64,000 nt of DNA from Falsiroseomonas frigidaquae (GTDB lineage Bacteria > Pseudomonadota > Alphaproteobacteria > Acetobacterales > Acetobacteraceae): the NCBI RefSeq assembly GCF_012163145.1, contig NZ_JAAVTX010000003.1, positions 434,001-498,000 on the forward strand. Reading direction: 5' to 3'. The position numbers were made by a program, and so were the translations under genes. The notes below the pieces were generated by a model that was given only the letters and a program-made list of their open reading frames with translations, was not told the DNA's origin and ran no database searches. How positions within the stretch are numbered: the stretch's first letter is position 1; each line of letters begins with the position of its first letter. Shown here piece by piece: positions 1 to 64,000 of the stretch.

Positions 1-122
1 ACGGCGCAGGCATTCGAGGCCGGGTCCTTGACCACGTAGCTGATGGTGTTGGTCGGCGCATCGAAGAAGGCCGTCACCTCGGGCTTCACGGACAGGTCCA
101 CGCGATGCGGGATGGCGTTCAT
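1..122 (-). CDS. MBL-fold hydrolase, Blh/persulfide dioxygenase-like (partial, N-terminus only)
   Basis: Only the first 40 codons are in the window; the rest lies beyond base 1. The start is ATG at 120-122, with an AGGAG ribosome site just upstream. The N-terminus has a pattern common at the start of bacterial ETHE1/Blh-type metallo-beta-lactamase-fold proteins, VTAFFDAPTNTISYVVKDP, followed by a hydrophobic strand. The metal-binding HxHxDH loop is not visible. Such enzymes oxidise glutathione persulfide in sulfide detoxification. The call rests on this short stretch plus the neighbours, two YeeE/YedE transporters and BigR, which accompany Blh in other bacteria. It is probably the last visible gene of the leftward operon that starts near 1266. 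Confidence 0.6.
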   Translation of the reverse strand, partial: MNAIPHRVDLSVKPEVTAFFDAPTNTISYVVKDPASNACA

Positions 123-153
123 GGGGCGTCTCCTGTTGTTGCGTTGCGTCGGG

Positions 154-609
154 TCAGGAACGATGCGGGACGGGGCTGGGGGCAGGCTCCCGCGCGGCGA
201 GCCAGCGGGCGCCCGCCATGCCGGCGAACATGGCGGCCAGGAACAGCCAGGCCGGCGGCCCGCCGGTGGTCAGCGCGGTCAGCGCCGGGCCAGGGCAGAA
301 GCCGGCCAGGCCCCAGCCAATGCCGAAGATCGCCGGGCCCACGAGGATGCGCGTGTCGATCGCGGTCGATGTGGGCAGGTGGAAACGGCTGTCGAAGATC
401 GGGCGGTCCCGGCGCAGCACCAGGCGGTAGCCGATGAAGGTCACCACGACGGCGCCACCCAGGACGAAGGCCAGGCTGGCATCCCAGCCGCCGGTCGGGA
501 TGGCGGCGAGGTCGAGGAAGTTCAGCACCTTCGCCGGGTTCGACATGCCGGCGATGACAAGGCCGAGGCCCAGCACGAGGCCGATGACGAATTGCGCGAG
601 AATGACCAT
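154..609 (-). CDS. YeeE/YedE-family transporter (DUF6691 half)
   Basis: This 151-residue membrane protein has four or five hydrophobic segments and a GFCPGPAL motif near residue 105. That motif is typical of the sulfur-compound transporter family YeeE/YedE (DUF6691 branch). Homologues are thought to move thiosulfate or other reduced sulfur species across the inner membrane. It follows a second YeeE/YedE gene (618-1046) with an 8-base gap, so the two short proteins probably form one transporter, as in other BigR operons. The conserved Cys in the GxCPGP loop is intact. The substrate is inferred, not shown. Confidence 0.85.
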   Translation of the reverse strand: MVILAQFVIGLVLGLGLVIAGMSNPAKVLNFLDLAAIPTGGWDASLAFVLGGAVVVTFIGYRLVLRRDRPIFDSRFHLPTSTAIDTRILVGPAIFGIGWGLAGFCPGPALTALTTGGPPAWLFLAAMFAGMAGARWLAAREPAPSPVPHRS

Positions 610-617
610 GGCTGGCC

Positions 618-1046
618 TCAGATCAGGTGGCGTGTGAGGAAGACGGTGGCGATCGCGGTCGCCATGAAGACCGAGGTCGCGACCAGCGACCGCGGCGAGA
701 GCCGCGCCAGGCCGCAGACGCCGTGGCCGGAGGTGCAGCCATTGCCCCAGACCGCGCCAAAGCCCACCAGGAGGCCGCCGATCAGCAGCAGCGGCGCGGA
801 AGCCTCGATCTGCGGCACCGGCAGGCTACCGGTGGCAAGCCCAACCAGCAGCGGCGCCAGGACGATGCCGAGCACGAAGGCGAAGCGGCCGGCCAGGCCG
901 TTGTCGGCATAGGGTGGCAGCAGGCGGGCGGCGAAGCCGCTGATGCCGGCGATGCGGCCATTCGCCGCCATCAGCGCCACGGCGGCGGCGCCGATCAGTG
1001 CGCCGCCGAGCAGCGACGCGACCGGGGTGAAGTCGGTCGCGATCAT
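618..1046 (-). CDS. YeeE/YedE-family transporter
   Basis: This 142-residue integral membrane protein carries the motif GNGCTSGHGVCGLARLS at about residues 100-116, the signature of YeeE/YedE sulfur transporters, with both conserved Cys. ATG at 1046 is preferred over the longer frame to 1124, because the extra residues are low-complexity and overlap the upstream DUF2892 gene. The start lies only 1 base after the stop of DUF2892 (1048), which suggests translational coupling. It probably pairs with the 154-609 product in import of thiosulfate or persulfide sulfur. Confidence 0.86.
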   Translation of the reverse strand: MIATDFTPVASLLGGALIGAAAVALMAANGRIAGISGFAARLLPPYADNGLAGRFAFVLGIVLAPLLVGLATGSLPVPQIEASAPLLLIGGLLVGFGAVWGNGCTSGHGVCGLARLSPRSLVATSVFMATAIATVFLTRHLI

Positions 1047-1047
1047 G

Positions 1048-1266
1048 TCAGGCCTTGCCCGCGGCGCAGGTGCGGATGCCGAACAGCATGTAGGCCGGGC
1101 AGATGCGGAAGATGGCGGTGCCAAGCATCACCACGCCCCATGCCACCAATGCGAAACGCCAGACGCCGAGCGGCGCGAAGGTCTCGACGAAAAGGAAGGG
1201 GGCGGCGACCAGCACGACGCCGAGCAGGAAGCGAAGGGCGCGATCGACGGAACCGACATTGGCCAT
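1048..1266 (-). CDS. DUF2892 (YgaP-like inner membrane) protein
   Basis: This 72-residue protein starts MANVGSVDRALRFLLG, the standard opening of DUF2892 proteins (the membrane part of the rhodanese YgaP), and has two hydrophobic helices ending in CPAYMLFGI. GGAGG lies about 10 bases before the ATG at 1266. A longer frame to 1518 runs antisense through bigR and is rejected. It is the first gene of the leftward sulfur operon. DUF2892 proteins recur with BigR, Blh and YeeE genes; their exact biochemical role is unknown. Confidence 0.88.
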   Translation of the reverse strand: MANVGSVDRALRFLLGVVLVAAPFLFVETFAPLGVWRFALVAWGVVMLGTAIFRICPAYMLFGIRTCAAGKA

Positions 1267-1299
1267 GATGTGTGTCCTCCAGCGTGTTCGTGCTGGACT

Positions 1300-1328
1300 T
1301 TGTATCTGCGCATCTTCTAAGGTGTCAA
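1300..1328 (-). promoter_or_regulatory. Putative promoter of the leftward sulfur operon
   Basis: On the minus strand a perfect TTGACA (1328-1323) is followed by a 17-base spacer and ATACAA (1305-1300), a weak -10. It lies 34 bases upstream of the DUF2892 start and directly abuts the bigR start codon at 1330. A repressor bound here would control the operon and probably bigR itself. No clear palindrome is visible, so the BigR operator is not placed. Confidence 0.5.
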
Positions 1329-1329
1329 G

Positions 1330-1713
1330 ATGAAAAGCGAGATGCCGGATACCGCATTTGACGTGATGGCAGGGAGGGCGGAAGGCGCAGCGCGGCTGCT
1401 CGCGACGCTGTCCAACGCTAAGCGGCTGCTGGCGCTGTGCCACCTGCTGCATGCCGAGCAATCCGTCGGGCAGCTGGCGGCGCTGGTCGGCCTGACACCC
1501 ACCGCATTGTCGCATCACTTGGCGCGGATGCGCGACCTCGGCCTGGTCGCGACGCGGCGGGAGGGGCAGACCATCCTGTACAGCCTGGCGAGCGCCGAGG
1601 TGGCGGCGATCCTGGAGACGCTCTACCGCCTCTACTGCGCGCCGGCCACCTGCGGCACGGAACCCGCCGGCTCCGCCAGGTCCAGCCGCGCCAGCAGCGC
1701 GGCGCGGTTGTAG
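1330..1713 (+). CDS. bigR: ArsR-family sulfide-responsive repressor BigR
   Basis: This 127-residue winged-helix repressor has the recognition segment TPTALSHHLARMRDLGLV (about 56-73) and wing TRREGQTILYSL (75-86). Cys37, in the helix before the HTH, and Cys103, in the YRLYC segment, match the two cysteines that form the BigR disulfide or polysulfide switch; Cys108 is extra. Known BigR proteins release DNA when persulfidated and so derepress sulfide-detoxification genes. It is divergent from the YeeE/DUF2892/Blh operon, which fits self and operon control. AAGG lies 7 bases before the ATG. The tail overlaps the end of nsrR by 82 bases. Confidence 0.87.
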   Translation: MKSEMPDTAFDVMAGRAEGAARLLATLSNAKRLLALCHLLHAEQSVGQLAALVGLTPTALSHHLARMRDLGLVATRREGQTILYSLASAEVAAILETLYRLYCAPATCGTEPAGSARSSRASSAARL

Positions 1714-2105
1714 GCGATGTCCGCGATGGTCAGGTCATCCAGTACCGACAGGAAGGCGCGCAGTGCCCGCTGCAGGCCACGCGACAGATGACAGGCGCCG
1801 AGCAGCGGGCAGGTGTTGGTCTCGGGGTTGAAGCACTCGACCAGTTCGAGCGGCGCCTCGGTCCAGCGCACCACCTCGCCCACCGTGATCTGTTCCGCCG
1901 GCCGGGCCAGGCGCATGCCGCCATTGCGGCCGCGAATGCTCTCCACATAGCCGCGCCGCGCCAATTCCGCCGCCACCTTCACCAGATGCGCCTTCGAGAT
2001 TCCATGCGCGCGGGCGACATCCTCCACGGTCACGATTGCCGGCGCGCGAACCGCGGCGAATTGCAAGGTACGGAGCGCATAGTTCGAATACTGGGTCAGG
2101 CGCAC
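1632..2105 (-). CDS. nsrR: Rrf2-family Fe-S regulator, NsrR type
   Basis: This 157-residue protein opens with MRLTQYSNYALRTLQF and has a winged HTH in the first 60 residues. Three cysteines (Cys91, Cys99, Cys105 in the CFNPETNTC-PLLGAC segment) match the Fe-S ligands of NsrR, the nitric oxide sensor. The start is GTG at 2103-2105 with AAGGA upstream. It is divergent from the bd oxidase cioAB, and NO is a classic inhibitor of haem-copper oxidases, so control of cioAB by NO through this protein is a reasonable inference. RirA or IscR identity is less likely given the Cys spacing. Confidence 0.85.
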   Translation of the reverse strand: MRLTQYSNYALRTLQFAAVRAPAIVTVEDVARAHGISKAHLVKVAAELARRGYVESIRGRNGGMRLARPAEQITVGEVVRWTEAPLELVECFNPETNTCPLLGACHLSRGLQRALRAFLSVLDDLTIADIAYNRAALLARLDLAEPAGSVPQVAGAQ

Positions 2106-2140
2106 AGGTCGTCCTTCACGAGATAACCGACATGCAGCGT

Positions 2141-2159
2141 ATTGCTTTTCTGCCGCAAT
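2141..2159. promoter_or_regulatory. Inverted repeat in the nsrR-cioA divergent region
   Basis: ATTGC and GCAAT flank a 9-base spacer in the 96-base gap between nsrR and cioA. The position suits an operator for one or both genes. It matches neither the FNR/Anr box nor the usual NsrR half-sites, so the bound factor is unknown, and a chance 5-base repeat is possible. Confidence 0.25.
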
Positions 2160-2201
2160 CGCAATAACCTTCCCGTCCGATGACGGTTTAGCGGGGTCCC
2201 C

Positions 2202-3614
2202 ATGTTCGGTCTCGAAGCTCTACTGCTCGCACGCATCCAGTTTGCCTTCACGGTCAGCGCGCACATCATCTTCCCCGCCTTCACCATCGGGCTGGCCAGT
2301 TATCTGGCGGTGCTGAACGGGCTGGCGCTGCGGACCGGGCGGCCGGTCTTCACCGACCTGTTCAACTACTGGAAGAAGATCTTCGCCGTCACCTTCGGCA
2401 TGGGCGTCGTTTCCGGCATCGTGATGAGCTACCAGTTCGGCACGAACTGGTCCGTCTTCTCGGACAAGGCCGGCCCCGTGATCGGCCCGCTGATGGGGTA
2501 CGAGGTGCTCTCGGCCTTCTTCCTCGAAGCGGGCTTCCTCGGCGTCATGCTGTTCGGCCGCGACCGCGTCGGCCCGAAGCTGCATTTCCTGGCGACGCTG
2601 ATGGTGGCGCTGGGCACCTTCATGTCGGCCTTCTGGATCCTGTCGGTGAACAGCTGGATGCAGACGCCGGCGGGCTACGCGATCAACGATGTCGGGCAGT
2701 TCGTCGCCACCGACTGGTGGGCGGTGATCTTCAACCCATCCTTCCCCTATCGCCTGGTGCACATGGTGCTGGCCGCCTACCTGACCACCGCCCTGGTGGT
2801 CGGCGCGGTCGGCGCGCTGCACCTGCTGCGCGACCGCGGCAACCAGGCGGCGCGGATCATGTTCTCCATGGCGATGTGGATGGCCGCGATCGTCGCGCCG
2901 ATCCAGATCATGGCGGGCGACTTCCACGGCCTCAACACGTTGGAACACCAGCCCGCCAAGGTCGCCGCCATGGAGGGACATTTCGAGACCCATGCGGGCG
3001 CGCCGCTGATCCTGTTCGGCATCCCCAACCCGGCGGAGGGCCGCGTCGACTACCGGGTGCAGATCCCCAATCTCGGCTCCCTCATCCTGACGCATGAATG
3101 GAATGGCGTGGTGCGCGGCCTGAACGAATGGCCGGAAGACCAGCGGCCGCCCGTCAGCATCGTGTTCTGGAGTTTCCGGATCATGGTCGGCATCGGCTTC
3201 CTGATGCTCGGCCTGGGGCTCTGGAGCCTGTGGGCGCGCTGGCGCGGCCGGCTGTACGACATGCCATGGCTGCACCGCGCGGCGGTGCTGATGGGCCCCT
3301 CCGGCTTCGCCGCGGTGCTTGCCGGCTGGATCACCACGGAGGTCGGCCGCCAGCCCTGGACCGTCTACGGCCTGCTCAGCACCGCGGACTCCGTCTCGCC
3401 GATCGCGGCCGCCGCGGTGGGATCCTCGCTGGTCGCCTTCGTCGTCGTTTACTTCCTGCTGTTCGGCGCCGGCACCTACTACATCCTGCGGCTGATGAAC
3501 CACGCGCCGATACCGGCCGAGCCCGGACTGCCGGCGGAGGAGCCGGTGCGCGCCGGCGGCATCATGCCCGGCCCGGTCATGGCGTCGAAGAACGCCCTGC
3601 CGGCTGGCGAGTAG
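2202..3614 (+). CDS. cioA: Cyanide-insensitive bd-type quinol oxidase subunit I
   Basis: This is a 470-residue integral membrane oxidase subunit (CydA family). The N-terminal LARIQFAFTVSAHIIFPAF segment contains His21, equivalent to the high-spin haem ligand His19 of E. coli CydA. YRLVHMVLAAY supplies the second haem His, and the GRQPWTVYG motif is present near residue 385. The quinol (Q) loop is short, which marks the CIO branch that resists cyanide and sulfide. It transfers electrons from quinol to O2 at the inner membrane. It is followed after 10 bases by cioB and is divergent from nsrR. The sulfide genes next door fit a role in respiration under sulfide or NO. Confidence 0.95.
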   Translation: MFGLEALLLARIQFAFTVSAHIIFPAFTIGLASYLAVLNGLALRTGRPVFTDLFNYWKKIFAVTFGMGVVSGIVMSYQFGTNWSVFSDKAGPVIGPLMGYEVLSAFFLEAGFLGVMLFGRDRVGPKLHFLATLMVALGTFMSAFWILSVNSWMQTPAGYAINDVGQFVATDWWAVIFNPSFPYRLVHMVLAAYLTTALVVGAVGALHLLRDRGNQAARIMFSMAMWMAAIVAPIQIMAGDFHGLNTLEHQPAKVAAMEGHFETHAGAPLILFGIPNPAEGRVDYRVQIPNLGSLILTHEWNGVVRGLNEWPEDQRPPVSIVFWSFRIMVGIGFLMLGLGLWSLWARWRGRLYDMPWLHRAAVLMGPSGFAAVLAGWITTEVGRQPWTVYGLLSTADSVSPIAAAAVGSSLVAFVVVYFLLFGAGTYYILRLMNHAPIPAEPGLPAEEPVRAGGIMPGPVMASKNALPAGE

Positions 3615-3624
3615 GAGAATAGCC

Positions 3625-4629
3625 ATGACCCTCGACCTGCCGATGATCTGGGCCGCTCTGATCGCCTTCGCGGTGCTGGCCTATGTGGTGCTGGACGGCT
3701 TCGACCTCGGCGTCGGCATCCTGTTCCCGCTGCTGGCGGAGGAATCGGATCGCGACGAGGCGATGAACTCCGTCGCCCCCGTATGGGACGGCAACGAAAC
3801 CTGGCTGGTGCTGGGCGGCGGCGGGCTGCTCGCGGTGTTCCCGCTGGCCTATGCCATCATCATGTCGGCGCTGTACGTGCCGATCATCGTCATGCTGCTG
3901 GCGCTGGTGTTCCGCGGGGTCGCCTTCGAATTCCGCTGGCGCACCAAGCGTGGCCAGTTCCTGTGGGACTGGGCCTTCGCCTTCGGCTCCATCCTCGCCG
4001 CCTTCGCACAGGGCGTGACGCTGGGCGCGCTGGTGCAGGGCATCGCGGTGGAAGGCCGCGCCTATGCCGGCGGCTGGTGGGACTGGCTCACGCCGTTCAG
4101 CCTGCTGACGGGGGTGGCGCTGGTCATCGGCTATGCCTTGCTCGGTGCCACCTGGCTGATCTGGAAGACCGAGGAACATGTCCAGCGCCGCGCCTACCAC
4201 ATCGCCTTCTGGGTCGCCCCGGCGACGCTGCTGCTGATCGGCGCGGTCAGCCTGTGGACGCCCTTCCTCGACCGCCTCTATGCCGAACGCTGGTTCGGCT
4301 GGCCGCAGGTGCTGCTGGCAGGGCCGGTGCCGCTGGCCGTGCTGGGCGCGGCCTTCCTGCTGCTGCGCGGGCTGACGCAACGGCGCGAGCTGACACCTTT
4401 CCTGGCATCGCTGGCGCTGTTCGTGCTGTGCTTCATCGGCCTCGGGATCAGCTTCTTCCCCTACATGGTGCCGCATGCGGTGACGATCCGCGACGCGGCC
4501 GCACCGGATAACAGCCTGGCCTTCCTGCTGGTCGGCGCCGCCGTGCTGGTGCCGATGATCCTGGCCTATACCGCCTACGCCTACTGGGTGTTCCGCGGCA
4601 AGGTGAAGTCCGTGGGGGGCTACCATTGA
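3625..4629 (+). CDS. cioB: Cyanide-insensitive bd-type quinol oxidase subunit II
   Basis: This 334-residue subunit (CydB family) has about eight or nine membrane helices. The conserved opening YVVLDGFDLGVGIL and the motif PVWDGNETWLV (about residues 51-61) are intact. It forms the structural partner of CioA in the inner membrane. GGAGAATAGCC precedes the ATG at 3625. Its stop overlaps the TTG start of the 38-codon DUF2474 gene, so the three subunits are translationally coupled. Confidence 0.95.
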   Translation: MTLDLPMIWAALIAFAVLAYVVLDGFDLGVGILFPLLAEESDRDEAMNSVAPVWDGNETWLVLGGGGLLAVFPLAYAIIMSALYVPIIVMLLALVFRGVAFEFRWRTKRGQFLWDWAFAFGSILAAFAQGVTLGALVQGIAVEGRAYAGGWWDWLTPFSLLTGVALVIGYALLGATWLIWKTEEHVQRRAYHIAFWVAPATLLLIGAVSLWTPFLDRLYAERWFGWPQVLLAGPVPLAVLGAAFLLLRGLTQRRELTPFLASLALFVLCFIGLGISFFPYMVPHAVTIRDAAAPDNSLAFLLVGAAVLVPMILAYTAYAYWVFRGKVKSVGGYH

Positions 4630-4742
4630 GCCAGGGCCCGCGCGGCCTGCAGTCGCGCCTGCTGTGGTTTGTTCTGATCTGGGCGGCGAGCGTCGCGGCG
4701 CTCGGCGTCGTCGGCCTTGCCATCAAGGCGACGCTCCGATGA
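4626..4742 (+). CDS. DUF2474 small subunit of the bd oxidase (CydX-like)
   Basis: A 38-residue single-helix membrane peptide is read from TTG at 4626, overlapping the cioB stop (TTGA). The helix spans about residues 11-34 (LLWFVLIWAASVAALGVVG) and ends KATLR. DUF2474 proteins, with the pattern LWFxxIWxxSVxALxxVxxxI, sit right after cioB in many genomes and are taken as CydX-like stabilising subunits. It was found by reading past the cioB stop. Confidence 0.8.
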   Translation: MSQGPRGLQSRLLWFVLIWAASVAALGVVGLAIKATLR

Positions 4743-4777
4743 GCCGCCGCTCCAATCCTCGCAAAAAGGATCCCGTG

Positions 4778-5209
4778 ATGACCCGCAACGTGCTTGCGCG
4801 CGCCGCGCTGATGCTGCTGGCTGCCACATCGCCCGGCTTGGCGCAGGAAGCGCCGCGCATACTCGCCCTGGTCACCACGGCGGAGCCGCAGGTGCAGGGC
4901 ATGGCCTTCGTGCTGCTCGGCGCCATGCGCCAGCAGGGCGCGACGGTGGAGGTGATGCTGTGCGGACCGGCCGGCGACCTTGCGCGGCGCGAGGCGCCCG
5001 CCACCACCCCGTTGCGGCCGATGAACGCGACCCCGGCGCAGATGCTGGCCGGCCTGGTGCGTGCCGGCGTGCGCACCGAGGTCTGCGCGCTGTACCTGCC
5101 CAATGCCGGCGTCGGGCCGGAGGCGCTGATCGAGGGCGTGCGCCCGGCCCAGCCGCCGGAGATGGCGCGGCGCATGACCGATCGCGGCACCACGGTGCTG
5201 CCGTTCTGA
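4778..5209 (+). CDS. DsrE/DsrF-like periplasmic protein
   Basis: This 143-residue protein starts at ATG 4778, 7 bases after AAAAGGA. A signal peptide of about 22 residues ends SPGLAQ-EA. The mature part is a DsrE/TusD-like Rossmann-type domain with ILALVTTAEPQVQGMAFVLL and AMRQQGATVEVMLCGPAG. A Cys near residue 70 and another in VCALYLPNAG could carry sulfur. DsrE-fold proteins handle persulfide sulfur, and placement next to cioAB and the BigR genes supports a sulfur link. The exported location is unusual for sulfurtransfer proteins, and the function is not proven. Confidence 0.75.
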   Translation: MTRNVLARAALMLLAATSPGLAQEAPRILALVTTAEPQVQGMAFVLLGAMRQQGATVEVMLCGPAGDLARREAPATTPLRPMNATPAQMLAGLVRAGVRTEVCALYLPNAGVGPEALIEGVRPAQPPEMARRMTDRGTTVLPF

Positions 5210-5229
5210 GCGCCTCGGGAGGAATGCCC

Positions 5230-6660
5230 ATGGACACGAGAAATGTCGACGTCGCGATCATCGGCGCCGGCACCGCCGGGCTGAATGCGCGCCGTGCGGT
5301 GGAGAAGCAGGGCGGTCGCCCGTTGCTGATCGAGGGCGGCGCCTATGGTACCACCTGTGCCCGCGTCGGCTGCATGCCGTCCAAGCTGCTGATCGCCGCC
5401 GCGGAAGCCGCGCATGCGGTGGCCGGCGCCGCGCTGTTCGGCGTGCAGGCGACGGCGCGCATCGACGGCAGGGCAGTAATGGCGCGCCTGCAGCGCGAAC
5501 GCGACAGCTTCGTGGCTGGCGTGGTCAAGGGAACCGAGCGGATTCCGGCGGATCAGCGGCTGCTTGGCCAGGCCCGCTTCACCGGCCCGACAACGCTGGA
5601 GGTCGGCGGCCATACCCGGGTTCAGGCCCGCGCCGTGGTGGTCGCCACCGGCAGCGCGCCCTTCGTGCCGCCGCCCTTCGCCGCGGTGCGCGAACATGTC
5701 CTGACCAGCGACACCATCTTCGACCTGCCGGACCTGCCCGAGAGCCTCGCGGTGATCGGCACCGGCATCATCGCGCTGGAACTCGGCCAGGCGATGCAGC
5801 GGCTCGGCGTGCGCGTGGTCTTCTTCTCGCCCTTCGACGATGTCGGGCCGCTCACCGACCCCGAGGTGGCGCGCGTTGCGCGGCATGCCTTCACGCAGGA
5901 GCTGGACCTGCGCCTCAAGACCGAGATGCTGGACGCGACGCCGGAAGCGGGCGGCCTGCTGCTGCGCTGGCGCACGGCCGATGGCGCGGAACGGCAGGAG
6001 CAGTTCTGCCAGGTGCTGGTCGCGGCGGGGCGCCGGCCGAACCTGCAGGGGCTGGACCTGGCGGCGAGCGGTCTGGCGCTGGACGACAAGGGCATGCCGG
6101 CGGTGGATGCCGCGACGGCGCAATGCGGCGATGCGCCGATCTTCCTTGCCGGCGACGTCGCCGGCCACATCCCGCTGCTGCATGAGGGCGCCGATGAGGG
6201 GCGCATCGCCGGCGACAATGCGCTGCGCTGGCCGGATGTGCAGCGCCAGGCCCGCCGCACGCCGCTTTCCATCGCCTTCACCGATCCGCAGATCGCCATG
6301 GTCGGGCTGCACCACGACCAGCTTCCGGCGGATTGCAGCACCATCGGCGAGGTCTCCTTCGAGAAGCAGGGCCGCGCCCGGGTCATCGGGCGCAATCGCG
6401 GCCTGCTGCGCGTCTATGCCGACCGGCGCGACGGCGTGCTGCTCGGCGCGGAGATGGCGGGCCCTGGCGCGGAGCACCTGGCGCATCTGCTCGCCTGGGC
6501 GGTGCAACAGCGCATGACGGTGCCGCAGGCGCTGACCATGCCGTTCTACCATCCGGTGCTGGAGGAAGGGCTGCGCGAGGCGCTGCGCGACCTCGCGGGC
6601 CGGCTGCGCATGCTCGGCGCGTGCCGGGTGCAGGACCTGGCGGAATCGCCGGGGAGTTGA
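5230..6660 (+). CDS. lpdA: Dihydrolipoyl dehydrogenase-like flavoprotein
   Basis: This 476-residue class I pyridine nucleotide-disulfide oxidoreductase has an FAD-binding GAGTAG at 12-17 and redox pair Cys43-x4-Cys48 in GTTCARVGCMPSK. The NAD domain is near residue 173 (VIGTGIIALELG). The C-terminal dimer domain has the catalytic His in FYHPVLEEGL. The start is ATG 5230, chosen because GGGAGGA ends 6 bases before it; another ATG at 5224 is too close. No E1 or E2 dehydrogenase genes are nearby. It follows cioAB-DUF2474-DsrE on the same strand and may act on a thiol or persulfide partner rather than a 2-oxoacid complex. Confidence 0.88.
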   Translation: MDTRNVDVAIIGAGTAGLNARRAVEKQGGRPLLIEGGAYGTTCARVGCMPSKLLIAAAEAAHAVAGAALFGVQATARIDGRAVMARLQRERDSFVAGVVKGTERIPADQRLLGQARFTGPTTLEVGGHTRVQARAVVVATGSAPFVPPPFAAVREHVLTSDTIFDLPDLPESLAVIGTGIIALELGQAMQRLGVRVVFFSPFDDVGPLTDPEVARVARHAFTQELDLRLKTEMLDATPEAGGLLLRWRTADGAERQEQFCQVLVAAGRRPNLQGLDLAASGLALDDKGMPAVDAATAQCGDAPIFLAGDVAGHIPLLHEGADEGRIAGDNALRWPDVQRQARRTPLSIAFTDPQIAMVGLHHDQLPADCSTIGEVSFEKQGRARVIGRNRGLLRVYADRRDGVLLGAEMAGPGAEHLAHLLAWAVQQRMTVPQALTMPFYHPVLEEGLREALRDLAGRLRMLGACRVQDLAESPGS

Positions 6661-6727
6661 GGGCAGGTTTGCCAATCCCCCCGCCGATGGCATGATGGGC
6701 GCAACGATAGACGTCGAGGAACCCGTC

Positions 6728-7708
6728 ATGATGAACCGCCGCGCCCTACTGGCCGCCGCCGCCACGCTGCCCGCCTTGCGCGCGATGCCTGCCCTCGCCG
6801 CCTGGCCGGACCGGCCGGTGCGCGTCATCGTGCCCTTCGCGGCCGGCGGCAATGCGGATACCATCGCCCGGCTGATGCAGCCGCTGCTGCAGGAACGGCT
6901 CGGCCAGCCCGTGGTGGTGGAGAACCGGCCGGGCGCCGGCGGCAGCGTCGGCGCGCAGGCGGTGGCCCGCGCCCAGCCGGATGGCTACACGCTGCTGATC
7001 GGCTCGAACGGCCCGCTCAGCGTCAACCCGGTGGTGCAGGCCCGGCTGCCCTATGATGCGGCGAAGGATTTCGCGCCGGTCGGCATGGCGATGCAGGTGC
7101 CGCATTGCCTGGTTGTGCAGCCATCCTCGCCCTATCGTAGTGTCGCCGATGTGGTCGCCGCATCCCGCGCCCAGCCGGATGCGCTGGGCGTCGGCACCGC
7201 GGGCGTGGCGAGTGCCACGCATCTGTCGCTGGAAGCCTTCATCGTCGCCAGCGGCGCAAAGCTGCTGCATGTGCCGTATCGTGGCGGCGGCGCGGCGGTG
7301 CCGGATTTCATGGCCGGCAACATCCCGCTGCTGTTCACCGAATTCTCCACCGCCCTGCCGCTGCACCGCGCCGGCCAGGCGCGCATCGTCGCCGTGGCCT
7401 CGGCCGCGCGGCTTGCGGCGCTGCCGGATGTGCCGACCATGGCGGAACAGGGCGTCGCGAACTTCACGGCCGGGTCCTATGTCGGCCTGCTCGCCACCGG
7501 CGGATCGCCGCCCGAGGCGCTGCGGAAGCTGGGCGAGGCCGTCTCCGCCATCGTGCAGCTGCCGGCCTTCCAGGCGCGCATGACGGGCATGGGTGGTGAG
7601 ACGGCGGCCGGCGCGCTGGCCACGCCGGCCGGCTTCGCCCGCTACATCGCGGAGGATCTGGAACGGTCCCGCGCCGCCGCGCAGGCTGCCGGCATTCGTC
7701 CGGAATGA
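6728..7708 (+). CDS. Bug/TctC-family periplasmic solute receptor
   Basis: This 326-residue protein has a signal peptide containing an RRALL twin-arginine-like motif and ending near PALAA-WPD. The family landmarks are WPDRPVRVIVPFAAGGNAD, the LGQPVVVENRPGAGG stretch and ARAQPDGYTLL. Bug receptors bind carboxylates for tripartite TctABC transporters, but no TctA or TctB gene is in the window. The start is ATG 6728, with GAGGA 7 bases before it. Its stop overlaps the start of the LigI-like hydrolase by 4 bases (7705-7708). The ligand is therefore probably a dicarboxylate or lactone precursor, by inference. Confidence 0.9.
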   Translation: MMNRRALLAAAATLPALRAMPALAAWPDRPVRVIVPFAAGGNADTIARLMQPLLQERLGQPVVVENRPGAGGSVGAQAVARAQPDGYTLLIGSNGPLSVNPVVQARLPYDAAKDFAPVGMAMQVPHCLVVQPSSPYRSVADVVAASRAQPDALGVGTAGVASATHLSLEAFIVASGAKLLHVPYRGGGAAVPDFMAGNIPLLFTEFSTALPLHRAGQARIVAVASAARLAALPDVPTMAEQGVANFTAGSYVGLLATGGSPPEALRKLGEAVSAIVQLPAFQARMTGMGGETAAGALATPAGFARYIAEDLERSRAAAQAAGIRPE

Positions 7709-8553
7709 AGCCCGGCATCCCGGCCGGCGCGACGGACTGCCACTGCCACATCTTCGGCCCGGCGGCGCGCTTCCCCTATGCGGAGCCGCGATCCTACACG
7801 CCGGAGGATGAGACGCTGGAGGACTACCTGGCGCTGCTCGACCGGCTGGGGCTGGATCGCGGCGTCATCGTGCAGCCCTCCGCCTATGACCGCGACAATG
7901 CCTGCACGCTGGATGCGCTGAAGCGCGCGCCGGACCGTCTGCGCGGCATCGCCGTGGTGGGCAGCGAGGCGACGGCGGAGACGCTGCGGGCGATGCATCG
8001 CGACGGCATCCGCGGGCTGCGCGCCAATGAATACCGCCGTGACGGCGCCGCTGCCTACCACGGCGGCGTGCGGCTGGCGGAGATCGAGCCGTTGATGCCG
8101 GTGATGGTCGAGCTCGGCTGGCACCTGCAACTCTGGATCGATGCGCGGCACCTGCCCGAGCTGGAACCGCGGCTGGCGAAGCTGCCGGTGCCGATCGTGA
8201 TCGACCATATGGGCCGCATGCATCACAGCCATGGCGTGGCCGATCCCGGCTTCCAGGCGCTGCGGCGTGGCGTGGCGGAGGGGCGCTACCACGCCAAGGT
8301 CTCCGGCACCTACCGCCTCGGCGCGCTGGGGCCGGATTACGCCGAGGCGAAGCCCTTCCATGATGCGCTGGTCGCCGCCAATCCGGATGCGCTGGTCTGG
8401 GGCACGGACTGGCCGCATCCCCGCCCGGATGGCGGCCGCCCGGATGCGGCGCGGCTGCTGCAGGTGTTCCTGGACTGGACGCCGGATGCGGCCCTGCGGC
8501 AGCGCATCCTGGTGGACACGCCGGCGCGGCTCTACGACTTCCCTTCCGGCTGA
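7705..8553 (+). CDS. Amidohydrolase, 2-pyrone-4,6-dicarboxylate lactonase-like
   Basis: This 282-residue cytosolic TIM-barrel hydrolase of the amidohydrolase_2 group opens with TDCHCHIFGP, the HxH metal motif near residues 12-14. It also has LQLWID, IVIDHMGRM and the late VWGTDWPHP signature. This is the pattern of LigI and related lactonases that open cyclic carboxylates. It is translationally coupled to the Bug receptor (ATGA overlap). It ends convergently with the IclR gene, overlapping it by 22 bases. Related hydrolases acting on other lactones or carboxylates have the same motifs, so the substrate is uncertain. Confidence 0.85.
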   Translation: MKPGIPAGATDCHCHIFGPAARFPYAEPRSYTPEDETLEDYLALLDRLGLDRGVIVQPSAYDRDNACTLDALKRAPDRLRGIAVVGSEATAETLRAMHRDGIRGLRANEYRRDGAAAYHGGVRLAEIEPLMPVMVELGWHLQLWIDARHLPELEPRLAKLPVPIVIDHMGRMHHSHGVADPGFQALRRGVAEGRYHAKVSGTYRLGALGPDYAEAKPFHDALVAANPDALVWGTDWPHPRPDGGRPDAARLLQVFLDWTPDAALRQRILVDTPARLYDFPSG

Positions 8554-9317
8554 TCCGGTGCGCGGCGCGCGGCTTCGCGCTGCAGCGCCGCGCAGACATC
8601 CCGCAGCGCGGTAACCAGGCTGTCCCGCCGCCGCGCCACCTCGGCCTCCGTCGTGCCCAGGCCGATGGCCAGGCGCGGATGTTCCGGCAGTGGCGGCAGG
8701 GGCATGGCGAGCACGTTCTGGCCCGGCACCACGGCGCCGCCGCTTTCCACCCAGCCGCAGGCGCGGGCCTGGCGCAGGCTGTCCATCACGGCGGCGATGT
8801 CCACGCGGCGGGCGGGGTCCGCTTCCTCGGCATTGGCACGGCGCAGGATGCGCTGCGCCTCGGCATCCGTCTTCAGCGTCAGCAGCGCCTTGCCCACCGC
8901 GGCGCGGCCGATGGCGCGCGTCATGCCGGCGCGCATCTGCAGGCCGGCGGCCGGGCGGCGCAGGGTCAGGATGTAACGCACCCGCGCGCCGGCCTGCATG
9001 CCGATCAGCACCGTCACGTCGTGGCGCGTGCGCAGCGTCTCCATCCGCCGCAGCAGGCTGCTCTCGCCGATCAGCCGGTCCTGCATCCAGCCACCCAGCA
9101 GCATGACGCGCAGCGTCGGGCGATAGGCGCGACTCGTGGAATCCTGTTCCAGGTAGCCGAGGCGGGCCAGGTCGGCGAGCAGGATGGAGGTGCTGGATTG
9201 CGGATAGCCGAGGTCGCGCGCCACCTCCGCCACCGTCGCCGCGCGGTGGGTGCCGGCGAACAGCTCCAGCACCTCCAGCGTCCGCTGCGCGGATTTCACG
9301 AAGCCTTCGCGTGGCAC
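8532..9317 (-). CDS. IclR-family transcriptional regulator
   Basis: This 261-residue regulator has an N-terminal winged HTH (about 8-70, FVKSAQRTLEVLELFAG and YPQSSTSILLADLARLGYLE). A C-terminal IclR effector domain follows, with RAGMTRAIGRAAVGKALL and CGWVESGGAVVPGQNVLAMPL. The start is GTG at 9315-9317 with GGAGGG upstream. It is divergent from the Bug-MaoC-CaiB-CitE operon, with a 16-base near-palindrome between them, and most likely controls that operon with a pathway intermediate as effector. Convergent overlap with the LigI-like gene is 22 bases. Confidence 0.9.
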   Translation of the reverse strand: MPREGFVKSAQRTLEVLELFAGTHRAATVAEVARDLGYPQSSTSILLADLARLGYLEQDSTSRAYRPTLRVMLLGGWMQDRLIGESSLLRRMETLRTRHDVTVLIGMQAGARVRYILTLRRPAAGLQMRAGMTRAIGRAAVGKALLTLKTDAEAQRILRRANAEEADPARRVDIAAVMDSLRQARACGWVESGGAVVPGQNVLAMPLPPLPEHPRLAIGLGTTEAEVARRRDSLVTALRDVCAALQREAARRAPDQPEGKS

Positions 9318-9333
9318 GGCTTCCCTCCGTCAA

Positions 9334-9349
9334 CATCACATATGCGATG
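9334..9349. promoter_or_regulatory. Probable IclR operator (16-base palindrome)
   Basis: The site CATCACATATGCGATG is symmetric at 14 of 16 positions around CATATG. It lies 16 bases from the IclR start and 56 bases from the Bug gene start at 9406. Autoregulation plus control of the divergent operon by IclR is the usual arrangement. Binding by this IclR is inferred from position only. Confidence 0.55.
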
Positions 9350-9405
9350 CACCACGCAGCGCAGGGCGAGTCTAGACTGCGGCAAAACCGGATGGAGGAA
9401 ATCGG

Positions 9406-10380
9406 ATGCCGAAGCTGCACCGCCGCGCCCTGCTGGGCGCCACCGCTGGCCTGTTGGCCGCGCCCCGCCTGGCACGCGCCGCTTGGCCAGACCGGCCGAT
9501 CCGCATGATGATCCCCTATGGCGGCGGCGGGCAGACCGATGTGGTGGCGCGCATCGTGGCGGATGCCATGTCCCGCAACCTCGGCCAGACGGTGATGCCG
9601 GACAACCGCCCGGGGGCCGCCGGCGTGGTGGCGGCGGAGGCGGTGGTGCGGTCGCCGGCCGATGGCTACACCATCCTCGTCGGCACGCGGAACACCCAGG
9701 CGATCAACGAGGCGCTGCGCCCCAACCTGCCCTTCGCCCATGCGCGGGACCTGGTGACGGTCGGGCTGTATGCCACCACGCCGAACATCCTGCTGGTCCA
9801 TTCCAGCGTGCCGGCGCGCAACCTGGCGGAGTTCATCGCCTATGCGCGGGGCAATCCGGGGAAGCTGAACTACGCCTCCTCCGGCATCGGCGCGACGACG
9901 CATCTGTCGATGGAACTGCTGAGCGAGAAGGCGGGGCTGGAGATGACCCATGTGCCCTACCGGCAGAGCACGCAGGGCATGACGGACCTGCTCGCCGGCC
10001 GCGTGCAGGCCCGGTTGGTGGGGCTGCCGGAGGCGGAGCCGGTGAAGGCGGATCCGGCGATCCGCGCCCTTGGCGTCACCAGCCCGCGGCGTTCGCCGAA
10101 CTGGCCGGAGGTGCCGGCGATCGGCGAGGTGGTGCAGGGGTATGAGGCGCTGAACCTGTTCGGCCTGATGGCGCATTCCGGCACGCCGCCGGAGGTCGTG
10201 CTGCGGCTCAACCGTTCCCTGAACGAGGCGCTGGCCTCGCCGGAACTGCAGGCGGCATTCGCCCGCGTCGGCGCCGACCCGGCCCCGGCCAACACGCCCG
10301 AACAGGCGGAGGATCGCGCCTTGGCGCAGGCCAATCTCTGGGTGCCGATGATCCGCCGCCTGAACCTGTCCGCCCAATGA
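9406..10380 (+). CDS. Bug/TctC-family periplasmic solute receptor
   Basis: This 324-residue receptor has an HRRALLGATAG twin-arginine-like signal and a mature start near AAWPDRPIRMMIPYGGGGQTD. LGQTVMPDNRPGAAG and SPADGYTIL are the expected ligand-loop segments. GGAGG is 8-12 bases ahead of the ATG at 9406. It is the first gene of an operon that continues with a hydratase, CoA-transferase and lyase by 4-base overlaps. It should therefore deliver the acid that those enzymes break down, perhaps itaconate or mesaconate. No membrane partner is present here. Confidence 0.9.
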   Translation: MPKLHRRALLGATAGLLAAPRLARAAWPDRPIRMMIPYGGGGQTDVVARIVADAMSRNLGQTVMPDNRPGAAGVVAAEAVVRSPADGYTILVGTRNTQAINEALRPNLPFAHARDLVTVGLYATTPNILLVHSSVPARNLAEFIAYARGNPGKLNYASSGIGATTHLSMELLSEKAGLEMTHVPYRQSTQGMTDLLAGRVQARLVGLPEAEPVKADPAIRALGVTSPRRSPNWPEVPAIGEVVQGYEALNLFGLMAHSGTPPEVVLRLNRSLNEALASPELQAAFARVGADPAPANTPEQAEDRALAQANLWVPMIRRLNLSAQ

Positions 10381-11246
10381 GTGACGCCGTTACGGCCGCC
10401 ATGCCGGAACTGCGTGGCTGGATCGGCCGGTCCCGCGTGGTGGCGGAGGAGATCACGCTGCCGGCGGTGCGCCGCATCGCCGGCATGCTGGATCTGGACC
10501 CGGACAGCTTCGGCCCGGGCAGCACGCTGCCGCCGCATTGGTTCAGCCTGTTCTTCGCCGATGTCGCGCGGCAGAGCGAGATCGGGCCGGATGGCCACCC
10601 GCGCCGCGGCGCCTTCCTGCCGCCGATCCCCTTGCCCCGCCGCATGGGCGCCGGCCGCCGCACGCGCATCCATGGCGCGCTGCAGGTGGGCGACGCCGCG
10701 ACCAAGACCATCGAGGTGGCGGCGATCGAGCCGAAGCAGGCGCGCACAGGCCAGATCGTCGTGCTGACCATGCGCCAGACCATTTCCGCACGAGGTGTGA
10801 TCCTCGCGGTCGATGAGTTCGATGCGGTGTACCGCGAAGCCGTGCCACCCGGCGCGAAAAGCGCCAGCACGCCGCCCGTGCCGGCGCCGGATGGCGCGGC
10901 CTGGTCTGATGCGATCCTGCTCGATCCCGTGCTGGTTTTTCGCTACTCCGCCGTCACCTGGAACAGCCATCGCATCCACTACGATGCGGATTATGCGCGC
11001 GATGCGGAGGGCTATCCCGCCACGGTGCAGAATGGCGGGCTGACCATGCACCTGATCGTCGATGCCGCGCTGAAGCGCGCGCCGGGACCGCTGCTGGGCT
11101 TCACCGCGCGGCTGCGGCGGCCGCTTTTCGTGGGTCAGACCGTGACGCTGGCCGGCGCGGCGCCGCAGGACGGCAAGATGGCGGCCTGGGCCGCGGCGCC
11201 GGACGGCACGCTGGCGGCCGAGATGGAACTGGAATTCGGCGCATGA
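10377..11246 (+). CDS. MaoC/HTD2-type acyl-CoA hydratase (itaconyl- or mesaconyl-CoA hydratase-like)
   Basis: This 289-residue double hot-dog protein has an N-terminal FAS1-like dehydratase half (about 1-140) with PPHWFSLFFAD and GAFLPPIPLPRRM. A C-terminal half has the motif YSAVTWNSHRIHYDADYAR near residues 186-204. These are hallmarks of mesaconyl-C4-CoA and itaconyl-CoA hydratases. It would add water to an unsaturated C5-dicarboxyl-CoA to give citramalyl-CoA. It overlaps the Bug gene and the CoA-transferase gene by 4 bases each. Operon content supports the C5-dicarboxylate reading, but the exact substrate cannot be told from sequence. Confidence 0.82.
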   Translation: MSDAVTAAMPELRGWIGRSRVVAEEITLPAVRRIAGMLDLDPDSFGPGSTLPPHWFSLFFADVARQSEIGPDGHPRRGAFLPPIPLPRRMGAGRRTRIHGALQVGDAATKTIEVAAIEPKQARTGQIVVLTMRQTISARGVILAVDEFDAVYREAVPPGAKSASTPPVPAPDGAAWSDAILLDPVLVFRYSAVTWNSHRIHYDADYARDAEGYPATVQNGGLTMHLIVDAALKRAPGPLLGFTARLRRPLFVGQTVTLAGAAPQDGKMAAWAAAPDGTLAAEMELEFGA

Positions 11247-12457
11247 GTGGTGGCCCGCTGGAGGGCGTGCGGGTGGTGGACCTCACCTCCGTCGTGGTCG
11301 GCCCGATCTGCTCCCGCACCCTCGCCGATCAGGGGGCGGAGGTCATCAAGGTGGAGGCGCCGGGCGGCGGCGACCTGCTGCGGACCATGGCGCAGGGCAG
11401 CCGCAACCCCGGCATGTCCGGCAAGTTCATCCAGTTCAACCGCAACAAGCGGTCTTTCTGCGTGGATATCAAGCATCCGGAGGGCCAGGCGGCGCTGCTG
11501 GCGCTGATCCGCACCGCGGATGTCTTCGTCAGCAACATCCGCCCCAATGCGCTGGACCGCGCCGGGCTGGGGTGGGAGGCGCTGCGCGCGATCAACCCGC
11601 GCCTGGTGCATTGCTCCATCCTCGCCTTCGGTCGCGGCGGCCCCTATTTCAACCGCCCGGCCTACGACCCGATCATCCAGAGCCTGTCCGGCGTCGCCGG
11701 CACCTTCCACCGCGCCAATGGCGAGCCGCGCTTCGTGCCGATGGTGATGACGGACCACATCACCGGGCTGATCGCCGCGCAATGCATCGGCTTCGCCCTG
11801 TTCCGCCGCGAACGCAGCGGCGTGGGCGAGGCGATCGAGGTGCCGATGTTCGAGAACATGGCCTCCTTCGTCATGAGCGAGCATCTCGGCGCCGGCACCT
11901 TCGACCCGCCGGTGGGGCCGCTGGGCGATGGGCGGCTGCTGAGCCCGGATTACCGGCCGGTGCCGACGCAGGATGGCTACATCACCGTCGGCCCCAACAC
12001 CAACGCCCAGGCCTTCGCCTTCTTCGATGCGATCGGCCGGCCGGAGCTGAAGACCGATCCGCGCTTCCTCTCCGCCGCCGCGCGCACCGCGAATGCCGCC
12101 GAGTACCTGGCGATCCGTGCCGCCGCGATGCGGCAGAAAACCACGGCGGATTGGCTGGTGATCCTCGGCGCGGCGGATGTGCCGGCGGCCGCCTACAACA
12201 GCCTGGACGACCTGCTGGAGGATCCGCACCTCGCCGCCACCGGCTTCTTCGCGCCGGAGGATCACCCGAGCGAGGGCCGCATCCGCCGCACCGCCACGCC
12301 GAACCGCTTCAGCGGCGGCATGCGGCAGGATGCGCTGCCCGCGCCGCGCCTCGGCGAAAGCTCCCGCGCCGTGTTGCGGGAACTCGGCGTGGCGGAAGAT
12401 GCGATCGACCGCATGATCGCCGCCGGCATCGTCACCACCACGGAGGACCAGGCATGA
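11243..12457 (+). CDS. CaiB/BaiF family (class III) CoA-transferase
   Basis: This 404-residue enzyme starts LEGVRVVDLTSVVVGPICSRTLADQGAEVIKVE, the class III CoA-transferase opening. The catalytic Asp lies in VPMVMTDHITGLIAAQ near residue 170. RNKRSFCVDIKHPEGQAAL binds CoA in relatives. It moves CoA from a donor such as succinyl-CoA onto a carboxylic acid. In this operon it would activate the acid that the MaoC hydratase and CitE-type lyase then process. It is coupled by 4-base overlaps on both sides. Donor and acceptor are inferred. Confidence 0.9.
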   Translation: MSGGPLEGVRVVDLTSVVVGPICSRTLADQGAEVIKVEAPGGGDLLRTMAQGSRNPGMSGKFIQFNRNKRSFCVDIKHPEGQAALLALIRTADVFVSNIRPNALDRAGLGWEALRAINPRLVHCSILAFGRGGPYFNRPAYDPIIQSLSGVAGTFHRANGEPRFVPMVMTDHITGLIAAQCIGFALFRRERSGVGEAIEVPMFENMASFVMSEHLGAGTFDPPVGPLGDGRLLSPDYRPVPTQDGYITVGPNTNAQAFAFFDAIGRPELKTDPRFLSAAARTANAAEYLAIRAAAMRQKTTADWLVILGAADVPAAAYNSLDDLLEDPHLAATGFFAPEDHPSEGRIRRTATPNRFSGGMRQDALPAPRLGESSRAVLRELGVAEDAIDRMIAAGIVTTTEDQA

Positions 12458-13314
12458 CCGACCACCCCGCCCGCTGGCGGTCGCTGCTGTTCGTGCCCGT
12501 GCTGGCCGAGCGCTTCGTCGCCAAGGCGCATACGCGGCAGGCCGATGTCATCATCCTCGACCTGGAGGATTCCATCCTGCCCGCGCGCAAGGCGGAGGCC
12601 CGCGCGGCGCTGGCCGCCGCGGCGGCGCAGGTCGGCCAGGCGGGGGCCACCATCTGCGTCCGCATCAACCGCCCACTGGACCTCGCCGTGCCGGATATCG
12701 AGGCCGCGATCGCCGCCGGCGCAACCGCGCTGATGCTGCCCAAGGTGATGGGGCCGGAGCATGTGCGCCTGCTGGCGGAGCTGGCCGCCGCCGCCGAGGT
12801 CCGGCACGGCCGCGCGCCGACGCGCTTCCTGGCCATCGTCGAGACGGCGGAGGCGCTGCCCCGCCTGCCGGACATCGCCCGCGCCGATCCACGCGTGGTG
12901 GCGCTCGGCGTGGGTGGGGAGGATCTGGCGACGGAGATGGAGGCGGTGCCCTCCGCCGACAGCCTGTACCTGCCGGCGATGCTGGCGCTGCTGGCGGCGC
13001 GCGGGGCGGGGATCACGCCGATGGGCTCGCTCGGCGCCTTCGCATCCTTCGACGATCCGGAAGCCTACCGCACCGCGCTTCGGCGGTCCCGCGCGCTGGG
13101 CTTCGGCTGCGCCGCATGCATCCACCCGGCGCAGGTGCCGATCATCAACGAGATCTACGGGCCGAGCCCCGAAGCCGTGGACCGCGCCCGCCGCCTCATC
13201 TCGACCTTCGAGCAGGCCGTGGCGGAAGGCCAGGGCGCGGTGGCCTTCGAAGGGGCGATGATCGACCTGCCGGTGGTGGACCGCGCGAAGCGGCTGCTCG
13301 CCCGGGCGCGCTGA
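12454..13314 (+). CDS. HpcH/HpaI/CitE-family CoA lyase (citramalyl-CoA lyase-like)
   Basis: This 286-residue TIM-barrel lyase starts RSLLFVPVLAERFV. Conserved Arg70 (CVRINR) and the metal ligands Glu130 (AIVETAEAL) and Asp157 (GVGGEDLATEM) are in place. Relatives cleave citramalyl-CoA or malyl-CoA to acetyl-CoA plus pyruvate or glyoxylate. As the last gene after the CoA-transferase (ATGA overlap at 12454-12457) and the hydratase, it completes a three-step C5-dicarboxylate route. It stops 3 bases before the convergent thioredoxin-like gene. Confidence 0.88.
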   Translation: MTDHPARWRSLLFVPVLAERFVAKAHTRQADVIILDLEDSILPARKAEARAALAAAAAQVGQAGATICVRINRPLDLAVPDIEAAIAAGATALMLPKVMGPEHVRLLAELAAAAEVRHGRAPTRFLAIVETAEALPRLPDIARADPRVVALGVGGEDLATEMEAVPSADSLYLPAMLALLAARGAGITPMGSLGAFASFDDPEAYRTALRRSRALGFGCAACIHPAQVPIINEIYGPSPEAVDRARRLISTFEQAVAEGQGAVAFEGAMIDLPVVDRAKRLLARAR

Positions 13315-13317
13315 ACC

Positions 13318-13554
13318 TCAGCCCGCCAGCCAGCGCGCCAGGTCGGCGGGCTTCGGCAGCCCGCCCGCATGCACCACCTTGCCATCCACCACGATGCCGG
13401 GGGTGGCGGCGATGCCATAGCCGGCGATCGCCGCGTAATCCGTGACCTTGGAGACGGTGACCGGCACCCCGGCCTGCGCCGCGGCATCCTGCACCATCTG
13501 CACCGCAGCATCGCAGCGCTTGCAACCCGGGCCCAGCACCTTCACGTCCTTCAT
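13318..13554 (-). CDS. Thioredoxin-like small protein (MTH895 / thioredoxin_3 type)
   Basis: This 78-residue protein has the redox motif GPGCKRC (Cys11, Cys14) and the cis-Pro segment IAATPGIVVDGKVV. It is a minimal thioredoxin fold of the MTH895 type. These small redoxins usually sit beside DUF318/ArsP-like permeases, as here: the permease gene ends 11 bases upstream. A redox role tied to the permease cargo, perhaps an arsenical or other thiol-reactive compound, is inferred. The longer frame reaching 13830 runs through the permease gene and is not used. Confidence 0.88.
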   Translation of the reverse strand: MKDVKVLGPGCKRCDAAVQMVQDAAAQAGVPVTVSKVTDYAAIAGYGIAATPGIVVDGKVVHAGGLPKPADLARWLAG

Positions 13555-13565
13555 GACGAAACCCC

Positions 13566-14618
13566 TCAAGCGAACAGCAGGTTGAACAGGAAGCCCACGG
13601 CCAGGATGCCGGCACCGACCACCGCGACGAAGACCGCGATCAGCTTCGGCGACAGCACCTTGCGCAGGATGATCAGCTCCGGCAGCGACAGCGCGATGAC
13701 GCTCATCATGAAGGCCAGCACGGTGCCGAGCGCCGCGCCCTTGCCCAGCAGCGCCTCCACCACCGGGATGATGCCGGCGGCGTTGGAATACATCGGGATG
13801 CCGACGAGCACGGCGGCCGGCACGGACCACCAGGCGTCCTTGCCCATGATCGAGGCGAGCAATTCCTCCGGCGCATAGCCGTGGATCAGCGCGCCCATGG
13901 CAATGCCGGCGATGATCCAGTGCCAGACGCGGCCGACGATATCGCGCACGGAGTCGAGCCCGGCGCGGATGCGGTCCGGCCAGGTCGGCGCCGCTTCCTC
14001 CAGGCTGGCGGGGCCGGCATGGATCTGCAGCACCCAGGGCTCGAGCCAGGATTCCAGGTGCAGGCGCCCGATCACCCAGCCGGCGGTGATGGCGATGGCG
14101 AGGCCGAAGCCGAGATAGGTCAGCGCCACCTGCCAGCCCAGCAGCGCAAACAGCAGCCCCAGCGCCACCTCATTCACCATCGGCGCGGCGATGAGGAAGG
14201 AGAAGGTGACGCCGAGTGGCACCCCGGCGGAGACGAAGCCGATGAACAGCGGCACGGCAGAGCAGGAGCAGAAGGGCGTCAGCACGCCGAGCCCCGAGGC
14301 CAGGACATTGCCAACACCGACACGCCGCCCCGCCAGCAGCGCCCGCGTGCGCTGCGGCGAGAAGAAGCTGCGCACCACGCCCATGGCGAAGACCACCAGC
14401 AACAGAAGCAGCAGCACCTTCGGGACGTCGTACAGGAAGAAGGCGATGGCCTCGCCCAGCCGGCTGTGCCGGTCCAGCGGCAGCAGGGAGACCAGCCAGT
14501 CCGAGACCGGGATGAGTTGGCTGTACGCCAGCGCCCAGGCCGCAAGCCCGGCGGCGCAGCCCGCCAGCCAGGGCAGCGCCGCATGACGCGCCTGGGGTAT
14601 GCCGCCGGAGACGCTCAT
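13566..14618 (-). CDS. DUF318/ArsP-like permease
   Basis: This 350-residue membrane protein has about eight to ten helices and the motif TPFCSCSAVPLFIG (Cys117, Cys119) in the first conserved half. A matching IPMYSNAAGIIPV segment is in the second half. It belongs to the YraQ/ArsP permease group, some of which export trivalent organoarsenicals. ATG 14618 is preferred; the frame extends to 14732 without conserved sequence. It precedes a thioredoxin-like gene in the same operon. The substrate is unknown; an arsenic link is only a family association. Confidence 0.85.
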   Translation of the reverse strand: MSVSGGIPQARHAALPWLAGCAAGLAAWALAYSQLIPVSDWLVSLLPLDRHSRLGEAIAFFLYDVPKVLLLLLLVVFAMGVVRSFFSPQRTRALLAGRRVGVGNVLASGLGVLTPFCSCSAVPLFIGFVSAGVPLGVTFSFLIAAPMVNEVALGLLFALLGWQVALTYLGFGLAIAITAGWVIGRLHLESWLEPWVLQIHAGPASLEEAAPTWPDRIRAGLDSVRDIVGRVWHWIIAGIAMGALIHGYAPEELLASIMGKDAWWSVPAAVLVGIPMYSNAAGIIPVVEALLGKGAALGTVLAFMMSVIALSLPELIILRKVLSPKLIAVFVAVVGAGILAVGFLFNLLFA

Positions 14619-14774
14619 GCGCCGGTCTGCCTGAGCTTCTGCACCTGTACTGGCGTCCCCTGCGATCCGATGTGACCATGGCAGGAAACGGCCCTGGACA
14701 TCTTGCGGCGCATCAACCCCGGCGCCCCGCATCGCGGGGGGAGTGGGAATGGGAGCAGCCTCTGCCTGTCGCCG

Positions 14775-15080
14775 ATGACCACGATACTGCGGACCATCCC
14801 GCGCCGCGGCCGATCAGCGGCGCCACCGCCCACCGCGCAACTGCGCGACCTGCGGGCGCGGGCGGAACTGCGCGCGATCCGCGCGGCGCCGGAGCGCATC
14901 CTGGCCTGGCTGGTCCTGCGGGCGGAAGGCGCACCGCCGGGCGTCACGCTGGACCGCAGCTGGACCGCGGTCGCGGCCGAGATCGGCCTGACCCGCGAAA
15001 CCCTGTAACGTACCCTGTCCAGGCTGGAGGCGCAGGGCCGGATCAGCCGGGCGGCGGGGCGGGTGACGCTCGGCCGCTGA
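14775..15080 (+). pseudogene. Remnant of a Crp/Fnr-family regulator (HTH domain only, internal stop)
   Basis: The reading frame encodes a Crp/Fnr dimer helix (LRDLRARAELRAIRAAPERILAWL in two pieces) and the start of the HTH (TLDRSWTAVAAEIGLTRETL). A TAA stop follows at 15006-15008. The same frame then resumes with RTLSRLEAQGRISRAAGRV to a final TGA at 15080. In relatives a Tyr usually fills the stop position, so a single TAC-to-TAA change would explain it. The whole cyclic-nucleotide-type sensor domain is missing upstream. Its last 38 bases overlap the end of the fatty acid hydroxylase gene. It is a decayed gene unless the stop is a sequencing error. Confidence 0.72.
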
Positions 15081-15888
15081 AGGATGCGGAGCGCCCCCGC
15101 AGCGGTTGCACCAGCATCCGGTCGAGCCGCAGGTCGCGTGGATCGCGGAACGCCTCCAGCCCGAGGGTCATGCCGGCATGTCCGGCGGCGGGTTGCGCCC
15201 GGTAGGTGCCGAACAGCCGGTCCCAGATCGCCAGGCTGAAGCCGAAATTGCTGTTCGTCTCCTGCGGCACCACGGAATGATGAACGCGGTGCATGTCCGG
15301 CGTCACCAGCACCCGGCGCAGCACGCGGTCCAGCCGTGCGGGCAGGCGCAGATTGGCGTGGTTGAACAGGGAGGTTGCGTTCAGCAGTATCTCGAACAGC
15401 AGCACCGCCACCGCCGGCGCGCCCAGCGCCACCACGGCGGCCAGCTTGATGAGCATGGAGCCGAGGATCTCCAGCGGGTGGAAGCGCAGCCCGGTGGTCA
15501 CGTCGAAATCCAGGTCCGCATGATGCATCCGGTGCAGCCGCCACAGCAGCGGCACGGCGTGGAACAACCGGTGCTGCAGGTAGATGACCAGGTCGAGCAG
15601 CAGGATGGCCAGCACCACCGCCGCCGGGCCGGACAGGCCGAGCCAGGGCAGCAGCCCGGCGCCCCGCGCCTCCGCCGCCAGGGCCACGCCCACCGCCGCG
15701 GTGGGGAACACCAGTCGCAGGACCAGCGTATCCAGCAGCACGATGCCGAGGTTGGAAGGCCAGCGCCGCCAGCGCGGGTGCTGGCGCGGCCGCCTCGGGT
15801 AAAGCGCCTCCGCCACCGCCATCAGGGCGAAGACTCCGGCGAAGGGCAGCAGGCGCAGCAGCGGCTCATGCGACAGGATCGCGTTCAT
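15043..15888 (-). CDS. Sterol desaturase / fatty acid hydroxylase family protein
   Basis: This 281-residue membrane di-iron enzyme has the three His clusters HRLFH (106-110), HRMHH (119-123) and HRVHH (200-204), plus a His in NHANL (177). Hydrophobic helices surround them. Such proteins hydroxylate or desaturate lipids using O2. A much longer frame reaching 17586 runs antisense to other genes and is rejected; ATG 15888 gives the normal family start. It lies 44 bases downstream of the MFS gene on the same strand. The lipid substrate is unknown. Confidence 0.9.
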   Translation of the reverse strand: MNAILSHEPLLRLLPFAGVFALMAVAEALYPRRPRQHPRWRRWPSNLGIVLLDTLVLRLVFPTAAVGVALAAEARGAGLLPWLGLSGPAAVVLAILLLDLVIYLQHRLFHAVPLLWRLHRMHHADLDFDVTTGLRFHPLEILGSMLIKLAAVVALGAPAVAVLLFEILLNATSLFNHANLRLPARLDRVLRRVLVTPDMHRVHHSVVPQETNSNFGFSLAIWDRLFGTYRAQPAAGHAGMTLGLEAFRDPRDLRLDRMLVQPLRGRSASFSGRASPAPPPG

Positions 15889-15932
15889 CGGTCGCCTCCG
15901 CCAGCAAGCATAGCGGAAGGCGGCGCGGCGCG

Positions 15933-17120
15933 TCAGGCCGGCCGGCCGAGGCGGCGCAGGACCAGCAGGCCCAGCAGCGTCACCACCGCCACATGGCCGA
16001 AGGCGAGGCCCCAGGAGGACAGCGCCTCCGGCCCCGCCCAATCCAGCGCCACGCCCACGCCGATTGGCCCGACGAAGCCACCGGCATAGCCGCACATGCT
16101 GTGCAGCCCCATGGTTGCGCCCCGCAACCCCGGCTCCGCCGCCTGCACCGTGCCGGCCGTGAGCGCCGAGCTGTCGAGGTAGATGGCCGCGTTCCAGGCC
16201 AGCACGCAGGCCACGGCAAAGGGCGCGGAGACCAGCGCCGAGAAGCCGGTGAGCAGCGACAGCAGCGCCGCCGCCCCCATCGCCGCGGCCACCACCCGGC
16301 CGCGGCCGAAGCGCTGCGATGTCTCGTTGCCGAGGATGGAGATGGCGATGCCGACCAGCCCGGCGATGGTGAACAGCACATTCGGTCCCGGCAGCCAGCC
16401 CGGCGCACCCTGGCGCGCGATGACCAGCGCCAGGAAGGTCACCGCCCAGGCGCGCAGCGCGGCGAGTTCCCAGGTGTGCACGGTATAGCCGGCGATCCAC
16501 GCCATGGCGGGGCGGTTGCGCAGCACCGGCCGGAAATCCAGCAGCGCACCGGGCCGACGGGCGGGGCGCGCATCCGGCAGCACGGCGGCGCCGATGCCGC
16601 AGGCTGCCAGCGCGGCGATGCCGCCGAACAGGAAGGCCGCCTCCGGCCCCGCCAGCGCATCCAGCGTACCGGCCACGAGGAAGGAGGCCGCGCCGGCAAT
16701 GCCCACCCCCGCCGCATGCCAGGACACCGCCCGCGACTGCGCCGCGCCCTCCAGCCTGTCCGCCAGCGCCTTCAGCCCCGGCATGTAGCAGCCCGCCCAG
16801 CCGATGCCGGCCAGCGCCCGCAGCGCGAGGCCGGACCAGAACCCCTCCGCCAGCCAGGCGAAGCCGAGATGCGAGGCGGCGGTGAGCACCGTGCCCAGCA
16901 GGTAGATGCGCCGCGCCGGCAACCTGTCGGTCAGCGCCACCAGCACCGGCACGGCGGCGACATAGGCGGCGAAGAAGGCGCCGATCAGCCAGCCGGCCTC
17001 GGTGGCGGAAAGCTGCCAGCGGGCCAGGTAGCCCGGCAGCAGCGCGGGCAGGGTGAAGGCGCCGATCTGCGCCAGCACCTGCGCCGCGACGATGGCCGCG
17101 ACAAAGCGGGATGCCTGCAT
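15933..17120 (-). CDS. MFS transporter
   Basis: This 395-residue protein has about twelve hydrophobic helices. A loop-2 motif close to the MFS A-motif (DRLPARRIYLLG) sits near residue 65, and RPARRPGALLDF lies in the central loop. Sequence type is close to CynX/NimT-like or sugar-proton porters, but the substrate cannot be read. It lies 32 bases downstream of the ABC ATPase gene and may be the last transport gene of the operon starting at 24209. Confidence 0.85.
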   Translation of the reverse strand: MQASRFVAAIVAAQVLAQIGAFTLPALLPGYLARWQLSATEAGWLIGAFFAAYVAAVPVLVALTDRLPARRIYLLGTVLTAASHLGFAWLAEGFWSGLALRALAGIGWAGCYMPGLKALADRLEGAAQSRAVSWHAAGVGIAGAASFLVAGTLDALAGPEAAFLFGGIAALAACGIGAAVLPDARPARRPGALLDFRPVLRNRPAMAWIAGYTVHTWELAALRAWAVTFLALVIARQGAPGWLPGPNVLFTIAGLVGIAISILGNETSQRFGRGRVVAAAMGAAALLSLLTGFSALVSAPFAVACVLAWNAAIYLDSSALTAGTVQAAEPGLRGATMGLHSMCGYAGGFVGPIGVGVALDWAGPEALSSWGLAFGHVAVVTLLGLLVLRRLGRPA

Positions 17121-17152
17121 GCCGGCCAGTGTAGCGAAAGGCCGGCTTCGCG

Positions 17153-18220
17153 CTACACCACCATGGCCATCTGCTGCGGGTCGAATTCCATCCAGACCCG
17201 CTCGCCCACATCATGGATCTGCAGCGGCGGCGCCGTGGCGCGCAGCCGCAGGTCGCTGCCATCGGCGCGCACCACATAATCCCAGGTCTCGCCCAGGAAG
17301 GTGCGCTGCGCCACCACGCCTTCCAGCACCGGCGCGCCACCACCAGGCGGCGCGCGGTGCAGGCCGATGCTCTGCGGGCGGACGGACACCAGGATGTCAC
17401 CCGCCGCCGCCGTGTCGGAACCCGGCACCTGCCCGGCCTGCATGGCGATGCCGCCGAAGCCGATCTCGCCGTTGCGCAGCTGCGCCGGCAGAAGATTGGT
17501 GCGGCCGATGAAGCCGGCGACGAAACGCGTGCGCGGCCGGGTGTAGAGCATGTGCGGCGCATCCACCTGCTCGATCCGCCCGGCATTCATCACCGCGATG
17601 CGGTCGGATGTCGCCATCGCCTCCGACTGGTCATGGGTGACGTAGACGGTGGTGATGCGGAATTCGTCGTGCAGGCGGCGGATCTCGAAGCGCATTTCCT
17701 CACGGAGGTTGGCGTCGAGATTCGACAGCGGTTCATCCAGCAGCAGCACCGCCGGCTTCACCACGATGGCGCGGGCCAGCGCCACGCGCTGCTGCTGGCC
17801 GCCCGAAAGCTCCGCCGGGTAGCGCGCGGCCAGATGGCCCATCTGCACCACCTCCAGGATCTCTGCCACGCGCTTGCGGATCTCCTCCCCCGGCAGCTTC
17901 CGCAGCTTCAGGCCGAAGCCGACATTCTCGGCGACTGTCATGTTCGGCCAGATGGCGTAGCTCTGAAAGATCATCGACATGCCGCGCTTCTCCGGCGGCA
18001 GCACCGCGCCGGGCGCGGAGATCACCTGCCCGTCGAGCGAGATGCTGCCCTCATTCGGATCGACGAAGCCGGCGATCATCCGCAGCGTGGTGGTCTTGCC
18101 GCAGCCGGAGGGGCCGAGCAGGGAGACGAATTCTCCCTCCTGCAGCGTCAGCTCGATGGAATCCACCACCCGGTTGGGACCGTAGGCCTTGGTCAGCCCC
18201 TGGATCTGGAGACGCGACAT
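17153..18220 (-). CDS. ABC transporter ATP-binding protein (PotA/FbpC type)
   Basis: This 355-residue ATPase has Walker A GPSGCGKTTT (about 37-46), Q-loop region FQSYAIWPNMTV, signature LSGGQQQRVALARA (about 137) and Walker B VLLLDEPLSNLD. A C-terminal TOBE-like domain begins after residue 235. It powers import through the fused permease encoded directly upstream, 2 bases away. The PotA/FbpC class serves polyamines, iron, 2-aminoethylphosphonate and organic acids. Confidence 0.92.
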   Translation of the reverse strand: MSRLQIQGLTKAYGPNRVVDSIELTLQEGEFVSLLGPSGCGKTTTLRMIAGFVDPNEGSISLDGQVISAPGAVLPPEKRGMSMIFQSYAIWPNMTVAENVGFGLKLRKLPGEEIRKRVAEILEVVQMGHLAARYPAELSGGQQQRVALARAIVVKPAVLLLDEPLSNLDANLREEMRFEIRRLHDEFRITTVYVTHDQSEAMATSDRIAVMNAGRIEQVDAPHMLYTRPRTRFVAGFIGRTNLLPAQLRNGEIGFGGIAMQAGQVPGSDTAAAGDILVSVRPQSIGLHRAPPGGGAPVLEGVVAQRTFLGETWDYVVRADGSDLRLRATAPPLQIHDVGERVWMEFDPQQMAMVV

Positions 18221-18222
18221 CC

Positions 18223-19965
18223 TCAGTTTCTCCGCAGCATGAAGTCACGCCCGACCAGCTTCATGCCGATTCCGACGAAGACCATCGTCACCACCAGCAG
18301 AAGTCCGCCGAAGGCCGCAAGTACCTCGAAATTCCCGGCCTCGCTGAGGTCGTACAGCAGCACGGACATGGTCCGCGTGCGTGGCCCGACCAGGAAGATC
18401 GCCGCCGACAATTCGCGCGACGCCACGATGAAGACGATCAACCAGCCGCCCAGCAGCGACTTGCGGACCAGCGGCGCCGTGATCATCCAGATGGCGTGCA
18501 GCCGCCCGCTGCCCAGGATGCGCGCCGCTTCCTCCATCTCCGGATGCACGGCCCGGATGGCGGAGGAGGAGTTGGCATAGGCAATGGGCAGGAAGCGCGC
18601 CGCGAAGGCCAGGATGATGATCACCGCCGTGCCGTACAGCGCGAAGGGCGGGGAGGCATAGGCGGCGTAGAAGCCGATCGCCATGACGATGCCGGGGATG
18701 ACGAAGGGCGCCATTGCCATGAAGCCCAGCGCTTCGCCGAAGGGCACCAGGCGGCGGTTGACGATGTAGGCAACCAGCAGCGCCAGCACCACGGCGATGG
18801 AGGCGGCGGAGGCGGAGAACCAGATCGTGTTCCAGATCGAGGTCATCGCCATGTCGTGTTCGAAGATCAGCAGCCGGTAATTCGCCAGCGTCAGATTGTC
18901 CCACGCCAGGCCGCGCCCCCAGGCCTTGGCGAAGCTGGCCTGCAGCAGCACGAACAGGGGCGCGATCACCGCCATCAGACCGACCGCGGCGCACCAGGCG
19001 AAGGCTACCCAGCGCCAGGGGCCGAGCTTGATCGGCCGCCGCTCACCACCCTTGCCGGTCTGCGAGACATAGCCCTTGCGGGACAGCATCAGTTTTTGGA
19101 CCACGATCATGCCCGCGGTGATCAGCAGCAGCGGCATGGCATAGGCGGCGGCGACCTCCACCCGCACCGGATATTCGAAGAACTGCCAGAGCTGCGTCGT
19201 CACCACGTTGATGCGCGCCGGGATGCCGATGATGGCAGGCGTGCCGAACAGCGCGATGGCTTCCAGGAAGACGATGATGAAGCCCGCCATGATCGCCGGC
19301 CAGACCAGCGGCAGGGAGACCTTGCGCATCGCGGTCCAGGTGCCGGCGCCCAGGATATTCGCCGCATCCTCCATCTCGGAGGAGACGAGATCCAGCGCCG
19401 ACTTCACGAAGATGAAGACCAGCGGGAAGGCATTCAGCGCGATCACCAGCGCCAGGCCGGCGAAGCTGTAGACGTTGAACAGCGGATCCTCGAGCCCGGT
19501 GATGGCGCGCCAGGCGATATTGAGGAAGCCGCTGTTCGGCCCGGCCAGCAGGATCCAGCCGATGGCGGACAGATAGGGCGGCAGGATGAAGGCGCCCAGT
19601 ACCACCGCCCAGGTCAGCCCCTTGAACGGCATGTCGGTGCGCGAGACCGCCCAGGCCATCGGCACCGCCATCACCACCGACATGGTGGCGGACAGCAGGC
19701 CAAGCAGCAACGAATTCACCAGCGCATCGACATAGCGCGACCGGCCATAGGCGGAGACGTAGTTCATCAGCGTGAATTCGCCGGTGCCCCGCGTCTCGAA
19801 GCTGACGACGAGCAGCTTGCCGAGCGGGAAGGCGACCAGGAACAGCAGGATCGCGATCAGCGCGATCCATAGCAGCGTCACCGGCTCGAAGCGTGCGAGC
19901 CAGCCGCTGCGCCGGGCCGTCATCGGCCCGGCCTGCGCGCGTGGAAGTGCGGGAGCTTCGCTCAT
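18223..19965 (-). CDS. ABC transporter permease, fused double domain (FbpB type)
   Basis: This 580-residue permease has two binding-protein-dependent transport modules in tandem, about 12 membrane helices in all. The first EAA-like loop is near residues 200-225 (SSEMEDAANILGAGTWTAMRKVSLPLV). The second is near 485-510 (EMEEAARILGSGRLHAIWMITAPLV). One chain thus forms the whole channel. The downstream ATPase and the two upstream binding proteins complete the importer. The fold is shared by ferric iron and phosphonate systems, so the substrate is set by the binding proteins. Confidence 0.92.
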   Translation of the reverse strand: MSEAPALPRAQAGPMTARRSGWLARFEPVTLLWIALIAILLFLVAFPLGKLLVVSFETRGTGEFTLMNYVSAYGRSRYVDALVNSLLLGLLSATMSVVMAVPMAWAVSRTDMPFKGLTWAVVLGAFILPPYLSAIGWILLAGPNSGFLNIAWRAITGLEDPLFNVYSFAGLALVIALNAFPLVFIFVKSALDLVSSEMEDAANILGAGTWTAMRKVSLPLVWPAIMAGFIIVFLEAIALFGTPAIIGIPARINVVTTQLWQFFEYPVRVEVAAAYAMPLLLITAGMIVVQKLMLSRKGYVSQTGKGGERRPIKLGPWRWVAFAWCAAVGLMAVIAPLFVLLQASFAKAWGRGLAWDNLTLANYRLLIFEHDMAMTSIWNTIWFSASAASIAVVLALLVAYIVNRRLVPFGEALGFMAMAPFVIPGIVMAIGFYAAYASPPFALYGTAVIIILAFAARFLPIAYANSSSAIRAVHPEMEEAARILGSGRLHAIWMITAPLVRKSLLGGWLIVFIVASRELSAAIFLVGPRTRTMSVLLYDLSEAGNFEVLAAFGGLLLVVTMVFVGIGMKLVGRDFMLRRN

Positions 19966-19977
19966 CGGACTTCCCGA

Positions 19978-21042
19978 TCAAACGCCGAAGATGTCACGCC
20001 ACAGCTCCTTCACCTCGGTCATCTCGTTCTGGACCTGTGCAGGCGTCGGCGTGATGGTCTTGATCTCGTCCAGCGGGCGCGAACCCTGCGGCGGCGGCAC
20101 TTCCGGACGCAGCGATTCGGCGGAGAACTCCCGTACCGCACGCGAATAGGCCGGGCCGCAGGCGAACTCCATGAACAGCTTCGCCGCGTTCGGCTTCGGT
20201 GCATTGGCGATGGCGGCGCTCGGTGCCGGCACCAGCAGCGTGCCGTCGGTGGGATAGATCAGCGCCAGCGGATTGCCGCGGGAGATGCTGAACAGCGTGG
20301 CGGCGGAAGGAATACCGACGCCGACGATGCGTTCACCGGCGTTCAGCGTCGTCACCGGGTCACCGGCGGAGCGACCGATCTGCGGCTTGTTGCGCTCGAA
20401 TTCGCGGAAGAAGCCCTCGCCATACATGGCCTTCATCATGATGGCCCAATTGCCGATGGCGCCGCTGAAGCCGGGATGGCCGACCGCCATCTTGTCGCGC
20501 CACTTCGCATCGGTCAGCTCGCGCCAGCTCTTCGGCGCCTCCGCCTCGCTCAGCCGGTCCGTGCGGCGTGCCAGCATGTACAAAGCGAGGTAGGTGACCT
20601 GGAAATGCCCGTCCGAATCCGCGGCATCCCGGGCCGCCTTCACCATTCCGGCGGCATTCTCCGGCTTGTAGGCCATCAGCCGGCCTTCACGCTTCAGGAA
20701 GGTGAAGTGGCTGTAGTCGGTGGAGCTGAACACGTCGCATTGCGCGACGCGCGCCCGCGCATCCTGCGACAGTCGCTGGAACGCCACCTGGGACGTCGTG
20801 CGCACCACATTGCAGCGCACGCCCGGGTAGCGTTCCGTGAAGGCGCGGCCGACCGCCTCGGAAGGTTCCGCCTGGAGCTGGCCCGTGTACCAGGTCAGCT
20901 CCCCTTCCCGCTGCGCCGCCTCATACAGTTGGCGTTCATGCGCCGGCATGTCCTGCGCCGCGGCGCGGCGCGCGGGCAGGATGGCAGCGGCTGCAAGGGC
21001 CGTGGTGGTGCCGAGCAGGCCCCGCTTGGTGATACCGGTCAT
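19978..21042 (-). CDS. ABC transporter extracellular substrate-binding protein (family 1), second copy
   Basis: This 354-residue periplasmic protein has a signal peptide (KRGLLGTTTALAAAAILPARRAAAQ-D) and a PBP2 fold of the iron/aminoethylphosphonate type (ELTWYTGQLQAEPSEAVGRAF, VAQCDVFSSTDYSHF). It is a clear paralogue of the product of 21089-22147; many segments are the same, such as HERQLYEAA and DPVTTLNAGER. The tyrosine pair that binds ferric iron in FbpA is not seen. An organic ligand, perhaps one later handled by the CoA-transferase and crotonase-fold protein, is therefore more likely. It ends 12 bases before the permease start. Confidence 0.88.
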   Translation of the reverse strand: MTGITKRGLLGTTTALAAAAILPARRAAAQDMPAHERQLYEAAQREGELTWYTGQLQAEPSEAVGRAFTERYPGVRCNVVRTTSQVAFQRLSQDARARVAQCDVFSSTDYSHFTFLKREGRLMAYKPENAAGMVKAARDAADSDGHFQVTYLALYMLARRTDRLSEAEAPKSWRELTDAKWRDKMAVGHPGFSGAIGNWAIMMKAMYGEGFFREFERNKPQIGRSAGDPVTTLNAGERIVGVGIPSAATLFSISRGNPLALIYPTDGTLLVPAPSAAIANAPKPNAAKLFMEFACGPAYSRAVREFSAESLRPEVPPPQGSRPLDEIKTITPTPAQVQNEMTEVKELWRDIFGV

Positions 21043-21088
21043 GTTCTTCGCTCCCCTTGATTGTCTTGCGGCGCCTGGCCTTCAGGCC

Positions 21089-22147
21089 TCAGACGCCGAA
21101 TGTGTCGCGCCAGGCTTCCCGCACCTCGGGCACGCCCTTCTCCTGTTCCTCCAGGCTCGGCGCCAGCAGGGTGACATCGGCGAGCGGCCGGCCACCCTCG
21201 GGCGGCGGCACGTCGGGGCGCAGCGGCTCGTTGAAGGTCTGGCGCACCGTCTGCGACATCGCCTGGCCGTGCTGGAATTCCATGAACAGCTTGGCGGCGT
21301 TCGGGTGCGGCGCATTGGCGAGGATGGCGGAGGGCGAGATCGCCGCCAGTACACCCTCCGTCGGGTAGATCAGCTTCAGCGGATTGCCGCGGGAGATGGC
21401 GAGCTGCGTGGTGCCGACCGGCACGCAGAGCCCGACAGAACGCTCGCCGGCATTCAGCGTCGTGACCGGGTCCTGGCTGGAGCGGCCGATCTGCGGGTTG
21501 TTGCGCTCCAGCTTGGTGAAATAGTCCCAGCCATACATCTTGCGCATCTGCACGGCCCAGACGCCGATGGCGCCGCTGAAGCCCGGATGGCCGACCGCGA
21601 GCTTGTCCTTCCACTTTGAATCCAGCGCGTCCTGCCAGCTCTTCGGCGCATCCGCCTCACTGACCATGCGCGTGTTGTGGGTCATCAGGAACAGGCCGAG
21701 GAAGCTGGTGTGGAAGTAGTTGTCCGGATCCGCGTTCTGGATCGCGGGCAGGATGCCGTCGGTGTTCTGCGGCTTGAACTGCATCAGCCGGCCCTCGCGC
21801 TTCAGCTGCACGAAATGGCCGGAATTGGTGGAGCTGAATACGTCGCACTGCGCGACATTGGCGCGTGCATCCTGCGACAGCCGCTGGAACGCGACCTGGG
21901 AGGTGCTGCGCACCACGTTGCAGCGCACGCCGGGATAGCGTTCGTTGAAGGCGCGGCCGATGGCCTCGGAGGTTTCGGCATTGTACTGGCCGGAATACCA
22001 GGTGATCTCGCCTTCGCGCCGCGCCGCCTCATACAGTTGGCGTTCATGCGCCGGCAGGTCCTGCGCCGCCGCGCGGAAGGCGGCACCGCCGCCCAGGGCG
22101 ATGCCGGTGGTGAGGGTCAGGATCTGGCGCTTGGTGAAGCCGCTCAT
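21089..22147 (-). CDS. ABC transporter extracellular substrate-binding protein (family 1), first copy
   Basis: This 352-residue periplasmic protein has a signal peptide ending FRAAAQ-D and the mature start LPAHERQLYEAARREGEITWYSGQYNAETSEA. It is a tandem paralogue of 19978-21042. ATG 22147 is chosen with GGGAGG just ahead; the frame upstream overlaps the crotonase gene. Residues differ between the copies in ligand-cleft stretches (STNSGHFVQLK versus STDYSHFTFLK). This suggests two ligands for one channel. A hairpin sits in the 43-base gap before it. Confidence 0.88.
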   Translation of the reverse strand: MSGFTKRQILTLTTGIALGGGAAFRAAAQDLPAHERQLYEAARREGEITWYSGQYNAETSEAIGRAFNERYPGVRCNVVRSTSQVAFQRLSQDARANVAQCDVFSSTNSGHFVQLKREGRLMQFKPQNTDGILPAIQNADPDNYFHTSFLGLFLMTHNTRMVSEADAPKSWQDALDSKWKDKLAVGHPGFSGAIGVWAVQMRKMYGWDYFTKLERNNPQIGRSSQDPVTTLNAGERSVGLCVPVGTTQLAISRGNPLKLIYPTEGVLAAISPSAILANAPHPNAAKLFMEFQHGQAMSQTVRQTFNEPLRPDVPPPEGGRPLADVTLLAPSLEEQEKGVPEVREAWRDTFGV

Positions 22148-22168
22148 GGTTATTTCCTCCCTTGGTAT

Positions 22169-22185
22169 GGCACGCGTTTCGTGCC
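22169..22185 (-). promoter_or_regulatory. Intercistronic hairpin upstream of a binding-protein gene
   Basis: GGCACG, a 5-base loop and CGTGCC form a perfect 6-base stem. It lies inside the 43-base gap between the crotonase-fold gene and the first binding-protein gene, 22 bases before that start. It could act as an mRNA end stabiliser or processing stop that raises binding-protein output relative to the enzymes. It has no T-run, so a full terminator is unlikely. Confidence 0.45.
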
Positions 22186-22190
22186 GGTCG

Positions 22191-23000
22191 TCAGCCTCCG
22201 GTGAAGACGGGCGGGCGCTTCGCCATGAAGGCGGCGCGCCCTTCCGCATAGTCGGCGCTGTCGAAGCAGGCGCGGTACAGCGCCTCGAACCGGGACTGGT
22301 CGATCTTCGACGGCTCCCCGGCAATCTGGTCGATTCCCTCCTTCGAGGCGCGGATCGACAGCGGCGCGTTGCGTGCGATGCCGGCCGCCATCTCCCGCAC
22401 CACGGCCTCGAGCTGGTCCACCGGCACCACGCGGTTCACCAGCCCGGCCCGCAGCGCTTCCTGCGCATCCAGGAAGCGCCCGGTGAACATGATCTCCTTC
22501 GCCATGGCCGGACCGACCAGTGAGACCAGCCGGCGCAGGCTGTGCCAGGCATAGGCTACGCCCAGCTTGGCGGCGGGAATGCCGAAGCGGCCATCCTCCG
22601 CGGTGATGCGGATATCGGCGACCATCGCGGTGGCGCAGCCGCCGCCGATGCAGAAGCCGTTGATCATGGCGATCAGCGGCTTGCCCAGCCCCTCCAGCCG
22701 CTGCCGCGCGCCTGCCGATACCGCGGAGTACTTCGCCTCCGCCTCCGCGCTGTCGCGCAGCTTCTCGAACTGGCTGATATCGGCGCCGGAGGCGAAGGCC
22801 TTGCCGCCCGCGCCGTGCATCACGACGACGCGCACTGCCGGATCCTCGGCGAAGCGCTGCGCCGCCGCAGCCACCGCCTCCCACATCTCCAGCGAGAGGG
22901 CGTTGCGCTTCTCCGGCTGGTTGAAGGTGAGCCAGCCGATGCCGTCCTCGATGCGCGCCAGGACCTTGGACGTGCTGAGGGTCAGGTTGATGCCGTCCAT
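22191..23000 (-). CDS. Crotonase-fold (enoyl-CoA hydratase/isomerase family) protein lacking hydratase Glu pair
   Basis: This 269-residue protein has crotonase landmarks: FNQPEKRNALS (CoA site), FASGADISQF (oxyanion hole) and INGFCIGGGC. Where rat enoyl-CoA hydratase has Glu144 and Glu164, this protein has Ala123 (GGGCATA) and Ala143 (GIPAAKLG), with the same 20-residue spacing. Standard hydration chemistry is therefore unlikely; isomerase, hydrolase, decarboxylase or another crotonase reaction should be considered. It lies 9 bases after the CoA-transferase gene, so its substrate is probably the CoA ester made there. Confidence 0.88.
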   Translation of the reverse strand: MDGINLTLSTSKVLARIEDGIGWLTFNQPEKRNALSLEMWEAVAAAAQRFAEDPAVRVVVMHGAGGKAFASGADISQFEKLRDSAEAEAKYSAVSAGARQRLEGLGKPLIAMINGFCIGGGCATAMVADIRITAEDGRFGIPAAKLGVAYAWHSLRRLVSLVGPAMAKEIMFTGRFLDAQEALRAGLVNRVVPVDQLEAVVREMAAGIARNAPLSIRASKEGIDQIAGEPSKIDQSRFEALYRACFDSADYAEGRAAFMAKRPPVFTGG

Positions 23001-23009
23001 GGCGGGCTC

Positions 23010-24209
23010 CTATTGCACCACGCGCGCGGCGCGCAGCCTGGCGATGGCGTCGGGGGAATGACCCAGCTCGGCCAGCACGGCATCCGTGTGCTCACCGGAA
23101 TCCGGCGTGGCGCTGCGGATGTCCCAGTCGAGATCGGACATGTTGATCGGGTTGCGCACCAGCCTCTGCTCACCGAGCCGCGCATGCGAAACCGGCTTGG
23201 CCATCTGCAGGTGCTGCACCTGCGGATCGGCGAAAGTCTGGTCGATGGTGTTGATCGGCCCGCAAGGAATGCCGGCGGGGTCCAGCACCTCGATCCAATG
23301 CAGGCTCGACTTGGTGCGCGTGATCTCCGCGATCGCCTCATTGATGGCAGCGCGGTCGGCGGAACGGCCATCCCGCGTGTCCCAGCCCTGCCGCGTCTTC
23401 CACTCCGGCCGCTCCAGCGCATCGCAGAACCGCTCCCACATGCGGGGGGAGGAGGCGGCGAGCGCGATGGGCCGGTCGGCGGTGGGGTAGACGCCGGTCG
23501 GGATCGAGGTCGGGTGGTCGTTGCCGGCCTGCCCGGCCACCTGGTTCGCCAGCAGCCAGCGGCTGGCCTGGAAGTCCAGCATGAACACCATCGATTCCAG
23601 CAGGCTGGTATGTACCCAGCGACCACGCCCCGTCTTGGTGCGGTCGAACAGCGCCATCATCACCGCCAGCGCCAGCAGATTGCCGGCGGTGAGGTCCGCG
23701 ATCGGGATGCCGACGCGCACCAGCCCCGCACCCGGCACGCCCGTGATGGACATCAGCCCGCCCATGCCCTGCGCGATCTGGTCCACGCCGGCGCGATGGC
23801 CATAGGGCCCGTCCTGCCCGAAGCCGGAGATCGAGCCATAGACGATGCGCGGATTGACCTTGCTGACGCTGGCGTAGTCCACGCCCAGGCGGAATTTCAC
23901 CGCCGCACGCATGTTCTCAACCACCACATCGGCGGTCTTCGCCAGTTCGAAGAAAATCGCCTTGCCCTGCTCGGTCTTCAGGTCGATCTGCATGGCGCGC
24001 TTGTTGCGGTGCAGGTTCTGGTAGTCGAAGCCGTCCTGGTCGCCGGTGATGTCTCCTGCATCGGCGGAAGGCGGCGCGATGCGGATGACCTCCGCCCCCC
24101 AATCCGCCAGATGGCGCACGCAGGTCGGCCCGGCACGAGCCACGGTCAGATCGAGTACGCGCAGGCCCGAAAGGGGCAGGGCATTGGTGGCGGGCGCTGA
24201 ATCGTTCAT
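23010..24209 (-). CDS. CaiB/BaiF family (class III) CoA-transferase
   Basis: This 399-residue enzyme has LSGLRVLDLTVARAGPTCVRHLADWGAEVIRI at the start and LHRNKRAMQIDLKTEQG. The catalytic Asp is in GIPIADLTAGNLLAL near residue 170. ATG 24209 is preferred; an in-frame GTG at 24254 would add 15 residues. It is the first gene of the leftward operon that includes the crotonase-fold protein and the ABC importer. It is divergent from a GntR/FCD regulator, which probably controls it. It would activate an imported acid with CoA. Confidence 0.9.
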   Translation of the reverse strand: MNDSAPATNALPLSGLRVLDLTVARAGPTCVRHLADWGAEVIRIAPPSADAGDITGDQDGFDYQNLHRNKRAMQIDLKTEQGKAIFFELAKTADVVVENMRAAVKFRLGVDYASVSKVNPRIVYGSISGFGQDGPYGHRAGVDQIAQGMGGLMSITGVPGAGLVRVGIPIADLTAGNLLALAVMMALFDRTKTGRGRWVHTSLLESMVFMLDFQASRWLLANQVAGQAGNDHPTSIPTGVYPTADRPIALAASSPRMWERFCDALERPEWKTRQGWDTRDGRSADRAAINEAIAEITRTKSSLHWIEVLDPAGIPCGPINTIDQTFADPQVQHLQMAKPVSHARLGEQRLVRNPINMSDLDWDIRSATPDSGEHTDAVLAELGHSPDAIARLRAARVVQ

Positions 24210-24251
24210 GCGCTGCGCAGCCCTGGCGGATTCCTGAGCCGATGCGTGCAG

Positions 24252-24266
24252 CACCGCTTTGCGGTG
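24252..24266. promoter_or_regulatory. Perfect inverted repeat in the CoA-transferase/gntR divergent region
   Basis: CACCGC-TTT-GCGGTG is a perfect 6-base inverted repeat with a 3-base centre, 43 bases upstream of the ATG at 24209 and 88 bases upstream of gntR. The position suits a GntR/FCD operator. If the in-frame GTG at 24252-24254 were the real start, the repeat would touch the coding region, which argues for the shorter start. Confidence 0.4.
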
Positions 24267-24317
24267 TTGACCATCTACGTCCTCCCGAACGTGGTTTTTT
24301 TTCTCGCTGCATTCAGC

Positions 24318-24345
24318 TTGTCAGGCCGCAGCGGAACTGTAAACA
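24318..24345 (+). promoter_or_regulatory. Putative gntR promoter close to the start codon
   Basis: TTGTCA (24318-24323), a 16-base spacer and TAAACA (24340-24345) form a moderate -35/-10 pair. The -10 ends 9 bases before the ATG at 24355, and no purine-rich ribosome site is seen, so the mRNA may be leaderless or nearly so. Confidence 0.35.
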
Positions 24346-24354
24346 CTTTATCCC

Positions 24355-25143
24355 ATGGCTGATGCCCCAGCGCTTCCCACGCTGCCCGCCGCGCCCGCAA
24401 AGGCCATGCGAAATGCTGCGCTGCACCGTGATGCCGCCGTTCCGCGGAAGCCGGCGGGACGCGCGCGCCGACCGCAGGCGCTGGGCATCGACGTGGCGCG
24501 GCGGATCGAGGCGCTGATCCTCGATGGCTCTCTACGCGCTGGCGAAAGGTTGAACGAGGTGTCGCTGGCACGCAGCCTCGGCGTCAGCCGTGGGCCGGTG
24601 CGTGAGGCGGCGCGCGCGCTGGAGAAGACGGGCCTCGTCACCGTCATCATGAATCGCGGTGCCTTCGTTCGCACGCTGAGCCTCGACGAGGCGATGGACA
24701 TCTACGAGATCAACGCCGTGCTGCTCGGCCTGGCCGCCGCGCGTGCCGCCGCGCTGCTGGTGCCGGCGCAGGCACTGGCGCTGCGGATGATGGTGGCGGC
24801 GATGGATGGCGCGATCGCGCGCGGCAGCCGCGATGGGTTCTTCCAGATCAATTCGGATTTCCACGCCTTCATCCTGGCCTGCGGACGCAACCGGGAAGCC
24901 GAGGCGCTGTACCGGCAATTGACCCGCAAGCTGCTGCTGCTGCGCCGCCGGTCCTTCGAGCGGCCGGGCCACATGAAGACCGCCAACCGCGAGCATCGGG
25001 ACCTTATGGAAGCGATCCTGGCCGGCGACGCGGCGCGTGCGCGGAGCCTGGCCGAAGCCCATGCCAGGCGCGGCCGCGCCCGCTTCCTGGATGCCATCGG
25101 CCACGCCGCACAAGACGGCACAACAACGGAGGAAACACCATGA
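24355..25143 (+). CDS. GntR-family regulator, FCD (FadR) type
   Basis: This 262-residue regulator has a winged HTH at about 43-110 (LGIDVARRIEALILDGSLRAGERLNEVSLARSLGVSRGPVREAARALEKTGLV in sections) and a C-terminal FCD effector domain. The FCD metal-site residues lie in INSDFHAFIL and TANREHRDLMEAI. An Ala/Pro/Arg-rich tail of about 40 residues precedes the HTH. It is divergent from the CoA-transferase/ABC operon and overlaps the start of the sugar isomerase-like gene by 4 bases. It therefore probably controls both sides in response to an organic acid. Confidence 0.9.
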   Translation: MADAPALPTLPAAPAKAMRNAALHRDAAVPRKPAGRARRPQALGIDVARRIEALILDGSLRAGERLNEVSLARSLGVSRGPVREAARALEKTGLVTVIMNRGAFVRTLSLDEAMDIYEINAVLLGLAAARAAALLVPAQALALRMMVAAMDGAIARGSRDGFFQINSDFHAFILACGRNREAEALYRQLTRKLLLLRRRSFERPGHMKTANREHRDLMEAILAGDAARARSLAEAHARRGRARFLDAIGHAAQDGTTTEETP

Positions 25144-25970
25144 CCCTTCTCGAGCGCATCGGCGTCGATGTCGGCCGCCGCCTGAAGCTGGAAGACGCCA
25201 TTGCCTGGGCCGGCGCGCACAAGGTGCGCCACATCGACATTCAGCTCGACACAGGCGCCAACGCCGTCACCAGCTTCGACGCGGCGCGCGCCAAGGGTAT
25301 CCGCGCGCTGCTGGAGAAGCACGAGGTGCATCTCGGCCTGCACACGCTCTCGGCCGTGAATGTCGCGGAGTATTCACCCTTCCTGTCGGAAGCGGTGGAT
25401 GCCTATATGCGCGCCTATATCGAGGCGATGCCGCTGCTCGGCGCCGGTTCCATCGTGGTGCATGCGGGCTACCACTTCACCGCGGATGTCGAGATGCGGA
25501 TGCAGGCAGGGCTCGACCGGCTGAAGCGCATGGTGGAGCACGCTGAAAAGCACAAGGCGCTGCTGCTGCTGGAGAACCTGAACAAGGAACCGGCGGATGC
25601 GGAGGTGCACTACCTGGCGCACACCATGGATGAATGGGCCTATTACTACGACGCCATCGACAGCCCCGCCTTCGCGCTGAGCTTCACCGCCAACCACGCG
25701 CATCTGATGCCCGATGGCGTGGAGGGTTTCCTCGCGCGCATCCCGATGCATCGGGTGGTGGAAGTGCGGCTGGCGGATTGCTGGCGCAACGGGCATGAGC
25801 AGCATCTGGTTCCCGGCGAGGGCGACTTCGATTTCGGCGACATGTTCCGCCGCATCGAGGCCATGGGTTTTCGCGGCCACTACATGAACGCCTTCGGATC
25901 GCTGGAGGATATGGACCAGTCCCGCCACCGCCAGGTGGAAGCCGCCCGCGCGGCCGGCGTCGCGGCGTGA
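25140..25970 (+). CDS. Sugar phosphate isomerase/epimerase-like TIM-barrel protein
   Basis: This 276-residue cytosolic protein belongs to the AP-endonuclease-2 / xylose isomerase-like TIM-barrel family. Candidate metal ligands are His in GSIVVHAGYH, Glu in LLLLENLNKEP, His in TANHAHL and a late Asp/His stretch (LADCWRNGHEQH, VPGEGDFDFGD). GGAGG lies 6 bases before the ATG at 25140, inside the gntR end. It precedes an enolase-superfamily gene with a GTGA overlap, so the two enzymes probably act in one sugar acid or hydroxyacid pathway. The substrate is unknown. Confidence 0.82.
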   Translation: MTLLERIGVDVGRRLKLEDAIAWAGAHKVRHIDIQLDTGANAVTSFDAARAKGIRALLEKHEVHLGLHTLSAVNVAEYSPFLSEAVDAYMRAYIEAMPLLGAGSIVVHAGYHFTADVEMRMQAGLDRLKRMVEHAEKHKALLLLENLNKEPADAEVHYLAHTMDEWAYYYDAIDSPAFALSFTANHAHLMPDGVEGFLARIPMHRVVEVRLADCWRNGHEQHLVPGEGDFDFGDMFRRIEAMGFRGHYMNAFGSLEDMDQSRHRQVEAARAAGVAA

Positions 25971-27034
25971 CCTGCATCCGCGCCATCACCGCGACGGTCG
26001 AGCGCCTGGCACCCGTCGAGGCCGCGAAGGGCTATGCCGGGCTCGACACCCCCGTCTTCGTCCGCTGCCGCGTGGAGACCGAGGATGGCCTGGTCGGCAC
26101 CGGCGTCACAGGCCGCTTCCTGGCGGAGGAGGTCGTGGCGCTGCTGACGCGCATGGACGAACCGCTGAAGGGTGCGGATGCGCGGCCCATCGAGGCGATC
26201 CGCACCAGGCTGACCAGTCGCTTCAACCCGCGCAGCGCGACCGGCGCCTTCGTCTCCGCGCTGTCCGCGCTGGACATGGCGCTGTGGGACCTGCGGGCGC
26301 GCGCGCTGGGGGAGCCGCTGTGGCGGCTGCTCGGCGGTGCACGACAGGCGGTGCCCTGCTACGCCACCGTCGGCCTGCCTGGCTATGCGGAGGCGGAGCT
26401 GGCGGCCGTCTGCAAGCGCAGCATCGATTCCGGCTTCGTCGGCGTGAAGATGCTGGTCGCCGCCGGCGGGCGCGGCGTGGCGGAGGATGCGCAGCGCGTG
26501 CGGGCGGTGCGGGACGCCATCGGGCCGAAGGCGCTGCTGATGCTGGACGCCAATTGCGGCATGGATGTCGCCACCGCGCGCCGCCTCGCGCTGATGGTGG
26601 AGGAATGCGACATCGCCTGGTTCGAGGAACCGGTGCTGGGCAACGATCTGGAGATGCTGGCCGCCCTGCGCCGCGCCATCCGCATCCCCATAGGCGCCGG
26701 GCAGATGGTGCAGTCCCTGTCCTGGTTCCGGGAGGCGCTGACGCGCGGCGCGGTGGATTGGCTGCAGCCCAACGCCGCCTTCTGCGGCGGCATCACCGCC
26801 GCATTGCGCATCCTGGCGCTGGCGGAGGCGCATGGCACGCCGGTGGCGCATGCCGGTGGCTGGGACATCGCCAATGCCGCGCTGATGGCCGGCCACGCCC
26901 AGGGCGGACTGCTGGAGATGCATGGCGCGCAACTCGCCCTGCGGCAGCGTCTGTCGGAGGATCTGGTGCCGGAGGGCGGCGTCATGAATCTGCCCGACCG
27001 GCCCGGCATCGGCTTCGCCTTTCGCGAAGGGTAG
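25967..27034 (+). CDS. Mandelate racemase/muconate lactonizing-type enolase-superfamily protein
   Basis: This 355-residue protein starts at GTG 25967, overlapping the previous stop (GTGA). An N-terminal capping domain is followed by a barrel with metal ligands Asp194 (MLDANCG) and Glu220 (WFEEP). The third ligand position, usually Glu or Asp, is Gln246 (PIGAGQ). The usual Lys-x-Lys base motif is Lys161-Met-Leu163, keeping only the first Lys. HAGGWD near residue 295 can supply the opposite His. It is probably a sugar acid dehydratase or racemase relative with altered chemistry. No close function can be named. Confidence 0.85.
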   Translation: MTCIRAITATVERLAPVEAAKGYAGLDTPVFVRCRVETEDGLVGTGVTGRFLAEEVVALLTRMDEPLKGADARPIEAIRTRLTSRFNPRSATGAFVSALSALDMALWDLRARALGEPLWRLLGGARQAVPCYATVGLPGYAEAELAAVCKRSIDSGFVGVKMLVAAGGRGVAEDAQRVRAVRDAIGPKALLMLDANCGMDVATARRLALMVEECDIAWFEEPVLGNDLEMLAALRRAIRIPIGAGQMVQSLSWFREALTRGAVDWLQPNAAFCGGITAALRILALAEAHGTPVAHAGGWDIANAALMAGHAQGGLLEMHGAQLALRQRLSEDLVPEGGVMNLPDRPGIGFAFREG

Positions 27035-27043
27035 CTGGCCGCC

Positions 27044-27083
27044 GCGGGGCAATCTGGCTACTTTCGCCGCCAGATTGCCCCGC
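27044..27083 (+). promoter_or_regulatory. Perfect 15-base stem-loop between operon genes
   Basis: Positions 27044-27058 and 27069-27083 are perfect inverted copies (15 bp) with a 10-base loop. The hairpin fills most of the 65-base gap between the enolase-superfamily gene and the Bug gene. It ends 3 bases before the GAGGA ribosome site (27086-27090). No T-run follows, so read-through is likely. It may be an mRNA stabiliser, an attenuator, or a protein-binding site for independent control of the receptor. Confidence 0.7.
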
Positions 27084-27099
27084 ACGAGGAATGTTCCCC

Positions 27100-28077
27100 A
27101 TGTCCCAGATCACGCGCCGCACTGCGCTGGCCACCACCCTCGCCTTCGCCGCCACGGCGACGCAGGCGCAGGACCGCTACCCCAGCCGCACCGTAACCAT
27201 CACCGTGCCCTGGGCCGCTGGCGGCACGACGGACATTCTGGCGCGGGTGCTGGCGGAGCCGCTGCGGCGTGCCATGGGTCAGCCCTTCGTGGTGGAGAAC
27301 CGCTCCGGCGCCTCGGGCAATATCGGCTCCAACGCCGTGGCGCGGGCGCGGCCGGATGGCTATGCGCTGCTGTTCGGGTCGATGAGCACGCATGCGATGA
27401 ACGATGCGCTGTTCAACAACATGCCGTTCCACGGCGTGAATGACTTCACCCCGGTCGCGCTGCTGGCCTTCGTGCTGAACACGATGGTGATCCATCCCTC
27501 CGTGCCCGCCAACACCGTCCCGGAGTTCATCGCCTACTGCAAGGCGAACCCGGGGAAGATCGCCTATGCCTCCGCCGGCCTCGGCTCCACCAACCATCTC
27601 TGCGCCGCCATGTTCGCGCGCATGGCGGGGGTCGAGATGGTGCATGTGCCCTATCGTGGCGGTGCGCCGGCGGTGCAGGACACGGTCGCCGGGCAGACGC
27701 AGCTGTTCTTCAGCGCCGGCACGCAGACGCTGAGCCATGTGCGCGACGGCCGCCTCAAGCTGCTCGCCGTCACCGAGGGCCGTCGCTCCACCCTGCTGCC
27801 CGAGGTGCCGACGGTGGCGGAGACGGTGCCGGGCTATGAGATGGCGGTGTGGTACGGCGTGCTCGGCCCGAAGGGCATGCCGCAGGATCTGGTCGCGACG
27901 CTGAATGCCGAGATCAACAAGGCGCTGCTGCTGCCGGAGGTGAAGGACCGCATGGCGGCGATCGGCGTGGAGGTGGTGAACCAGAGCCCCGCCGAATTCG
28001 GCACCACGCTCAGCGCCGATGCGGAGAAGTGGGGCCGGGTGATCCGGGAGCTGGGCATCGGCATGACCGATGCCTGA
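27100..28077 (+). CDS. Bug/TctC-family periplasmic solute receptor
   Basis: This 325-residue receptor has a TRRTALATTLAF twin-arginine-like signal ending ATATQAQ-DRYP. ITVPWAAGGTTDILARV, MGQPFVVENRSGASGN and ARPDGYALLFG are the family landmarks. ATG 27100 is preferred; the ATG at 27091 directly abuts the ribosome site. It lies in the operon with the isomerase-like and enolase-superfamily enzymes and probably binds their sugar acid or hydroxyacid substrate. It overlaps the GAF gene by 8 bases. Confidence 0.9.
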   Translation: MSQITRRTALATTLAFAATATQAQDRYPSRTVTITVPWAAGGTTDILARVLAEPLRRAMGQPFVVENRSGASGNIGSNAVARARPDGYALLFGSMSTHAMNDALFNNMPFHGVNDFTPVALLAFVLNTMVIHPSVPANTVPEFIAYCKANPGKIAYASAGLGSTNHLCAAMFARMAGVEMVHVPYRGGAPAVQDTVAGQTQLFFSAGTQTLSHVRDGRLKLLAVTEGRRSTLLPEVPTVAETVPGYEMAVWYGVLGPKGMPQDLVATLNAEINKALLLPEVKDRMAAIGVEVVNQSPAEFGTTLSADAEKWGRVIRELGIGMTDA

Positions 28078-28552
28078 GCTGGACGCGGCCGCCCTCGCCG
28101 CCTTCACGGCTGCGGCGCGGGAGGCGCGGCCGCTGGCGCTGCTGGAGGCGGCGGATGCGGTGGGGCGGCGGGCCATGGGCCACCGCCTCTGCACCGCCAT
28201 GCGCTTCGATGCGGCGACGATGACGGTGCGCCGCCTCTACAGCTCCGACCCCGCCGCCTACCCTGTGGGCGGCGCCAAGCCGAAGCGGGACACCGCATGG
28301 GGCCGCCATGTGCTGCTGCGGCGGGAGGTCTTCGTCGGCGAAGGCGCCGACGTCATCACGGAATACTTCGATGACCACCCGCTGATCCTCGGCCTCGGCC
28401 TGCGCAGCATCGTGAACGTGCCGATCCTGCATGGCGGCGCCTGCCTCGGCACGGTGAACTTCCTTTGGGCGGAGGAGCGGTTGGCGCCGGAATGGCGGGC
28501 CTTCGCGGAACTGCTGGGGCTGCTGGTGGCGCCGGATTGGGTCGCGGTCTAA
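28070..28552 (+). CDS. GAF-domain protein
   Basis: This 160-residue soluble protein is almost entirely one GAF domain: MGHRLCTAMRFDAATMTVRRLYSSDPAAYPVGG, an ITEYFDDHPLILGLGLRSIVNVPI core and GTVNFLWAEERL. No output domain follows. Stand-alone GAF proteins of this type are encoded with catabolic genes and may sense a small molecule or bind a substrate; none is assigned. It overlaps the Bug gene by 8 bases, which ties its expression to that of the receptor. Confidence 0.8.
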   Translation: MPELDAAALAAFTAAAREARPLALLEAADAVGRRAMGHRLCTAMRFDAATMTVRRLYSSDPAAYPVGGAKPKRDTAWGRHVLLRREVFVGEGADVITEYFDDHPLILGLGLRSIVNVPILHGGACLGTVNFLWAEERLAPEWRAFAELLGLLVAPDWVAV

Positions 28553-28567
28553 CCTGCGCCGCAGGTT
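28551..28567 (+). promoter_or_regulatory. Intercistronic hairpin overlapping the GAF gene stop codon
   Basis: AACCTGC-GCC-GCAGGTT is a perfect 7-base stem with a 3-base loop. It begins in the stop codon of the GAF gene and ends just before the AGGAGGA ribosome site of the reductase gene. It is the second such hairpin in this operon and could slow ribosome release or modulate reductase translation. Confidence 0.45.
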
Positions 28568-28585
28568 CAGGAGGAAGCGGGTTTC

Positions 28586-29650
28586 ATGGGCAATCGCATC
28601 GCCATCATCGGCGCCGGCGCCGTCGGCTGCTATGCCGGCGCCTATATGGTCCAGGCCGGGGAGGATGTGACCTTCGTCGACTGGTGGCCGGAGAATGTCG
28701 AGGCGATCCGCGGCTCCGGGCTCCGCATCAGCCATCTGAAGGACGTGCCGGAATTTACCGTGCAGGGCCGCGCGCTGCACCTGACCGAATTGCAGCAGGT
28801 CTCCCGCGAGAAGCCCTTCGACATCGCCTTCATCTGCGTGAAGTCCTACGACACCGCCTGGGCCACGCAGATGGTGGCGCAGTACCTCTCGCCGAACGGC
28901 TTCTGCGTCAGCCTGCAGAACTGCATGAACGAGGCGACCATCGCCGGCATCGTCGGCTGGGGCCGCACCCTCGGCGCGGTGGCCAGCTCCATTACGGTGG
29001 AGCTTGCGGCGCCGGGCCATGTGAAGCGCGCCTCCGGCAAGGGCGGCGCGGCGCATACCGTGTACCGGGTAGGGGAGGTGCATGGCCGCATCACCGACCG
29101 GGCGCGGGAAGTGGCGCGGCTGACGGCGCTGTCCGACAGCACGCTGGTCACGCCGAATCTGTGGGGGGAGCGTTGGACCAAGCTGGTGGCGAACGTCATG
29201 CAGAACGGCATGTCCGCCGCCACCGGCCTGATCAGCCGCGAGATCCTGCTGGATGACCGCCTGCGCCACTTCACCGCCCGCCTGGGCAGCGAGGCGATCC
29301 GCACCGGCCAGGCGCTGGGCTATGCGCTGGAGGAAGTGCTGCACATCGACCCGGAGGTCATCGCCCGTGCCGGTGAGGGCGATGCCGCGGCGCTGGCCGA
29401 ATACGACCAGCACCGGCTGGCGGAAGCCCGCAAGCCGGGCGGCGGCGCGCACCGCCCCTCCATGGGCCAGGACATGATGAAGGGCCGCCGCACGGAGATC
29501 GAGGCGATGAACGGCTACATCGTGCAGCAGGCGGAACCGCTCGGCATCGCAACGCCGGCCAATGCGGCGCTGACGGCGCTGGTGCAGCGGGTGGAGCGCG
29601 GCGAGATCGCGGCCGACCCGCGCCACATCCAGGACCTGCGCCTGAACTGA
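28586..29650 (+). CDS. Ketopantoate reductase (ApbA/PanE) family protein
   Basis: This 354-residue NAD(P)-dependent reductase starts RIAIIGAGAVGCYAGAYM (Rossmann GxGxxG at about 9-14). The C-terminal ApbA domain carries catalytic Lys in WTKLVANVMQNGMSA near residue 200. At 354 residues it is longer than PanE (about 300). Family members outside pantothenate synthesis reduce other 2-oxo acids. Its place after the isomerase, enolase-superfamily and receptor genes suggests a 2-hydroxyacid step rather than vitamin synthesis. Confidence 0.86.
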   Translation: MGNRIAIIGAGAVGCYAGAYMVQAGEDVTFVDWWPENVEAIRGSGLRISHLKDVPEFTVQGRALHLTELQQVSREKPFDIAFICVKSYDTAWATQMVAQYLSPNGFCVSLQNCMNEATIAGIVGWGRTLGAVASSITVELAAPGHVKRASGKGGAAHTVYRVGEVHGRITDRAREVARLTALSDSTLVTPNLWGERWTKLVANVMQNGMSAATGLISREILLDDRLRHFTARLGSEAIRTGQALGYALEEVLHIDPEVIARAGEGDAAALAEYDQHRLAEARKPGGGAHRPSMGQDMMKGRRTEIEAMNGYIVQQAEPLGIATPANAALTALVQRVERGEIAADPRHIQDLRLN

Positions 29651-29710
29651 GGCAACCGGCCCGCGCCCTGCGCGTTCACGCCCACGCCGAAATCCAGGAT
29701 GGAGGACAGC

Positions 29711-29911
29711 ATGTATGTGAACGACCTGCAGCGGCGCATCGTTTCCGTCTCCCGCGGTGCCGCGACGCGTGCCGCCCTGCGCGCCCTGTGGCACCGGCAG
29801 CAGCCGCAGGTGCCGGGCTCGGCCGAGGAATGCCTGCGGGTGGCGCAGGACCCGCAGCGGCGGCTGGAACCGCTGCGGCGCCAGCACGGCGCGCCGCTTC
29901 CGCGACTCTGA
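29711..29911 (+). CDS. Small Arg-rich hypothetical protein
   Basis: A 66-residue basic protein, MYVNDLQRRIVSVSRGAA at the start, rich in Arg and Gln. GGAGG lies 5-9 bases before the ATG at 29711; an upstream ATG at 29699 has no such site. It fills the gap between the reductase gene and the convergent gamma-glutamyltransferase gene and stops 1 base before that gene's end. I do not recognise it. Helical amphipathic pattern LRALWHRQQ is the only visible feature. It may not be a real gene. Confidence 0.4.
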   Translation: MYVNDLQRRIVSVSRGAATRAALRALWHRQQPQVPGSAEECLRVAQDPQRRLEPLRRQHGAPLPRL

Positions 29912-29912
29912 T

Positions 29913-31526
29913 CTACCAGGCCACGGCGACGCCGCCGCCACCGCGCGGGTCGGCGCCGCCGCTGGGCTTCCCGTCGCGCAGCAGGATCGCGTGGGCGCGG
30001 CTCATCCCCGGGTCGTAGGACAGCGGGGAGTGCCGCACCTCATGCCCCAGGTCGCGCAGCGCCTGCACCACGTCGCCCTGCACGCGCGCCTCGCAGAAGA
30101 CCGGGCCGCCTTCGCAATGGATGCGCGGGAAGGACACCGCCTCCACCGCGCCCATGCCGAAGTCGATGGCGTTGACGATGGTGGTCAGCACGGCGGAGAT
30201 GATGACGCTGCCGCCCGGCGCGCCGACGATCATCCAGGGCGCGCCATCCTTCGTCACGATGGTCGGCACCATGCCGGTGGTGCGCGCCTTGCCGGGTGCC
30301 ATGCTGTTCGGGCGGCCCGGCCGCATGTCGAACAGCTTCATGGCGTTGTTCCAGTTGAAGCCCAACCCCGGCGTCACCACGCCCGCCCCGGTGCCCAGCG
30401 TATGCGTCAGGGACACGCAGTTCCCCGCCGCATCCCAGGCCGAGACATGCGTGGTGCAGGAAGGTGGCGATGCCATGCGCCCGCCCGGCAGCCAGCCGCC
30501 GCGGATGCGCGCCGCCCAGTCCGCCGCGCGGGCCTTGGAGATCATCTCCGCCACCGGCACCTCGACGAAATCCGGGTCCGCCAGCCAGTTCTCCCGGTCC
30601 TCATGCGCCGCGGCCATGGCGCGGGCAACCAGGTCCAGGTGTCGCGCGCTGCCCGGATGCACGCCGGCCAGGTCGAACTGCTCCAGGATGTTCAGCATGG
30701 CGATCAGCACGGCGCCGGAGCCGGGCGGCGGATTCGAGGCAATGCCGTAGCCGCGATAGCTGCCGATCACCGGCGGCACCTCCCGCACCGCGTAGGTCGC
30801 CAGATCTTCCGCTGTGACGAAGGCGCCGTTGCGGGCGAAATCCTCGGCGATGCGGGCGGCGGTCTCGCCGCGGTAGAATTCCGCCGCACCATGCCGCGCC
30901 AGGCGCTCCAGGCTGTCCGCCATCTCCGGCTGGCGCAGCGTGTCGCCCACCTTGTGCAGCGCGCCCTGCGCATCGAGGTAGAGCGCCGCGCTGGCGGGCG
31001 TGGTGGAGACGCGGCGCAGCCCGCTGGGCAGGCCCGGCTGCGGCGTGCGGGCCAGGAAATCATGGTGGAAGGGCGCCACCACCACACCCTCCCGCGCCAT
31101 ACGAATGGCGGGCGCCAGCAGCGTGGCCCAATCCTGGCTGCACAGCATCTCATGGAAGCGGGCGAGGCCGGCGACGGTGCCGGGCGTCATGATCGCCTGG
31201 TAGCCGAGCTCCGCGCGGAAATCCTCGAACAGCGCATAGCCGGAAATCTCGGAGCGCCCCTGGCTCTCGCCCGCCCACATCGCCGGCGTCACCTTCGCGC
31301 CGGCACGCGCATGGAAGTCGATCATGCCGTGGCGGCCGCTGCGCGCGTCCAGGTATTGCAGCGTGCCCATGCCGCCGAGGCCGCACATGAAGGGATCCTG
31401 CACCATCTGGCAAAACGCCGTTGCCAGCGCGGCATCGAAGGCATTGCCGCCGCGCCGCAGCACCTCCGCCCCCGCATCCGCCGCGCGCGGTTGCGGGCAG
31501 ACCACCAGGCCCTTGATGCCGTCCAT
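29913..31526 (-). CDS. ggt: Gamma-glutamyltransferase family protein
   Basis: This 537-residue Ntn-hydrolase has the self-cleavage and nucleophile site SCTTHVSAWD, with Thr358 as the predicted nucleophile, and GAPGGSVIISAVL near residue 455. The expected N-terminal DAALATAFCQMVQDPFMCGLGG is present. GGGGAGG ends 4 bases before the ATG at 31526. No signal peptide is visible, unlike classical periplasmic GGT, so it may act in the cytosol on gamma-glutamyl compounds or as a glutaryl- or cephalosporin-type acylase relative. It is divergent from a Bug receptor gene. Confidence 0.88.
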   Translation of the reverse strand: MDGIKGLVVCPQPRAADAGAEVLRRGGNAFDAALATAFCQMVQDPFMCGLGGMGTLQYLDARSGRHGMIDFHARAGAKVTPAMWAGESQGRSEISGYALFEDFRAELGYQAIMTPGTVAGLARFHEMLCSQDWATLLAPAIRMAREGVVVAPFHHDFLARTPQPGLPSGLRRVSTTPASAALYLDAQGALHKVGDTLRQPEMADSLERLARHGAAEFYRGETAARIAEDFARNGAFVTAEDLATYAVREVPPVIGSYRGYGIASNPPPGSGAVLIAMLNILEQFDLAGVHPGSARHLDLVARAMAAAHEDRENWLADPDFVEVPVAEMISKARAADWAARIRGGWLPGGRMASPPSCTTHVSAWDAAGNCVSLTHTLGTGAGVVTPGLGFNWNNAMKLFDMRPGRPNSMAPGKARTTGMVPTIVTKDGAPWMIVGAPGGSVIISAVLTTIVNAIDFGMGAVEAVSFPRIHCEGGPVFCEARVQGDVVQALRDLGHEVRHSPLSYDPGMSRAHAILLRDGKPSGGADPRGGGGVAVAW

Positions 31527-31573
31527 GTCGCCTCCCCTTCCTGCCGCGTCAGCCTGCACCGCGAAGCCGGTCT

Positions 31574-31602
31574 TTGACAGTCCTGCCGCACACTGGTTTC
31601 AT
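31574..31602 (+). promoter_or_regulatory. Putative promoter of the Bug-NMT1 transcript
   Basis: A perfect TTGACA (31574-31579), a 17-base spacer and TTTCAT (31597-31602, four of six matches to TATAAT) lie 31 bases before the Bug start at 31633. This is the strongest sigma-70-like match I found in the window. Confidence 0.6.
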
Positions 31603-31632
31603 CAGGACAATTCGACGCGAAGGACGCAGCCC

Positions 31633-32610
31633 ATGCCGACCAGCCGCCGATCCCTGCTTGCCGCCGCCGCCGCACTTCCGCTCGCCGCACCCGCTGCCTT
31701 GCGGGCGCAGGGCCGCTATCCGGATCGACCGGTGCGCGTCGTCGTGCCCTTCGCGGCGGGCGGCATCATCGATGTGGTGGGGCGCCTGGTGAATGAGCCG
31801 CTGGCGCGCGAACTCGGCCAGCCCTTCGTGATCGAGAACCAGCCCGGCGCCGGGTCCACCATCGGTGCGCGCACCGTCGCGCGGGCGCGGCCCGATGGCT
31901 ACACGCTGCTGCTGAACGGCGCGGCGCAATCCGTGATCCCGGCGCTGTACAAGGAAGCCGGCTTCGACAGCGTGGCGGATTTCATCCCCGTCGGGCTGGT
32001 CGGCGACCAGACCTTCCTCGCCTGCGTGCATCCCTCCGTCCCGGTGCGGGACGTGCCGACGCTGCTGTCCTGGCTGCGGGAGAAGCGCGGCCAGGCCACC
32101 TTCGCCACCACCGGCATCGGCGCTGCCTCCCACCTCGCGGGGGAATTGCTGAAGAGCCTGGCGGGCGTCGATTTCACCGTGGTGACCTATCGCGGCACGC
32201 CGGCGGCGGTGACGGATTTCATCGCCGGGCGCATCGACATGATGATCGACAGCCAGACGCTGCTCGCGCCCTTCGTCGCCGATGGCAAGGCGCGCGCCGT
32301 GGCCGTCACCACCACCCGCCGGTCGAAGATCCTGCCGGAATTGCCGACCTTCGACGAGGCGGGCGTCACCGGCTACCGCGCATCCTCCTTCCAGGCGCTG
32401 TATGCGCCGACCGGCACCCCGGCGCCGATCGTGCAGACGCTGTCCGCCGCGCTGCTGAAGGTGCTGGCGGACCCGGCGGTCCAGGCATCCTTCACCGCAC
32501 GCGGCGTGGACCCGATGCCGGGCGACAGTGCGGCGGCGCGCAGCTTCCTCGCGGCCGAATCCGCCAAGTGGCTGCCGATCCTGGAGCGCACCGGCGCCAC
32601 GGCCGGCTGA
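31633..32610 (+). CDS. Bug/TctC-family periplasmic solute receptor
   Basis: This 325-residue receptor has an SRRSLLAAAAALPLAAP twin-arginine-like signal ending LRAQG. Mature landmarks are RYPDRPVRVVVPFAAGGIIDVVGRL, LGQPFVIENQPGAGS and ARPDGYTLLLNG. GAAGGA lies 8 bases before the ATG at 31633. It is followed after 6 bases by an NMT1-like binding protein gene and is divergent from ggt. No TctA/TctB is near. It may bind a gamma-glutamyl or related carboxylate, but that is a guess from neighbours. Confidence 0.9.
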   Translation: MPTSRRSLLAAAAALPLAAPAALRAQGRYPDRPVRVVVPFAAGGIIDVVGRLVNEPLARELGQPFVIENQPGAGSTIGARTVARARPDGYTLLLNGAAQSVIPALYKEAGFDSVADFIPVGLVGDQTFLACVHPSVPVRDVPTLLSWLREKRGQATFATTGIGAASHLAGELLKSLAGVDFTVVTYRGTPAAVTDFIAGRIDMMIDSQTLLAPFVADGKARAVAVTTTRRSKILPELPTFDEAGVTGYRASSFQALYAPTGTPAPIVQTLSAALLKVLADPAVQASFTARGVDPMPGDSAAARSFLAAESAKWLPILERTGATAG

Positions 32611-32616
32611 CCGGAG

Positions 32617-33519
32617 ATGGAAACGCTGGTCCTGGTCGAGCCCTTCCGCGCCGTCTTCTACGCCCCCTACTACGTCGCGCTGGAACGCGGCTGCTTCACC
32701 GACCAGGGCATCCGGATGCAGCTGGAGACCGCCGGCACGCCCGATGCGGCGGCCGGCCGGTTGCTGGATGGCAGCGCGGACCTGGCCTGGAGCGGCCCGA
32801 TGCGGCCGATGCTGGAACGCAGCCGCGATGCCGCGAGCCCGCTGCGCAGCTTCGGCGCGGCGGTGATGCGCGACCCCTTCCTGCTGCTCGGCATGGGCGC
32901 GCGGCCCGGTTTCCAGATGGCCGACCTCGCCACGATGCGCGTCGCCATCCCCTCCGAGGTGCCGACGCCCTGGTGGTGCCTGATGCATGATTTGCGCCTG
33001 GCCGGCGTGGACCCCACCACCTGCCCGGGCCATGTCCGCATGCCGATGCCGGAGGGTGCGGCGGCGCTGCGGGAAGGGCGCGTCGATGCGGTGATGCTGT
33101 TCGAGCCCTTCGCGGCGGCGCTGGAGGATGCCGGCGCCGCGGTCTGGTACGCCGCGGCGGATCGCGGCCCCACCGCCTATTCCGCCCTTTATGCCGTGAT
33201 GCCGCGCATCGCCGAGAAGCATGCGGCCTTCGAGGCGGTGGTGCGCGGCCTGGGCGTGGCGCTGGACTGGACCAGGGATGCCACCCCGGCCCAGATCGCC
33301 ACCGTGCTGGCGCCGCGCTTCGCCGACATGCCGGCGGACCACCTGCTGCGCGCCGTCGAGCGCTACCAGGGGCTCGGCCTGTGGGACAACACCACGCATC
33401 TGCCGCGGGCGGCGCTGGATGGGCTGGCGGCGGCCATGGTGTCCTCCGGCGCCATGACCCACCACCCGGGCTATGAAAGCTGCATCGAGGCCTCGCTGGA
33501 TCTCGTGGGCCCCGGCTGA
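32617..33519 (+). CDS. NMT1/THI5-like substrate-binding protein without signal peptide
   Basis: This 300-residue protein has the type 2 periplasmic-binding fold of the NMT1/THI5/SsuA group: VLVEPFRAVFYAPYYVALERGCFTDQGI at the start and VDAVMLFEPFAAALEDAGA near residue 155. It begins directly with the first strand, with no signal peptide, so it is predicted to be cytosolic. ABC partners are absent. Cytosolic members include regulators and enzymes such as pyrimidine synthase THI5, but the His-rich THI5 site is not evident. Its role is unknown. CGGAG precedes the ATG at 32617. Confidence 0.8.
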   Translation: METLVLVEPFRAVFYAPYYVALERGCFTDQGIRMQLETAGTPDAAAGRLLDGSADLAWSGPMRPMLERSRDAASPLRSFGAAVMRDPFLLLGMGARPGFQMADLATMRVAIPSEVPTPWWCLMHDLRLAGVDPTTCPGHVRMPMPEGAAALREGRVDAVMLFEPFAAALEDAGAAVWYAAADRGPTAYSALYAVMPRIAEKHAAFEAVVRGLGVALDWTRDATPAQIATVLAPRFADMPADHLLRAVERYQGLGLWDNTTHLPRAALDGLAAAMVSSGAMTHHPGYESCIEASLDLVGPG

Positions 33520-33521
33520 AC

Positions 33522-33558
33522 CCGCGCGGAGGGAGGGTCTGCCCCTCCCCTGGCGCGG
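33522..33558 (+). terminator. Probable terminator after the NMT1-like gene
   Basis: A two-part hairpin begins 2 bases after the stop codon. The outer stem is CCGCGC/GCGCGG (6 bp), then a 3x3 internal loop and the inner stem GGGAGGG/CCCTCCC (7 bp) with a 5-base loop. The T-run is poor (CTTCACATTT). Position and strength favour termination. Confidence 0.55.
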
Positions 33559-33614
33559 CTTCACATTTCCCGCCTGGTTGGAAATGATGGCGACGGGAAT
33601 TGGGCAGGGGCAGG

Positions 33615-34814
33615 ATGCAACGCAGCCAGAGAATGAACCTGCTGCTGGTCGCGCTAGGCGCCATGTTCCTGCAGCAGACCTTCGCGGCGCTGGGTCGCAA
33701 CCTGCCTTCCATCATCGCGCCGGCCATCCTGGATGACCTGCGGCTCGATGCCGCCTGGCTCGGGGTCTATGTCGGGATCGGGGCGCTGGCCTCGCTGGGC
33801 TTCCAGCTCGGCTGCGGCAGCTTCATCATCCGGCACGGCGCGCTGCGGGTCAGCCAGGTGGCGCTGCTGATGCTGGCGGCGGGGCTGGTGGTGGCCTGCG
33901 CCGGGCCGCTGGGCTTCTTCGCCCTGTCGGCGGTGATCGGCGCGGGGGGTGCGGCGGTGTCCACGCCGGCCAGCTCACACCTGCTCGGGCGCTATTCGCC
34001 ACCACGCTATGCGCCGCTGGTGTTCTCCATCAAGCAGACGGCGGTGCCGGCGGGGCTGCTGCTGGGCGGGCTGCTGGGGCCGCTGCTGACCGGCTGGTGG
34101 GGCTGGCGCGGCGCATTGCTGGCCTCGGCGGCGGCCTGCCTGGTGCTGGCGGCGCTGCTGCAGCCGCTGCGGGCCGAGTTCGATGCGGACCGCGTGCCGG
34201 GCCGCAGTTTCCGGCTGTCGGACTTCCACACGACGCTGGCGGTGGTGATGCGCGACCGGGCGCTGTTCAACCTGTCGCTGGCCTGCTTCGTGTTCAACGG
34301 GCTGCAGACCGTCTTCATGGCCTATTTCGTGGTCTACCTGACCGCGCTGGGGCATCCGCTGGCGGTCGCCGGCTTCGTGTTTTCCGCCGCCACGCTGATC
34401 GCGGTGCCCGGGCGCGTGCTGTGGGGCTGGATCGGCAGCGTGCTGGCGCCGCCGCGCGTCGTCATGGGGGCGCTGGCGCTGGGCATGGCGGCCAGCTCCG
34501 TGCTGGCCGGGCTGTCCGGGCCCGGCTGGCCGCTGCTGCTGCTGGGCGTGGTGGGCGGCGGCCTCAGCCTGACCGCCCTCTCCTGGAACGGCGTGCTGCT
34601 GGCAGAGGCGGCGCGGCTGGCGCCGGAGGGGATGCGCGGGGCGGCGACCGGCGGCGTGCTGTCCTTCGGCCAGCTGGGCGCGCTGCTGATGCCGCTGGCC
34701 TTCGCCGCGGTGCTCGGCCTGACCGGCCGCTATGATTACGGCTTCCTGCTCTGCGCCGTACCGTCGCTGCTGGCCGGGCTGGCGCTGCTGCGGCGGCCAC
34801 GGCCGGCGCCGTAG
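33615..34814 (+). CDS. MFS transporter
   Basis: This 399-residue protein has about twelve membrane helices. Helix 1 to 3 region reads LVALGAMFLQQTFAALGRNLPSIIAP, and the A-motif position is degenerate. GGGGCAGG lies just ahead of the ATG at 33615; a TTG start at 33600 is possible. The type resembles CynX/NNP-like small-solute porters, but the substrate is unknown. Its last 79 bases overlap the end of the convergent ABC permease gene. Confidence 0.84.
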   Translation: MQRSQRMNLLLVALGAMFLQQTFAALGRNLPSIIAPAILDDLRLDAAWLGVYVGIGALASLGFQLGCGSFIIRHGALRVSQVALLMLAAGLVVACAGPLGFFALSAVIGAGGAAVSTPASSHLLGRYSPPRYAPLVFSIKQTAVPAGLLLGGLLGPLLTGWWGWRGALLASAAACLVLAALLQPLRAEFDADRVPGRSFRLSDFHTTLAVVMRDRALFNLSLACFVFNGLQTVFMAYFVVYLTALGHPLAVAGFVFSAATLIAVPGRVLWGWIGSVLAPPRVVMGALALGMAASSVLAGLSGPGWPLLLLGVVGGGLSLTALSWNGVLLAEAARLAPEGMRGAATGGVLSFGQLGALLMPLAFAAVLGLTGRYDYGFLLCAVPSLLAGLALLRRPRPAP

Positions 34815-35467
34815 CCGGCCAGCGCCAGCAGCAGCCCCTCCGCCGCGAAGGCCAGGGCGGCCGTCGCCGCCGCGCCCTGCAGCACCAGGAGCTGGTTCTG
34901 GTTCTGCAGCCCGAGCACGATCGGCGTGCCGAGCGTCGCCGCGCCGGCCAGCGCACCCACCGCGGCGGTGGCCACCGCCAGCACCAGCGCGACGCGCAGC
35001 CCATCCAGCACCAGGGGCCAGGCCAGTGGCAGCTCCACCTCCCGCAACGCGCCGGCCGGGGTGTAGCCGAGTGCGAGGGCGGCGAGCCGCGCCTCCGGCG
35101 GCACCGCCTCCAGCGCCGCCACGGTGGCGCGCAGCACGGGCATGATGCCGTAGAGCAGCAGGGCCAGGATGGTCGGCCCCCAGCCGAAGCCGAAGGCGGG
35201 CACCGCCAGCGCCACCGCCACCACCGGCGGCACGGCCTGGGCGGCGGCGGCCAGCGCATCCGCCGCCGGGCGCAGCGCGCGGCCGGATGGGCGGGTCACC
35301 AGCACGCCCAGGGCCAGGCCGAGCAGCGCCGCCGGCACCACCCCGGCCAGCGCCAGCCCGGCATGGCTGGCGGCCAGGCCCAGCAGCCGGCCGGGCGGAA
35401 AGCCGCCGAACCAGCCCGGCAGCAGCGCCACCAGCGCCAGCCCCGCGGCCAGCAGCAGCGCCATCAT
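34736..35467 (-). CDS. yehW: Osmoprotectant ABC transporter permease, YehW type
   Basis: This 243-residue inner membrane protein has about five or six helices. The EAA-like loop VPPEARLAALALGYTPAGALREVELPLAWP lies near residues 122-151, and QNQNQLLVLQGA is typical of OpuCB/YehW permeases. The last 26 residues (from AGRGRRSSA) are hydrophilic and lie wholly within the overlap with the convergent MFS gene, so they look like a stop-loss extension. Its ATG overlaps the ATPase stop (ATGA). It imports glycine betaine or a similar compound with the three genes upstream. Confidence 0.86.
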   Translation of the reverse strand: MMALLLAAGLALVALLPGWFGGFPPGRLLGLAASHAGLALAGVVPAALLGLALGVLVTRPSGRALRPAADALAAAAQAVPPVVAVALAVPAFGFGWGPTILALLLYGIMPVLRATVAALEAVPPEARLAALALGYTPAGALREVELPLAWPLVLDGLRVALVLAVATAAVGALAGAATLGTPIVLGLQNQNQLLVLQGAAATAALAFAAEGLLLALAGYGAGRGRRSSASPASSDGTAQSRKP

Positions 35468-36378
35468 CGGCCGCGCGCCAGCACGGCCTCCAGCCGCAGC
35501 GATCCCTTGCCGAGCGCCAGCACGTCCCGCCCCGTCTCCGCCATGCGGGACAGCGCATCGGCCAGGGTGGCGCCTTCCGGCAGGGCGGGTGCGTCGGCGG
35601 GGGCGGGGCAGGCATCCCGCGCCACCTCGGCCGGCAGCAGGGACAGGCGACGCAGGCCGGGCTGGCCGCCGCCGAGCAGGGTGCGGGCGAATTCCGGCGC
35701 ATCCTCGGCCACCAGCGCGGCGGGCGCGCCATCGGCCACCACCGCGCCGTCGCGCAGCACCACCACCTGGCTGGCGAGTTCCAGCGCCTCCTCCGGATCA
35801 TGCGTCACCAGCAGGATCGTCTTGCCCGTCCCGGCATGGATGCGGCGCAGTTCCGCGCGCAGGTCGCGGCGGGTGATGGGGTCCACGGCGCCGAAGGGTT
35901 CGTCCATCAGCAGGATGTCGGGGTCCGCGGCGAGCGCGCGGGCCAGGCCGACGCGCTGCGCCTGGCCACCGGAGAGTGCGCCGGGCAGGCGCTGCGCCAG
36001 GTCGGGGTCGAGTTGCACCAGTTCCAGCAGGTCGGCGACGCGGGTGGCAATCCGGGACGAATCCCAGCCCAGCAGCCGCGGCACGGTGCCGATATTGGCG
36101 GCGACGGTCCGGTGCGGGAACAGCCCGGTGGATTGCATGACATAGCCGATGGACCGCCGCAGCCGCGCCGGGTCCTGGCCCGCCACATCGGCACCGCGCA
36201 CCAGCACGCGGCCGGCGCTGGGTTCCACCAGCCGGTTCACCAGCTTCATCAGCGTCGATTTGCCGGATCCGGAGGGGCCGACGAGGGCGCAGAGCACGCC
36301 CTCCGCGACCTGGAGGTTCACGCAGGACAGCGCCTCGGTGGCGTCGAAACTGACGGAGACATTTTCGAACGCGATCAT
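35464..36378 (-). CDS. yehX: Osmoprotectant ABC transporter ATP-binding protein, YehX type
   Basis: This 304-residue ATPase has Walker A GPSGSGKSTLMK (about 33-44), the signature LSGGQAQRVGLARA (about 135) and Walker B ILLMDEPFGAVD. A C-terminal stretch after residue 235 is CBS-like in length only. The length matches YehX (308). The longer apparent frame to 37308 reads through the permease gene in another frame and is rejected; ATG 36378 overlaps the YehY-like stop (36375-36378). It powers the two permeases encoded on either side. Confidence 0.9.
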   Translation of the reverse strand: MIAFENVSVSFDATEALSCVNLQVAEGVLCALVGPSGSGKSTLMKLVNRLVEPSAGRVLVRGADVAGQDPARLRRSIGYVMQSTGLFPHRTVAANIGTVPRLLGWDSSRIATRVADLLELVQLDPDLAQRLPGALSGGQAQRVGLARALAADPDILLMDEPFGAVDPITRRDLRAELRRIHAGTGKTILLVTHDPEEALELASQVVVLRDGAVVADGAPAALVAEDAPEFARTLLGGGQPGLRRLSLLPAEVARDACPAPADAPALPEGATLADALSRMAETGRDVLALGKGSLRLEAVLARGR

Positions 36379-37499
36379 GCGCTGGCCCCCAGCCGGTGTT
36401 CCAGCAGGCGGATCAGCGCATCCGCCGCCAGCGCCAGCGCCATGATCGGCAGCGCGCCGAGCAGCATCAGGTCCGTGGCGAATTGCGACAGCCCCTCGAA
36501 GACCAGCGCGCCGAGGCCGCCGGCGCCGACCAGCCCGCCGAGCGTCACCAGCCCGATCGCCTGCACCACCGCCACGCGCAGGCCACCGGCGAAGACCGGC
36601 AGCGCCAAAGGCAGCCGCACTTCGCGCGTGATGCCGCCCTCCGTCATGCCCATGGCGCGGGCGGCGGCGACGGCGGCCGGGTCGGCGGCAGCAAGCCCGC
36701 CCAGCACGGACCGCCAGAGCGGCAGCGCCAGGTAGCCCGCGGTGGCGAGCACCGCCGGCGCCGGGCCGATGGCGCCGAGGCCCAGGCCACGCAGCGCCGG
36801 CAGCAGCGCCAGCAGCCCCGCCAGCAGCGGGATCAGCGCCGCGAAGAGCGCAATCGCCGGCACCACCTGCACCGCGCCGAGCGTGGCCCCCACCGGCCCC
36901 GCGGCACCCGGCCGCCGGAAGCCGGCCCAGGCCAGCGGCACCGCCAGCAGCAGCGCCAGCGCCAGCGCGGCGCCGGCCAGCATCAGATGGCGCAGCAGCG
37001 CGGCATGCACCGCCGCCTGCCGCGCCCGGTATTCCACCACAAGGGACAGGGATTCGAAGCTGCCGGCCTGCCAGGGCAACCACAGCGCGGCCAGGGCGAC
37101 GGCAGCCAGGGCCGCGCGGCCGGGGCCTGGCAGGGCGGCGCCACGCGCCACCACCAGCGCCGCGCCCGCCACCAGCCCGAGCCAGAAGCCGCCGCCCAGC
37201 CCTGCCCGCGCAGCCGAGGCCAGACCTTCCAGCGAATCCGCAGCGGCCCAGCCTGTTGCCACCAGCAGCAGCGCCACGCCGCCCAGCCCGGCGGCGGCCC
37301 CGAGCCAAGCCGGCACGCGGCGCGGCACGGCCAGCGCCAGGGCGGCCAGCGCGGCCGCCGCGGCCCAGCCCAGTCCCGAAAAACCGTTGGTCGCTGTGCC
37401 GGGTAGCAGGCGGTTCGGCGCGACCGTCAGCCAGGGCAGCAGCAGGCCGGCCAGCACCGCCAGCAGCAGCAGCGCGCGGCCCGCCTCCCCGGCGCGCAT
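36375..37499 (-). CDS. yehY: Osmoprotectant ABC transporter permease, YehY type
   Basis: This 374-residue permease has extra N-terminal helices (about 1-150) before the transport module. It matches the long YehY (385) rather than the short YehW. The EAA-like loop is near 285-315 (AAARAMGMTEGGITREVRLPLALPV), and the late GLVGAGGLGALVFEGL is conserved. The protein is extremely Ala/Leu/Gly-rich. Gene order binding protein, long permease, ATPase, short permease is the same as yehZYXW. It starts 10 bases after the binding-protein stop. Confidence 0.87.
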   Translation of the reverse strand: MRAGEAGRALLLLAVLAGLLLPWLTVAPNRLLPGTATNGFSGLGWAAAAALAALALAVPRRVPAWLGAAAGLGGVALLLVATGWAAADSLEGLASAARAGLGGGFWLGLVAGAALVVARGAALPGPGRAALAAVALAALWLPWQAGSFESLSLVVEYRARQAAVHAALLRHLMLAGAALALALLLAVPLAWAGFRRPGAAGPVGATLGAVQVVPAIALFAALIPLLAGLLALLPALRGLGLGAIGPAPAVLATAGYLALPLWRSVLGGLAAADPAAVAAARAMGMTEGGITREVRLPLALPVFAGGLRVAVVQAIGLVTLGGLVGAGGLGALVFEGLSQFATDLMLLGALPIMALALAADALIRLLEHRLGASA

Positions 37500-37509
37500 G
37501 GCGGGCAGG

Positions 37510-38427
37510 TCAGCCCAGCGAGGCGAAATGCGCCCGCGCCACGGCCGCCGCCGCCTGGCCTTCCACCGCCACGCGCGCGTTCAACTGCTGCAGCTTCTCC
37601 AAAGTGAGGGAGGCGAAGACCGGGGCCAGCGCCGCGCGGATGCCCGGATGCGCCTCCAGCACCGCTTGGCGGACCACCGGCGCCGGCTCGTAGACGATCT
37701 GCGCGCCCTTGCTGTCCTGCATCACCACCAGGCTGAGGGCGGAGATCGCGCCATCCGTGCCATAGACCATGGCGGCATTGACGCCGGAGATGCCCTGGGC
37801 GGCGGCGCGCATGGTCACCGCCGTATCACCGCCCGGCAGCACCACGATGCGGTCGCGCGGGAAACTGAAGCCGTAGGTGCGCTCGAAGCTGCCCAGCGCG
37901 GCCGGGCTCTCGACGAATTCGGCTGACGCCGCGAGGCGCAGCTTGCCGGCCCCGGCAGCGCGGCCGAAATCCTCCATGGTGGCGAGGTTCTCGGCACGGG
38001 CCACATCGCCGCGGACGGCGATGGCCCAGGTATTGTTGGCCGGGGCACGGGCCAGCCAGATCAGCCTGTTGGCCTCCCGGTCCAGCCGCGCCACAGCCTC
38101 ATAGGCGGTGTCGCCGTTGCGCCAGGCCGGCGCCTCCGGCTGCTGGAAGAAGAAGGCGCCGTTGCCGGTGTATTCGGGATAGAGGTCGATCTCGCCCGCC
38201 ACCAGCGCGGTGCGGACGATGCGCGTTGGGCCGAGCGACAGCCGCGCCTCGGTCGGGATACTGGCGCGTTCCAGCGCCACCAGGATCAGGTTGCCGAGCA
38301 GCGCGCCCTCGGTGTCGATCTTCGAGGAGACCACCACCGGCCGCGCCGCCTGGGCGCGCGCCAGGTGCGGGGCTGCCAAAACCAGGGGAAGCGCGGCCAG
38401 AAGCCGCCGCCGGATGATGCCTGCCAT
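37510..38427 (-). CDS. yehZ: Osmoprotectant ABC transporter binding protein, YehZ/OpuC type
   Basis: This 305-residue periplasmic protein, the length of YehZ, has a signal peptide (IIRRRLLAALPLVLAAP to ARAQ). The OpuAC-family core starts VVVSSKIDTEGALLGNLILVAL. IDLYPEYTGNGAFFF and MVYGTDGAIS are typical of OpuC/YehZ/ProX-like proteins. ATG 38427 is chosen over upstream in-frame ATGs, since the extra residues are non-conserved. It probably binds glycine betaine or a related quaternary amine with modest affinity, as YehZ does. Confidence 0.88.
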   Translation of the reverse strand: MAGIIRRRLLAALPLVLAAPHLARAQAARPVVVSSKIDTEGALLGNLILVALERASIPTEARLSLGPTRIVRTALVAGEIDLYPEYTGNGAFFFQQPEAPAWRNGDTAYEAVARLDREANRLIWLARAPANNTWAIAVRGDVARAENLATMEDFGRAAGAGKLRLAASAEFVESPAALGSFERTYGFSFPRDRIVVLPGGDTAVTMRAAAQGISGVNAAMVYGTDGAISALSLVVMQDSKGAQIVYEPAPVVRQAVLEAHPGIRAALAPVFASLTLEKLQQLNARVAVEGQAAAAVARAHFASLG

Positions 38428-38517
38428 GATCCTGTCCTGTCCCGCTTCGGTGCCAAGCTCTGCCAGCAGCACAGCGTGCCACATGGCCATCGGTTCCGTC
38501 CCGCTTCGGTTGCAGGG

Positions 38518-38549
38518 GGCCGGCCGGACCCAGATGGGGTCGGCCGGCC
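38518..38549 (-). terminator. Strong hairpin downstream of the peptide-type binding protein gene
   Basis: GGCCGGCC and GGCCGGCC (8 bp) close a longer stem with GACCC/GGGTC inside, giving about 13 paired bases with one bulge and a short AGAT-containing loop. It lies about 50 bases past the stop at 38597, between two same-strand transcription units. No T-run follows on the minus strand. Confidence 0.5.
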
Positions 38550-38562
38550 GCTTGACCACCCT

Positions 38563-38606
38563 GCTCAGACCAGCCTGGGCTCAGACCAGCTTGGGCTCAG
38601 CCCAGC
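38563..38606. repeat. Tandem 16-base repeat across a stop codon (about 2.75 copies)
   Basis: Units at 38563-38578 and 38579-38594 differ by one base (GCTCAGACCAGCcTGG / tTGG). A third partial unit (GCTCAGcCCAGC) at 38595-38606 contains the stop codon of the binding protein gene. On the minus strand the repeat begins within the last three codons and runs into the 3' untranslated region. Confidence 0.75.
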
Positions 38607-40120
38607 GCCGCATCCTCCAGCGTGATGCCGGAGAAGAAGTTCAGCGCGCCGGGCATCGCCTTGAAGCCGGTGATCTCCTTCTTCATGGCATAGCCTTGGC
38701 TGCGCCAGGCGAGGCCGACCATCGGCACCTCCTCCAGCGCCACGCGCTGTGCCTCCCGGTAGATGGTGCGGCGCTTGGCCGGGTCGAATTCGGCGCGGCC
38801 GGCCTGCATCAGCTCCTCCAGCTTCGGAATCCGCAGCCCGGCGCTGCGGGTGTAGGAAGGCGAGAGCGAGCCATCGATCAGGTTGTTCAGCCCATCCGCG
38901 TCGTTGTTGTCCGTTGCCGTGCCCATCACCGCGATGTCGAACTGGCCGCGATTGCCGAGGTTCACCCGCGTCGCCCAATCCGGCAGGCGCAGCTCCGCCT
39001 GGATGCCGACGGCCGCCAGGTGCTGCTGCACCACCTCCGCCGTGTCCTTGTGCATGCCGTATTGCGCGGTGGACAGAAGGGAGGTGCTGAAGCCATTGGC
39101 CAGCCCGGCTTCCCGCAGCAGGGCCTTCGACTTGTCCGGGTCATAGGCCTGGCCCTTGGACAGCGCCTCGTCGAAGAATTCGCTGCCGGGGGCGATGGGC
39201 AAGCCCTCCAGCGGGCTGCCGCGGCCGAAGAAGGCGACCTTGACGATGTCGTCGCGCTTGATGGCGTGGGCGATGGCCCGCCTCACCCGCGCATCGCCCA
39301 GATGCGGCCGGGTGGCGTTGAAGTTGAGGTACATGAAGGGGCCGTTGGTGGCGTCCAGCCGCAGCCGCTCATCCGCCTCGATCGCTGCCATGGCCTGCCA
39401 GGGCACGTATTCGATGAGGTCCACATCGCCGGCGCGGATGGCGGAGACGCGCAGGTTCTCATCCGCATAGGCGATCAGCCGGATGCCGGTCAGCTTCGGC
39501 ATGCCCGGCTTGTAGTAGCGGTCGAAGGCCGCGAGATCGATCGAGGTGCCGCGTTCCTGCGCCCGGATGGTGAAGGGCCCGGCGCCGATCGGCAGCACGC
39601 CCGCGCCGGTCGGGCTGCGCGGGTTGACGATCATCATGTGGTAGGACGCCATCCAGTTGGGCAGGGTGGCGATGGGCGCCTTGGTGGTGATGCGCAGCGT
39701 GCGCGCATCCGGCGTCTCCATGCTCGCGATCTGCTGCATCTCCGCGCGATAATGCGCGGTGGAGCGTTCGGCGGCGATCTGCTCGATGTTCCACTTCACA
39801 TCGGCGGCGGTGACCTTCTCGCCATTGTGGAACACCGCGTTGTCGCGCAGCGCGAAGACCCAGACGGTGGGGCTCTCGTTGCGCCAGGATTCCGCGATCT
39901 CGCCGCGCAGCGTGCCATCCGGCGCGTAGGACAGCAGGCCGCGATGGATCAGCAGCTTCACGGTGGCCGCGGCCGTGCCGGTATTGGCCCAGGGCAGCAG
40001 GCTCGGCGGGAAGGAGGACAGGCCGAAGCGCAGGGTGCCACCCTGAGCCCGGGCGGTGCCACCCGGCAGGAAGGGCAAGGCGGCGGTGGTGGCGATCAGG
40101 CCACGACGGGTGAAGCGCAT
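38597..40120 (-). CDS. ABC transporter substrate-binding protein, family 5 (peptide/opine type)
   Basis: This 507-residue periplasmic protein has an FTRRGLIATTAALPFLPGG twin-arginine-like signal ending ARAQ. SBP_bac_5 landmarks are FALRDNAVFHNGEKVTAADVKWN near residue 90 and RVRRAIAHAIKRDDIV near 290. It is the last gene of a long operon with its own separate binding protein (47426-49027), permeases, ATPase and hydantoinase. It may be a second receptor for the same channel. It starts 26 bases after the HyuB stop. A 16-base tandem repeat runs through its stop codon. Confidence 0.9.
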   Translation of the reverse strand: MRFTRRGLIATTAALPFLPGGTARAQGGTLRFGLSSFPPSLLPWANTGTAAATVKLLIHRGLLSYAPDGTLRGEIAESWRNESPTVWVFALRDNAVFHNGEKVTAADVKWNIEQIAAERSTAHYRAEMQQIASMETPDARTLRITTKAPIATLPNWMASYHMMIVNPRSPTGAGVLPIGAGPFTIRAQERGTSIDLAAFDRYYKPGMPKLTGIRLIAYADENLRVSAIRAGDVDLIEYVPWQAMAAIEADERLRLDATNGPFMYLNFNATRPHLGDARVRRAIAHAIKRDDIVKVAFFGRGSPLEGLPIAPGSEFFDEALSKGQAYDPDKSKALLREAGLANGFSTSLLSTAQYGMHKDTAEVVQQHLAAVGIQAELRLPDWATRVNLGNRGQFDIAVMGTATDNNDADGLNNLIDGSLSPSYTRSAGLRIPKLEELMQAGRAEFDPAKRRTIYREAQRVALEEVPMVGLAWRSQGYAMKKEITGFKAMPGALNFFSGITLEDAALG

Positions 40121-40146
40121 GGTAAAGTCTCCCTTTTGTTGTTGGC

Positions 40147-41778
40147 TCAGTCTGCTCCGTAGATCGTCTGCGCGGCCTGCGGCGTGATGCTGCCTTCGGC
40201 CAGGTCGCGTTGCAGCGCAGCTGGGTCGCGTTCCGCCGGCGGGCCGTAGCCGCCGCCGCCGGGGGTGATGATCTCCACCCAGTCGCCCGCCTGCAACAAG
40301 CCATTGCCGAGCACGAAGGGCGCGATGCCAGGCCCGTAGACGAAGCGCCCGCGCCCGCCCGGCTGCCCGCCCTGCAGGCCCCAGGGGGCGGAGGCGAAGC
40401 GGGACCCATCCATCCGCAGGCGGCATTCGGCTTCAGCGCGATAGACGCGGCGCAGCCCCATGCCGCCGCGCTGCCGCCCGGCGCCGCCGGAGCCTTCCAC
40501 CAGCTCGTAGCGCATCAGCGTCAGCGGATACTCGATCTCCAGCGCCTCCACCGGCAGGTTGGAGGTGTTGGTGGTGTGCACATGCACGCCATCCAGCCCG
40601 TCCTTCGTGGCGCGGGCGCCGAAACCGCCGCCGATGGTCTCCAGATAGACCCAGGGCTCGCCGGTGATGGGCTGGCGGCCGACGAAGGAGGCGACGAAGC
40701 AGGCGCCGTTATGCGCCGCCGTCACCCGTTCGGGCACCGCCTGGGCCAGCGCGCCATGGATGAGGTCCACCACGCGCTGGCAGGTGGACAGCCGCGCATT
40801 CACCGCGGCCGGCAGCACGCAGTTCAGCACGCTGCCTTCCCGCGCCGTGACCTGCAGCGGCCGCGCCAGGCCGGCATTGGGCAGCAGCGTCGGGTCCACC
40901 ACGGTCTTCACCGCGTAGTAGACGGTGGCGAGCAGCGCGGTGAAGGTCATGTTGATGCCGGCGCGCACCTGGTCCGGCCCGTCGAAATCGAGCGACATGG
41001 TATCGCCCGCAACGGTGAGGGTGAGCGTCAGCGGCAATTCGCCGCTGATCTCCGGGCTGTCATGCACATCGGCGAAGGTCCATGTGCCGTCGGGGATCGC
41101 GGCGATGCCGGCGCGCATCTTGCGCTCCGCGTAGTCCTGCAGGGCCTCGCCGGCCGCCAGCACCGTCTCCGTGCCGTATTTCGCACACAGCGCCTGCATC
41201 CGGGACACGCCGAGCCGGTTCGCCGCCATCTGCGCCCGCAGGTCCGACAGGCGCTCGCGCGGCACCTGGCAGTTCAGCAGGATGAGTTCCTGCACGTCCT
41301 GCTGCAATTCGCCGGCGCGGTACAGGCGGATCGGCGGGATGCGCAGGCCTTCCTGGAAGATATGCGCATGGCCGCGATCGGCGAAATCCGAGTGATGCGC
41401 CAGGTTCACGGCCCAGGAGACGATGCGGCCATCCACGAAGATCGGCTCGGCCAGCACGATGTCGGGCAGGTGGGTGCCGCCGCCCTCATAGGCGTCGTTG
41501 CCGACGAAGACGTCGCCGGGCTGCATCCGCTCCATCGGGTGGCGCTTCAGGATATGCGCGATGATGCCGATGAAGCTGCCGAGATGAATCGGGATGTGTT
41601 CCGCCTGGCACAGCGTAGCGCCCGCGATATCGAACAGCGCAGTGGAACAGTCCCGCCTTTCCTTGATGTTGGTGGAGTAGGAGGCACGGACCAGCGCCTC
41701 CCCCATCTCCTCGACGATGGAGGACAGGGCGGAGCCGATGACCTCGACGGTGATCGGGTCCGGACGCGTGTTGCTCAT
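40147..41778 (-). CDS. hyuB: Hydantoinase B/oxoprolinase family subunit
   Basis: This 543-residue cytosolic protein has HyuB landmarks: DPITVEVIGSALSSIVEEMGEALVRASYSTNIKERRDCSTALFD at the start in sections, QPGDVFVGNDAYEGGGTHLPDI, and the late GGGFGARATKDGLDG and GSGGAGRQRGGMGLRR. With HyuA it should open hydantoin, 5-oxoproline or a related cyclic amide with ATP. It overlaps HyuA by 4 bases. Position within an ABC importer operon suggests that the imported solute is its substrate. Confidence 0.92.
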   Translation of the reverse strand: MSNTRPDPITVEVIGSALSSIVEEMGEALVRASYSTNIKERRDCSTALFDIAGATLCQAEHIPIHLGSFIGIIAHILKRHPMERMQPGDVFVGNDAYEGGGTHLPDIVLAEPIFVDGRIVSWAVNLAHHSDFADRGHAHIFQEGLRIPPIRLYRAGELQQDVQELILLNCQVPRERLSDLRAQMAANRLGVSRMQALCAKYGTETVLAAGEALQDYAERKMRAGIAAIPDGTWTFADVHDSPEISGELPLTLTLTVAGDTMSLDFDGPDQVRAGINMTFTALLATVYYAVKTVVDPTLLPNAGLARPLQVTAREGSVLNCVLPAAVNARLSTCQRVVDLIHGALAQAVPERVTAAHNGACFVASFVGRQPITGEPWVYLETIGGGFGARATKDGLDGVHVHTTNTSNLPVEALEIEYPLTLMRYELVEGSGGAGRQRGGMGLRRVYRAEAECRLRMDGSRFASAPWGLQGGQPGGRGRFVYGPGIAPFVLGNGLLQAGDWVEIITPGGGGYGPPAERDPAALQRDLAEGSITPQAAQTIYGAD

Positions 41779-43889
41779 GGCGCCGCCTCCAGGATCAGGT
41801 TCTCGTATTCATCCACGCGGGCCTCCTGGCCGGGCAGGATGACGGTGGTGGCATCCATCTGCTCGATGATGGCGGGGCCGGCGATGCGGTTGCCGGGGGC
41901 GAGGCGATCCCGCGCATAGACCGGCACGGCGACGACGCCCTGCGATTCCGGCAGCCAGATGTCCCGAGTCGCCTCCAGCGCCGCTTGCGGGTCGGGACCC
42001 TGTAGCGGGCGGGGCCGCAGCTCCGCCTTACGGACCACGCCGGTGGCTTCCAGCCGGAAGGTGACGAGCTGCACAGCCTCCCCTTCCGCGACGAAGCCGT
42101 ACATCTGGCGATGCGCGGCGGCAAAGCCCTCGGCCAGATGCGCCAGCGTGGCCGCGGTGAAGGGGCCGTCCGGCAGCGCGACGGGTAGTTCGTAGTTCTG
42201 GCCGGCATAGCGCATGTCCACGCTGCGGCGGATCATGCGCTTGTCGGAGGCGATGTGCTCCTGTTCGAACCAGCGCTGCGCCGTGGCGGTCAGGGTGGCG
42301 AAGGCGGCCTCCATGGGCGCGAGGGCGTCGTGATCCAGCGCCGTCAGCCGCGTGGCGGAGAAATCCGCGCGCAGGTCGGTCAGCAGCAGGCCCATGGCGC
42401 ACAAAATGCCGGGGTTGCGCGGCACCAGCACGCGGCGGATGTCGAGCTCCTTCGCCAGCCGCGCCGCATGCAGCGGGCCCGCGCCACCGAAGGCGATCAG
42501 CGTGTAGTCGCGCGGATCATGCCCGCGCTGCACGGAGATGACGCGGATCGCCTTCGCCATGTTGGCGGTGACGACGGAGAGAATCCCCTGCGCCGTCTCC
42601 ATCACCCCCATGCCGAGCTGCTTGGCCAGCCGCTCCACCGCCGCCAGCGACAGGTCGCGGCGGATCGGCATGCGGCCGCCCAGCAGATGCGTCGGGTGCA
42701 GCGTGCCGAGCACGACATTCGCATCCGTCACCGCCGCTTCCGGGTTGCCGCGGTCGTAGCAGACCGGCCCCGGATCGGCGCCGCAGCTGCGCGGGCCGAC
42801 CTTCAGCAGCCCGCCGGAATCAACATAGGCGATGGACCCGCCGCCGGCGCCGACCGTGTGGATATCCAGCATCGGCGCCTTGATCGGGTAGCCATGCACG
42901 ATGGCCTCCCCCGTCAGCCGCGCCGCGCCGCCCTGCAGCAGCGCGACATCGGTGCTGGTGCCGCCCATGTCGAAGGTGATGAGGTCGGGGAAGCCCGAAA
43001 GCTGCCCGATGGCCTGCGCCCCGACCACGCCGGTGGAGGGGCCGGAGAGCACCATCCGCACCGGCATTTCCGCCGCCGCCTCGAAGCCGATGACGCCGCC
43101 ATTGGATTGCGTGAGATGCGGCGTGGCGGTGACACCCAGCGCAGCCAGGCGTTCCGCGAGGCGCTTGATGTAGCCGCGCATCACCGGGCCGAGGTAGCTG
43201 TTGACCACCGCCGTGGACAGCCGCTCGAACTCCCGAAATTCGGGGGCAATCTCGTGGCTGGTGGTGAGGAAGATGCCGGGCAGTTCCTCCGCGATGATGC
43301 GCTTCGCCGTGGCCTCGTGCTCCGGGTGCACGAAGCTGTAGAGGAAGCAGATGGCGATGGCCTGCACGCCGGCCGCCTTCAGCGCCCGCGCGGCCTCCCG
43401 CACCGCCTGTTCGTCCAGCGCCGTCTCCACGCTGCCGTCGTGGCGGATGCGTTCCGGAACCTGCAGCCGCAGCTCCCGCGCCACCAGCACCGGCGGCTTG
43501 TCCACCTGCAAATCGTAAAGGTCCGGGCGTTTCTGCCGGCCGATCTCCAGCAGATCGCGAAAGCCGTCGGTGGTGACCAGGCCGGTGCGGACGCCGCGAT
43601 GCTGGATCAGCGCATTGGTCGCCACCGTGGTGCCATGGCCGAAATAGGCGATGTCGGAGGGCGCCTGGCCGATCTCCGCCATGCCCTCCGCCACGCCGCC
43701 GGCGATGCCGCGGGAGGGATCATCCGGGGTGGAGGACACCTTCCAGACCGCGATGCGGCCGGTATCCTCCTCGAACAGACAGACATCCGTGAAGGTGCCG
43801 CCCGAATCCACGCCGACGCGCCAGCCCAATGTCGCGATCCCCGCTCCAGCCTGTCCGGCAGTGTCGCGCCGAACTTCGTGAACGGTCAA
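41775..43889 (-). CDS. hyuA: Hydantoinase A/oxoprolinase family subunit
   Basis: This 704-residue protein has the N-terminal ATP-site motif VGVDSGGTFTDVCLF near residue 25, FGHGTTVATNALIQ near 85, FDMGGTSTDVALLQ near 285 and FGGAGPLHAARLAKEL near 475. It starts from TTG 43887-43889, which overlaps the stop of the ABC ATPase gene (TTGA). It pairs with HyuB for ATP-dependent cleavage of cyclic amides. The conserved His and Asp residues of the acetate/sugar kinase-like fold are in place. Substrate is unknown. Confidence 0.92.
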   Translation of the reverse strand: MTVHEVRRDTAGQAGAGIATLGWRVGVDSGGTFTDVCLFEEDTGRIAVWKVSSTPDDPSRGIAGGVAEGMAEIGQAPSDIAYFGHGTTVATNALIQHRGVRTGLVTTDGFRDLLEIGRQKRPDLYDLQVDKPPVLVARELRLQVPERIRHDGSVETALDEQAVREAARALKAAGVQAIAICFLYSFVHPEHEATAKRIIAEELPGIFLTTSHEIAPEFREFERLSTAVVNSYLGPVMRGYIKRLAERLAALGVTATPHLTQSNGGVIGFEAAAEMPVRMVLSGPSTGVVGAQAIGQLSGFPDLITFDMGGTSTDVALLQGGAARLTGEAIVHGYPIKAPMLDIHTVGAGGGSIAYVDSGGLLKVGPRSCGADPGPVCYDRGNPEAAVTDANVVLGTLHPTHLLGGRMPIRRDLSLAAVERLAKQLGMGVMETAQGILSVVTANMAKAIRVISVQRGHDPRDYTLIAFGGAGPLHAARLAKELDIRRVLVPRNPGILCAMGLLLTDLRADFSATRLTALDHDALAPMEAAFATLTATAQRWFEQEHIASDKRMIRRSVDMRYAGQNYELPVALPDGPFTAATLAHLAEGFAAAHRQMYGFVAEGEAVQLVTFRLEATGVVRKAELRPRPLQGPDPQAALEATRDIWLPESQGVVAVPVYARDRLAPGNRIAGPAIIEQMDATTVILPGQEARVDEYENLILEAAP

Positions 43890-45493
43890 TTCTTCCGCGC
43901 GAAATCCCGGCCGGGAACGGAGGCGAGCAGCGCCTGGGTGTAGGGATGCTCAGGCGCCTCGAAGACGCGGGCGATGGGGCCGTGCTCGACCACCTCCCCA
44001 TCCTTCATCACCGCGACCAGGTCACAGACCTGCGCCGCCACGCGCAGGTCGTGCGTGATGAAGACCAGCGACAGGCCGAGCCTCTCGCGCAGCTCCGCCA
44101 GCAGCCGCAGCACCTGCGCCTGCACGGAGACATCCAGCGCCGAGACCGGCTCATCCGCCACCAGCACTTCCGGCTCCAGCGCCAAAGCGCGGGCCAGGCC
44201 GATGCGCTGGCGCTGGCCGCCGGAGAATTCATGCGGGAAGCGCTCGGTGGAGGCGGGGTCGAGGCCGACCAGTTCGAAAAGCGCCTTGGCGCGACGCATG
44301 GCTTCGACGCGCGGCGTGCCGTGGATCATCGGCCCCTGCGCGACCAGTTCGCCGGCGCGTCGGCGCGGGTTGAGCGAGCCATAGGGGTCCTGGAAGACCA
44401 TCTGGATGCGATGCGCCTCCCGCCGCATCTGGCGGCGCGTGAGGCTGGCGAGGTCCAGCCCATCCAGCGCCACGCTGCCGCCATCGGGCGGAACCAGCCG
44501 CACCAGGCAGCGCGCGAGGGTGGATTTGCCGGAGCCGGACTCGCCGACGATGCCGAGCGTGGCGCCCTTCGGCAGCATCAGCGTCACGCCGCGCACCGCA
44601 TGCGTCACCCGCCCGCCGCGGCCGAGGAAGCCGCCGGTGCGGTAGGTTTTTCGCACATCCTGCATCACCAGGATCGGCTCCGCGCTGATGGCGCGGGGCG
44701 CGCGGGCGGTGAGTGGCGGGACGGCGGCGATGAGGGATTGTGTATAGGCGTGTCGAGGCGCGTTCAGCACCTGGCTGGCCGGGCCTTCCTCCACCACCAG
44801 CCCGTGCTGCATGACAGCGACACGATCCGCGATTTCCGCCACCACGCCGAAATCATGCGTGATGAACAGCACGGCCGTGCCCTTGCGGCGCTGCAGATCC
44901 TTGATGAGGTGCAGAATCTGCGCCTGGGTCGTCACATCCAGCGCGGTGGTCGGCTCATCCGCGATCAGCACCTTGGGGTCCAGCGCCAGCGCCATGGCGA
45001 TCATCGCGCGCTGGCGCTGGCCGCCCGAAAGTTCGTGCGGATAGGCGCGGGCGGCCTGACGCGGGTCGGGGATATGCACCTCGGCGAGCAGGGACAGCAC
45101 GCGCGCCTCGATCTCGGCCTTCAGCAGGTCCGTGTGGATACGGAACATCTCGCCGATCTGGTCGCCGATGCTGCGCAGCGGGTTCAGCGCCGTCATCGGT
45201 TCCTGGAACACCATGGCGATGCGGGCACCGCGCAGCCGGCGCATCGTCGCCTCATCCGCAGTGGCGAGGTCCTGGCCCTCGAAGATCACCGCCCCGCCGG
45301 TGATGGCAACCCCCGGCGGCAGCAGGCGCATCACCGCGCCGGCCGTCATGGATTTGCCGGAGCCGGATTCGCCCACGACGCAAAGGATTTCGCCCGCATT
45401 GAGGTCGAGCGAAACCTGGTCCAGCGCATGCGGCCGGTCCGCGCCCTGGGGCAGCGCGACCGTCAGGCCCTGGATCGCCAGCACGGCGCTCAC
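43886..45493 (-). CDS. Fused dipeptide-type ABC ATPase (DppD-DppF fusion)
   Basis: This 535-residue protein has two ATPase domains. The first has Walker A GESGSGKSMT (about 38-47), LSGGQRQRAMIAMALA and LIADEPTTALDV. The second has GESGSGKSTLAR near 315, FSGGQRQRIGLARALA and LVADEPVSALDV. Start GTG 45493 overlaps the permease stop (GTGA); the longer frame to 45601 enters the permease gene. One protein thus drives the DppB/DppC-type pair, as in GsiA. It overlaps hyuA by 4 bases. Confidence 0.92.
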   Translation of the reverse strand: MSAVLAIQGLTVALPQGADRPHALDQVSLDLNAGEILCVVGESGSGKSMTAGAVMRLLPPGVAITGGAVIFEGQDLATADEATMRRLRGARIAMVFQEPMTALNPLRSIGDQIGEMFRIHTDLLKAEIEARVLSLLAEVHIPDPRQAARAYPHELSGGQRQRAMIAMALALDPKVLIADEPTTALDVTTQAQILHLIKDLQRRKGTAVLFITHDFGVVAEIADRVAVMQHGLVVEEGPASQVLNAPRHAYTQSLIAAVPPLTARAPRAISAEPILVMQDVRKTYRTGGFLGRGGRVTHAVRGVTLMLPKGATLGIVGESGSGKSTLARCLVRLVPPDGGSVALDGLDLASLTRRQMRREAHRIQMVFQDPYGSLNPRRRAGELVAQGPMIHGTPRVEAMRRAKALFELVGLDPASTERFPHEFSGGQRQRIGLARALALEPEVLVADEPVSALDVSVQAQVLRLLAELRERLGLSLVFITHDLRVAAQVCDLVAVMKDGEVVEHGPIARVFEAPEHPYTQALLASVPGRDFARKN

Positions 45494-46323
45494 CGGCGGC
45501 GCAGCCGCGGGTTCAGCGCATCGTTCAGCCCCTGCCCCACCAGCGACACCGCCAGCACCGTCAAGAGGATGGCCAGCCCGGGAATGGCGGAGACATACCA
45601 CTGCACCCGCAGCACATCCCGTCCCAGGCCAATGAGGTTGCCCCAGGAGGCGACGTTCGGGTCCGACAGCCGCAGGAAGGCCAGCGCCGATTCCAGCAGG
45701 ATCGCCACCGCCATGACGACGGAGGCATAGACGATGATCGGCGGCAGCGCGTTGGGCAGGATCTCGCGGAAGATGATCCGTGCATCGCCCATGCCCAGCG
45801 TGCGACAGGCCTGGACGAATTCGCGGTTGCGCAGCGTCAGGAACTCCGCCCGCGTCAGCCGCGCCGGGGCGGGCCAGGAGACGGCGCCGATGGCGATGGT
45901 GACAGTAGTGAGGTCCGATCCGAAGACCGCCACCAGCACCAGCAGCAGCAGAAAATTCGGCAGCGTCTGGAAGGCCTCCGTCAGCCGCATCAGCACGTCA
46001 TCCACCCAGCCGCCATGGTAGCCGGCCAGCGCGCCCACCACGATGCCGACCAGGATGGCAATGGCCGTCGCCACCACGCCGATCAGCAGCGAGATGCGTG
46101 CGCCGTGAAAGATCTGCGCCGCGATGTCCCGGCCGGAATTGTCGGTGCCGAGCGGGAAGCGCGGATGGCCCGCCGGCCATTGAAGCGGCCGCCCGGCCAG
46201 CGCCAGCGGGTCGCGCGGGAACAGCCAATCCGCCGAGATGGCCATGGCGACCACCGCCAGCAGCAGCAGCAGCCCGATCATCGCCGGCGGGCTGCGGAGG
46301 TAGCCGCGCAGGAAGGCCTTCAT
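45490..46323 (-). CDS. ABC transporter permease, DppC type
   Basis: This 277-residue inner membrane protein has an N-terminal helix, FPLGTDNSGRDIAAQIFHGARISLLIG near residue 55 and the EAA loop near 165-190 (EFVQACRTLGMGDARIIFREILPNALPP). These are the DppC/OppC signatures. It overlaps the DppB-type gene (ATGA, 46320-46323) and the ATPase gene (45490-45493). It forms the channel with the 46320-47294 product. Confidence 0.92.
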   Translation of the reverse strand: MKAFLRGYLRSPPAMIGLLLLLAVVAMAISADWLFPRDPLALAGRPLQWPAGHPRFPLGTDNSGRDIAAQIFHGARISLLIGVVATAIAILVGIVVGALAGYHGGWVDDVLMRLTEAFQTLPNFLLLLVLVAVFGSDLTTVTIAIGAVSWPAPARLTRAEFLTLRNREFVQACRTLGMGDARIIFREILPNALPPIIVYASVVMAVAILLESALAFLRLSDPNVASWGNLIGLGRDVLRVQWYVSAIPGLAILLTVLAVSLVGQGLNDALNPRLRRR

Positions 46324-47294
46324 GGCGTGATGCGCGGATCCAGCCGCGCATAGAGCAGGTCCACCACGAAGTTCACGCAGATCACCAGCACCGCCGAGAC
46401 GAAGACGATGCCGAGCAGCGTGTTCAGATCCCGCTGCACCACCGATTCATAGGCCAGCCGCCCGAGGCCAGGCAGGGAAAAGACACTCTCGACCACCACC
46501 GACCCGCCGAGCATGGTGCCCGCCTGCAGCCCGATCAGCGTCACCATCGGCAGCAGCGCGTTGCGCAGCACGTGCCGCACCACCACCCGCGTCTCATCCA
46601 GCCCCTTGGCGCGCGCGGTGCGGACGAAATCCAGCGACAGCACCTCCAGCATCGAGGCGCGCATGATGCGCAGGTAGATCGCCAGGAAGATCAGCCCGAG
46701 GGTCAGCGTCGGCAGTACCAGATGGGCGGCGATGTCCAGCGTGCGCCGCAGCCCGGTATAGCCGGCGCCGATCTCCTCCAGCCCGCCGGCCGGCAGCCAT
46801 TGCAGGTGGACGGAGAACAGCACGATGGCCATCAGCCCGAACCAGAAGGAGGGCGTGGCGTAGAAGACCAGGCCGAGGGTCGAGATCAGCGTATCCGGCC
46901 AGCCATTCACCCGCCGCGCCGCCAGCACGCCCAGCACCAGGCCGAAGAAGAAGGCGAAGGACAGCGCGGACAGCATCAGCAGCAGCGTCGCCGGCAGCCT
47001 CTCGAAGATCACGGTGGAAACCGGCTTGCCGTAGATCGAGGAGAAGCCGAGGTCCAGCCGCACCAGCCGCCACATGTAGTTCGCCAGCTGCGCCGGCACG
47101 GAAAGGTCGAGCCCCATCTGCGCCCGCATCTCCGCCGCCGCGCGGGTATCCGCGCCGCCGCCGGTCTGCGCGATCAGCGCATCCACCGCATCGCCCGGCG
47201 CCAGTTGCAGCAGCAGGAAGATGCCGACCAGGATCAGCAGCAAGGTGGGCAGCGACGACAGAAGCCGCCGCCCCGCCAGAGCCAGAACGCGCAT
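46320..47294 (-). CDS. ABC transporter permease, DppB type
   Basis: This 324-residue permease starts with an LLSSLPTLLLILVGIFLLLQLAPGDAVDAL helix region, as DppB/OppB proteins do. VRTARAKGLDETRVVVRHVLRNALLP is its EAA loop near residues 190-215, and GTMLGGSVVVESVFSLPGLGRLAYESV is the conserved C-terminal stretch. It is preceded by a 131-base gap after the binding-protein gene that is rich in hairpins. Confidence 0.92.
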   Translation of the reverse strand: MRVLALAGRRLLSSLPTLLLILVGIFLLLQLAPGDAVDALIAQTGGGADTRAAAEMRAQMGLDLSVPAQLANYMWRLVRLDLGFSSIYGKPVSTVIFERLPATLLLMLSALSFAFFFGLVLGVLAARRVNGWPDTLISTLGLVFYATPSFWFGLMAIVLFSVHLQWLPAGGLEEIGAGYTGLRRTLDIAAHLVLPTLTLGLIFLAIYLRIMRASMLEVLSLDFVRTARAKGLDETRVVVRHVLRNALLPMVTLIGLQAGTMLGGSVVVESVFSLPGLGRLAYESVVQRDLNTLLGIVFVSAVLVICVNFVVDLLYARLDPRITP

Positions 47295-47326
47295 CAGCCG
47301 GCCTGCCGCACTTCAGGCAGGCCGAG

Positions 47327-47418
47327 GCCGCGGATGCGGCCCGCGGCTGGTGCCGCGAAGCCGAGGCGCGCGGATGCGCGGCGCACGGCGCCTGAGGGGC
47401 AGCGATGCGTCAGCATCG
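47327..47418 (-). promoter_or_regulatory. Structured 131-base gap between binding protein and permease genes
   Basis: Three stems lie in the gap 47295-47425: GCCGCGG/CCGCGGC (47327-47347, 7 bp), CGCGC/GCGCG (47367-47380, 5 bp) and CGATGC/GCATCG with a GTCA loop (47403-47418, 6 bp). The last starts 8 bases after the binding-protein stop. Such hairpins often protect the binding-protein message and lower permease expression. In DNA this GC-rich some could be chance. Confidence 0.4.
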
Positions 47419-47425
47419 ATGCAGC

Positions 47426-49027
47426 TCAAGATGCCAGCCACAGATCGTGCCAGGAGGAGGAGGCCCAGCGCGGGTTGTTGGCGTAGTTGCGCAGCCGCTT
47501 GTTGAAGACGGAGACGAAGATCTGCTCGATCGGCATCCAGACCGGCAGTTCCGTATTCACCCGCCGCACGAAATCGGCGTAGAGCGCGCGGCGCTTCGCC
47601 GGGTCCAGCTCCGTCTGCGCCGCATCCATGATCCGGTCCGCCTCATCATCCTGCCAGCCCCACTGATTGGTCCAGGGCGCCCCCTTCGGCTGGCCGGAGC
47701 GGTACCAGACGCTGGTCGAGACCGCCGGGTCGTTGCGGTACTGGTGCCAGCCGGTGGCGAGGTCGAAATTCCAATCGTTATAGACGGTGCGCAGGAAACC
47801 GGCCGCGTCCAGGCGCACGATCTCGACGCGGATGCCCACCTCCTGCAACGATTGCTGGATGAAGGTGGACCACAGGGCGATATCCTCCCCCCACGGCGCC
47901 GGGGTCAGGCGCAGCGTGAAGCGCACGCCACCCGCGCCACGGCGCTGCCCCGCCTCGTCCAGCAGCGCATTGGCGCGGCGGCGGTCGAAGGGGTACTGCG
48001 GCATCGGCTCCGTCGGGTAGTAGTCGGTGGAGACGGACGGGATCGGCCCGGTGCCGGCCTTGGCAAAGTCGCCGAGGAAATTCTCGATGAAGAAGGGCAC
48101 GTCAATCGCATGCGCGATGGCGCGGCGCACGCGGAGATCCGCCAGGACCGGGTTCCGGAAATTGAACTCCAGGGTATTGGTGCGGGCGTTGCCCTCATTG
48201 CCCTTGGTCGTCACCTCGAAGCGCGGATCCTGGCCGAGGCGCTGGAGGTCCGCGATGGTGAGCGAGGAATAGGGGCTGAACAGGATTTGCCCAGCCTCCA
48301 TCTGCGCCGCCGCGGCGGAGCGGTCCGTCACCACGCGCCAGACCACGCGATCCAGATAGGGCAGGTTGTCGCGCCAGTAATTCGGGTTGCGCTCCGCGAT
48401 GATGTACTGGCCGCGCTCGTATTGCAGGAACTTGAAGGGGCCGGTGCCGATCGGCGCGGTATTCGCCGGATTCTCGCGGATATTCCCCGTCTCATAGACA
48501 TGCTTGGGCGAGATGTAGCCGAGGTCCGGCAGCGCCCGCAGCAGCAGGCCGAGCGGCATCGGCCGGGCGTATTTGAACACCGCCGTATGCGCATCCGGCG
48601 TCTCCACCGCTTCGAGGAACTGCTGGAGCGCGGAGCCGTAGTTCAGAATCTTCTTCCACATCTCCATCGCCGTGAACTGCACGTCCGTGGAGGTGAAGGG
48701 GCGGCCATCATGCCAGGTGACGCCACGGCGCAGCCGGAAGGTGATGGTCTTGCCATCCGCCGAGCTCTCCCAGCTTTCGGCGAGGCAGGGCGCCGGCCGG
48801 CCACTGGCGTCCAGGTCCACCAGCGGTTCCTGGATCTTGCCGCCGACGATGTAGACGCCGGTGGAGGCCTGCAACGACGGGTTGAGGATGCGCTGCTCGG
48901 TGCCGAAATGCACCGTCATCACGCCGCCTCGCCTCGGCTGTTCCTGCGCCAGGCCACGCCCCGGCAGCGCCACGCTGCTGGCCAGCGCGGCGGAGGTCAG
49001 GAGTATCGCACGACGCGTCGCATCCAT
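47426..49027 (-). CDS. ABC transporter substrate-binding protein, family 5
   Basis: This 533-residue periplasmic protein has an ATRRAILLTSAALASSVALPG twin-arginine-like signal ending GLAQE. RLRRGVTWHDGRPFTSTDVQFTAMEMWK and RVRRAIAHAIDVPFFIENF are SBP_bac_5 landmarks. ATG 49027 is chosen because it starts the signal peptide. It is the first gene of the importer-hydantoinase operon and the likely main receptor. The operon carries a second, different binding protein at the far end (38597-40120). Confidence 0.92.
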   Translation of the reverse strand: MDATRRAILLTSAALASSVALPGRGLAQEQPRRGGVMTVHFGTEQRILNPSLQASTGVYIVGGKIQEPLVDLDASGRPAPCLAESWESSADGKTITFRLRRGVTWHDGRPFTSTDVQFTAMEMWKKILNYGSALQQFLEAVETPDAHTAVFKYARPMPLGLLLRALPDLGYISPKHVYETGNIRENPANTAPIGTGPFKFLQYERGQYIIAERNPNYWRDNLPYLDRVVWRVVTDRSAAAAQMEAGQILFSPYSSLTIADLQRLGQDPRFEVTTKGNEGNARTNTLEFNFRNPVLADLRVRRAIAHAIDVPFFIENFLGDFAKAGTGPIPSVSTDYYPTEPMPQYPFDRRRANALLDEAGQRRGAGGVRFTLRLTPAPWGEDIALWSTFIQQSLQEVGIRVEIVRLDAAGFLRTVYNDWNFDLATGWHQYRNDPAVSTSVWYRSGQPKGAPWTNQWGWQDDEADRIMDAAQTELDPAKRRALYADFVRRVNTELPVWMPIEQIFVSVFNKRLRNYANNPRWASSSWHDLWLAS

Positions 49028-49092
49028 GGCTGGGCCCTCGGGTCTTTCGCGACGCAGCATGGGACCCGGGAGCGCGGCCCGTCAACCGAAGC

Positions 49093-49926
49093 TCACACCG
49101 CGATGAAGCGCAGCAGCACCCCGTTGGCCCGCGTCGCCGGCACGGCGGGCGCACCGCCCAACGCCGCCGTCGCCGCGGCCAGGTTCGTGGTGCCGAGCAC
49201 CAGCGCCGCGGCGCCCTGTTGCGGCAGCCCATCCAGGGACACGTCCGGATGGCGCGCCGCCAGCGTGGCGCGATCCAGGAAGACGAAATCCGCGCGCCCG
49301 GCGCCGGAGGCGACACGCCAGGCGCCATCCGCCTCCGGCTCCGCCACCCGGTCGACCAGCCCGGCGAGCTCGGCCGCGCCAGCCTGCGGGTCGGCCGCCA
49401 GAACCTCGATCCGCAGCAGGCGGCAGGCGCCGTTGGCATGGGCTTGCAGCGCGGGGATCCACACATTCTCCCGCGTCAGATGCTGGCAGGCGAACAGGCC
49501 GAGTCCGGCCGGGCGCGCCGACTGCGGCCAGTGAAAGACCTGGAACCGCGCCTCCGCCGTGCCGCCGCCCGGCAATTCCACCGGACGGCCGAAGGCGATC
49601 GGTCCGGTGGCGGCGATGCCCTTGGCCTGCAGCTCCGCCACCCCCGCCGCCGCGTCGTCCGTGGTGAAGGCGACGCGGTCCAGACCCTCCCGCCGCGCCA
49701 GTGCCGCGCGCATCGGCGCATTGTGCTCGGTCGGCACCAGCACGCCCAGCAATTCGAGATAGTCCTCGCCGAACATGATGGTGTAATTGCCGGAGCCCAT
49801 ATGGGCGCTGTGCGTGCCGCGCGGCGACACGGTGAAGCCCAGCCCCCGCCAGGCCGCTGCGGCCGCATCCAGGTCGCGCACAAGCACCATCACATGGTCC
49901 ACGCCGATCACATGCCGCAGGGCCAT
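49093..49926 (-). CDS. VOC/glyoxalase-like domain protein
   Basis: This 277-residue protein starts GVDHVMVLVRDLDAAAAAWRGLGFTVSPRG, a vicinal-oxygen-chelate module. LELLGVLVPTEHN and an HLTRENVWIP second-half segment match the Glyoxalase_3 (VOC) group. His10 and Glu residues of the metal site are plausible. TAGGAGG lies 5 bases before the ATG. It is the last gene of the second peptide-type importer operon, 9 bases after the ATPase gene, and may act on an imported compound. The reaction is unknown. Confidence 0.84.
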   Translation of the reverse strand: MALRHVIGVDHVMVLVRDLDAAAAAWRGLGFTVSPRGTHSAHMGSGNYTIMFGEDYLELLGVLVPTEHNAPMRAALARREGLDRVAFTTDDAAAGVAELQAKGIAATGPIAFGRPVELPGGGTAEARFQVFHWPQSARPAGLGLFACQHLTRENVWIPALQAHANGACRLLRIEVLAADPQAGAAELAGLVDRVAEPEADGAWRVASGAGRADFVFLDRATLAARHPDVSLDGLPQQGAAALVLGTTNLAAATAALGGAPAVPATRANGVLLRFIAV

Positions 49927-49935
49927 CGCTGCCTC

Positions 49936-50901
49936 CTATTCCGCGAAATGGCAGGCGGCTTCCTGCCTGGGCCAATCCGCCCGCAGCGCCGGGTCCTTCT
50001 CCGCGCAGAGCGGCTGCGCCTTCGGGCAGCGTGTGCGGAAGCGGCAGCCGGAGGGCAGGTTGGTGGGGCTCGGAGGCTCGCCTTCCAGCGCGAAAGTGTC
50101 CGTCACACGCGCGCCGCCGATCTTCGGGATCGCGGCGAGCAGCGACTGCGTATAGGGGTGCCGCGGCGTGGCAAAGACCTGCGCCGTCTCGCCGATTTCC
50201 ACGATGCGGCCGAGATACATCACCGCCACCCGGTCGCAGATCAGCCGCACCACGGACAGGTCATGCGAGACGAACAGGTAGGTCAACCCGAACTGCTCCT
50301 GCAGCGACAGGAAGAGCTTCAGGATGGTGGCCTGCACGGAGACATCCAGGCCTGAGGTCGGCTCGTCCAGGATGACGACGGAGGGCTTCAGCGTCAGGAT
50401 GCGCGCCAGGCCGACGCGGCGCTGCTGCCCGCCGCTGATCTCATGCGGATAGAGATCGAGATGCGTCTCCGGCAGCCCGACCGCGGCGAGAATCTCCCGC
50501 ACCCGCGCCTCGCGCTCCGCCTCGCCCAGATCGGTATGCACGATCAGCGGCTCATGCAGGGAGGCGCGGATGGTCCAGCGCGGGTCGAGCGAGGCGCCCG
50601 GGTCCTGGTAGCAGTATTGCAGGTGCTGGCGGAATTTTCGGGATTGATGCGGCTTGAGCGGGGCGATGTCCTGGTCCTGGAACAGGATGCGGCCCTGGGT
50701 CGCGGTGTGGATGCCCATCAGCGTCTTGCCGAGGGTCGATTTGCCGCAGCCGGATTCGCCGACGATGCCGAGGATCTCGCCCGGCTGCACGGCGAAGGAG
50801 ACATCGTCCAGCGCCCGCAGCCAGCCCACGCGGCGCTTCCACAAATTGCGCACGGGGAAGTATTTGCGGAGGCTTTGGACCTCAAGGATGGGCGCGCTCA
50901 C
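49936..50901 (-). CDS. Dipeptide-type ABC ATPase, DppF type
   Basis: This 321-residue ATPase has Walker A GESGCGKSTLGK (about 48-59), ISGGQQRRVGLARIL and VVILDEPTSGLDV. The C-terminal oligopeptide-transporter motif has Cys residues in GCRFRTRCPKAQPLC, which can hold an Fe-S cluster in relatives. It overlaps its DppD-type partner by 4 bases. Residues 1-45 include YFPVRNLWKRRVGWLRALDDVSF, typical of DppF/AppF. Confidence 0.93.
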   Translation of the reverse strand: MSAPILEVQSLRKYFPVRNLWKRRVGWLRALDDVSFAVQPGEILGIVGESGCGKSTLGKTLMGIHTATQGRILFQDQDIAPLKPHQSRKFRQHLQYCYQDPGASLDPRWTIRASLHEPLIVHTDLGEAEREARVREILAAVGLPETHLDLYPHEISGGQQRRVGLARILTLKPSVVILDEPTSGLDVSVQATILKLFLSLQEQFGLTYLFVSHDLSVVRLICDRVAVMYLGRIVEIGETAQVFATPRHPYTQSLLAAIPKIGGARVTDTFALEGEPPSPTNLPSGCRFRTRCPKAQPLCAEKDPALRADWPRQEAACHFAE

Positions 50902-51908
50902 GCCGCGAACTCCGTCAGCCGGTGGTGGCAGCGCACGCTGTGGCCCGGCCCGACCTGTTCCGGCGCCGGGCGCTGCTGGCAGATGGCGGTCGCGCGTTCG
51001 CAGCGCGGGTTGAAGCGGCAGCCGGGCGGCGGGTCGATCAGGCGCGGGATCTCGCCGGGGATGCCGCGCAGGCCGGTCTCGGCGCTGGGCAGGCTGTCCA
51101 GCAGCTTGCGGGTGTAGGGGTGGCTCGGGCGGTTGAAGAACTCCGCAACCGGCGCTTCCTCCACCTCCTGCCCCGCATACATCACGGTGATGCGGTCGCA
51201 GATCTCGTAGGCGGCGCCGAGGTCGTGGGTGGTGAAGAGCACGGCGACGTTGCGCTCACGCGCCAGACCCTTCAGCAGCTTCAGGATCTGCGCCTGCACC
51301 GTCACGTCCAGCGCCGTGGTGGGCTCGTCCGCGATCACCAGCTTTGGCTCCGGCAGCAACGCCATGGCGATCATCAGCCGCTGGCGCTGGCCGCCCGAGA
51401 CCTCATGCGGGTATTTGCGCAGCAGTGCTTCCGGGTTCGGCAGCTGCACCAGCCGCAGCCATTCAACCACCCGCGCCAGGTCGGCCTCTCGCCTTGCACG
51501 GGCATTGCCCTTGAAGGACGGATCGCGCAGCAGCGGCGATTTCCAGTGCATCAAGTCGGCGATCTGTGTGCCGATGGTGAAGACCGGGTTGAAGGCGGTG
51601 GACGGGTCCTGCGGGATATAGGCGATCTCCCGCCCCCGCACTTCCCGCGCCAGCGTGCCTTCCGCCACCGTCAGCAGGTCGCGCCCGCCGAACAGCACCT
51701 GGCCACCCTGGATGCGGGCGGAGTTCTGCGGCAGGATGCCGAGGATGGCGCGCGCCAGGGTGGTCTTGCCGCAGCCGGATTCGCCGACCAGCCCGCGGAT
51801 TTCGCCCGGGCGGATGGAACAGCTCACGCCATCCAACACCTTCGCCAGCCCGGCATCGGAGGCGAAGGCCACGCGCAGGTCGCGTACCGTGATCAGGTCA
51901 CTTTCCAC
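50898..51908 (-). CDS. Dipeptide-type ABC ATPase, DppD type
   Basis: This 336-residue ATPase has Walker A GESGCGKTTLAR near residue 39, VSGGQRQRLMIAMALL and LVIADEPTTALDV. A C-terminal oligopeptide motif GCRFNPRCERATAIC with Cys residues is present. It overlaps the DppC-type permease gene by 11 bases and the DppF-type gene by 4. Together they form the two-ATPase module of the importer. Confidence 0.93.
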   Translation of the reverse strand: MESDLITVRDLRVAFASDAGLAKVLDGVSCSIRPGEIRGLVGESGCGKTTLARAILGILPQNSARIQGGQVLFGGRDLLTVAEGTLAREVRGREIAYIPQDPSTAFNPVFTIGTQIADLMHWKSPLLRDPSFKGNARARREADLARVVEWLRLVQLPNPEALLRKYPHEVSGGQRQRLMIAMALLPEPKLVIADEPTTALDVTVQAQILKLLKGLARERNVAVLFTTHDLGAAYEICDRITVMYAGQEVEEAPVAEFFNRPSHPYTRKLLDSLPSAETGLRGIPGEIPRLIDPPPGCRFNPRCERATAICQQRPAPEQVGPGHSVRCHHRLTEFAA

Positions 51909-52749
51909 TGGAAGCCCGCCGCAGCCGGGGGTCGAGCACGTCGCGCAGACCGTCGCCCAGCAGGTTGAAGCCCATCACCACGATGAAGATCGCAAGCCCC
52001 GGGAAGGCCGCATACCACCAGGCCATCGGCAGGAATTCCCGGGACTCCGCAATGGTGCGCCCCCATTCCGGCGTCGGCGGTGGCGGGCCGAGGCCGAGGA
52101 AGCCCAGCGTGGCGGCCGTCAGGATGGTGCCGCCCATGCCGATGGTGGTGCGGACGATGATGGAAGAGGAGATGGAGGGCAGGATGTGCAGCACCATCAC
52201 CCGCCAGGGCGAGCAGCCCAACGCGATGGCGGCCTCGACGAAGGTCTCGTTCTTGCAGGACCGCGTCTCAGCATACACAAGCCGCGCCCAGAAGGGCCAG
52301 TAGGTGGCGGACAGCGCGAGGATGACGTTCTCGATGGACGGCCCCAGGGTCTGCGCGATGGCGATGGCCAGCACGATCTGCGGCACGGCGAGGAAGACAT
52401 CCGACCCGCGCATGAGGATGTCGCTGCCCAGCCCCTCGTAATAGCCGGCGATCAGCCCGATCGGCACACCGATCAGCACGGCGACCAGGATGGCGACGAC
52501 CGCGATGGTGATGGTGATGCGCGCACCGAACAGCAGGCGCGAATAGATGTCGCTGCCCATACGGTCCGTGCCCAGCCAGTTGTCGGCATTGGGCGGGCTC
52601 AGCCGGATGGCGGTGTGGAATTCCGCCACGTCGCCGGGATGAGTGGCCAGCCACGGCGCCAGGATGGCGGCCAACACCACGACCATGATCAGCGCCAGGC
52701 CGAGCATGGAGGCCCGGTCCTCCGCCAGCTTCCGAAACACCTGTTTCAT
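51898..52749 (-). CDS. ABC transporter permease, DppC type
   Basis: This 283-residue permease has WLGTDRMGSDIYSRLLFGARITITI near residue 58 and an EAA loop KNETFVEAAIALGCSPWRVMVLHILPSI near 165-192. LTAATLGFLGLGPPPPTPEWGRTIAE is a DppC-type periplasmic loop. Its start shares one base (52749) with the stop of the DppB-type gene. Confidence 0.93.
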   Translation of the reverse strand: MKQVFRKLAEDRASMLGLALIMVVVLAAILAPWLATHPGDVAEFHTAIRLSPPNADNWLGTDRMGSDIYSRLLFGARITITIAVVAILVAVLIGVPIGLIAGYYEGLGSDILMRGSDVFLAVPQIVLAIAIAQTLGPSIENVILALSATYWPFWARLVYAETRSCKNETFVEAAIALGCSPWRVMVLHILPSISSSIIVRTTIGMGGTILTAATLGFLGLGPPPPTPEWGRTIAESREFLPMAWWYAAFPGLAIFIVVMGFNLLGDGLRDVLDPRLRRASSGK

Positions 52750-53753
52750 CAGCGGGTCTCCCGCGGGTCGATGAGACCTTGCAGGATATCGACCAGCAGG
52801 TTCACCACGATGAACATGGTTCCCGCAATGAGCGTAAAACCCATCACCGCATTGTAGTCCGAGTTCAGGATGGAGTTCACCGCGAACATGCCGAGGCCCG
52901 GCCAGTCGAACACCGCCTCCACCACCACCGCACCGGCCAGCAGGATGCCGAAGATCAGGCCGATCTGCGTCACCGTGCCGATCAGCGCATTGCGCAGCAC
53001 ATACTTCCAGACGATCTGCCGGCGCGGATAGCCCATCGCCGTTTCATACAGCACGTAGTTGCTCTCCAGCGCATTCAGCACGCCGGCGCGGGTGAAGCGC
53101 ACGATGGTGGCGGCCGCCGGCAGCGCCAGGGTGGCGACCGGCAGGATCATGTGGTGGAAGGCGTCCAGCAGCGTCTCCATGTCCCAGTTGATCAGGGAAT
53201 CGATGACGTAGAAGCCGGTGATCGGCTCCGGCCCCCAGCCCTCCACCCGGCCGGTCAGCGGCGTGATGCCGAGCCGCATCGAGAAGAACAGCTGCAGCAG
53301 GATGGCGAACCAGAAGCTCGCGATCGCCAGGCCGGCGATGGTGACGAAGCGCAGCCCGTGGTCCAACCAGGAATTGCGTCGCAGGGCGCTGATCACGCCA
53401 AGCGGCACGCCGATCAGCGTGGCGATCACCACGGTGACCAGCGTGAGTTCCAGCGTCGCCGGCAGACGGCTCAGCAGATCCTCCGAAACCGGTCGCCCGG
53501 TATAGATGCTGCGGCCCATGTCGCCGGTCAGGATGGACTGCACATAGCGCAGGAATTGGATGTGCAGCGGCTGGTCCAGCCCCAGCCGGGCCCGCATCTC
53601 CGCAATGGTGGCGGCGGAGGCGTTCTCCCCGGCGGCGAAAGCCGCCGGGTCGGCCGGGATGACATGCGAGATGAAGAAGACGATCGCCAGCAGGCCGAGC
53701 AACGTCGGCACGAACCAGATCACGCGGTTGACGACCAGGACGAGAATCTTCAC
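52749..53753 (-). CDS. ABC transporter permease, DppB type
   Basis: This 334-residue permease starts at GTG 53753 with VNRVIWFVPTLLGLLAIVFFISHVIPADPAAF. The EAA loop is SNYVLYETAMGYPRRQIVWKYVLRNALIG near 220-248 and GAVVVEAVFDWPGLGMFAVNSIL follows. It is the second gene of the importer operon, 31 bases after the binding-protein stop. Confidence 0.92.
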   Translation of the reverse strand: MKILVLVVNRVIWFVPTLLGLLAIVFFISHVIPADPAAFAAGENASAATIAEMRARLGLDQPLHIQFLRYVQSILTGDMGRSIYTGRPVSEDLLSRLPATLELTLVTVVIATLIGVPLGVISALRRNSWLDHGLRFVTIAGLAIASFWFAILLQLFFSMRLGITPLTGRVEGWGPEPITGFYVIDSLINWDMETLLDAFHHMILPVATLALPAAATIVRFTRAGVLNALESNYVLYETAMGYPRRQIVWKYVLRNALIGTVTQIGLIFGILLAGAVVVEAVFDWPGLGMFAVNSILNSDYNAVMGFTLIAGTMFIVVNLLVDILQGLIDPRETR

Positions 53754-53784
53754 GGGGCCGAAACCCCGTCATGCAATCCTTGCG

Positions 53785-55374
53785 TCACGCGATGCTGAGC
53801 CAACGCATCTCCTGCCCATCCCCGATCGGGCAGAACCGCACGCCGCTGACATTCTTGCGGAAGGGTCCGTACCACTTCGTATTGTGGATGAAGATCGCCG
53901 CCGCATCCTCGGACGAGATGCGGGCCACCTGTTCGTATAGCGGCGCGCGCTTCGCCTGGTCCGGCGTTGCCAGCGCCTCCTCCAGAAGGCGATCGACCTC
54001 CGGGTTGGAGTAGTAGCTGGCATTGCCGCCGCGGTGGCGTTCGGTGTGCAGGATCTCGCCGGCCCAGTTGTGCGGGTCCGCGTAGTAGGTGGAGCGCCAC
54101 AGGAACAGCAGGTCGTACATCTGTTCCGGGTCGCGCATCTTGTTGGAGACGACGGGCCAGGGCTCGTTCAGCAGGCGGCTCTGGATGCCGGCGCGGGTCA
54201 GGCCGTTCTGCAGCAGGGACGCCGCCTGGATCGACTGCTCGTAGCCGATCATGCCGGCGACCACGATCTCCCGCATCGGGGCCTGGACGCGGGCCAGGTG
54301 CCACTTCGCCTTGTCGATGTCGTAGGTGTAGCCGGCCAGATCCTTGGGCGCGCCCCACATCGGGTTCGGCACCACGCCGGTGTTCCGCACCACGGACCCG
54401 CCGAGGATGTTGTTGATCCAGCCATCATAGTCGAAGGAGTAGCAGAGCGCCTTGCGGAAGTTCACGTCGTTCATCGGCGCGCGCTGGTTGTGGATGCAGG
54501 AATAGAACAGCCGGGTCGATTCGGCTTCCATGACGTTGAGGTTCGAATCGCCCTGCAGCCGGGTGATCTGGTCCTGCGGCATGTAGGGATCGGTGCCCTG
54601 GAAGTCGCCGCGGATCAGGCCCAGCACGCGGCTGTTCACCTCCGCCACGTAGCGGAAATCGATCTCCGCAACCCCGGCCGGGCCAAGGAAGTGGTTGTCG
54701 AAGCGCTGTGCCAGGAAGCCGCGCGCCGGGTCGAAGCGGCGGATGATGTAGGAACCCGATCCGGCATCGTTGCGGCCGATGAAGGCCTGGCCCCAGTCGC
54801 CATCCCGCTCATTCCGCTTCAGCAGCGCGCTGTTCACCACATAGATGTCGTGGGTGGTGGCGGCGAAGATGGCCGACGGCGTGGTCAGGTTGAACTGCAC
54901 CGTGTGGCGGTCCAGCGCCTTGGTGCTGCCCGGCGCGACCAGCGGGGCGAAAAGCGGATAGGCGCCCTTCTTGACCGCAAGAATGCGCTCCATGGAATAG
55001 ACCACATCCTCCGCCGTCAGCGGGGCACCGTCATGGAAGGTGACGCCCTGGCGCAGCTTGAAGGTGTAGGTCTTGCCGTCCTCGGACGTCGTGTACGATT
55101 CCGCCAGCCAGGGCTCCAGCTTCGGCGGATTGTCCACCCAGCGCATCAGCCCGTCATAGCAGTTCAGGCGATAGGCGACGCGACCGACATCGAAGGTGGC
55201 GTGCGGGTCCATCGTGTCATAGGCGCTGCCATTGGCGAAGACGATGCGCCCGCCGCCGCCACGCTGCGCCTCCGCGATGCGCGGCAGGCCGGCGGCGCCC
55301 GCGACCGCACCGGCCACCAGCAGATTGCGACGGCTGATCTCCGTCGCGCTTCCCTTCATCCCGCGCGTCGTCAT
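53785..55374 (-). CDS. ABC transporter substrate-binding protein, family 5
   Basis: This 529-residue periplasmic protein has an SRRNLLVAGAVAGAAGLP twin-arginine-like signal ending IAEAQ. KLRQGVTFHDGAPLTAEDVVYSMERIL near residue 110 and NVNFRKALCYSFDYDGWINN-like stretches are SBP_bac_5 features. ATG 55374 is preferred; the inner ATG at 55359 is also possible. It is the first gene of the importer operon and is divergent from the SDR-HyuA-HyuB genes. Those genes may process what it binds. Confidence 0.91.
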   Translation of the reverse strand: MTTRGMKGSATEISRRNLLVAGAVAGAAGLPRIAEAQRGGGGRIVFANGSAYDTMDPHATFDVGRVAYRLNCYDGLMRWVDNPPKLEPWLAESYTTSEDGKTYTFKLRQGVTFHDGAPLTAEDVVYSMERILAVKKGAYPLFAPLVAPGSTKALDRHTVQFNLTTPSAIFAATTHDIYVVNSALLKRNERDGDWGQAFIGRNDAGSGSYIIRRFDPARGFLAQRFDNHFLGPAGVAEIDFRYVAEVNSRVLGLIRGDFQGTDPYMPQDQITRLQGDSNLNVMEAESTRLFYSCIHNQRAPMNDVNFRKALCYSFDYDGWINNILGGSVVRNTGVVPNPMWGAPKDLAGYTYDIDKAKWHLARVQAPMREIVVAGMIGYEQSIQAASLLQNGLTRAGIQSRLLNEPWPVVSNKMRDPEQMYDLLFLWRSTYYADPHNWAGEILHTERHRGGNASYYSNPEVDRLLEEALATPDQAKRAPLYEQVARISSEDAAAIFIHNTKWYGPFRKNVSGVRFCPIGDGQEMRWLSIA

Positions 55375-55547
55375 TGCAGCATCCCCGTCTTTGTATTGAG
55401 GCGATGCTGCACTCGGCGAAATGCGGCCGTCAAGCGGGCTTCGCCGTGCGAAGCGCCCCGCCGGCATGTTGCCGCGCCTGCATTGCACGGATAGCGTTCG
55501 CGCCTGGCGCGGGACCAGGCAGCCGCGCACGACAGGGAAGGGCCCCG

Positions 55548-56300
55548 ATGCCAACCGAGAACAAGGTCGCATTGGTCACCGGCGGCGCACGCGGCATTGG
55601 CCGCGGCTGCGTGCATGCGCTGGCGGAACGTGGCTACGACATCGTCATCGTCGACCTGCTGCGCGCCGAGATGGAGCGCACCCAGGCGGAGGTCGAGGCC
55701 ATGGGCCGCCAGGTGATGATCGCCGAGGCCGATGTCGCCGACCATGCCCGGGCGCGGGAGATCGCGGCGGAGGTCCGGAGCCGCTTCGGCCGCATCGACG
55801 TGCTGGTGAACAATGCCGGCCGCGGCAATCCCACCGGCATATTGGATATCACCGAGGAGGCCTTCGACCGCACCATCGCGGTGAACCTGAAGTCCTGCTT
55901 CAACTACATCCAGGCCCTGGTGCCGCTGATGCAGGAAGGCGGCGGCGGGCGCATCGTCTCCATGTCCTCGCTGAACGCGCATACCGGCGGCGTCACCAGC
56001 GCCGTCTCCAAATTCTCCTATGCCGCGGCCAAGGCCGGCATCATCGGCATGACGAAGGCGCTGGCCAAGGAATTGGGCCCCGAGATCGCCATCAACTGCG
56101 TCTGCCCCGGCGTGATCGAGACCGAGGTCGGCAATAGCCTGACCAAGGCGCGCGGGCCGGAACTGGCGAAGAAGATCATGCTCGGCCGGCTCGGCACGCC
56201 GGCGGATGTGGCACAGCTGGTCGCCTTCCTGGCCACGGCGGAGCCCTTCTTCATCACCGGCCAGGCCATCACCATCGACGGCTTCCAATGGGAGATCTGA
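55548..56300 (+). CDS. SDR-family oxidoreductase
   Basis: This 250-residue classical short-chain dehydrogenase has cofactor motif TGGARGIG (about 11-18), NNAG (about 86-89), a catalytic Ser in the SMSSLNAHTGG strand and the YAAAK motif near residue 158. Asp at the end of strand 2 (IVIVDLLRAE) suggests NAD preference. The last residues GQAITIDGFQWEI are a typical SDR end. GGGAAGG precedes the ATG at 55548. It overlaps hyuA by 13 bases, so its product or substrate may be the ring compound opened by HyuAB. Confidence 0.92.
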   Translation: MPTENKVALVTGGARGIGRGCVHALAERGYDIVIVDLLRAEMERTQAEVEAMGRQVMIAEADVADHARAREIAAEVRSRFGRIDVLVNNAGRGNPTGILDITEEAFDRTIAVNLKSCFNYIQALVPLMQEGGGGRIVSMSSLNAHTGGVTSAVSKFSYAAAKAGIIGMTKALAKELGPEIAINCVCPGVIETEVGNSLTKARGPELAKKIMLGRLGTPADVAQLVAFLATAEPFFITGQAITIDGFQWEI

Positions 56301-58345
56301 GCCCCGTGCGCTACCGGCTCGGCGTCGATATCGGCGGCACCTTCGCGGATTTCTGCGTGCTGAACGAGGCGACCGGGGAGGTCTCGACGCTGAAGGTGCT
56401 GTCCACCCCGGCGACGCCGGGGCAGGAAGTGATCGACGGGCTGCGGGGCGTGCAATCGCGTTTCGGCATCGCTCCGGCCGATCTGGCCTGGTTCACGCAT
56501 GGCACCACCGTCGGCGTGAATGCGGTGATCCAGCGCAAGGGCATCCCGCTCGCGCTCTTCGTCACGCGGAATTTCCGGGATGTGCTGGAGCTGGCGCGGC
56601 TGAAGACACCGGATCCCTACGACCTGCTCTCACGCCGCCCAGCGCCGCTGGTGCCGCGGGAGAGGGTGATCGAGATCGATGGCCGCCTGGATGCTGATGG
56701 CACGGAAGCGGAGCCGCTGGACGAGGCCTCCGTCCGCGCCGCGCTGGAACAGGCGGAGGCGCGGGGCGCGGAGGGCATCGTGCTGGCCCTGCTGCACAGC
56801 TACCGCAACCCGGCGCAGGAACATGCGGCGCAGGCGCTGCTGCGGAAGCTGCGGCCCGAAATGCCGGTCTATTGCTCCGCCGATGTCTGGCCGATCATCC
56901 GCGAATACGAACGCAGCGTCACCGCCGTGGTGCATGGCCATGTGCAGCCGCGCGTCGCCTTCTACCTCGCCTCGCTGCAGCGCGCCCTGCTTGAAGCGGG
57001 CGTGGTGGCGGAGCCGATGGTGACCAAATCCAATGGCGGCGTCATGCGCGCGGAGCTCGGCAAGACGCGCTGCGTGGAGATGCTTTTGTCCGGCACCGCC
57101 GCGGGCGCCATCGGCGCCGCCTTCGTCGCGCGTGCGGCCGGCGTGCCCCGCGCGATGAGCCTGGATATCGGCGGCACCAGCGCGGATGTCGCGGTCATCA
57201 CCGATGGCGCGCCGAGCTATGGCACCGGGGAGCGGGTGGGCGACTTTCCTGTCTATATCCCGACCGTCGCCGTGACCTCGATCGGCGAGGGCGGCGGCTC
57301 CATCGCCGCGGTGGACGCGCTGGGGCTGCTGACGGTGGGGCCGGAGAGTGCCGGCTCCACCCCCGGCCCGGCCTGCTACGGCCGCGGCGGCACGCGCGCC
57401 ACCATCACGGATGCGATGTGCGTGCTCGGCTTCATCGGCCATGGCGCGCTCGGCTATGACAGCGTGCGGGTGCGCGCGGATTTGGCCGCGCAGGCGGTGG
57501 ACGAGGTCGCGCAGGCGCTGGGTCGCAGCCGGCAGGAAACGGCGGAGGCCATCGTGCAGGTCGCGGTCAGCGGCATGTACCGGGAGGTCAGCAAGCTGGC
57601 CGCGCGGCAGGGCGTCGATCCGCGCGATTTCTGCCTCATGCCCTTCGGCGGCGCCGGCCCGATGCTCGGCGCGCTGCTGGCGCGGGAACTGGGGATGCGG
57701 GAAGTGCTGATCCCGTTGACGCCGGGCGTGCTCTCGGCGCTTGGCGGGCTGATCGCCGATATCCGCAGCGACTTCATCGAGACGGTCTATGCCGATCTCG
57801 ATGCCGCCGCCTTGCCCGGCCTCACCGCCGCCTTTGCGCGGCTGCGGGCGGAAGCCACGCGCTGGATCCGCGAGGACCAGCGTTTCGCTGGCGAGGTCAC
57901 CTTCCGGCCCTCCGCCGAAATGCGCTACCGCGGCCAGTCCTTCGAGATCGAGGTGCCTCTGGAGGCCGCCTGGATCGAGGCCGGCGACCTGGCGGCGATG
58001 GCGGAAGCCTTCCACCAGGCGCATGAAAAGCTCTACGGCCATGCGGATCGCGGTGCGCCGATCCAGGCCATCGCGCTGCGCATGGTGGTCGCCGGCACCG
58101 TCCCCGCACCGCGCTTCCCGGAGCAGGACCGCGTCGAAGGCGCGCCCGAGATCCTGCGCGAGGTGGAGGTCTGGCTGGACGGCCGCGCGCAAGCCGCGCC
58201 GCTGTATCTCCGCAGCGCGCTGCGCCACGGCCACCGCTTCAGCGGCCCCTGCATCGTGCTGCAGGACGACACCACAAGCTGCATCCCGCCCGGCATGACG
58301 GGCGAGGTGGACCGCTTCGGCAATCTGCGCCTGACCGCCGGCTGA
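56288..58345 (+). CDS. hyuA: Hydantoinase A/oxoprolinase family subunit
   Basis: This 685-residue protein has the motif GVDIGGTFADFCVLN near residue 12, FTHGTTVGVNAVIQ near 71, LDIGGTSADVAVITD near 294 and FGGAGPMLGALLAREL near 455. It starts at ATG 56288, inside the SDR gene; GTG 56306, with GGGAG 11 bases upstream, is an alternative. It pairs with the following HyuB. It is a distant paralogue of 41775-43889, so the two copies probably differ in substrate. Confidence 0.92.
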   Translation: MGDLSPVRYRLGVDIGGTFADFCVLNEATGEVSTLKVLSTPATPGQEVIDGLRGVQSRFGIAPADLAWFTHGTTVGVNAVIQRKGIPLALFVTRNFRDVLELARLKTPDPYDLLSRRPAPLVPRERVIEIDGRLDADGTEAEPLDEASVRAALEQAEARGAEGIVLALLHSYRNPAQEHAAQALLRKLRPEMPVYCSADVWPIIREYERSVTAVVHGHVQPRVAFYLASLQRALLEAGVVAEPMVTKSNGGVMRAELGKTRCVEMLLSGTAAGAIGAAFVARAAGVPRAMSLDIGGTSADVAVITDGAPSYGTGERVGDFPVYIPTVAVTSIGEGGGSIAAVDALGLLTVGPESAGSTPGPACYGRGGTRATITDAMCVLGFIGHGALGYDSVRVRADLAAQAVDEVAQALGRSRQETAEAIVQVAVSGMYREVSKLAARQGVDPRDFCLMPFGGAGPMLGALLARELGMREVLIPLTPGVLSALGGLIADIRSDFIETVYADLDAAALPGLTAAFARLRAEATRWIREDQRFAGEVTFRPSAEMRYRGQSFEIEVPLEAAWIEAGDLAAMAEAFHQAHEKLYGHADRGAPIQAIALRMVVAGTVPAPRFPEQDRVEGAPEILREVEVWLDGRAQAAPLYLRSALRHGHRFSGPCIVLQDDTTSCIPPGMTGEVDRFGNLRLTAG

Positions 58346-58356
58346 GGAGACGCGCC

Positions 58357-60321
58357 ATGTCGATCGACCCGGTCACGCTGCAGATCTTCGGCAACCACGC
58401 CCAGGCGGCGGCGGAGGCAATGGCCTTCACCCTGTTCCGCACCGCCCATTCCACCTTCGTGAAGGAGACGGAAGATTTCACCACCGGCCTCTGCACGCCG
58501 GAGGGCCTGACCTTCGCCAGCCCGCGCGAACTCGGCGCCACCTGGTTCATCGGGCTGGAATACGGGCCGGTGATCCGCGCGCTGTCCGATTATCGCGAGG
58601 GCGATGTCGGCATGACCAACGACCCCTATAGCGGCTTCGTCTGCACCCACTCGCCGGATATCCATCTGTGGAAGCCGATCTTCTGGGAGGGCGAGCTGGT
58701 CTGCTTCGCCGTCGGGCACATCCACAACACGGATGTCGGCGGCGCCGTGCCCGCCTCCCTATCCCGCGCGCTGACGGAGGTGCATCAGGAAGGCATCCGC
58801 TTCCCGCCCGTGAAGCTGGTGGCGGAGGGCGTGCTGGACCAGCGGCTGCTCGACATCATGCTGCTGAATGTCCGCGCGCCGACGCAGAACTGGGGCGACC
58901 TCAAGGCCCAGCTCGCCGCCATGACCACGGGCGAGCGCAAGGTGCACGAAATGATCCGCCGCTTCGGCCTGGCGACCTTCCGCGCGGGCATGGAGGGGCT
59001 GCTGGACCTGGCGGACCGGCAGGCACGGCGCGTCCTGTCCTCCATCCCGGATGGCGACTACGAATTCCACGACTATCTGGACGAGGATTCGCCGGGCGGC
59101 CTGCCCTGCCGCCTGCAATTGAATATGCGCATCCGGGGCGAGACGGCGGAGCTGGATTTCACGGGGTCGGACCCGCAGCTCACCGCCTCGTTGAACATGC
59201 CGACCGGTGGCTCGGCGCGGCACATCCTGCTGATGGTAGGCTGGAACTACGTGCTCTACACGCTGGACCCGACCATGCTGCTGAATGGCGGGCTGGTGCG
59301 GCCGGCCACCTGCATCGTGCCGGAGGGGACGGTGCTGAACCCGGTCTTCCCGGCCGCCGTCGGCATGCGGTCGATGACCTGCATGCGGCTGCAGGGCGTT
59401 CTGATGGGCGCCTTCCAGCGCGCGGTGCCGGACCGCCTGCCGGCCGGCCCGGCCAGCGGCGGGCCGATGATGAACGTCAACACCACGGACAACCGCACCG
59501 GCCGCCGCGTGATGGCGGCGATCGACCCGATCACCGGCGGCGGCGGCGGCGCGCCGGATGGCGATGGCAATGACGGCTCCGGCGGCAATAGCGGCTTCCT
59601 GAAGAACACGCCGGTGGAGATCAACGAGGCCGAGGTCCCCATCCGCATCCTGCGCTACGGGCTGGAACCGGATTCCGGCGGCGCGGGGAAGCATCGCGGC
59701 GGCATGGCGACGGTGCTGGAATTCCGCGTGCATGCGCCGGGCACGGTGGTAACGGCGCGCAACCGCGACCGGTCCCGCTTCCGGTCCTGGGGCGTGCAGG
59801 GCGGGCTGCCCGGCGCGGCCTCCCAGTTCTGGCGCAACCCGGGCACGGCGCGGGCGGAGAATCTCGGCAATACGGATGTGGTCACGCTGGACCCGGGCGA
59901 TGTCATCCGCATCGTCTGCTCCGGCGCCTCCGGCTGGGGGCCGGCCTGGGAACGGCCGGTGGCGGCGGTGGAGGCGGACCTCGCCGCGGGCAAGATTTCC
60001 GCAACGGCGGCGGCGCGGGATTACGGCGTCGTGCCGGGCAATGCGGCGGAAACGCAGCGCCTGCGCGCCGCCCTGGCCGCCGCGCCGCGCCGCGACTTCG
60101 ATCCGGGTCCGGAGCGCGAAGCCTACGAGCAGGTTTGGACCGATGCGAATTACGCGGCGCTGACCGCAATCCTCGCCAGCCTGCCGATCCATTGGCGCCA
60201 CTACGCCAAGCGCCAGATTTTTGCGCGCATCGAGGCGATGGCGGAACGCCGCGGCGATGGCAGCGAGGTGCAGGCCGCCTTCGCCGCGCTGCGCCAGGAC
60301 TTCCCGCAGATCGCAGGCTAA
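58357..60321 (+). CDS. hyuB: Hydantoinase B/oxoprolinase family subunit (long form)
   Basis: This 654-residue protein has HyuB landmarks DPVTLQIFGNHAQAAAEAMAFTLFRTAHSTFVKE in sections, GDVGMTNDPYSGFVCTHSPDIHL and the late DSGGAGKHRGGMATVLEF. It is about 110 residues longer than the other copy; the extra part is a C-terminal charged tail (from about residue 560). A Gly/Asp-rich insert GGGGGAPDGDGNDGSGGNSG lies near residue 400. GGAG precedes the ATG. It overlaps the convergent decarboxylase-like gene by 4 bases. Confidence 0.92.
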   Translation: MSIDPVTLQIFGNHAQAAAEAMAFTLFRTAHSTFVKETEDFTTGLCTPEGLTFASPRELGATWFIGLEYGPVIRALSDYREGDVGMTNDPYSGFVCTHSPDIHLWKPIFWEGELVCFAVGHIHNTDVGGAVPASLSRALTEVHQEGIRFPPVKLVAEGVLDQRLLDIMLLNVRAPTQNWGDLKAQLAAMTTGERKVHEMIRRFGLATFRAGMEGLLDLADRQARRVLSSIPDGDYEFHDYLDEDSPGGLPCRLQLNMRIRGETAELDFTGSDPQLTASLNMPTGGSARHILLMVGWNYVLYTLDPTMLLNGGLVRPATCIVPEGTVLNPVFPAAVGMRSMTCMRLQGVLMGAFQRAVPDRLPAGPASGGPMMNVNTTDNRTGRRVMAAIDPITGGGGGAPDGDGNDGSGGNSGFLKNTPVEINEAEVPIRILRYGLEPDSGGAGKHRGGMATVLEFRVHAPGTVVTARNRDRSRFRSWGVQGGLPGAASQFWRNPGTARAENLGNTDVVTLDPGDVIRIVCSGASGWGPAWERPVAAVEADLAAGKISATAAARDYGVVPGNAAETQRLRAALAAAPRRDFDPGPEREAYEQVWTDANYAALTAILASLPIHWRHYAKRQIFARIEAMAERRGDGSEVQAAFAALRQDFPQIAG

Positions 60322-60866
60322 GGCAGCGGGTGCTCATCGAGGCAGGGCTGGTAGGACGGCTCCACCTCGATCCCCGCGGCGCCGAGGAAGCGCACCACGC
60401 CGCAATAGAAGGCGATGATCACCAGCAGGTCGGTCAGGCTTTCGGCATCGAGATGCGCCTGCACCTCGGCGAAGGTCGCGTCGCTCAGCGCGTCGGCACC
60501 ATGCGCCATCTCCCGCGCCGCGCGCAGCACCGCGCGCGCGGCGGGCTCCAGCGCGGAGACGCCGCCATTGGTCTCCACGGCAATGGCGCGGATGTCGTCA
60601 TCGGTCACGCCGAAATCACGGCCGATGGCGACATGGTGCGACCATTCGTAAGGCGACCGCGCCACCCACCCCACCTGCAGGATCGCCAATTCGCGCAGCC
60701 GCGCATCCAGCGCGCTGTGGTGGCGGATATGGTTCGCCAGGCCGAGGAAGGCGCGCGTCATCCCCGTGCTGTTCACCATGGCGCGGTACAGGTTGATCGG
60801 CCGCACCAGCAGCGCCTGGTCTTCCGGCGCCAGGTCTGCGGCGTCGCGATAGGGCAGTCTCGCCAT
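60318..60866 (-). CDS. Carboxymuconolactone decarboxylase family protein
   Basis: This 182-residue alpha-helical protein of the AhpD/CMD fold has LRELAILQVGWVARSPYEWSHHVAIGRDFG near residues 57-85, with the EW-x-HH pattern of decarboxylase-like members. The AhpD CxxC redox pair is absent, so alkylhydroperoxidase activity is not expected. GAGGAGG lies 5 bases before the ATG at 60866. It is 56 bases downstream of the P450 gene on the same strand and may join that operon. Its reaction is unknown. Confidence 0.86.
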   Translation of the reverse strand: MARLPYRDAADLAPEDQALLVRPINLYRAMVNSTGMTRAFLGLANHIRHHSALDARLRELAILQVGWVARSPYEWSHHVAIGRDFGVTDDDIRAIAVETNGGVSALEPAARAVLRAAREMAHGADALSDATFAEVQAHLDAESLTDLLVIIAFYCGVVRFLGAAGIEVEPSYQPCLDEHPLP

Positions 60867-60922
60867 GCTGGCCTCCTCGGTTTCCGGCAGCAGACCAGCC
60901 GCGGCGATGGCGCGCAAGCGGG

Positions 60923-62278
60923 TCAGGCCGCGTCGAAGGTGACCGGGAAATGCACCGGGAAGGGCGTGCCGGCCCCATCCACCGGCCCCGCACGCCGCAG
61001 CCCCGCCCGCCGCAGCAATGGCTTGAGAAGCTGCGGGATGACGGCTTGGTTGATATGGGCACCGAAGCAGGTGTGCATGCCATAGCCCCAGAGGATATAG
61101 GCCTCCGCCCCCCGCCCGGGCCGGAACTCCTTGGGCCTGTCATGCGCGATGGGGTCGAACATGGCGGAGAGGTTGGCGACCAGCACCATCGCCCCTGCCG
61201 GCACGCGCCGTGCCCGTAGCGTGCCGCGGGCGATCACCGTCTCCCGCACCGCACGGCGGTAGATGAAGGGGTTCACCGGGTCGAAGCGCAGCGCCTCCCA
61301 CAGCACCGCCGCCAGCGCGGCATCGTCATCGGCGCGGGCGGCGGCCTGGGCGGCGGCAAGCGCCTCCGGCCGGTCCAGCAGCGTGTCCAGCGCCTTGACG
61401 CTCGCCTTGGACAAGGTGGGCACCAGCCCGATCAACAACCCGATCAGATTGTTCCGGATGCCGAGGTCATCCATGCCCGGTACGCCCGCCGCCTGCAGCG
61501 CCAGGCAGCGATCCAGCACCTGGTCCGTGCCGCTGGGCTGCGCCTTGCGCGCGGCGATGGCGGCATCGAGCCAGGCGCGGCAGGCGCTAGCGGCCTCCAG
61601 CGCCGCGCGCGTCACCTTCTCCTCCCCCGCCAGGTCGACGAAGAGGTACCAGAACATCCGCGTGGTCCAATCGGCCATGACGGGGCCGGAGGGGCCGGGC
61701 GTGCCGAAATACTGGCCGAGCAACCCGGTCAGCACCGGCAGCGTCAGCGTGGCCGGCACGTCGATCCGCCCGCCGGCGGCCGCGACGATCGCCTCCGCCT
61801 GCGTCGCCACATGGGGAATGACGATCTCCGGCACGTCGCTGCGCCGCACCGCGAGCCGCATATTTGACACGTCCCGCGTATAGGCGGGGCTGTCCTGCAT
61901 GCCGAGGAAGAAGTTCTCGCCATCGGTGATGGCGCGCATCTTCGGCTCATAGACCACGGCGAAGTCGGATTCGCGTTCCAGCACCTCCGTCACATCGGCA
62001 TGGCGGGTGACGATGACGGTGCCGGTGTTCTCATAGGCCGCGATCAGCTTGCGTTGCAGCGCCAGGTTCGGCCGCGCGGCGCGCAGCAGGGCGAAGACCA
62101 GGCGCTGGTTTTCCGTGGCACCCAGCAGCGCCGCGATGCGCTGCGCCCTGCCTTCCGCGCCGCCGGCATAGGCGCGCGCGCCGCGCACTGCCAGCCTGCC
62201 CGCCGCGCCCAGCGCCGCCCCCGCCATGCCCAGCCGCACGCCCGCCGCATGGGCGGCATTGCCCAAAAGGCCGCTCAT
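60923..62278 (-). CDS. Cytochrome P450 with atypical I-helix
   Basis: This 451-residue P450 has the haem loop WGYGMHTCFG with ligand Cys404 and the K-helix motif Glu328-x-x-Arg331 (EALR). In the I-helix, where most P450s have an acid-Thr pair for O2 activation, the sequence reads GLVPTLSKAS: Pro287 takes the acid position and Thr288 follows. Peroxide-using CYP152 enzymes also have Pro in this place. Its N-terminus overlaps the stop of the DyP peroxidase gene by 4 bases, so the two proteins should be made together. No ferredoxin or reductase gene is near. Substrate is unknown. Confidence 0.9.
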   Translation of the reverse strand: MSGLLGNAAHAAGVRLGMAGAALGAAGRLAVRGARAYAGGAEGRAQRIAALLGATENQRLVFALLRAARPNLALQRKLIAAYENTGTVIVTRHADVTEVLERESDFAVVYEPKMRAITDGENFFLGMQDSPAYTRDVSNMRLAVRRSDVPEIVIPHVATQAEAIVAAAGGRIDVPATLTLPVLTGLLGQYFGTPGPSGPVMADWTTRMFWYLFVDLAGEEKVTRAALEAASACRAWLDAAIAARKAQPSGTDQVLDRCLALQAAGVPGMDDLGIRNNLIGLLIGLVPTLSKASVKALDTLLDRPEALAAAQAAARADDDAALAAVLWEALRFDPVNPFIYRRAVRETVIARGTLRARRVPAGAMVLVANLSAMFDPIAHDRPKEFRPGRGAEAYILWGYGMHTCFGAHINQAVIPQLLKPLLRRAGLRRAGPVDGAGTPFPVHFPVTFDAA

Positions 62279-63906
62279 GTCGGGTCGACGATGCCGGCGG
62301 CGATCATCCGCAGCGCCGTCATGCTCGGCGTGAAGAAATATTCACCGCCGCGCGTCTCCACGAATTGCGGCAGGCGGTCGCAGATGAAGGGCGGCTTGTC
62401 CCCGGCCGGGTCGGCGGCGATGACGAATTTCGCCTCCGGGCCGTGGTTGCCGATGATCGGGCAGGTGTCGTTGCCGGCGTTGAAGTCCAGCCCGTACTGC
62501 ATCCATTGCTGCTGCACGAATTCGAACTGCCGGAACAGGCTGGCGCAGGTGGCCAGCAGGACGATGCCGTGTTCCTGCCCATCCGTGGTCGCATCCGGCG
62601 CCGCCTGCCCATAGGGCAGGCCACGGCGCAGGATGCGGCGGCGGTTGTTGAGCACGGAGCCGTTGAGCTGCTTCGGATCGTTGGAGGCCAGCAGCGGGTC
62701 CATCATGTCCCGCGTATTGGACCGGCGCAGATGCGACCCGAAGGGGCATTTGGCGCCATGCGGGTCGTCGCGGAAGGTGAATTCCACCATCGCCCGCGCC
62801 AGCGCCGCCAGGGTCGCCTTGTCCTCGCGCTTCTCCGCCTCCGCCCGCCGCTGCTGGAAGGCGCGCCATTCGGGATAGGTGGGGGCGGCGATCAGCGGCA
62901 CGCCGTCGGACCAGCGGCCGGCGATCTTGGCCTTCAGCGTCTCGCAGGCTTCGTCCTGCGGCACCTGCATCACCGCGGCGAATTTCACCGCCATGCGGTC
63001 CATCGCATCCCGCCAGGCGGCGACATTCTGGTGCAGCTTGCGATAGGCGACGAAGGTGCCGTTGCGGCTGAAGGGCAGCGGCATGCCGGCACCCGGAATC
63101 TCCTGCGATTCATCCGGGTGGCCGAGCAGGAATTCCCCGGTGGCGAGCGGCGCCCAGCTCTGGTCCGGCAGCAGCTTGCCCTGGCCGATCACGGCACCTG
63201 CCATGCGGTCGGGCGCATACTGCCCATCGAACACCGCATCACCGATCGCATCGATGAAGCCGAAATGCTCCCTCGGGCTGGGCGCCGGGCTGCCATCCGG
63301 CCCGTGCTCCATCAGGGCCGACAGATCCTGCCAGCGTTCATCCTGGCCGCGATGGCCGGACAGCAGCGTGACCTTGCCTTCGGTGGCGCGCACCAGCGCC
63401 TCGATCTCCGCCGTCACCTCGTCCAGCCGCGCCACCGGCGTGCCGTCCGGGTTCATCTGCGCATTCAGCGTGACCAGCACATGCACGCGCCGCCGCGGGT
63501 CGTCCTGCCACAGCCAGACGGGGTCCCAGGCCTCCCCGATCGGCTTCGGAAAATTGTCGCACAGGATGTCGGCGCGGGCCGGCATGCCGTCGATGAACTC
63601 ATCCGGCATGCCGCGCAGCGTGCGGATCGGCACGCCCAGCGCCAGCAGCCCCCAGAAGGTGAAGGCGACATTCACCGCGACCTGCGGACGCGGCTGGAAC
63701 ACCGTACCCGGCGGCGGCGCCTTGTCCTTGGAGGATGGCCAGCGCAGCGCCGTGGTCACATAGGGCCGCACCATATCCAGCAGGTTGCGCCCGGCGCGGC
63801 CATCCGCGACGTTCAGCAGCAGGCAGCGCCCCTTGGGGAAGCCGAGCTTGCCATAGGCGGTCAGGACATTGCCCTGGATATCCGCAAGATCGAGCTGCGT
63901 GGCCAT
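62275..63906 (-). CDS. DyP-type haem peroxidase
   Basis: This 543-residue DyP peroxidase has the distal motif GFIDA (216-220) in place of GxxDG, keeping Asp219, and the proximal haem ligand His392 in CPFGSHLRRSNTRD. FLLGHPDE, GTFVAYRKLHQNV and RRRILRRGLPYG are typical of the larger (D-like) subclass. There is no signal peptide or Tat motif, so it is likely cytosolic. ATG 63906 is used; the frame to 63963 adds non-conserved residues. It is coupled to the downstream P450 by an ATGA overlap. It uses H2O2 and could feed, protect or act in series with that P450. Confidence 0.92.
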   Translation of the reverse strand: MATQLDLADIQGNVLTAYGKLGFPKGRCLLLNVADGRAGRNLLDMVRPYVTTALRWPSSKDKAPPPGTVFQPRPQVAVNVAFTFWGLLALGVPIRTLRGMPDEFIDGMPARADILCDNFPKPIGEAWDPVWLWQDDPRRRVHVLVTLNAQMNPDGTPVARLDEVTAEIEALVRATEGKVTLLSGHRGQDERWQDLSALMEHGPDGSPAPSPREHFGFIDAIGDAVFDGQYAPDRMAGAVIGQGKLLPDQSWAPLATGEFLLGHPDESQEIPGAGMPLPFSRNGTFVAYRKLHQNVAAWRDAMDRMAVKFAAVMQVPQDEACETLKAKIAGRWSDGVPLIAAPTYPEWRAFQQRRAEAEKREDKATLAALARAMVEFTFRDDPHGAKCPFGSHLRRSNTRDMMDPLLASNDPKQLNGSVLNNRRRILRRGLPYGQAAPDATTDGQEHGIVLLATCASLFRQFEFVQQQWMQYGLDFNAGNDTCPIIGNHGPEAKFVIAADPAGDKPPFICDRLPQFVETRGGEYFFTPSMTALRMIAAGIVDPT

Positions 63907-63919
63907 GGCTACAGGCTCC

Positions 63920-64000
63920 TCAGCATCGCACCACACCTCGGTGCTGGGTGGGTGCGGCCACATCCTCCGGCCGATGCGTCGCCAGGAATTCGCCGAAGGC
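63920..64000 (-). CDS. Possible C-terminal end of an upstream gene
   Basis: A frame open from the window edge to a TGA at 63920-63922 gives 26 residues starting AFGEFLATHRPEDV. It looks protein-like and lies 13 bases before the DyP start, so another gene of the same operon may end here. I do not recognise it, and the length is too short to be sure. Confidence 0.25.
   Translation of the reverse strand, partial: AFGEFLATHRPEDVAAPTQHRGVVRC

Follow-up and report, generated by a model that had tools for sequence, protein, structure and literature searches.

A DyP-type peroxidase and a cytochrome P450 in a conserved four-gene cluster of Falsiroseomonas frigidaquae: a possible two-haem-enzyme oxidation module

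In the window, that is, the whole stretch of 64,000 nucleotides analysed here, a DyP-type peroxidase gene runs into the start of a cytochrome P450 gene (Table 1). What joins a peroxidase to a P450 in this way, and from where would such a P450 take its oxidant? The initial annotation had described the two ORFs with their ATGA stop/start overlap, a CMD-family gene 56 bases past the P450, and the absence of a ferredoxin gene nearby. Both ORFs and the overlap are present, the CMD gene (PF02627, 52 bits) lies at that distance on the downstream side, and a profile search for Fer2 (PF00111) gave no match on the contig of the pair and 16 matches on other contigs. The ferredoxin candidates obtained with a cysteine regular expression were all read as spurious GC-rich frames.

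The pair and its four-gene cluster

The peroxidase scored 24.6 bits against Dyp_perox_C, over the cut-off of 20, and stayed below the cut-offs of TIGR01413 (82.4 bits; cut-off 100.5) and DyP_N (24.8 bits; cut-off 27.5); its best PDB sequence match by phmmer was 8re2 (E 4.4e-32). Asp219, which we take to have a catalytic role, and His392, presumably the proximal haem ligand, are invariant with five relatives and in 30/30 aligned rows, which stand for 30 of the 33 DyP-type loci counted below, and the last Gly of the GxxDG motif is Ala in the window protein. The P450 exceeded the PF00067 cut-off (34.3 bits vs 22.8) and carries the ExxR motif as EALR and the Cys loop as WGYGMHTCFG, with Trp replacing the Phe of FxxGxHxCxG.

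Table 1. Features of the cluster, in positions of the window; all lie on the reverse strand.
Feature	Position	Strand	Basis or remark
CMD-family gene 3' of P450, outside the conserved core	60318..60866	-	PF02627
P450 (451 aa), DyP-linked clade	60923..62278	-	PF00067, ExxR, Cys loop, tree
P450 haem-ligand Cys404	61067..61069	-	invariant in 6/6; codon read from sequence
P450 I-helix Pro287-Thr288 (GLVPTLS)	61415..61420	-	alignments; codons read from sequence
ATGA stop/start overlap DyP/P450	62275..62278	-	sequence read and same-genus loci
DyP-type peroxidase (543 aa)	62275..63906	-	Dyp_perox_C, TIGR01413, PDB 8re2/8re3, Asp219 and His392
DyP His392	62731..62733	-	alignments
DyP Asp219, distal Asp of GxxD motif	63250..63252	-	alignments
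U316 (316 aa), 3' end in window	63920..64000	-	whole gene 63920-64870 (L007:3920-4870)
U215 (215 aa), 5' of U316, beyond window	64886-65533 (L007:4886-5533)	-	

The pair belongs to a larger conserved unit of four genes, U215-U316-DyP-P450. Two further genes of the same strand precede the peroxidase gene, with gaps of 13 and 15 bases, and extend beyond the end of the window. A U215-like domain was present in all 28 DyP-type loci whose upstream DNA reaches far enough, and U316 in 24 of them. Neither protein matched a Pfam or NCBIfam family, and no sequence relatives of either were found in the PDB; they are homologous to each other according to a profile comparison (probability 96%), which was negative when U215 was considered as a DyP-like domain (probability 0.3%). 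By eye, the hydrophobic middle part of U316 holds two putative membrane helices. In one locus (L072), U215 and DyP are fused in a single ORF of 836 aa, and in two genomes (G020 and G681) U215- and U316-type genes accompany a DyP gene with no P450 nearby. The CMD gene was discarded as a core member, being present in only 4 of the 33 DyP-type loci, all of Falsiroseomonas or Roseomonas, and PADLOC gave no match to a defence system for five proteins.

Recurrence of the pair and exchange of the partner

Is the arrangement kept elsewhere? Six of six same-genus genomes with the pair, the window genome counted, share the identical ATGA junction, and the other five P450s are 63-92% identical to that of the window. 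The partner census took in 79 of 95 P450 relatives. DyP is the next gene upstream in 33 of these loci, an animal-type (COX-family) haem peroxidase lies downstream in 27 and a RoxA-like dihaem protein upstream in 15, and four have no partner, two of them at contig ends. The names of the partners rest on PF21419 in 7/7 tested of the 15 RoxA-like loci and on PF03098 in L085, L103, and L031 for the animal-type peroxidase; the NF040606 test covered L099 alone. No such partner was found within about 1.5 kb of 33 generic P450 loci, and with the same flank 8/8 loci of the family had one. Thus, the tie of this P450 to a peroxide-handling haem enzyme, as first proposed, does recur, with the qualification that two other haem peroxidases can take the place of DyP.

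In all 33 DyP-type loci, DyP and P450 share a strand, DyP stands 5', and less than 0.5 kb separates the two, so the gene order proposed as a check was conserved across genomes; the four-base overlap was kept in 11 only (ATGA in eight, GTGA in three). An exception to the DyP-first order is genome G560, with the P450 upstream. Seen from the DyP side, a P450 adjoins in 9 of 11 family-sample genomes (one of the others is at a contig end and one is without), and in the phylum sample 7 of 9 have one no more than about 1.2 kb from the cluster. The pairing spans genera and classes, including one Solirubrobacteraceae MAG and one Planctomycetaceae MAG, and the distances of DyP and P450 are correlated (r 0.85 over 33 loci, with 0/999 permutations as high). 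One could argue that the genes have no joint function and are neighbours just because horizontal transfer moves them as one block, as the pair is patchy (11/249 genomes of the family sample) and its tree disagrees with taxonomy in places, but the fixed order (G560 apart), the overlaps, the correlated divergence and the matching I-helix change described below make this most improbable.

By the initial annotation, related P450s found mostly without DyP would speak against the tie. In the close clade this is not the case; it is so in part for the distant family members, whose neighbour is a different haem peroxidase or none at all. In the order-wide sample, counted as 30 loci from 34 matches after leaving out four without a locus, 12 showed no partner inside 1.5 kb. 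Of these 12, 11 are distant (32-45% identity), and for 10 the profiles still gave no partner in stretches of 12.9-15 kb; L180 and L189 were outside this re-check. L189 sits near a contig end. In many genomes, scoring in the order, family, and phylum searches stopped at the first 3-5 candidates, so members may have been missed, and several loci of the 79-locus census appear to come from the same genomes as G001, G002, G003, G005, G008, G021, G042, G245, and G884; therefore, the censuses are not independent.

The distal residue of the I-helix

We then looked at the I-helix of the P450. The acid-alcohol pair of conventional O2/NAD(P)H monooxygenases is absent from the window protein, in which Pro287 occupies the site of the Asp/Glu and Thr288 is kept. 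Among 34 aligned DyP-linked P450s, the motif is Pro-Thr in 30 (window included), Pro-Gln in two, Asp-Thr in one, and Asp-Gly in one, such that Pro stands at the acid position in 32/34; in the order sample it does so in 13/13 DyP-linked P450s (aligned values). By contrast, Glu occupies this position in 42/42 P450s with the other two kinds of partner, and all 29 alignable generic P450s have an acid with Thr. The residue therefore tracks the kind of partner. L062 and L072 are DyP-linked yet retain the acid, and L169, L170, and L172 carry Pro with no adjoining DyP. Both the partner and the motif go by clade, and independent changes in them are few. The acid-alcohol pair is complete in the RoxA-linked P450s; hence a non-monooxygenase character is not common to the whole family.

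A possible route from peroxidase to P450

On these grounds we tentatively propose, at a little under an even chance, that the U215-U316-DyP-P450 cluster encodes a dedicated oxidation module with two haem enzymes, in which the P450 needs no NAD(P)H and consumes a (hydro)peroxide that DyP handles. DyP would form or process this peroxide on a lipid-like molecule with unsaturated bonds. Lacking the distal acid on which efficient O2 activation depends, the P450 would split the O-O bond of the peroxide and rearrange or oxygenate the same molecule, with neither ferredoxin nor NAD(P)H, and U316 would probably hold the module at the membrane. The substrate of the P450 may be an organic hydroperoxide supplied by DyP, and the proteins may associate. 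Several observations above weigh against the proposal: the partnerless loci of the order-wide sample, Pro without an adjoining DyP in L169, L170, and L172, the clusters of G020 and G681 with no P450 nearby, the acid kept in L062 and L072, the intact pair of the RoxA-linked P450s, and the small number of independent changes.

The lipid-like nature of the substrate is suggested by the neighbours of the sister branches, which point to lipids: a fatty-acid desaturase adjoins the P450 in 24/27 animal-type-peroxidase loci (Pfam-tested on one), a patatin gene (PF01734) lies 3' of the P450 in L099, and an LCAT-like hydrolase follows the pair in L062. The idea is carried over from those branches, since no recurrent lipid gene was recognised beside the DyP-type clusters (33 loci, 8-kb flanks, ORFs of at least 110 aa). 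Six gene families recur in 4-5 of the 33 loci in these flanks. In Acetobacteraceae and Roseomonadaceae they include CMD together with a gene of TctC type (Pfam-tested on L036); others of the six are type II secretion genes (T2SSF, T2SSE), which lie 6-9 kb upstream in L054, L058, L059, and L061. A gene of L031 and L075 considered as patatin had no Pfam match at 0.01, and only its relative in L099 matches; a small protein 5' of some P450s, considered as allene-oxide-cyclase-like, had no Pfam hit over the cut-off and no NCBIfam match.

It had been proposed that the P450 either uses the peroxide shunt or works in series with the peroxidase. When P450s are driven by H2O2, compound I forms with the help of the acid-alcohol pair (PMC9112060). 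We lean toward work in series and away from an H2O2 shunt, since Pro occupies the place of the distal acid that would assist the cleavage of H2O2. A peroxygenase driven by H2O2, whose level DyP sets or scavenges, would give the same genomic pairing and agrees with the Fer2-free contig and the lost O2-activating acid; we still find it unlikely, as the same Pro replaces an acid helpful for compound I, and the animal-type peroxidase with its desaturase and the RoxA-like partners point to oxygenation of unsaturated substrates and not to control of H2O2. The CYP152 peroxygenases are peroxide-dependent P450s that also lack the acid-alcohol pair, a loss shared with the window clade; they have Arg-Pro in its place, unlike the Pro-Thr and adjoining peroxidase gene seen here.

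We also find it rather unlikely that the P450 works as a normal NAD(P)H monooxygenase, supplied by a ferredoxin from another part of the genome, while DyP does a separate step of the same pathway. Remote redox partners are common among bacterial P450s and could be encoded by the Fer2 matches elsewhere in the genome, the RoxA-linked cousins retain the acid-alcohol pair, and Thr288 is itself retained, but the change of Asp/Glu to Pro in 32/34 DyP-linked vs 0/29 generic P450s argues against it. Still less probable is that DyP makes a radical of a phenol, an aromatic, or a polyene, and that the P450 acts on the radical or its coupling product with no hydroperoxide. One-electron oxidation is the classical chemistry of DyP, and the catalytic residues are conserved, but this would not account for the two further kinds of haem enzyme with which this P450 family is also paired.

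Returning to the preferred reading of a P450 fed with hydroperoxide by DyP, the cluster suggests a bacterial counterpart of the two-step enzyme pairs by which animals and fungi make hormone-like oxylipins from lipids. In fungal DOX-CYP fusions (linoleate diol, allene oxide, and epoxy alcohol synthases), a haem dioxygenase passes a hydroperoxide to a self-sufficient P450, and in animals COX, a haem peroxidase/dioxygenase, feeds prostacyclin synthase (CYP8A1) or thromboxane synthase (CYP5A1), P450s that need no electron chain (PMC13049297). As in the fungal enzymes, the sister branch has a peroxidase of COX's family (PF03098) beside its P450; unlike those single polypeptides with an N-terminal COX-like domain, the window pair is two genes with a DyP partner, in a cluster with the additional U215 and U316 and with Pro-Thr in the I-helix. 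The likeness, here and to the animal pairs, is one of the kinds of enzyme that are paired, and the DyP partner sets the window pair apart from the animal pairs as well. Unlike the CYP74 allene oxide synthase, with its nine-residue insertion in the Cys loop, the window P450 has a Cys loop of standard spacing. The oleate diol synthase of P. aeruginosa is formed by 10S-DOX and then a 7,10-diol synthase (hydroperoxide isomerase), linked haem enzymes that are RoxA-related dihaem proteins (PMC4496055) and kin of the RoxA-like partner in 15 of 79 P450 loci; unlike in the window pair, both steps are carried out by dihaem proteins with no P450.

A bolder extension, which we consider possible but doubtful, is that the P450 family would be a general hydroperoxide-processing module with three unrelated haem peroxidase suppliers (DyP, animal-type/COX-family, and dihaem RoxA-like), each with its own I-helix chemistry, and that in the membrane-anchored U215-U316-DyP-P450 form DyP would act as a lipid or isoprenoid dioxygenase making new bacterial oxylipin-like signals. 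To our knowledge, DyPs are peroxidases and not fatty-acid dioxygenases, which counts against the preferred reading as well, and we know of no described role as a lipid or isoprenoid dioxygenase. Among the titles and abstract openings of the matches listed, no DyP with a P450 partner was described; such a partner would set the window DyP apart from 8re2/8re3 and other DyP peroxidases, with which it shares the sequence family and the catalytic Asp/His.

The physiological roles of DyP peroxidases are, as far as we know, mostly unclear. If the proposal is true, these enzymes would gain a dedicated partner enzyme and a pathway, and new first enzymes, DyP and dihaem proteins, would join the logic of haem dioxygenase followed by P450 of animals and fungi. 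The series Pro-Thr, Glu-Asn/Ser, and Glu-Thr would offer a natural set for testing how the distal site chooses among O2, H2O2, and organic hydroperoxides, and with U215 and U316 two protein families outside Pfam and NCBIfam accompany this DyP.

The DyP-P450 cluster in the genus and beyond

The initial annotation had asked whether the order and overlap of the pair persist in other genomes; in all six genus genomes carrying it the ATGA junction was unchanged and the order U215-U316-DyP-P450 identical, U215 and U316 being two upstream genes without Pfam or NCBIfam match. In a sample of 60 genomes, the window genome counted in, P450 was detected in 8 genomes and DyP in 8 at the thresholds applied, together in the window genome, five further genus members and G042, a genome of another family. 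G020 holds DyP without P450, its three upstream genes (U215-type, U316-type and DyP) being present, G021 holds a P450 relative without DyP, and neither gene was detected in nine further genus genomes of this sample. In the P450 of G008, TGA is a stop codon close to where the alignment ends.

From the DyP side, in samples sharing some genomes with our census of 84,980 genomes for P450, this DyP was found in 11/249 family genomes (P450 adjacent in nine, contig end in one, no P450 in G020) and in 9/398 phylum genomes, seven of them with P450 nearby. The P450 lies upstream of U215 rather than downstream of DyP in G560, and about 1.1 kb past DyP in G861 and G873; the phylum-sample exceptions were G681, without P450, and G734, where a RoxA-like gene replaces it. 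All six P450s newly examined in the phylum sample matched GxxPT by regular expression. U215 was found in 4/385 class genomes, all four with DyP. The mixed cluster of G734 (U215, DyP and a RoxA-like gene that appears in two frames, no P450) bridges two partner types. In a Planctomycetaceae MAG, the U215 and DyP domains are fused in one 836-aa ORF, the next P450 being in two frames. Near the cluster in the window are what we take to be an SDR gene and two large hydantoinase/oxoprolinase A and B genes, with, presumably, a solute-binding-protein gene opposite to these.

Among the matches listed, from literature with few subscription papers and no preprints, no title or abstract start described the DyP-P450 pair, and it was absent among those listed, in the same scope, for bacterial haem peroxidase/COX with P450 oxylipin, RoxA-P450 and acid-alcohol topics. 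The available part of PMC4420034 names just a fungal peroxidase-P450 fusion, and none of the terms sought occurs in the accessible text of PMC11719350.

Features of the cluster and of related loci
Feature	Locus	Coordinates	Strand
P450	window	60923-62278	-
DyP	window	62275-63906	-
DyP C-terminus (...DPT)	window	62275-62289	-
SDR-like and hydantoinase/oxoprolinase-like genes	window	53785-60321	opposite to cluster
Desaturase-P450-PF03098 example	L107	8279-9721	
Desaturase-P450-PF03098 example	L085	11140-12726	
Small protein upstream of P450	L193	7948-8679	
Small protein upstream of P450	L194	6062-6802	
Small protein upstream of P450	L031	8890-9495	
Mixed cluster (G734)	L166	4388-8083	
U215-DyP fusion	L072	6447-8954	
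RoxA-like gene upstream of P450	L065, L066, L068, L069, L070, L074, L077, L078, L084, L089, L091, L092, L099, L110, L111		

Haem partners of the P450 family

The P450 alignment, scanned against 84,980 species genomes, gave 95 relatives, from which 79 loci were retained, and partners were called with profiles made from the loci's own neighbourhoods. DyP preceded the P450 in 33 loci, at profile gaps between -48 and 480 bases; in 27 the P450 was followed by an animal-type haem peroxidase (-3 to 926 bases), and in 15 a RoxA-like dihaem protein lay upstream (-18 to 805 bases), with side and strand constant for each kind (33/33, 27/27 and 15/15). Four loci had no partner: L038 and L093 meet contig ends, and L043 and L083 are real exceptions. 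The animal-type ("COX-like") label denotes PF03098, the family containing COX, which was above cut-off in all three such partners run against Pfam (L085, L103, L031), as was PF21419 in all seven RoxA-like partners so run, out of 15; the NF040606 di-heme peroxidase profile was applied to L099 alone. None of the three kinds occurred within the roughly 1.5-kb flanks of 33 generic P450 loci, 30 of which were detected by the P450 profile itself, and with the same flanks a partner was present in 8/8 family loci. Where upstream DNA sufficed (28 DyP-type loci), a U215-like domain was found in 28 and U316 in 24.

The proposed tie of the P450 to a haem enzyme stood for the close clade, where it is usual, but had exceptions order-wide: 396 genomes gave 34 P450 hits across 32 genomes, and the 30 hits with a locus had DyP in 13, a RoxA-like gene in 3, an animal-type peroxidase in 2 and no partner within 1.5 kb in 12. 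Ten of these 12, re-examined over 12.9-15-kb stretches, still had no partner by profile. Since 11 of the 12 partnerless P450s are only 32-45% identical to the window P450, a partner is not obligatory among distant members; the remaining one (L169) has 62% identity, and its genome holds a second, DyP-linked copy. At partnerless loci, a small protein that matches no Pfam family sits immediately ahead of the P450; the G021 P450 is preceded by one that resembles it on visual inspection. Type II secretion genes (T2SSF, T2SSE) lie 6-9 kb upstream of P450 at L054, L058, L059 and L061, from one gammaproteobacterium and three Sphingomonadales. The RoxA-like-P450 hosts include Xanthobacter, Nitrosomonas, Nitrotoga and Xenococcus.

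Active-site motifs and partner type

The I-helix of the window P450 reads G-L-V-P-T-L-S, with Pro287 at the usual Asp/Glu site and Thr288 retained. Across the 79 loci and the window, DyP-linked P450s had Pro-Thr (30), Pro-Gln (2), Asp-Thr (1) or Asp-Gly (1), RoxA-like-linked ones Glu-Thr (15/15), animal-type-linked ones Glu-Asn (14) or Glu-Ser (11), together 25/27, and Glu-Thr (2), and the four partnerless ones Pro-Thr (2), Pro-Gln (1) and Glu-Thr (1). The order sample had Pro in 13/13 DyP-linked P450s, Glu in 5/5 with other partners, and Pro in 3 and Glu in 9 of the 12 without partner; generic P450s had Glu/Asp-Thr in all 29 alignable (of 33 loci). The Fisher value for motif against partner takes no account of relatedness; in a tree made by a quick method, a starred branch has all 34 DyP-linked rows to the same side, and therefore motif and partner changed few times. 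This pattern is consistent with matched function, although it is not proof of it. The DyP looks catalytically competent, because Asp219 and His392 are kept in 30/30 aligned rows (30 of 33 loci). Of these 30 DyPs, 24 end in ...DPT, including ones not overlapping P450.

Chemistry and substrates suggested by the partners

According to the available part of PMC9112060, protons for O2 activation come through the acid-alcohol pair, which also assists turnover driven by H2O2. The accessible part of PMC13049297 describes the peroxide-rearranging P450s (prostacyclin and thromboxane synthase; fungal LDS, EAS and AOS) as self-sufficient, with an amide, a nonpolar residue or Thr above the iron; fungal 9-AOS has Pro in this motif, which could not be aligned with the present family. 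As the acid is lost and a dedicated haem peroxidase is present, the sequences favour hydroperoxide-consuming chemistry over monooxygenation for the DyP-linked P450.

At 27 loci among L071-L109 the P450 and PF03098 genes are adjacent, and a fatty-acid desaturase-like gene (PF00487 in L107) lies beside the P450 on the other strand in 24/27, or 24 of the 25 actinobacterial loci; hosts are Actinomadura, Actinocorallia, Nonomuraea and Streptosporangium, and the cluster is a candidate bacterial oxylipin pathway. A patatin gene (PF01734) follows the P450 at L099, and an LCAT-like hydrolase is in the neighbourhood at L062. RoxA-related dihaem enzymes include, in the available part of PMC4496055, the P. 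aeruginosa 10S-DOX and 7,10-diol synthase. The sister branches point to lipid substrates. By analogy a lipid substrate may also apply to the DyP branch, beside whose clusters no recurrent lipid gene was found.
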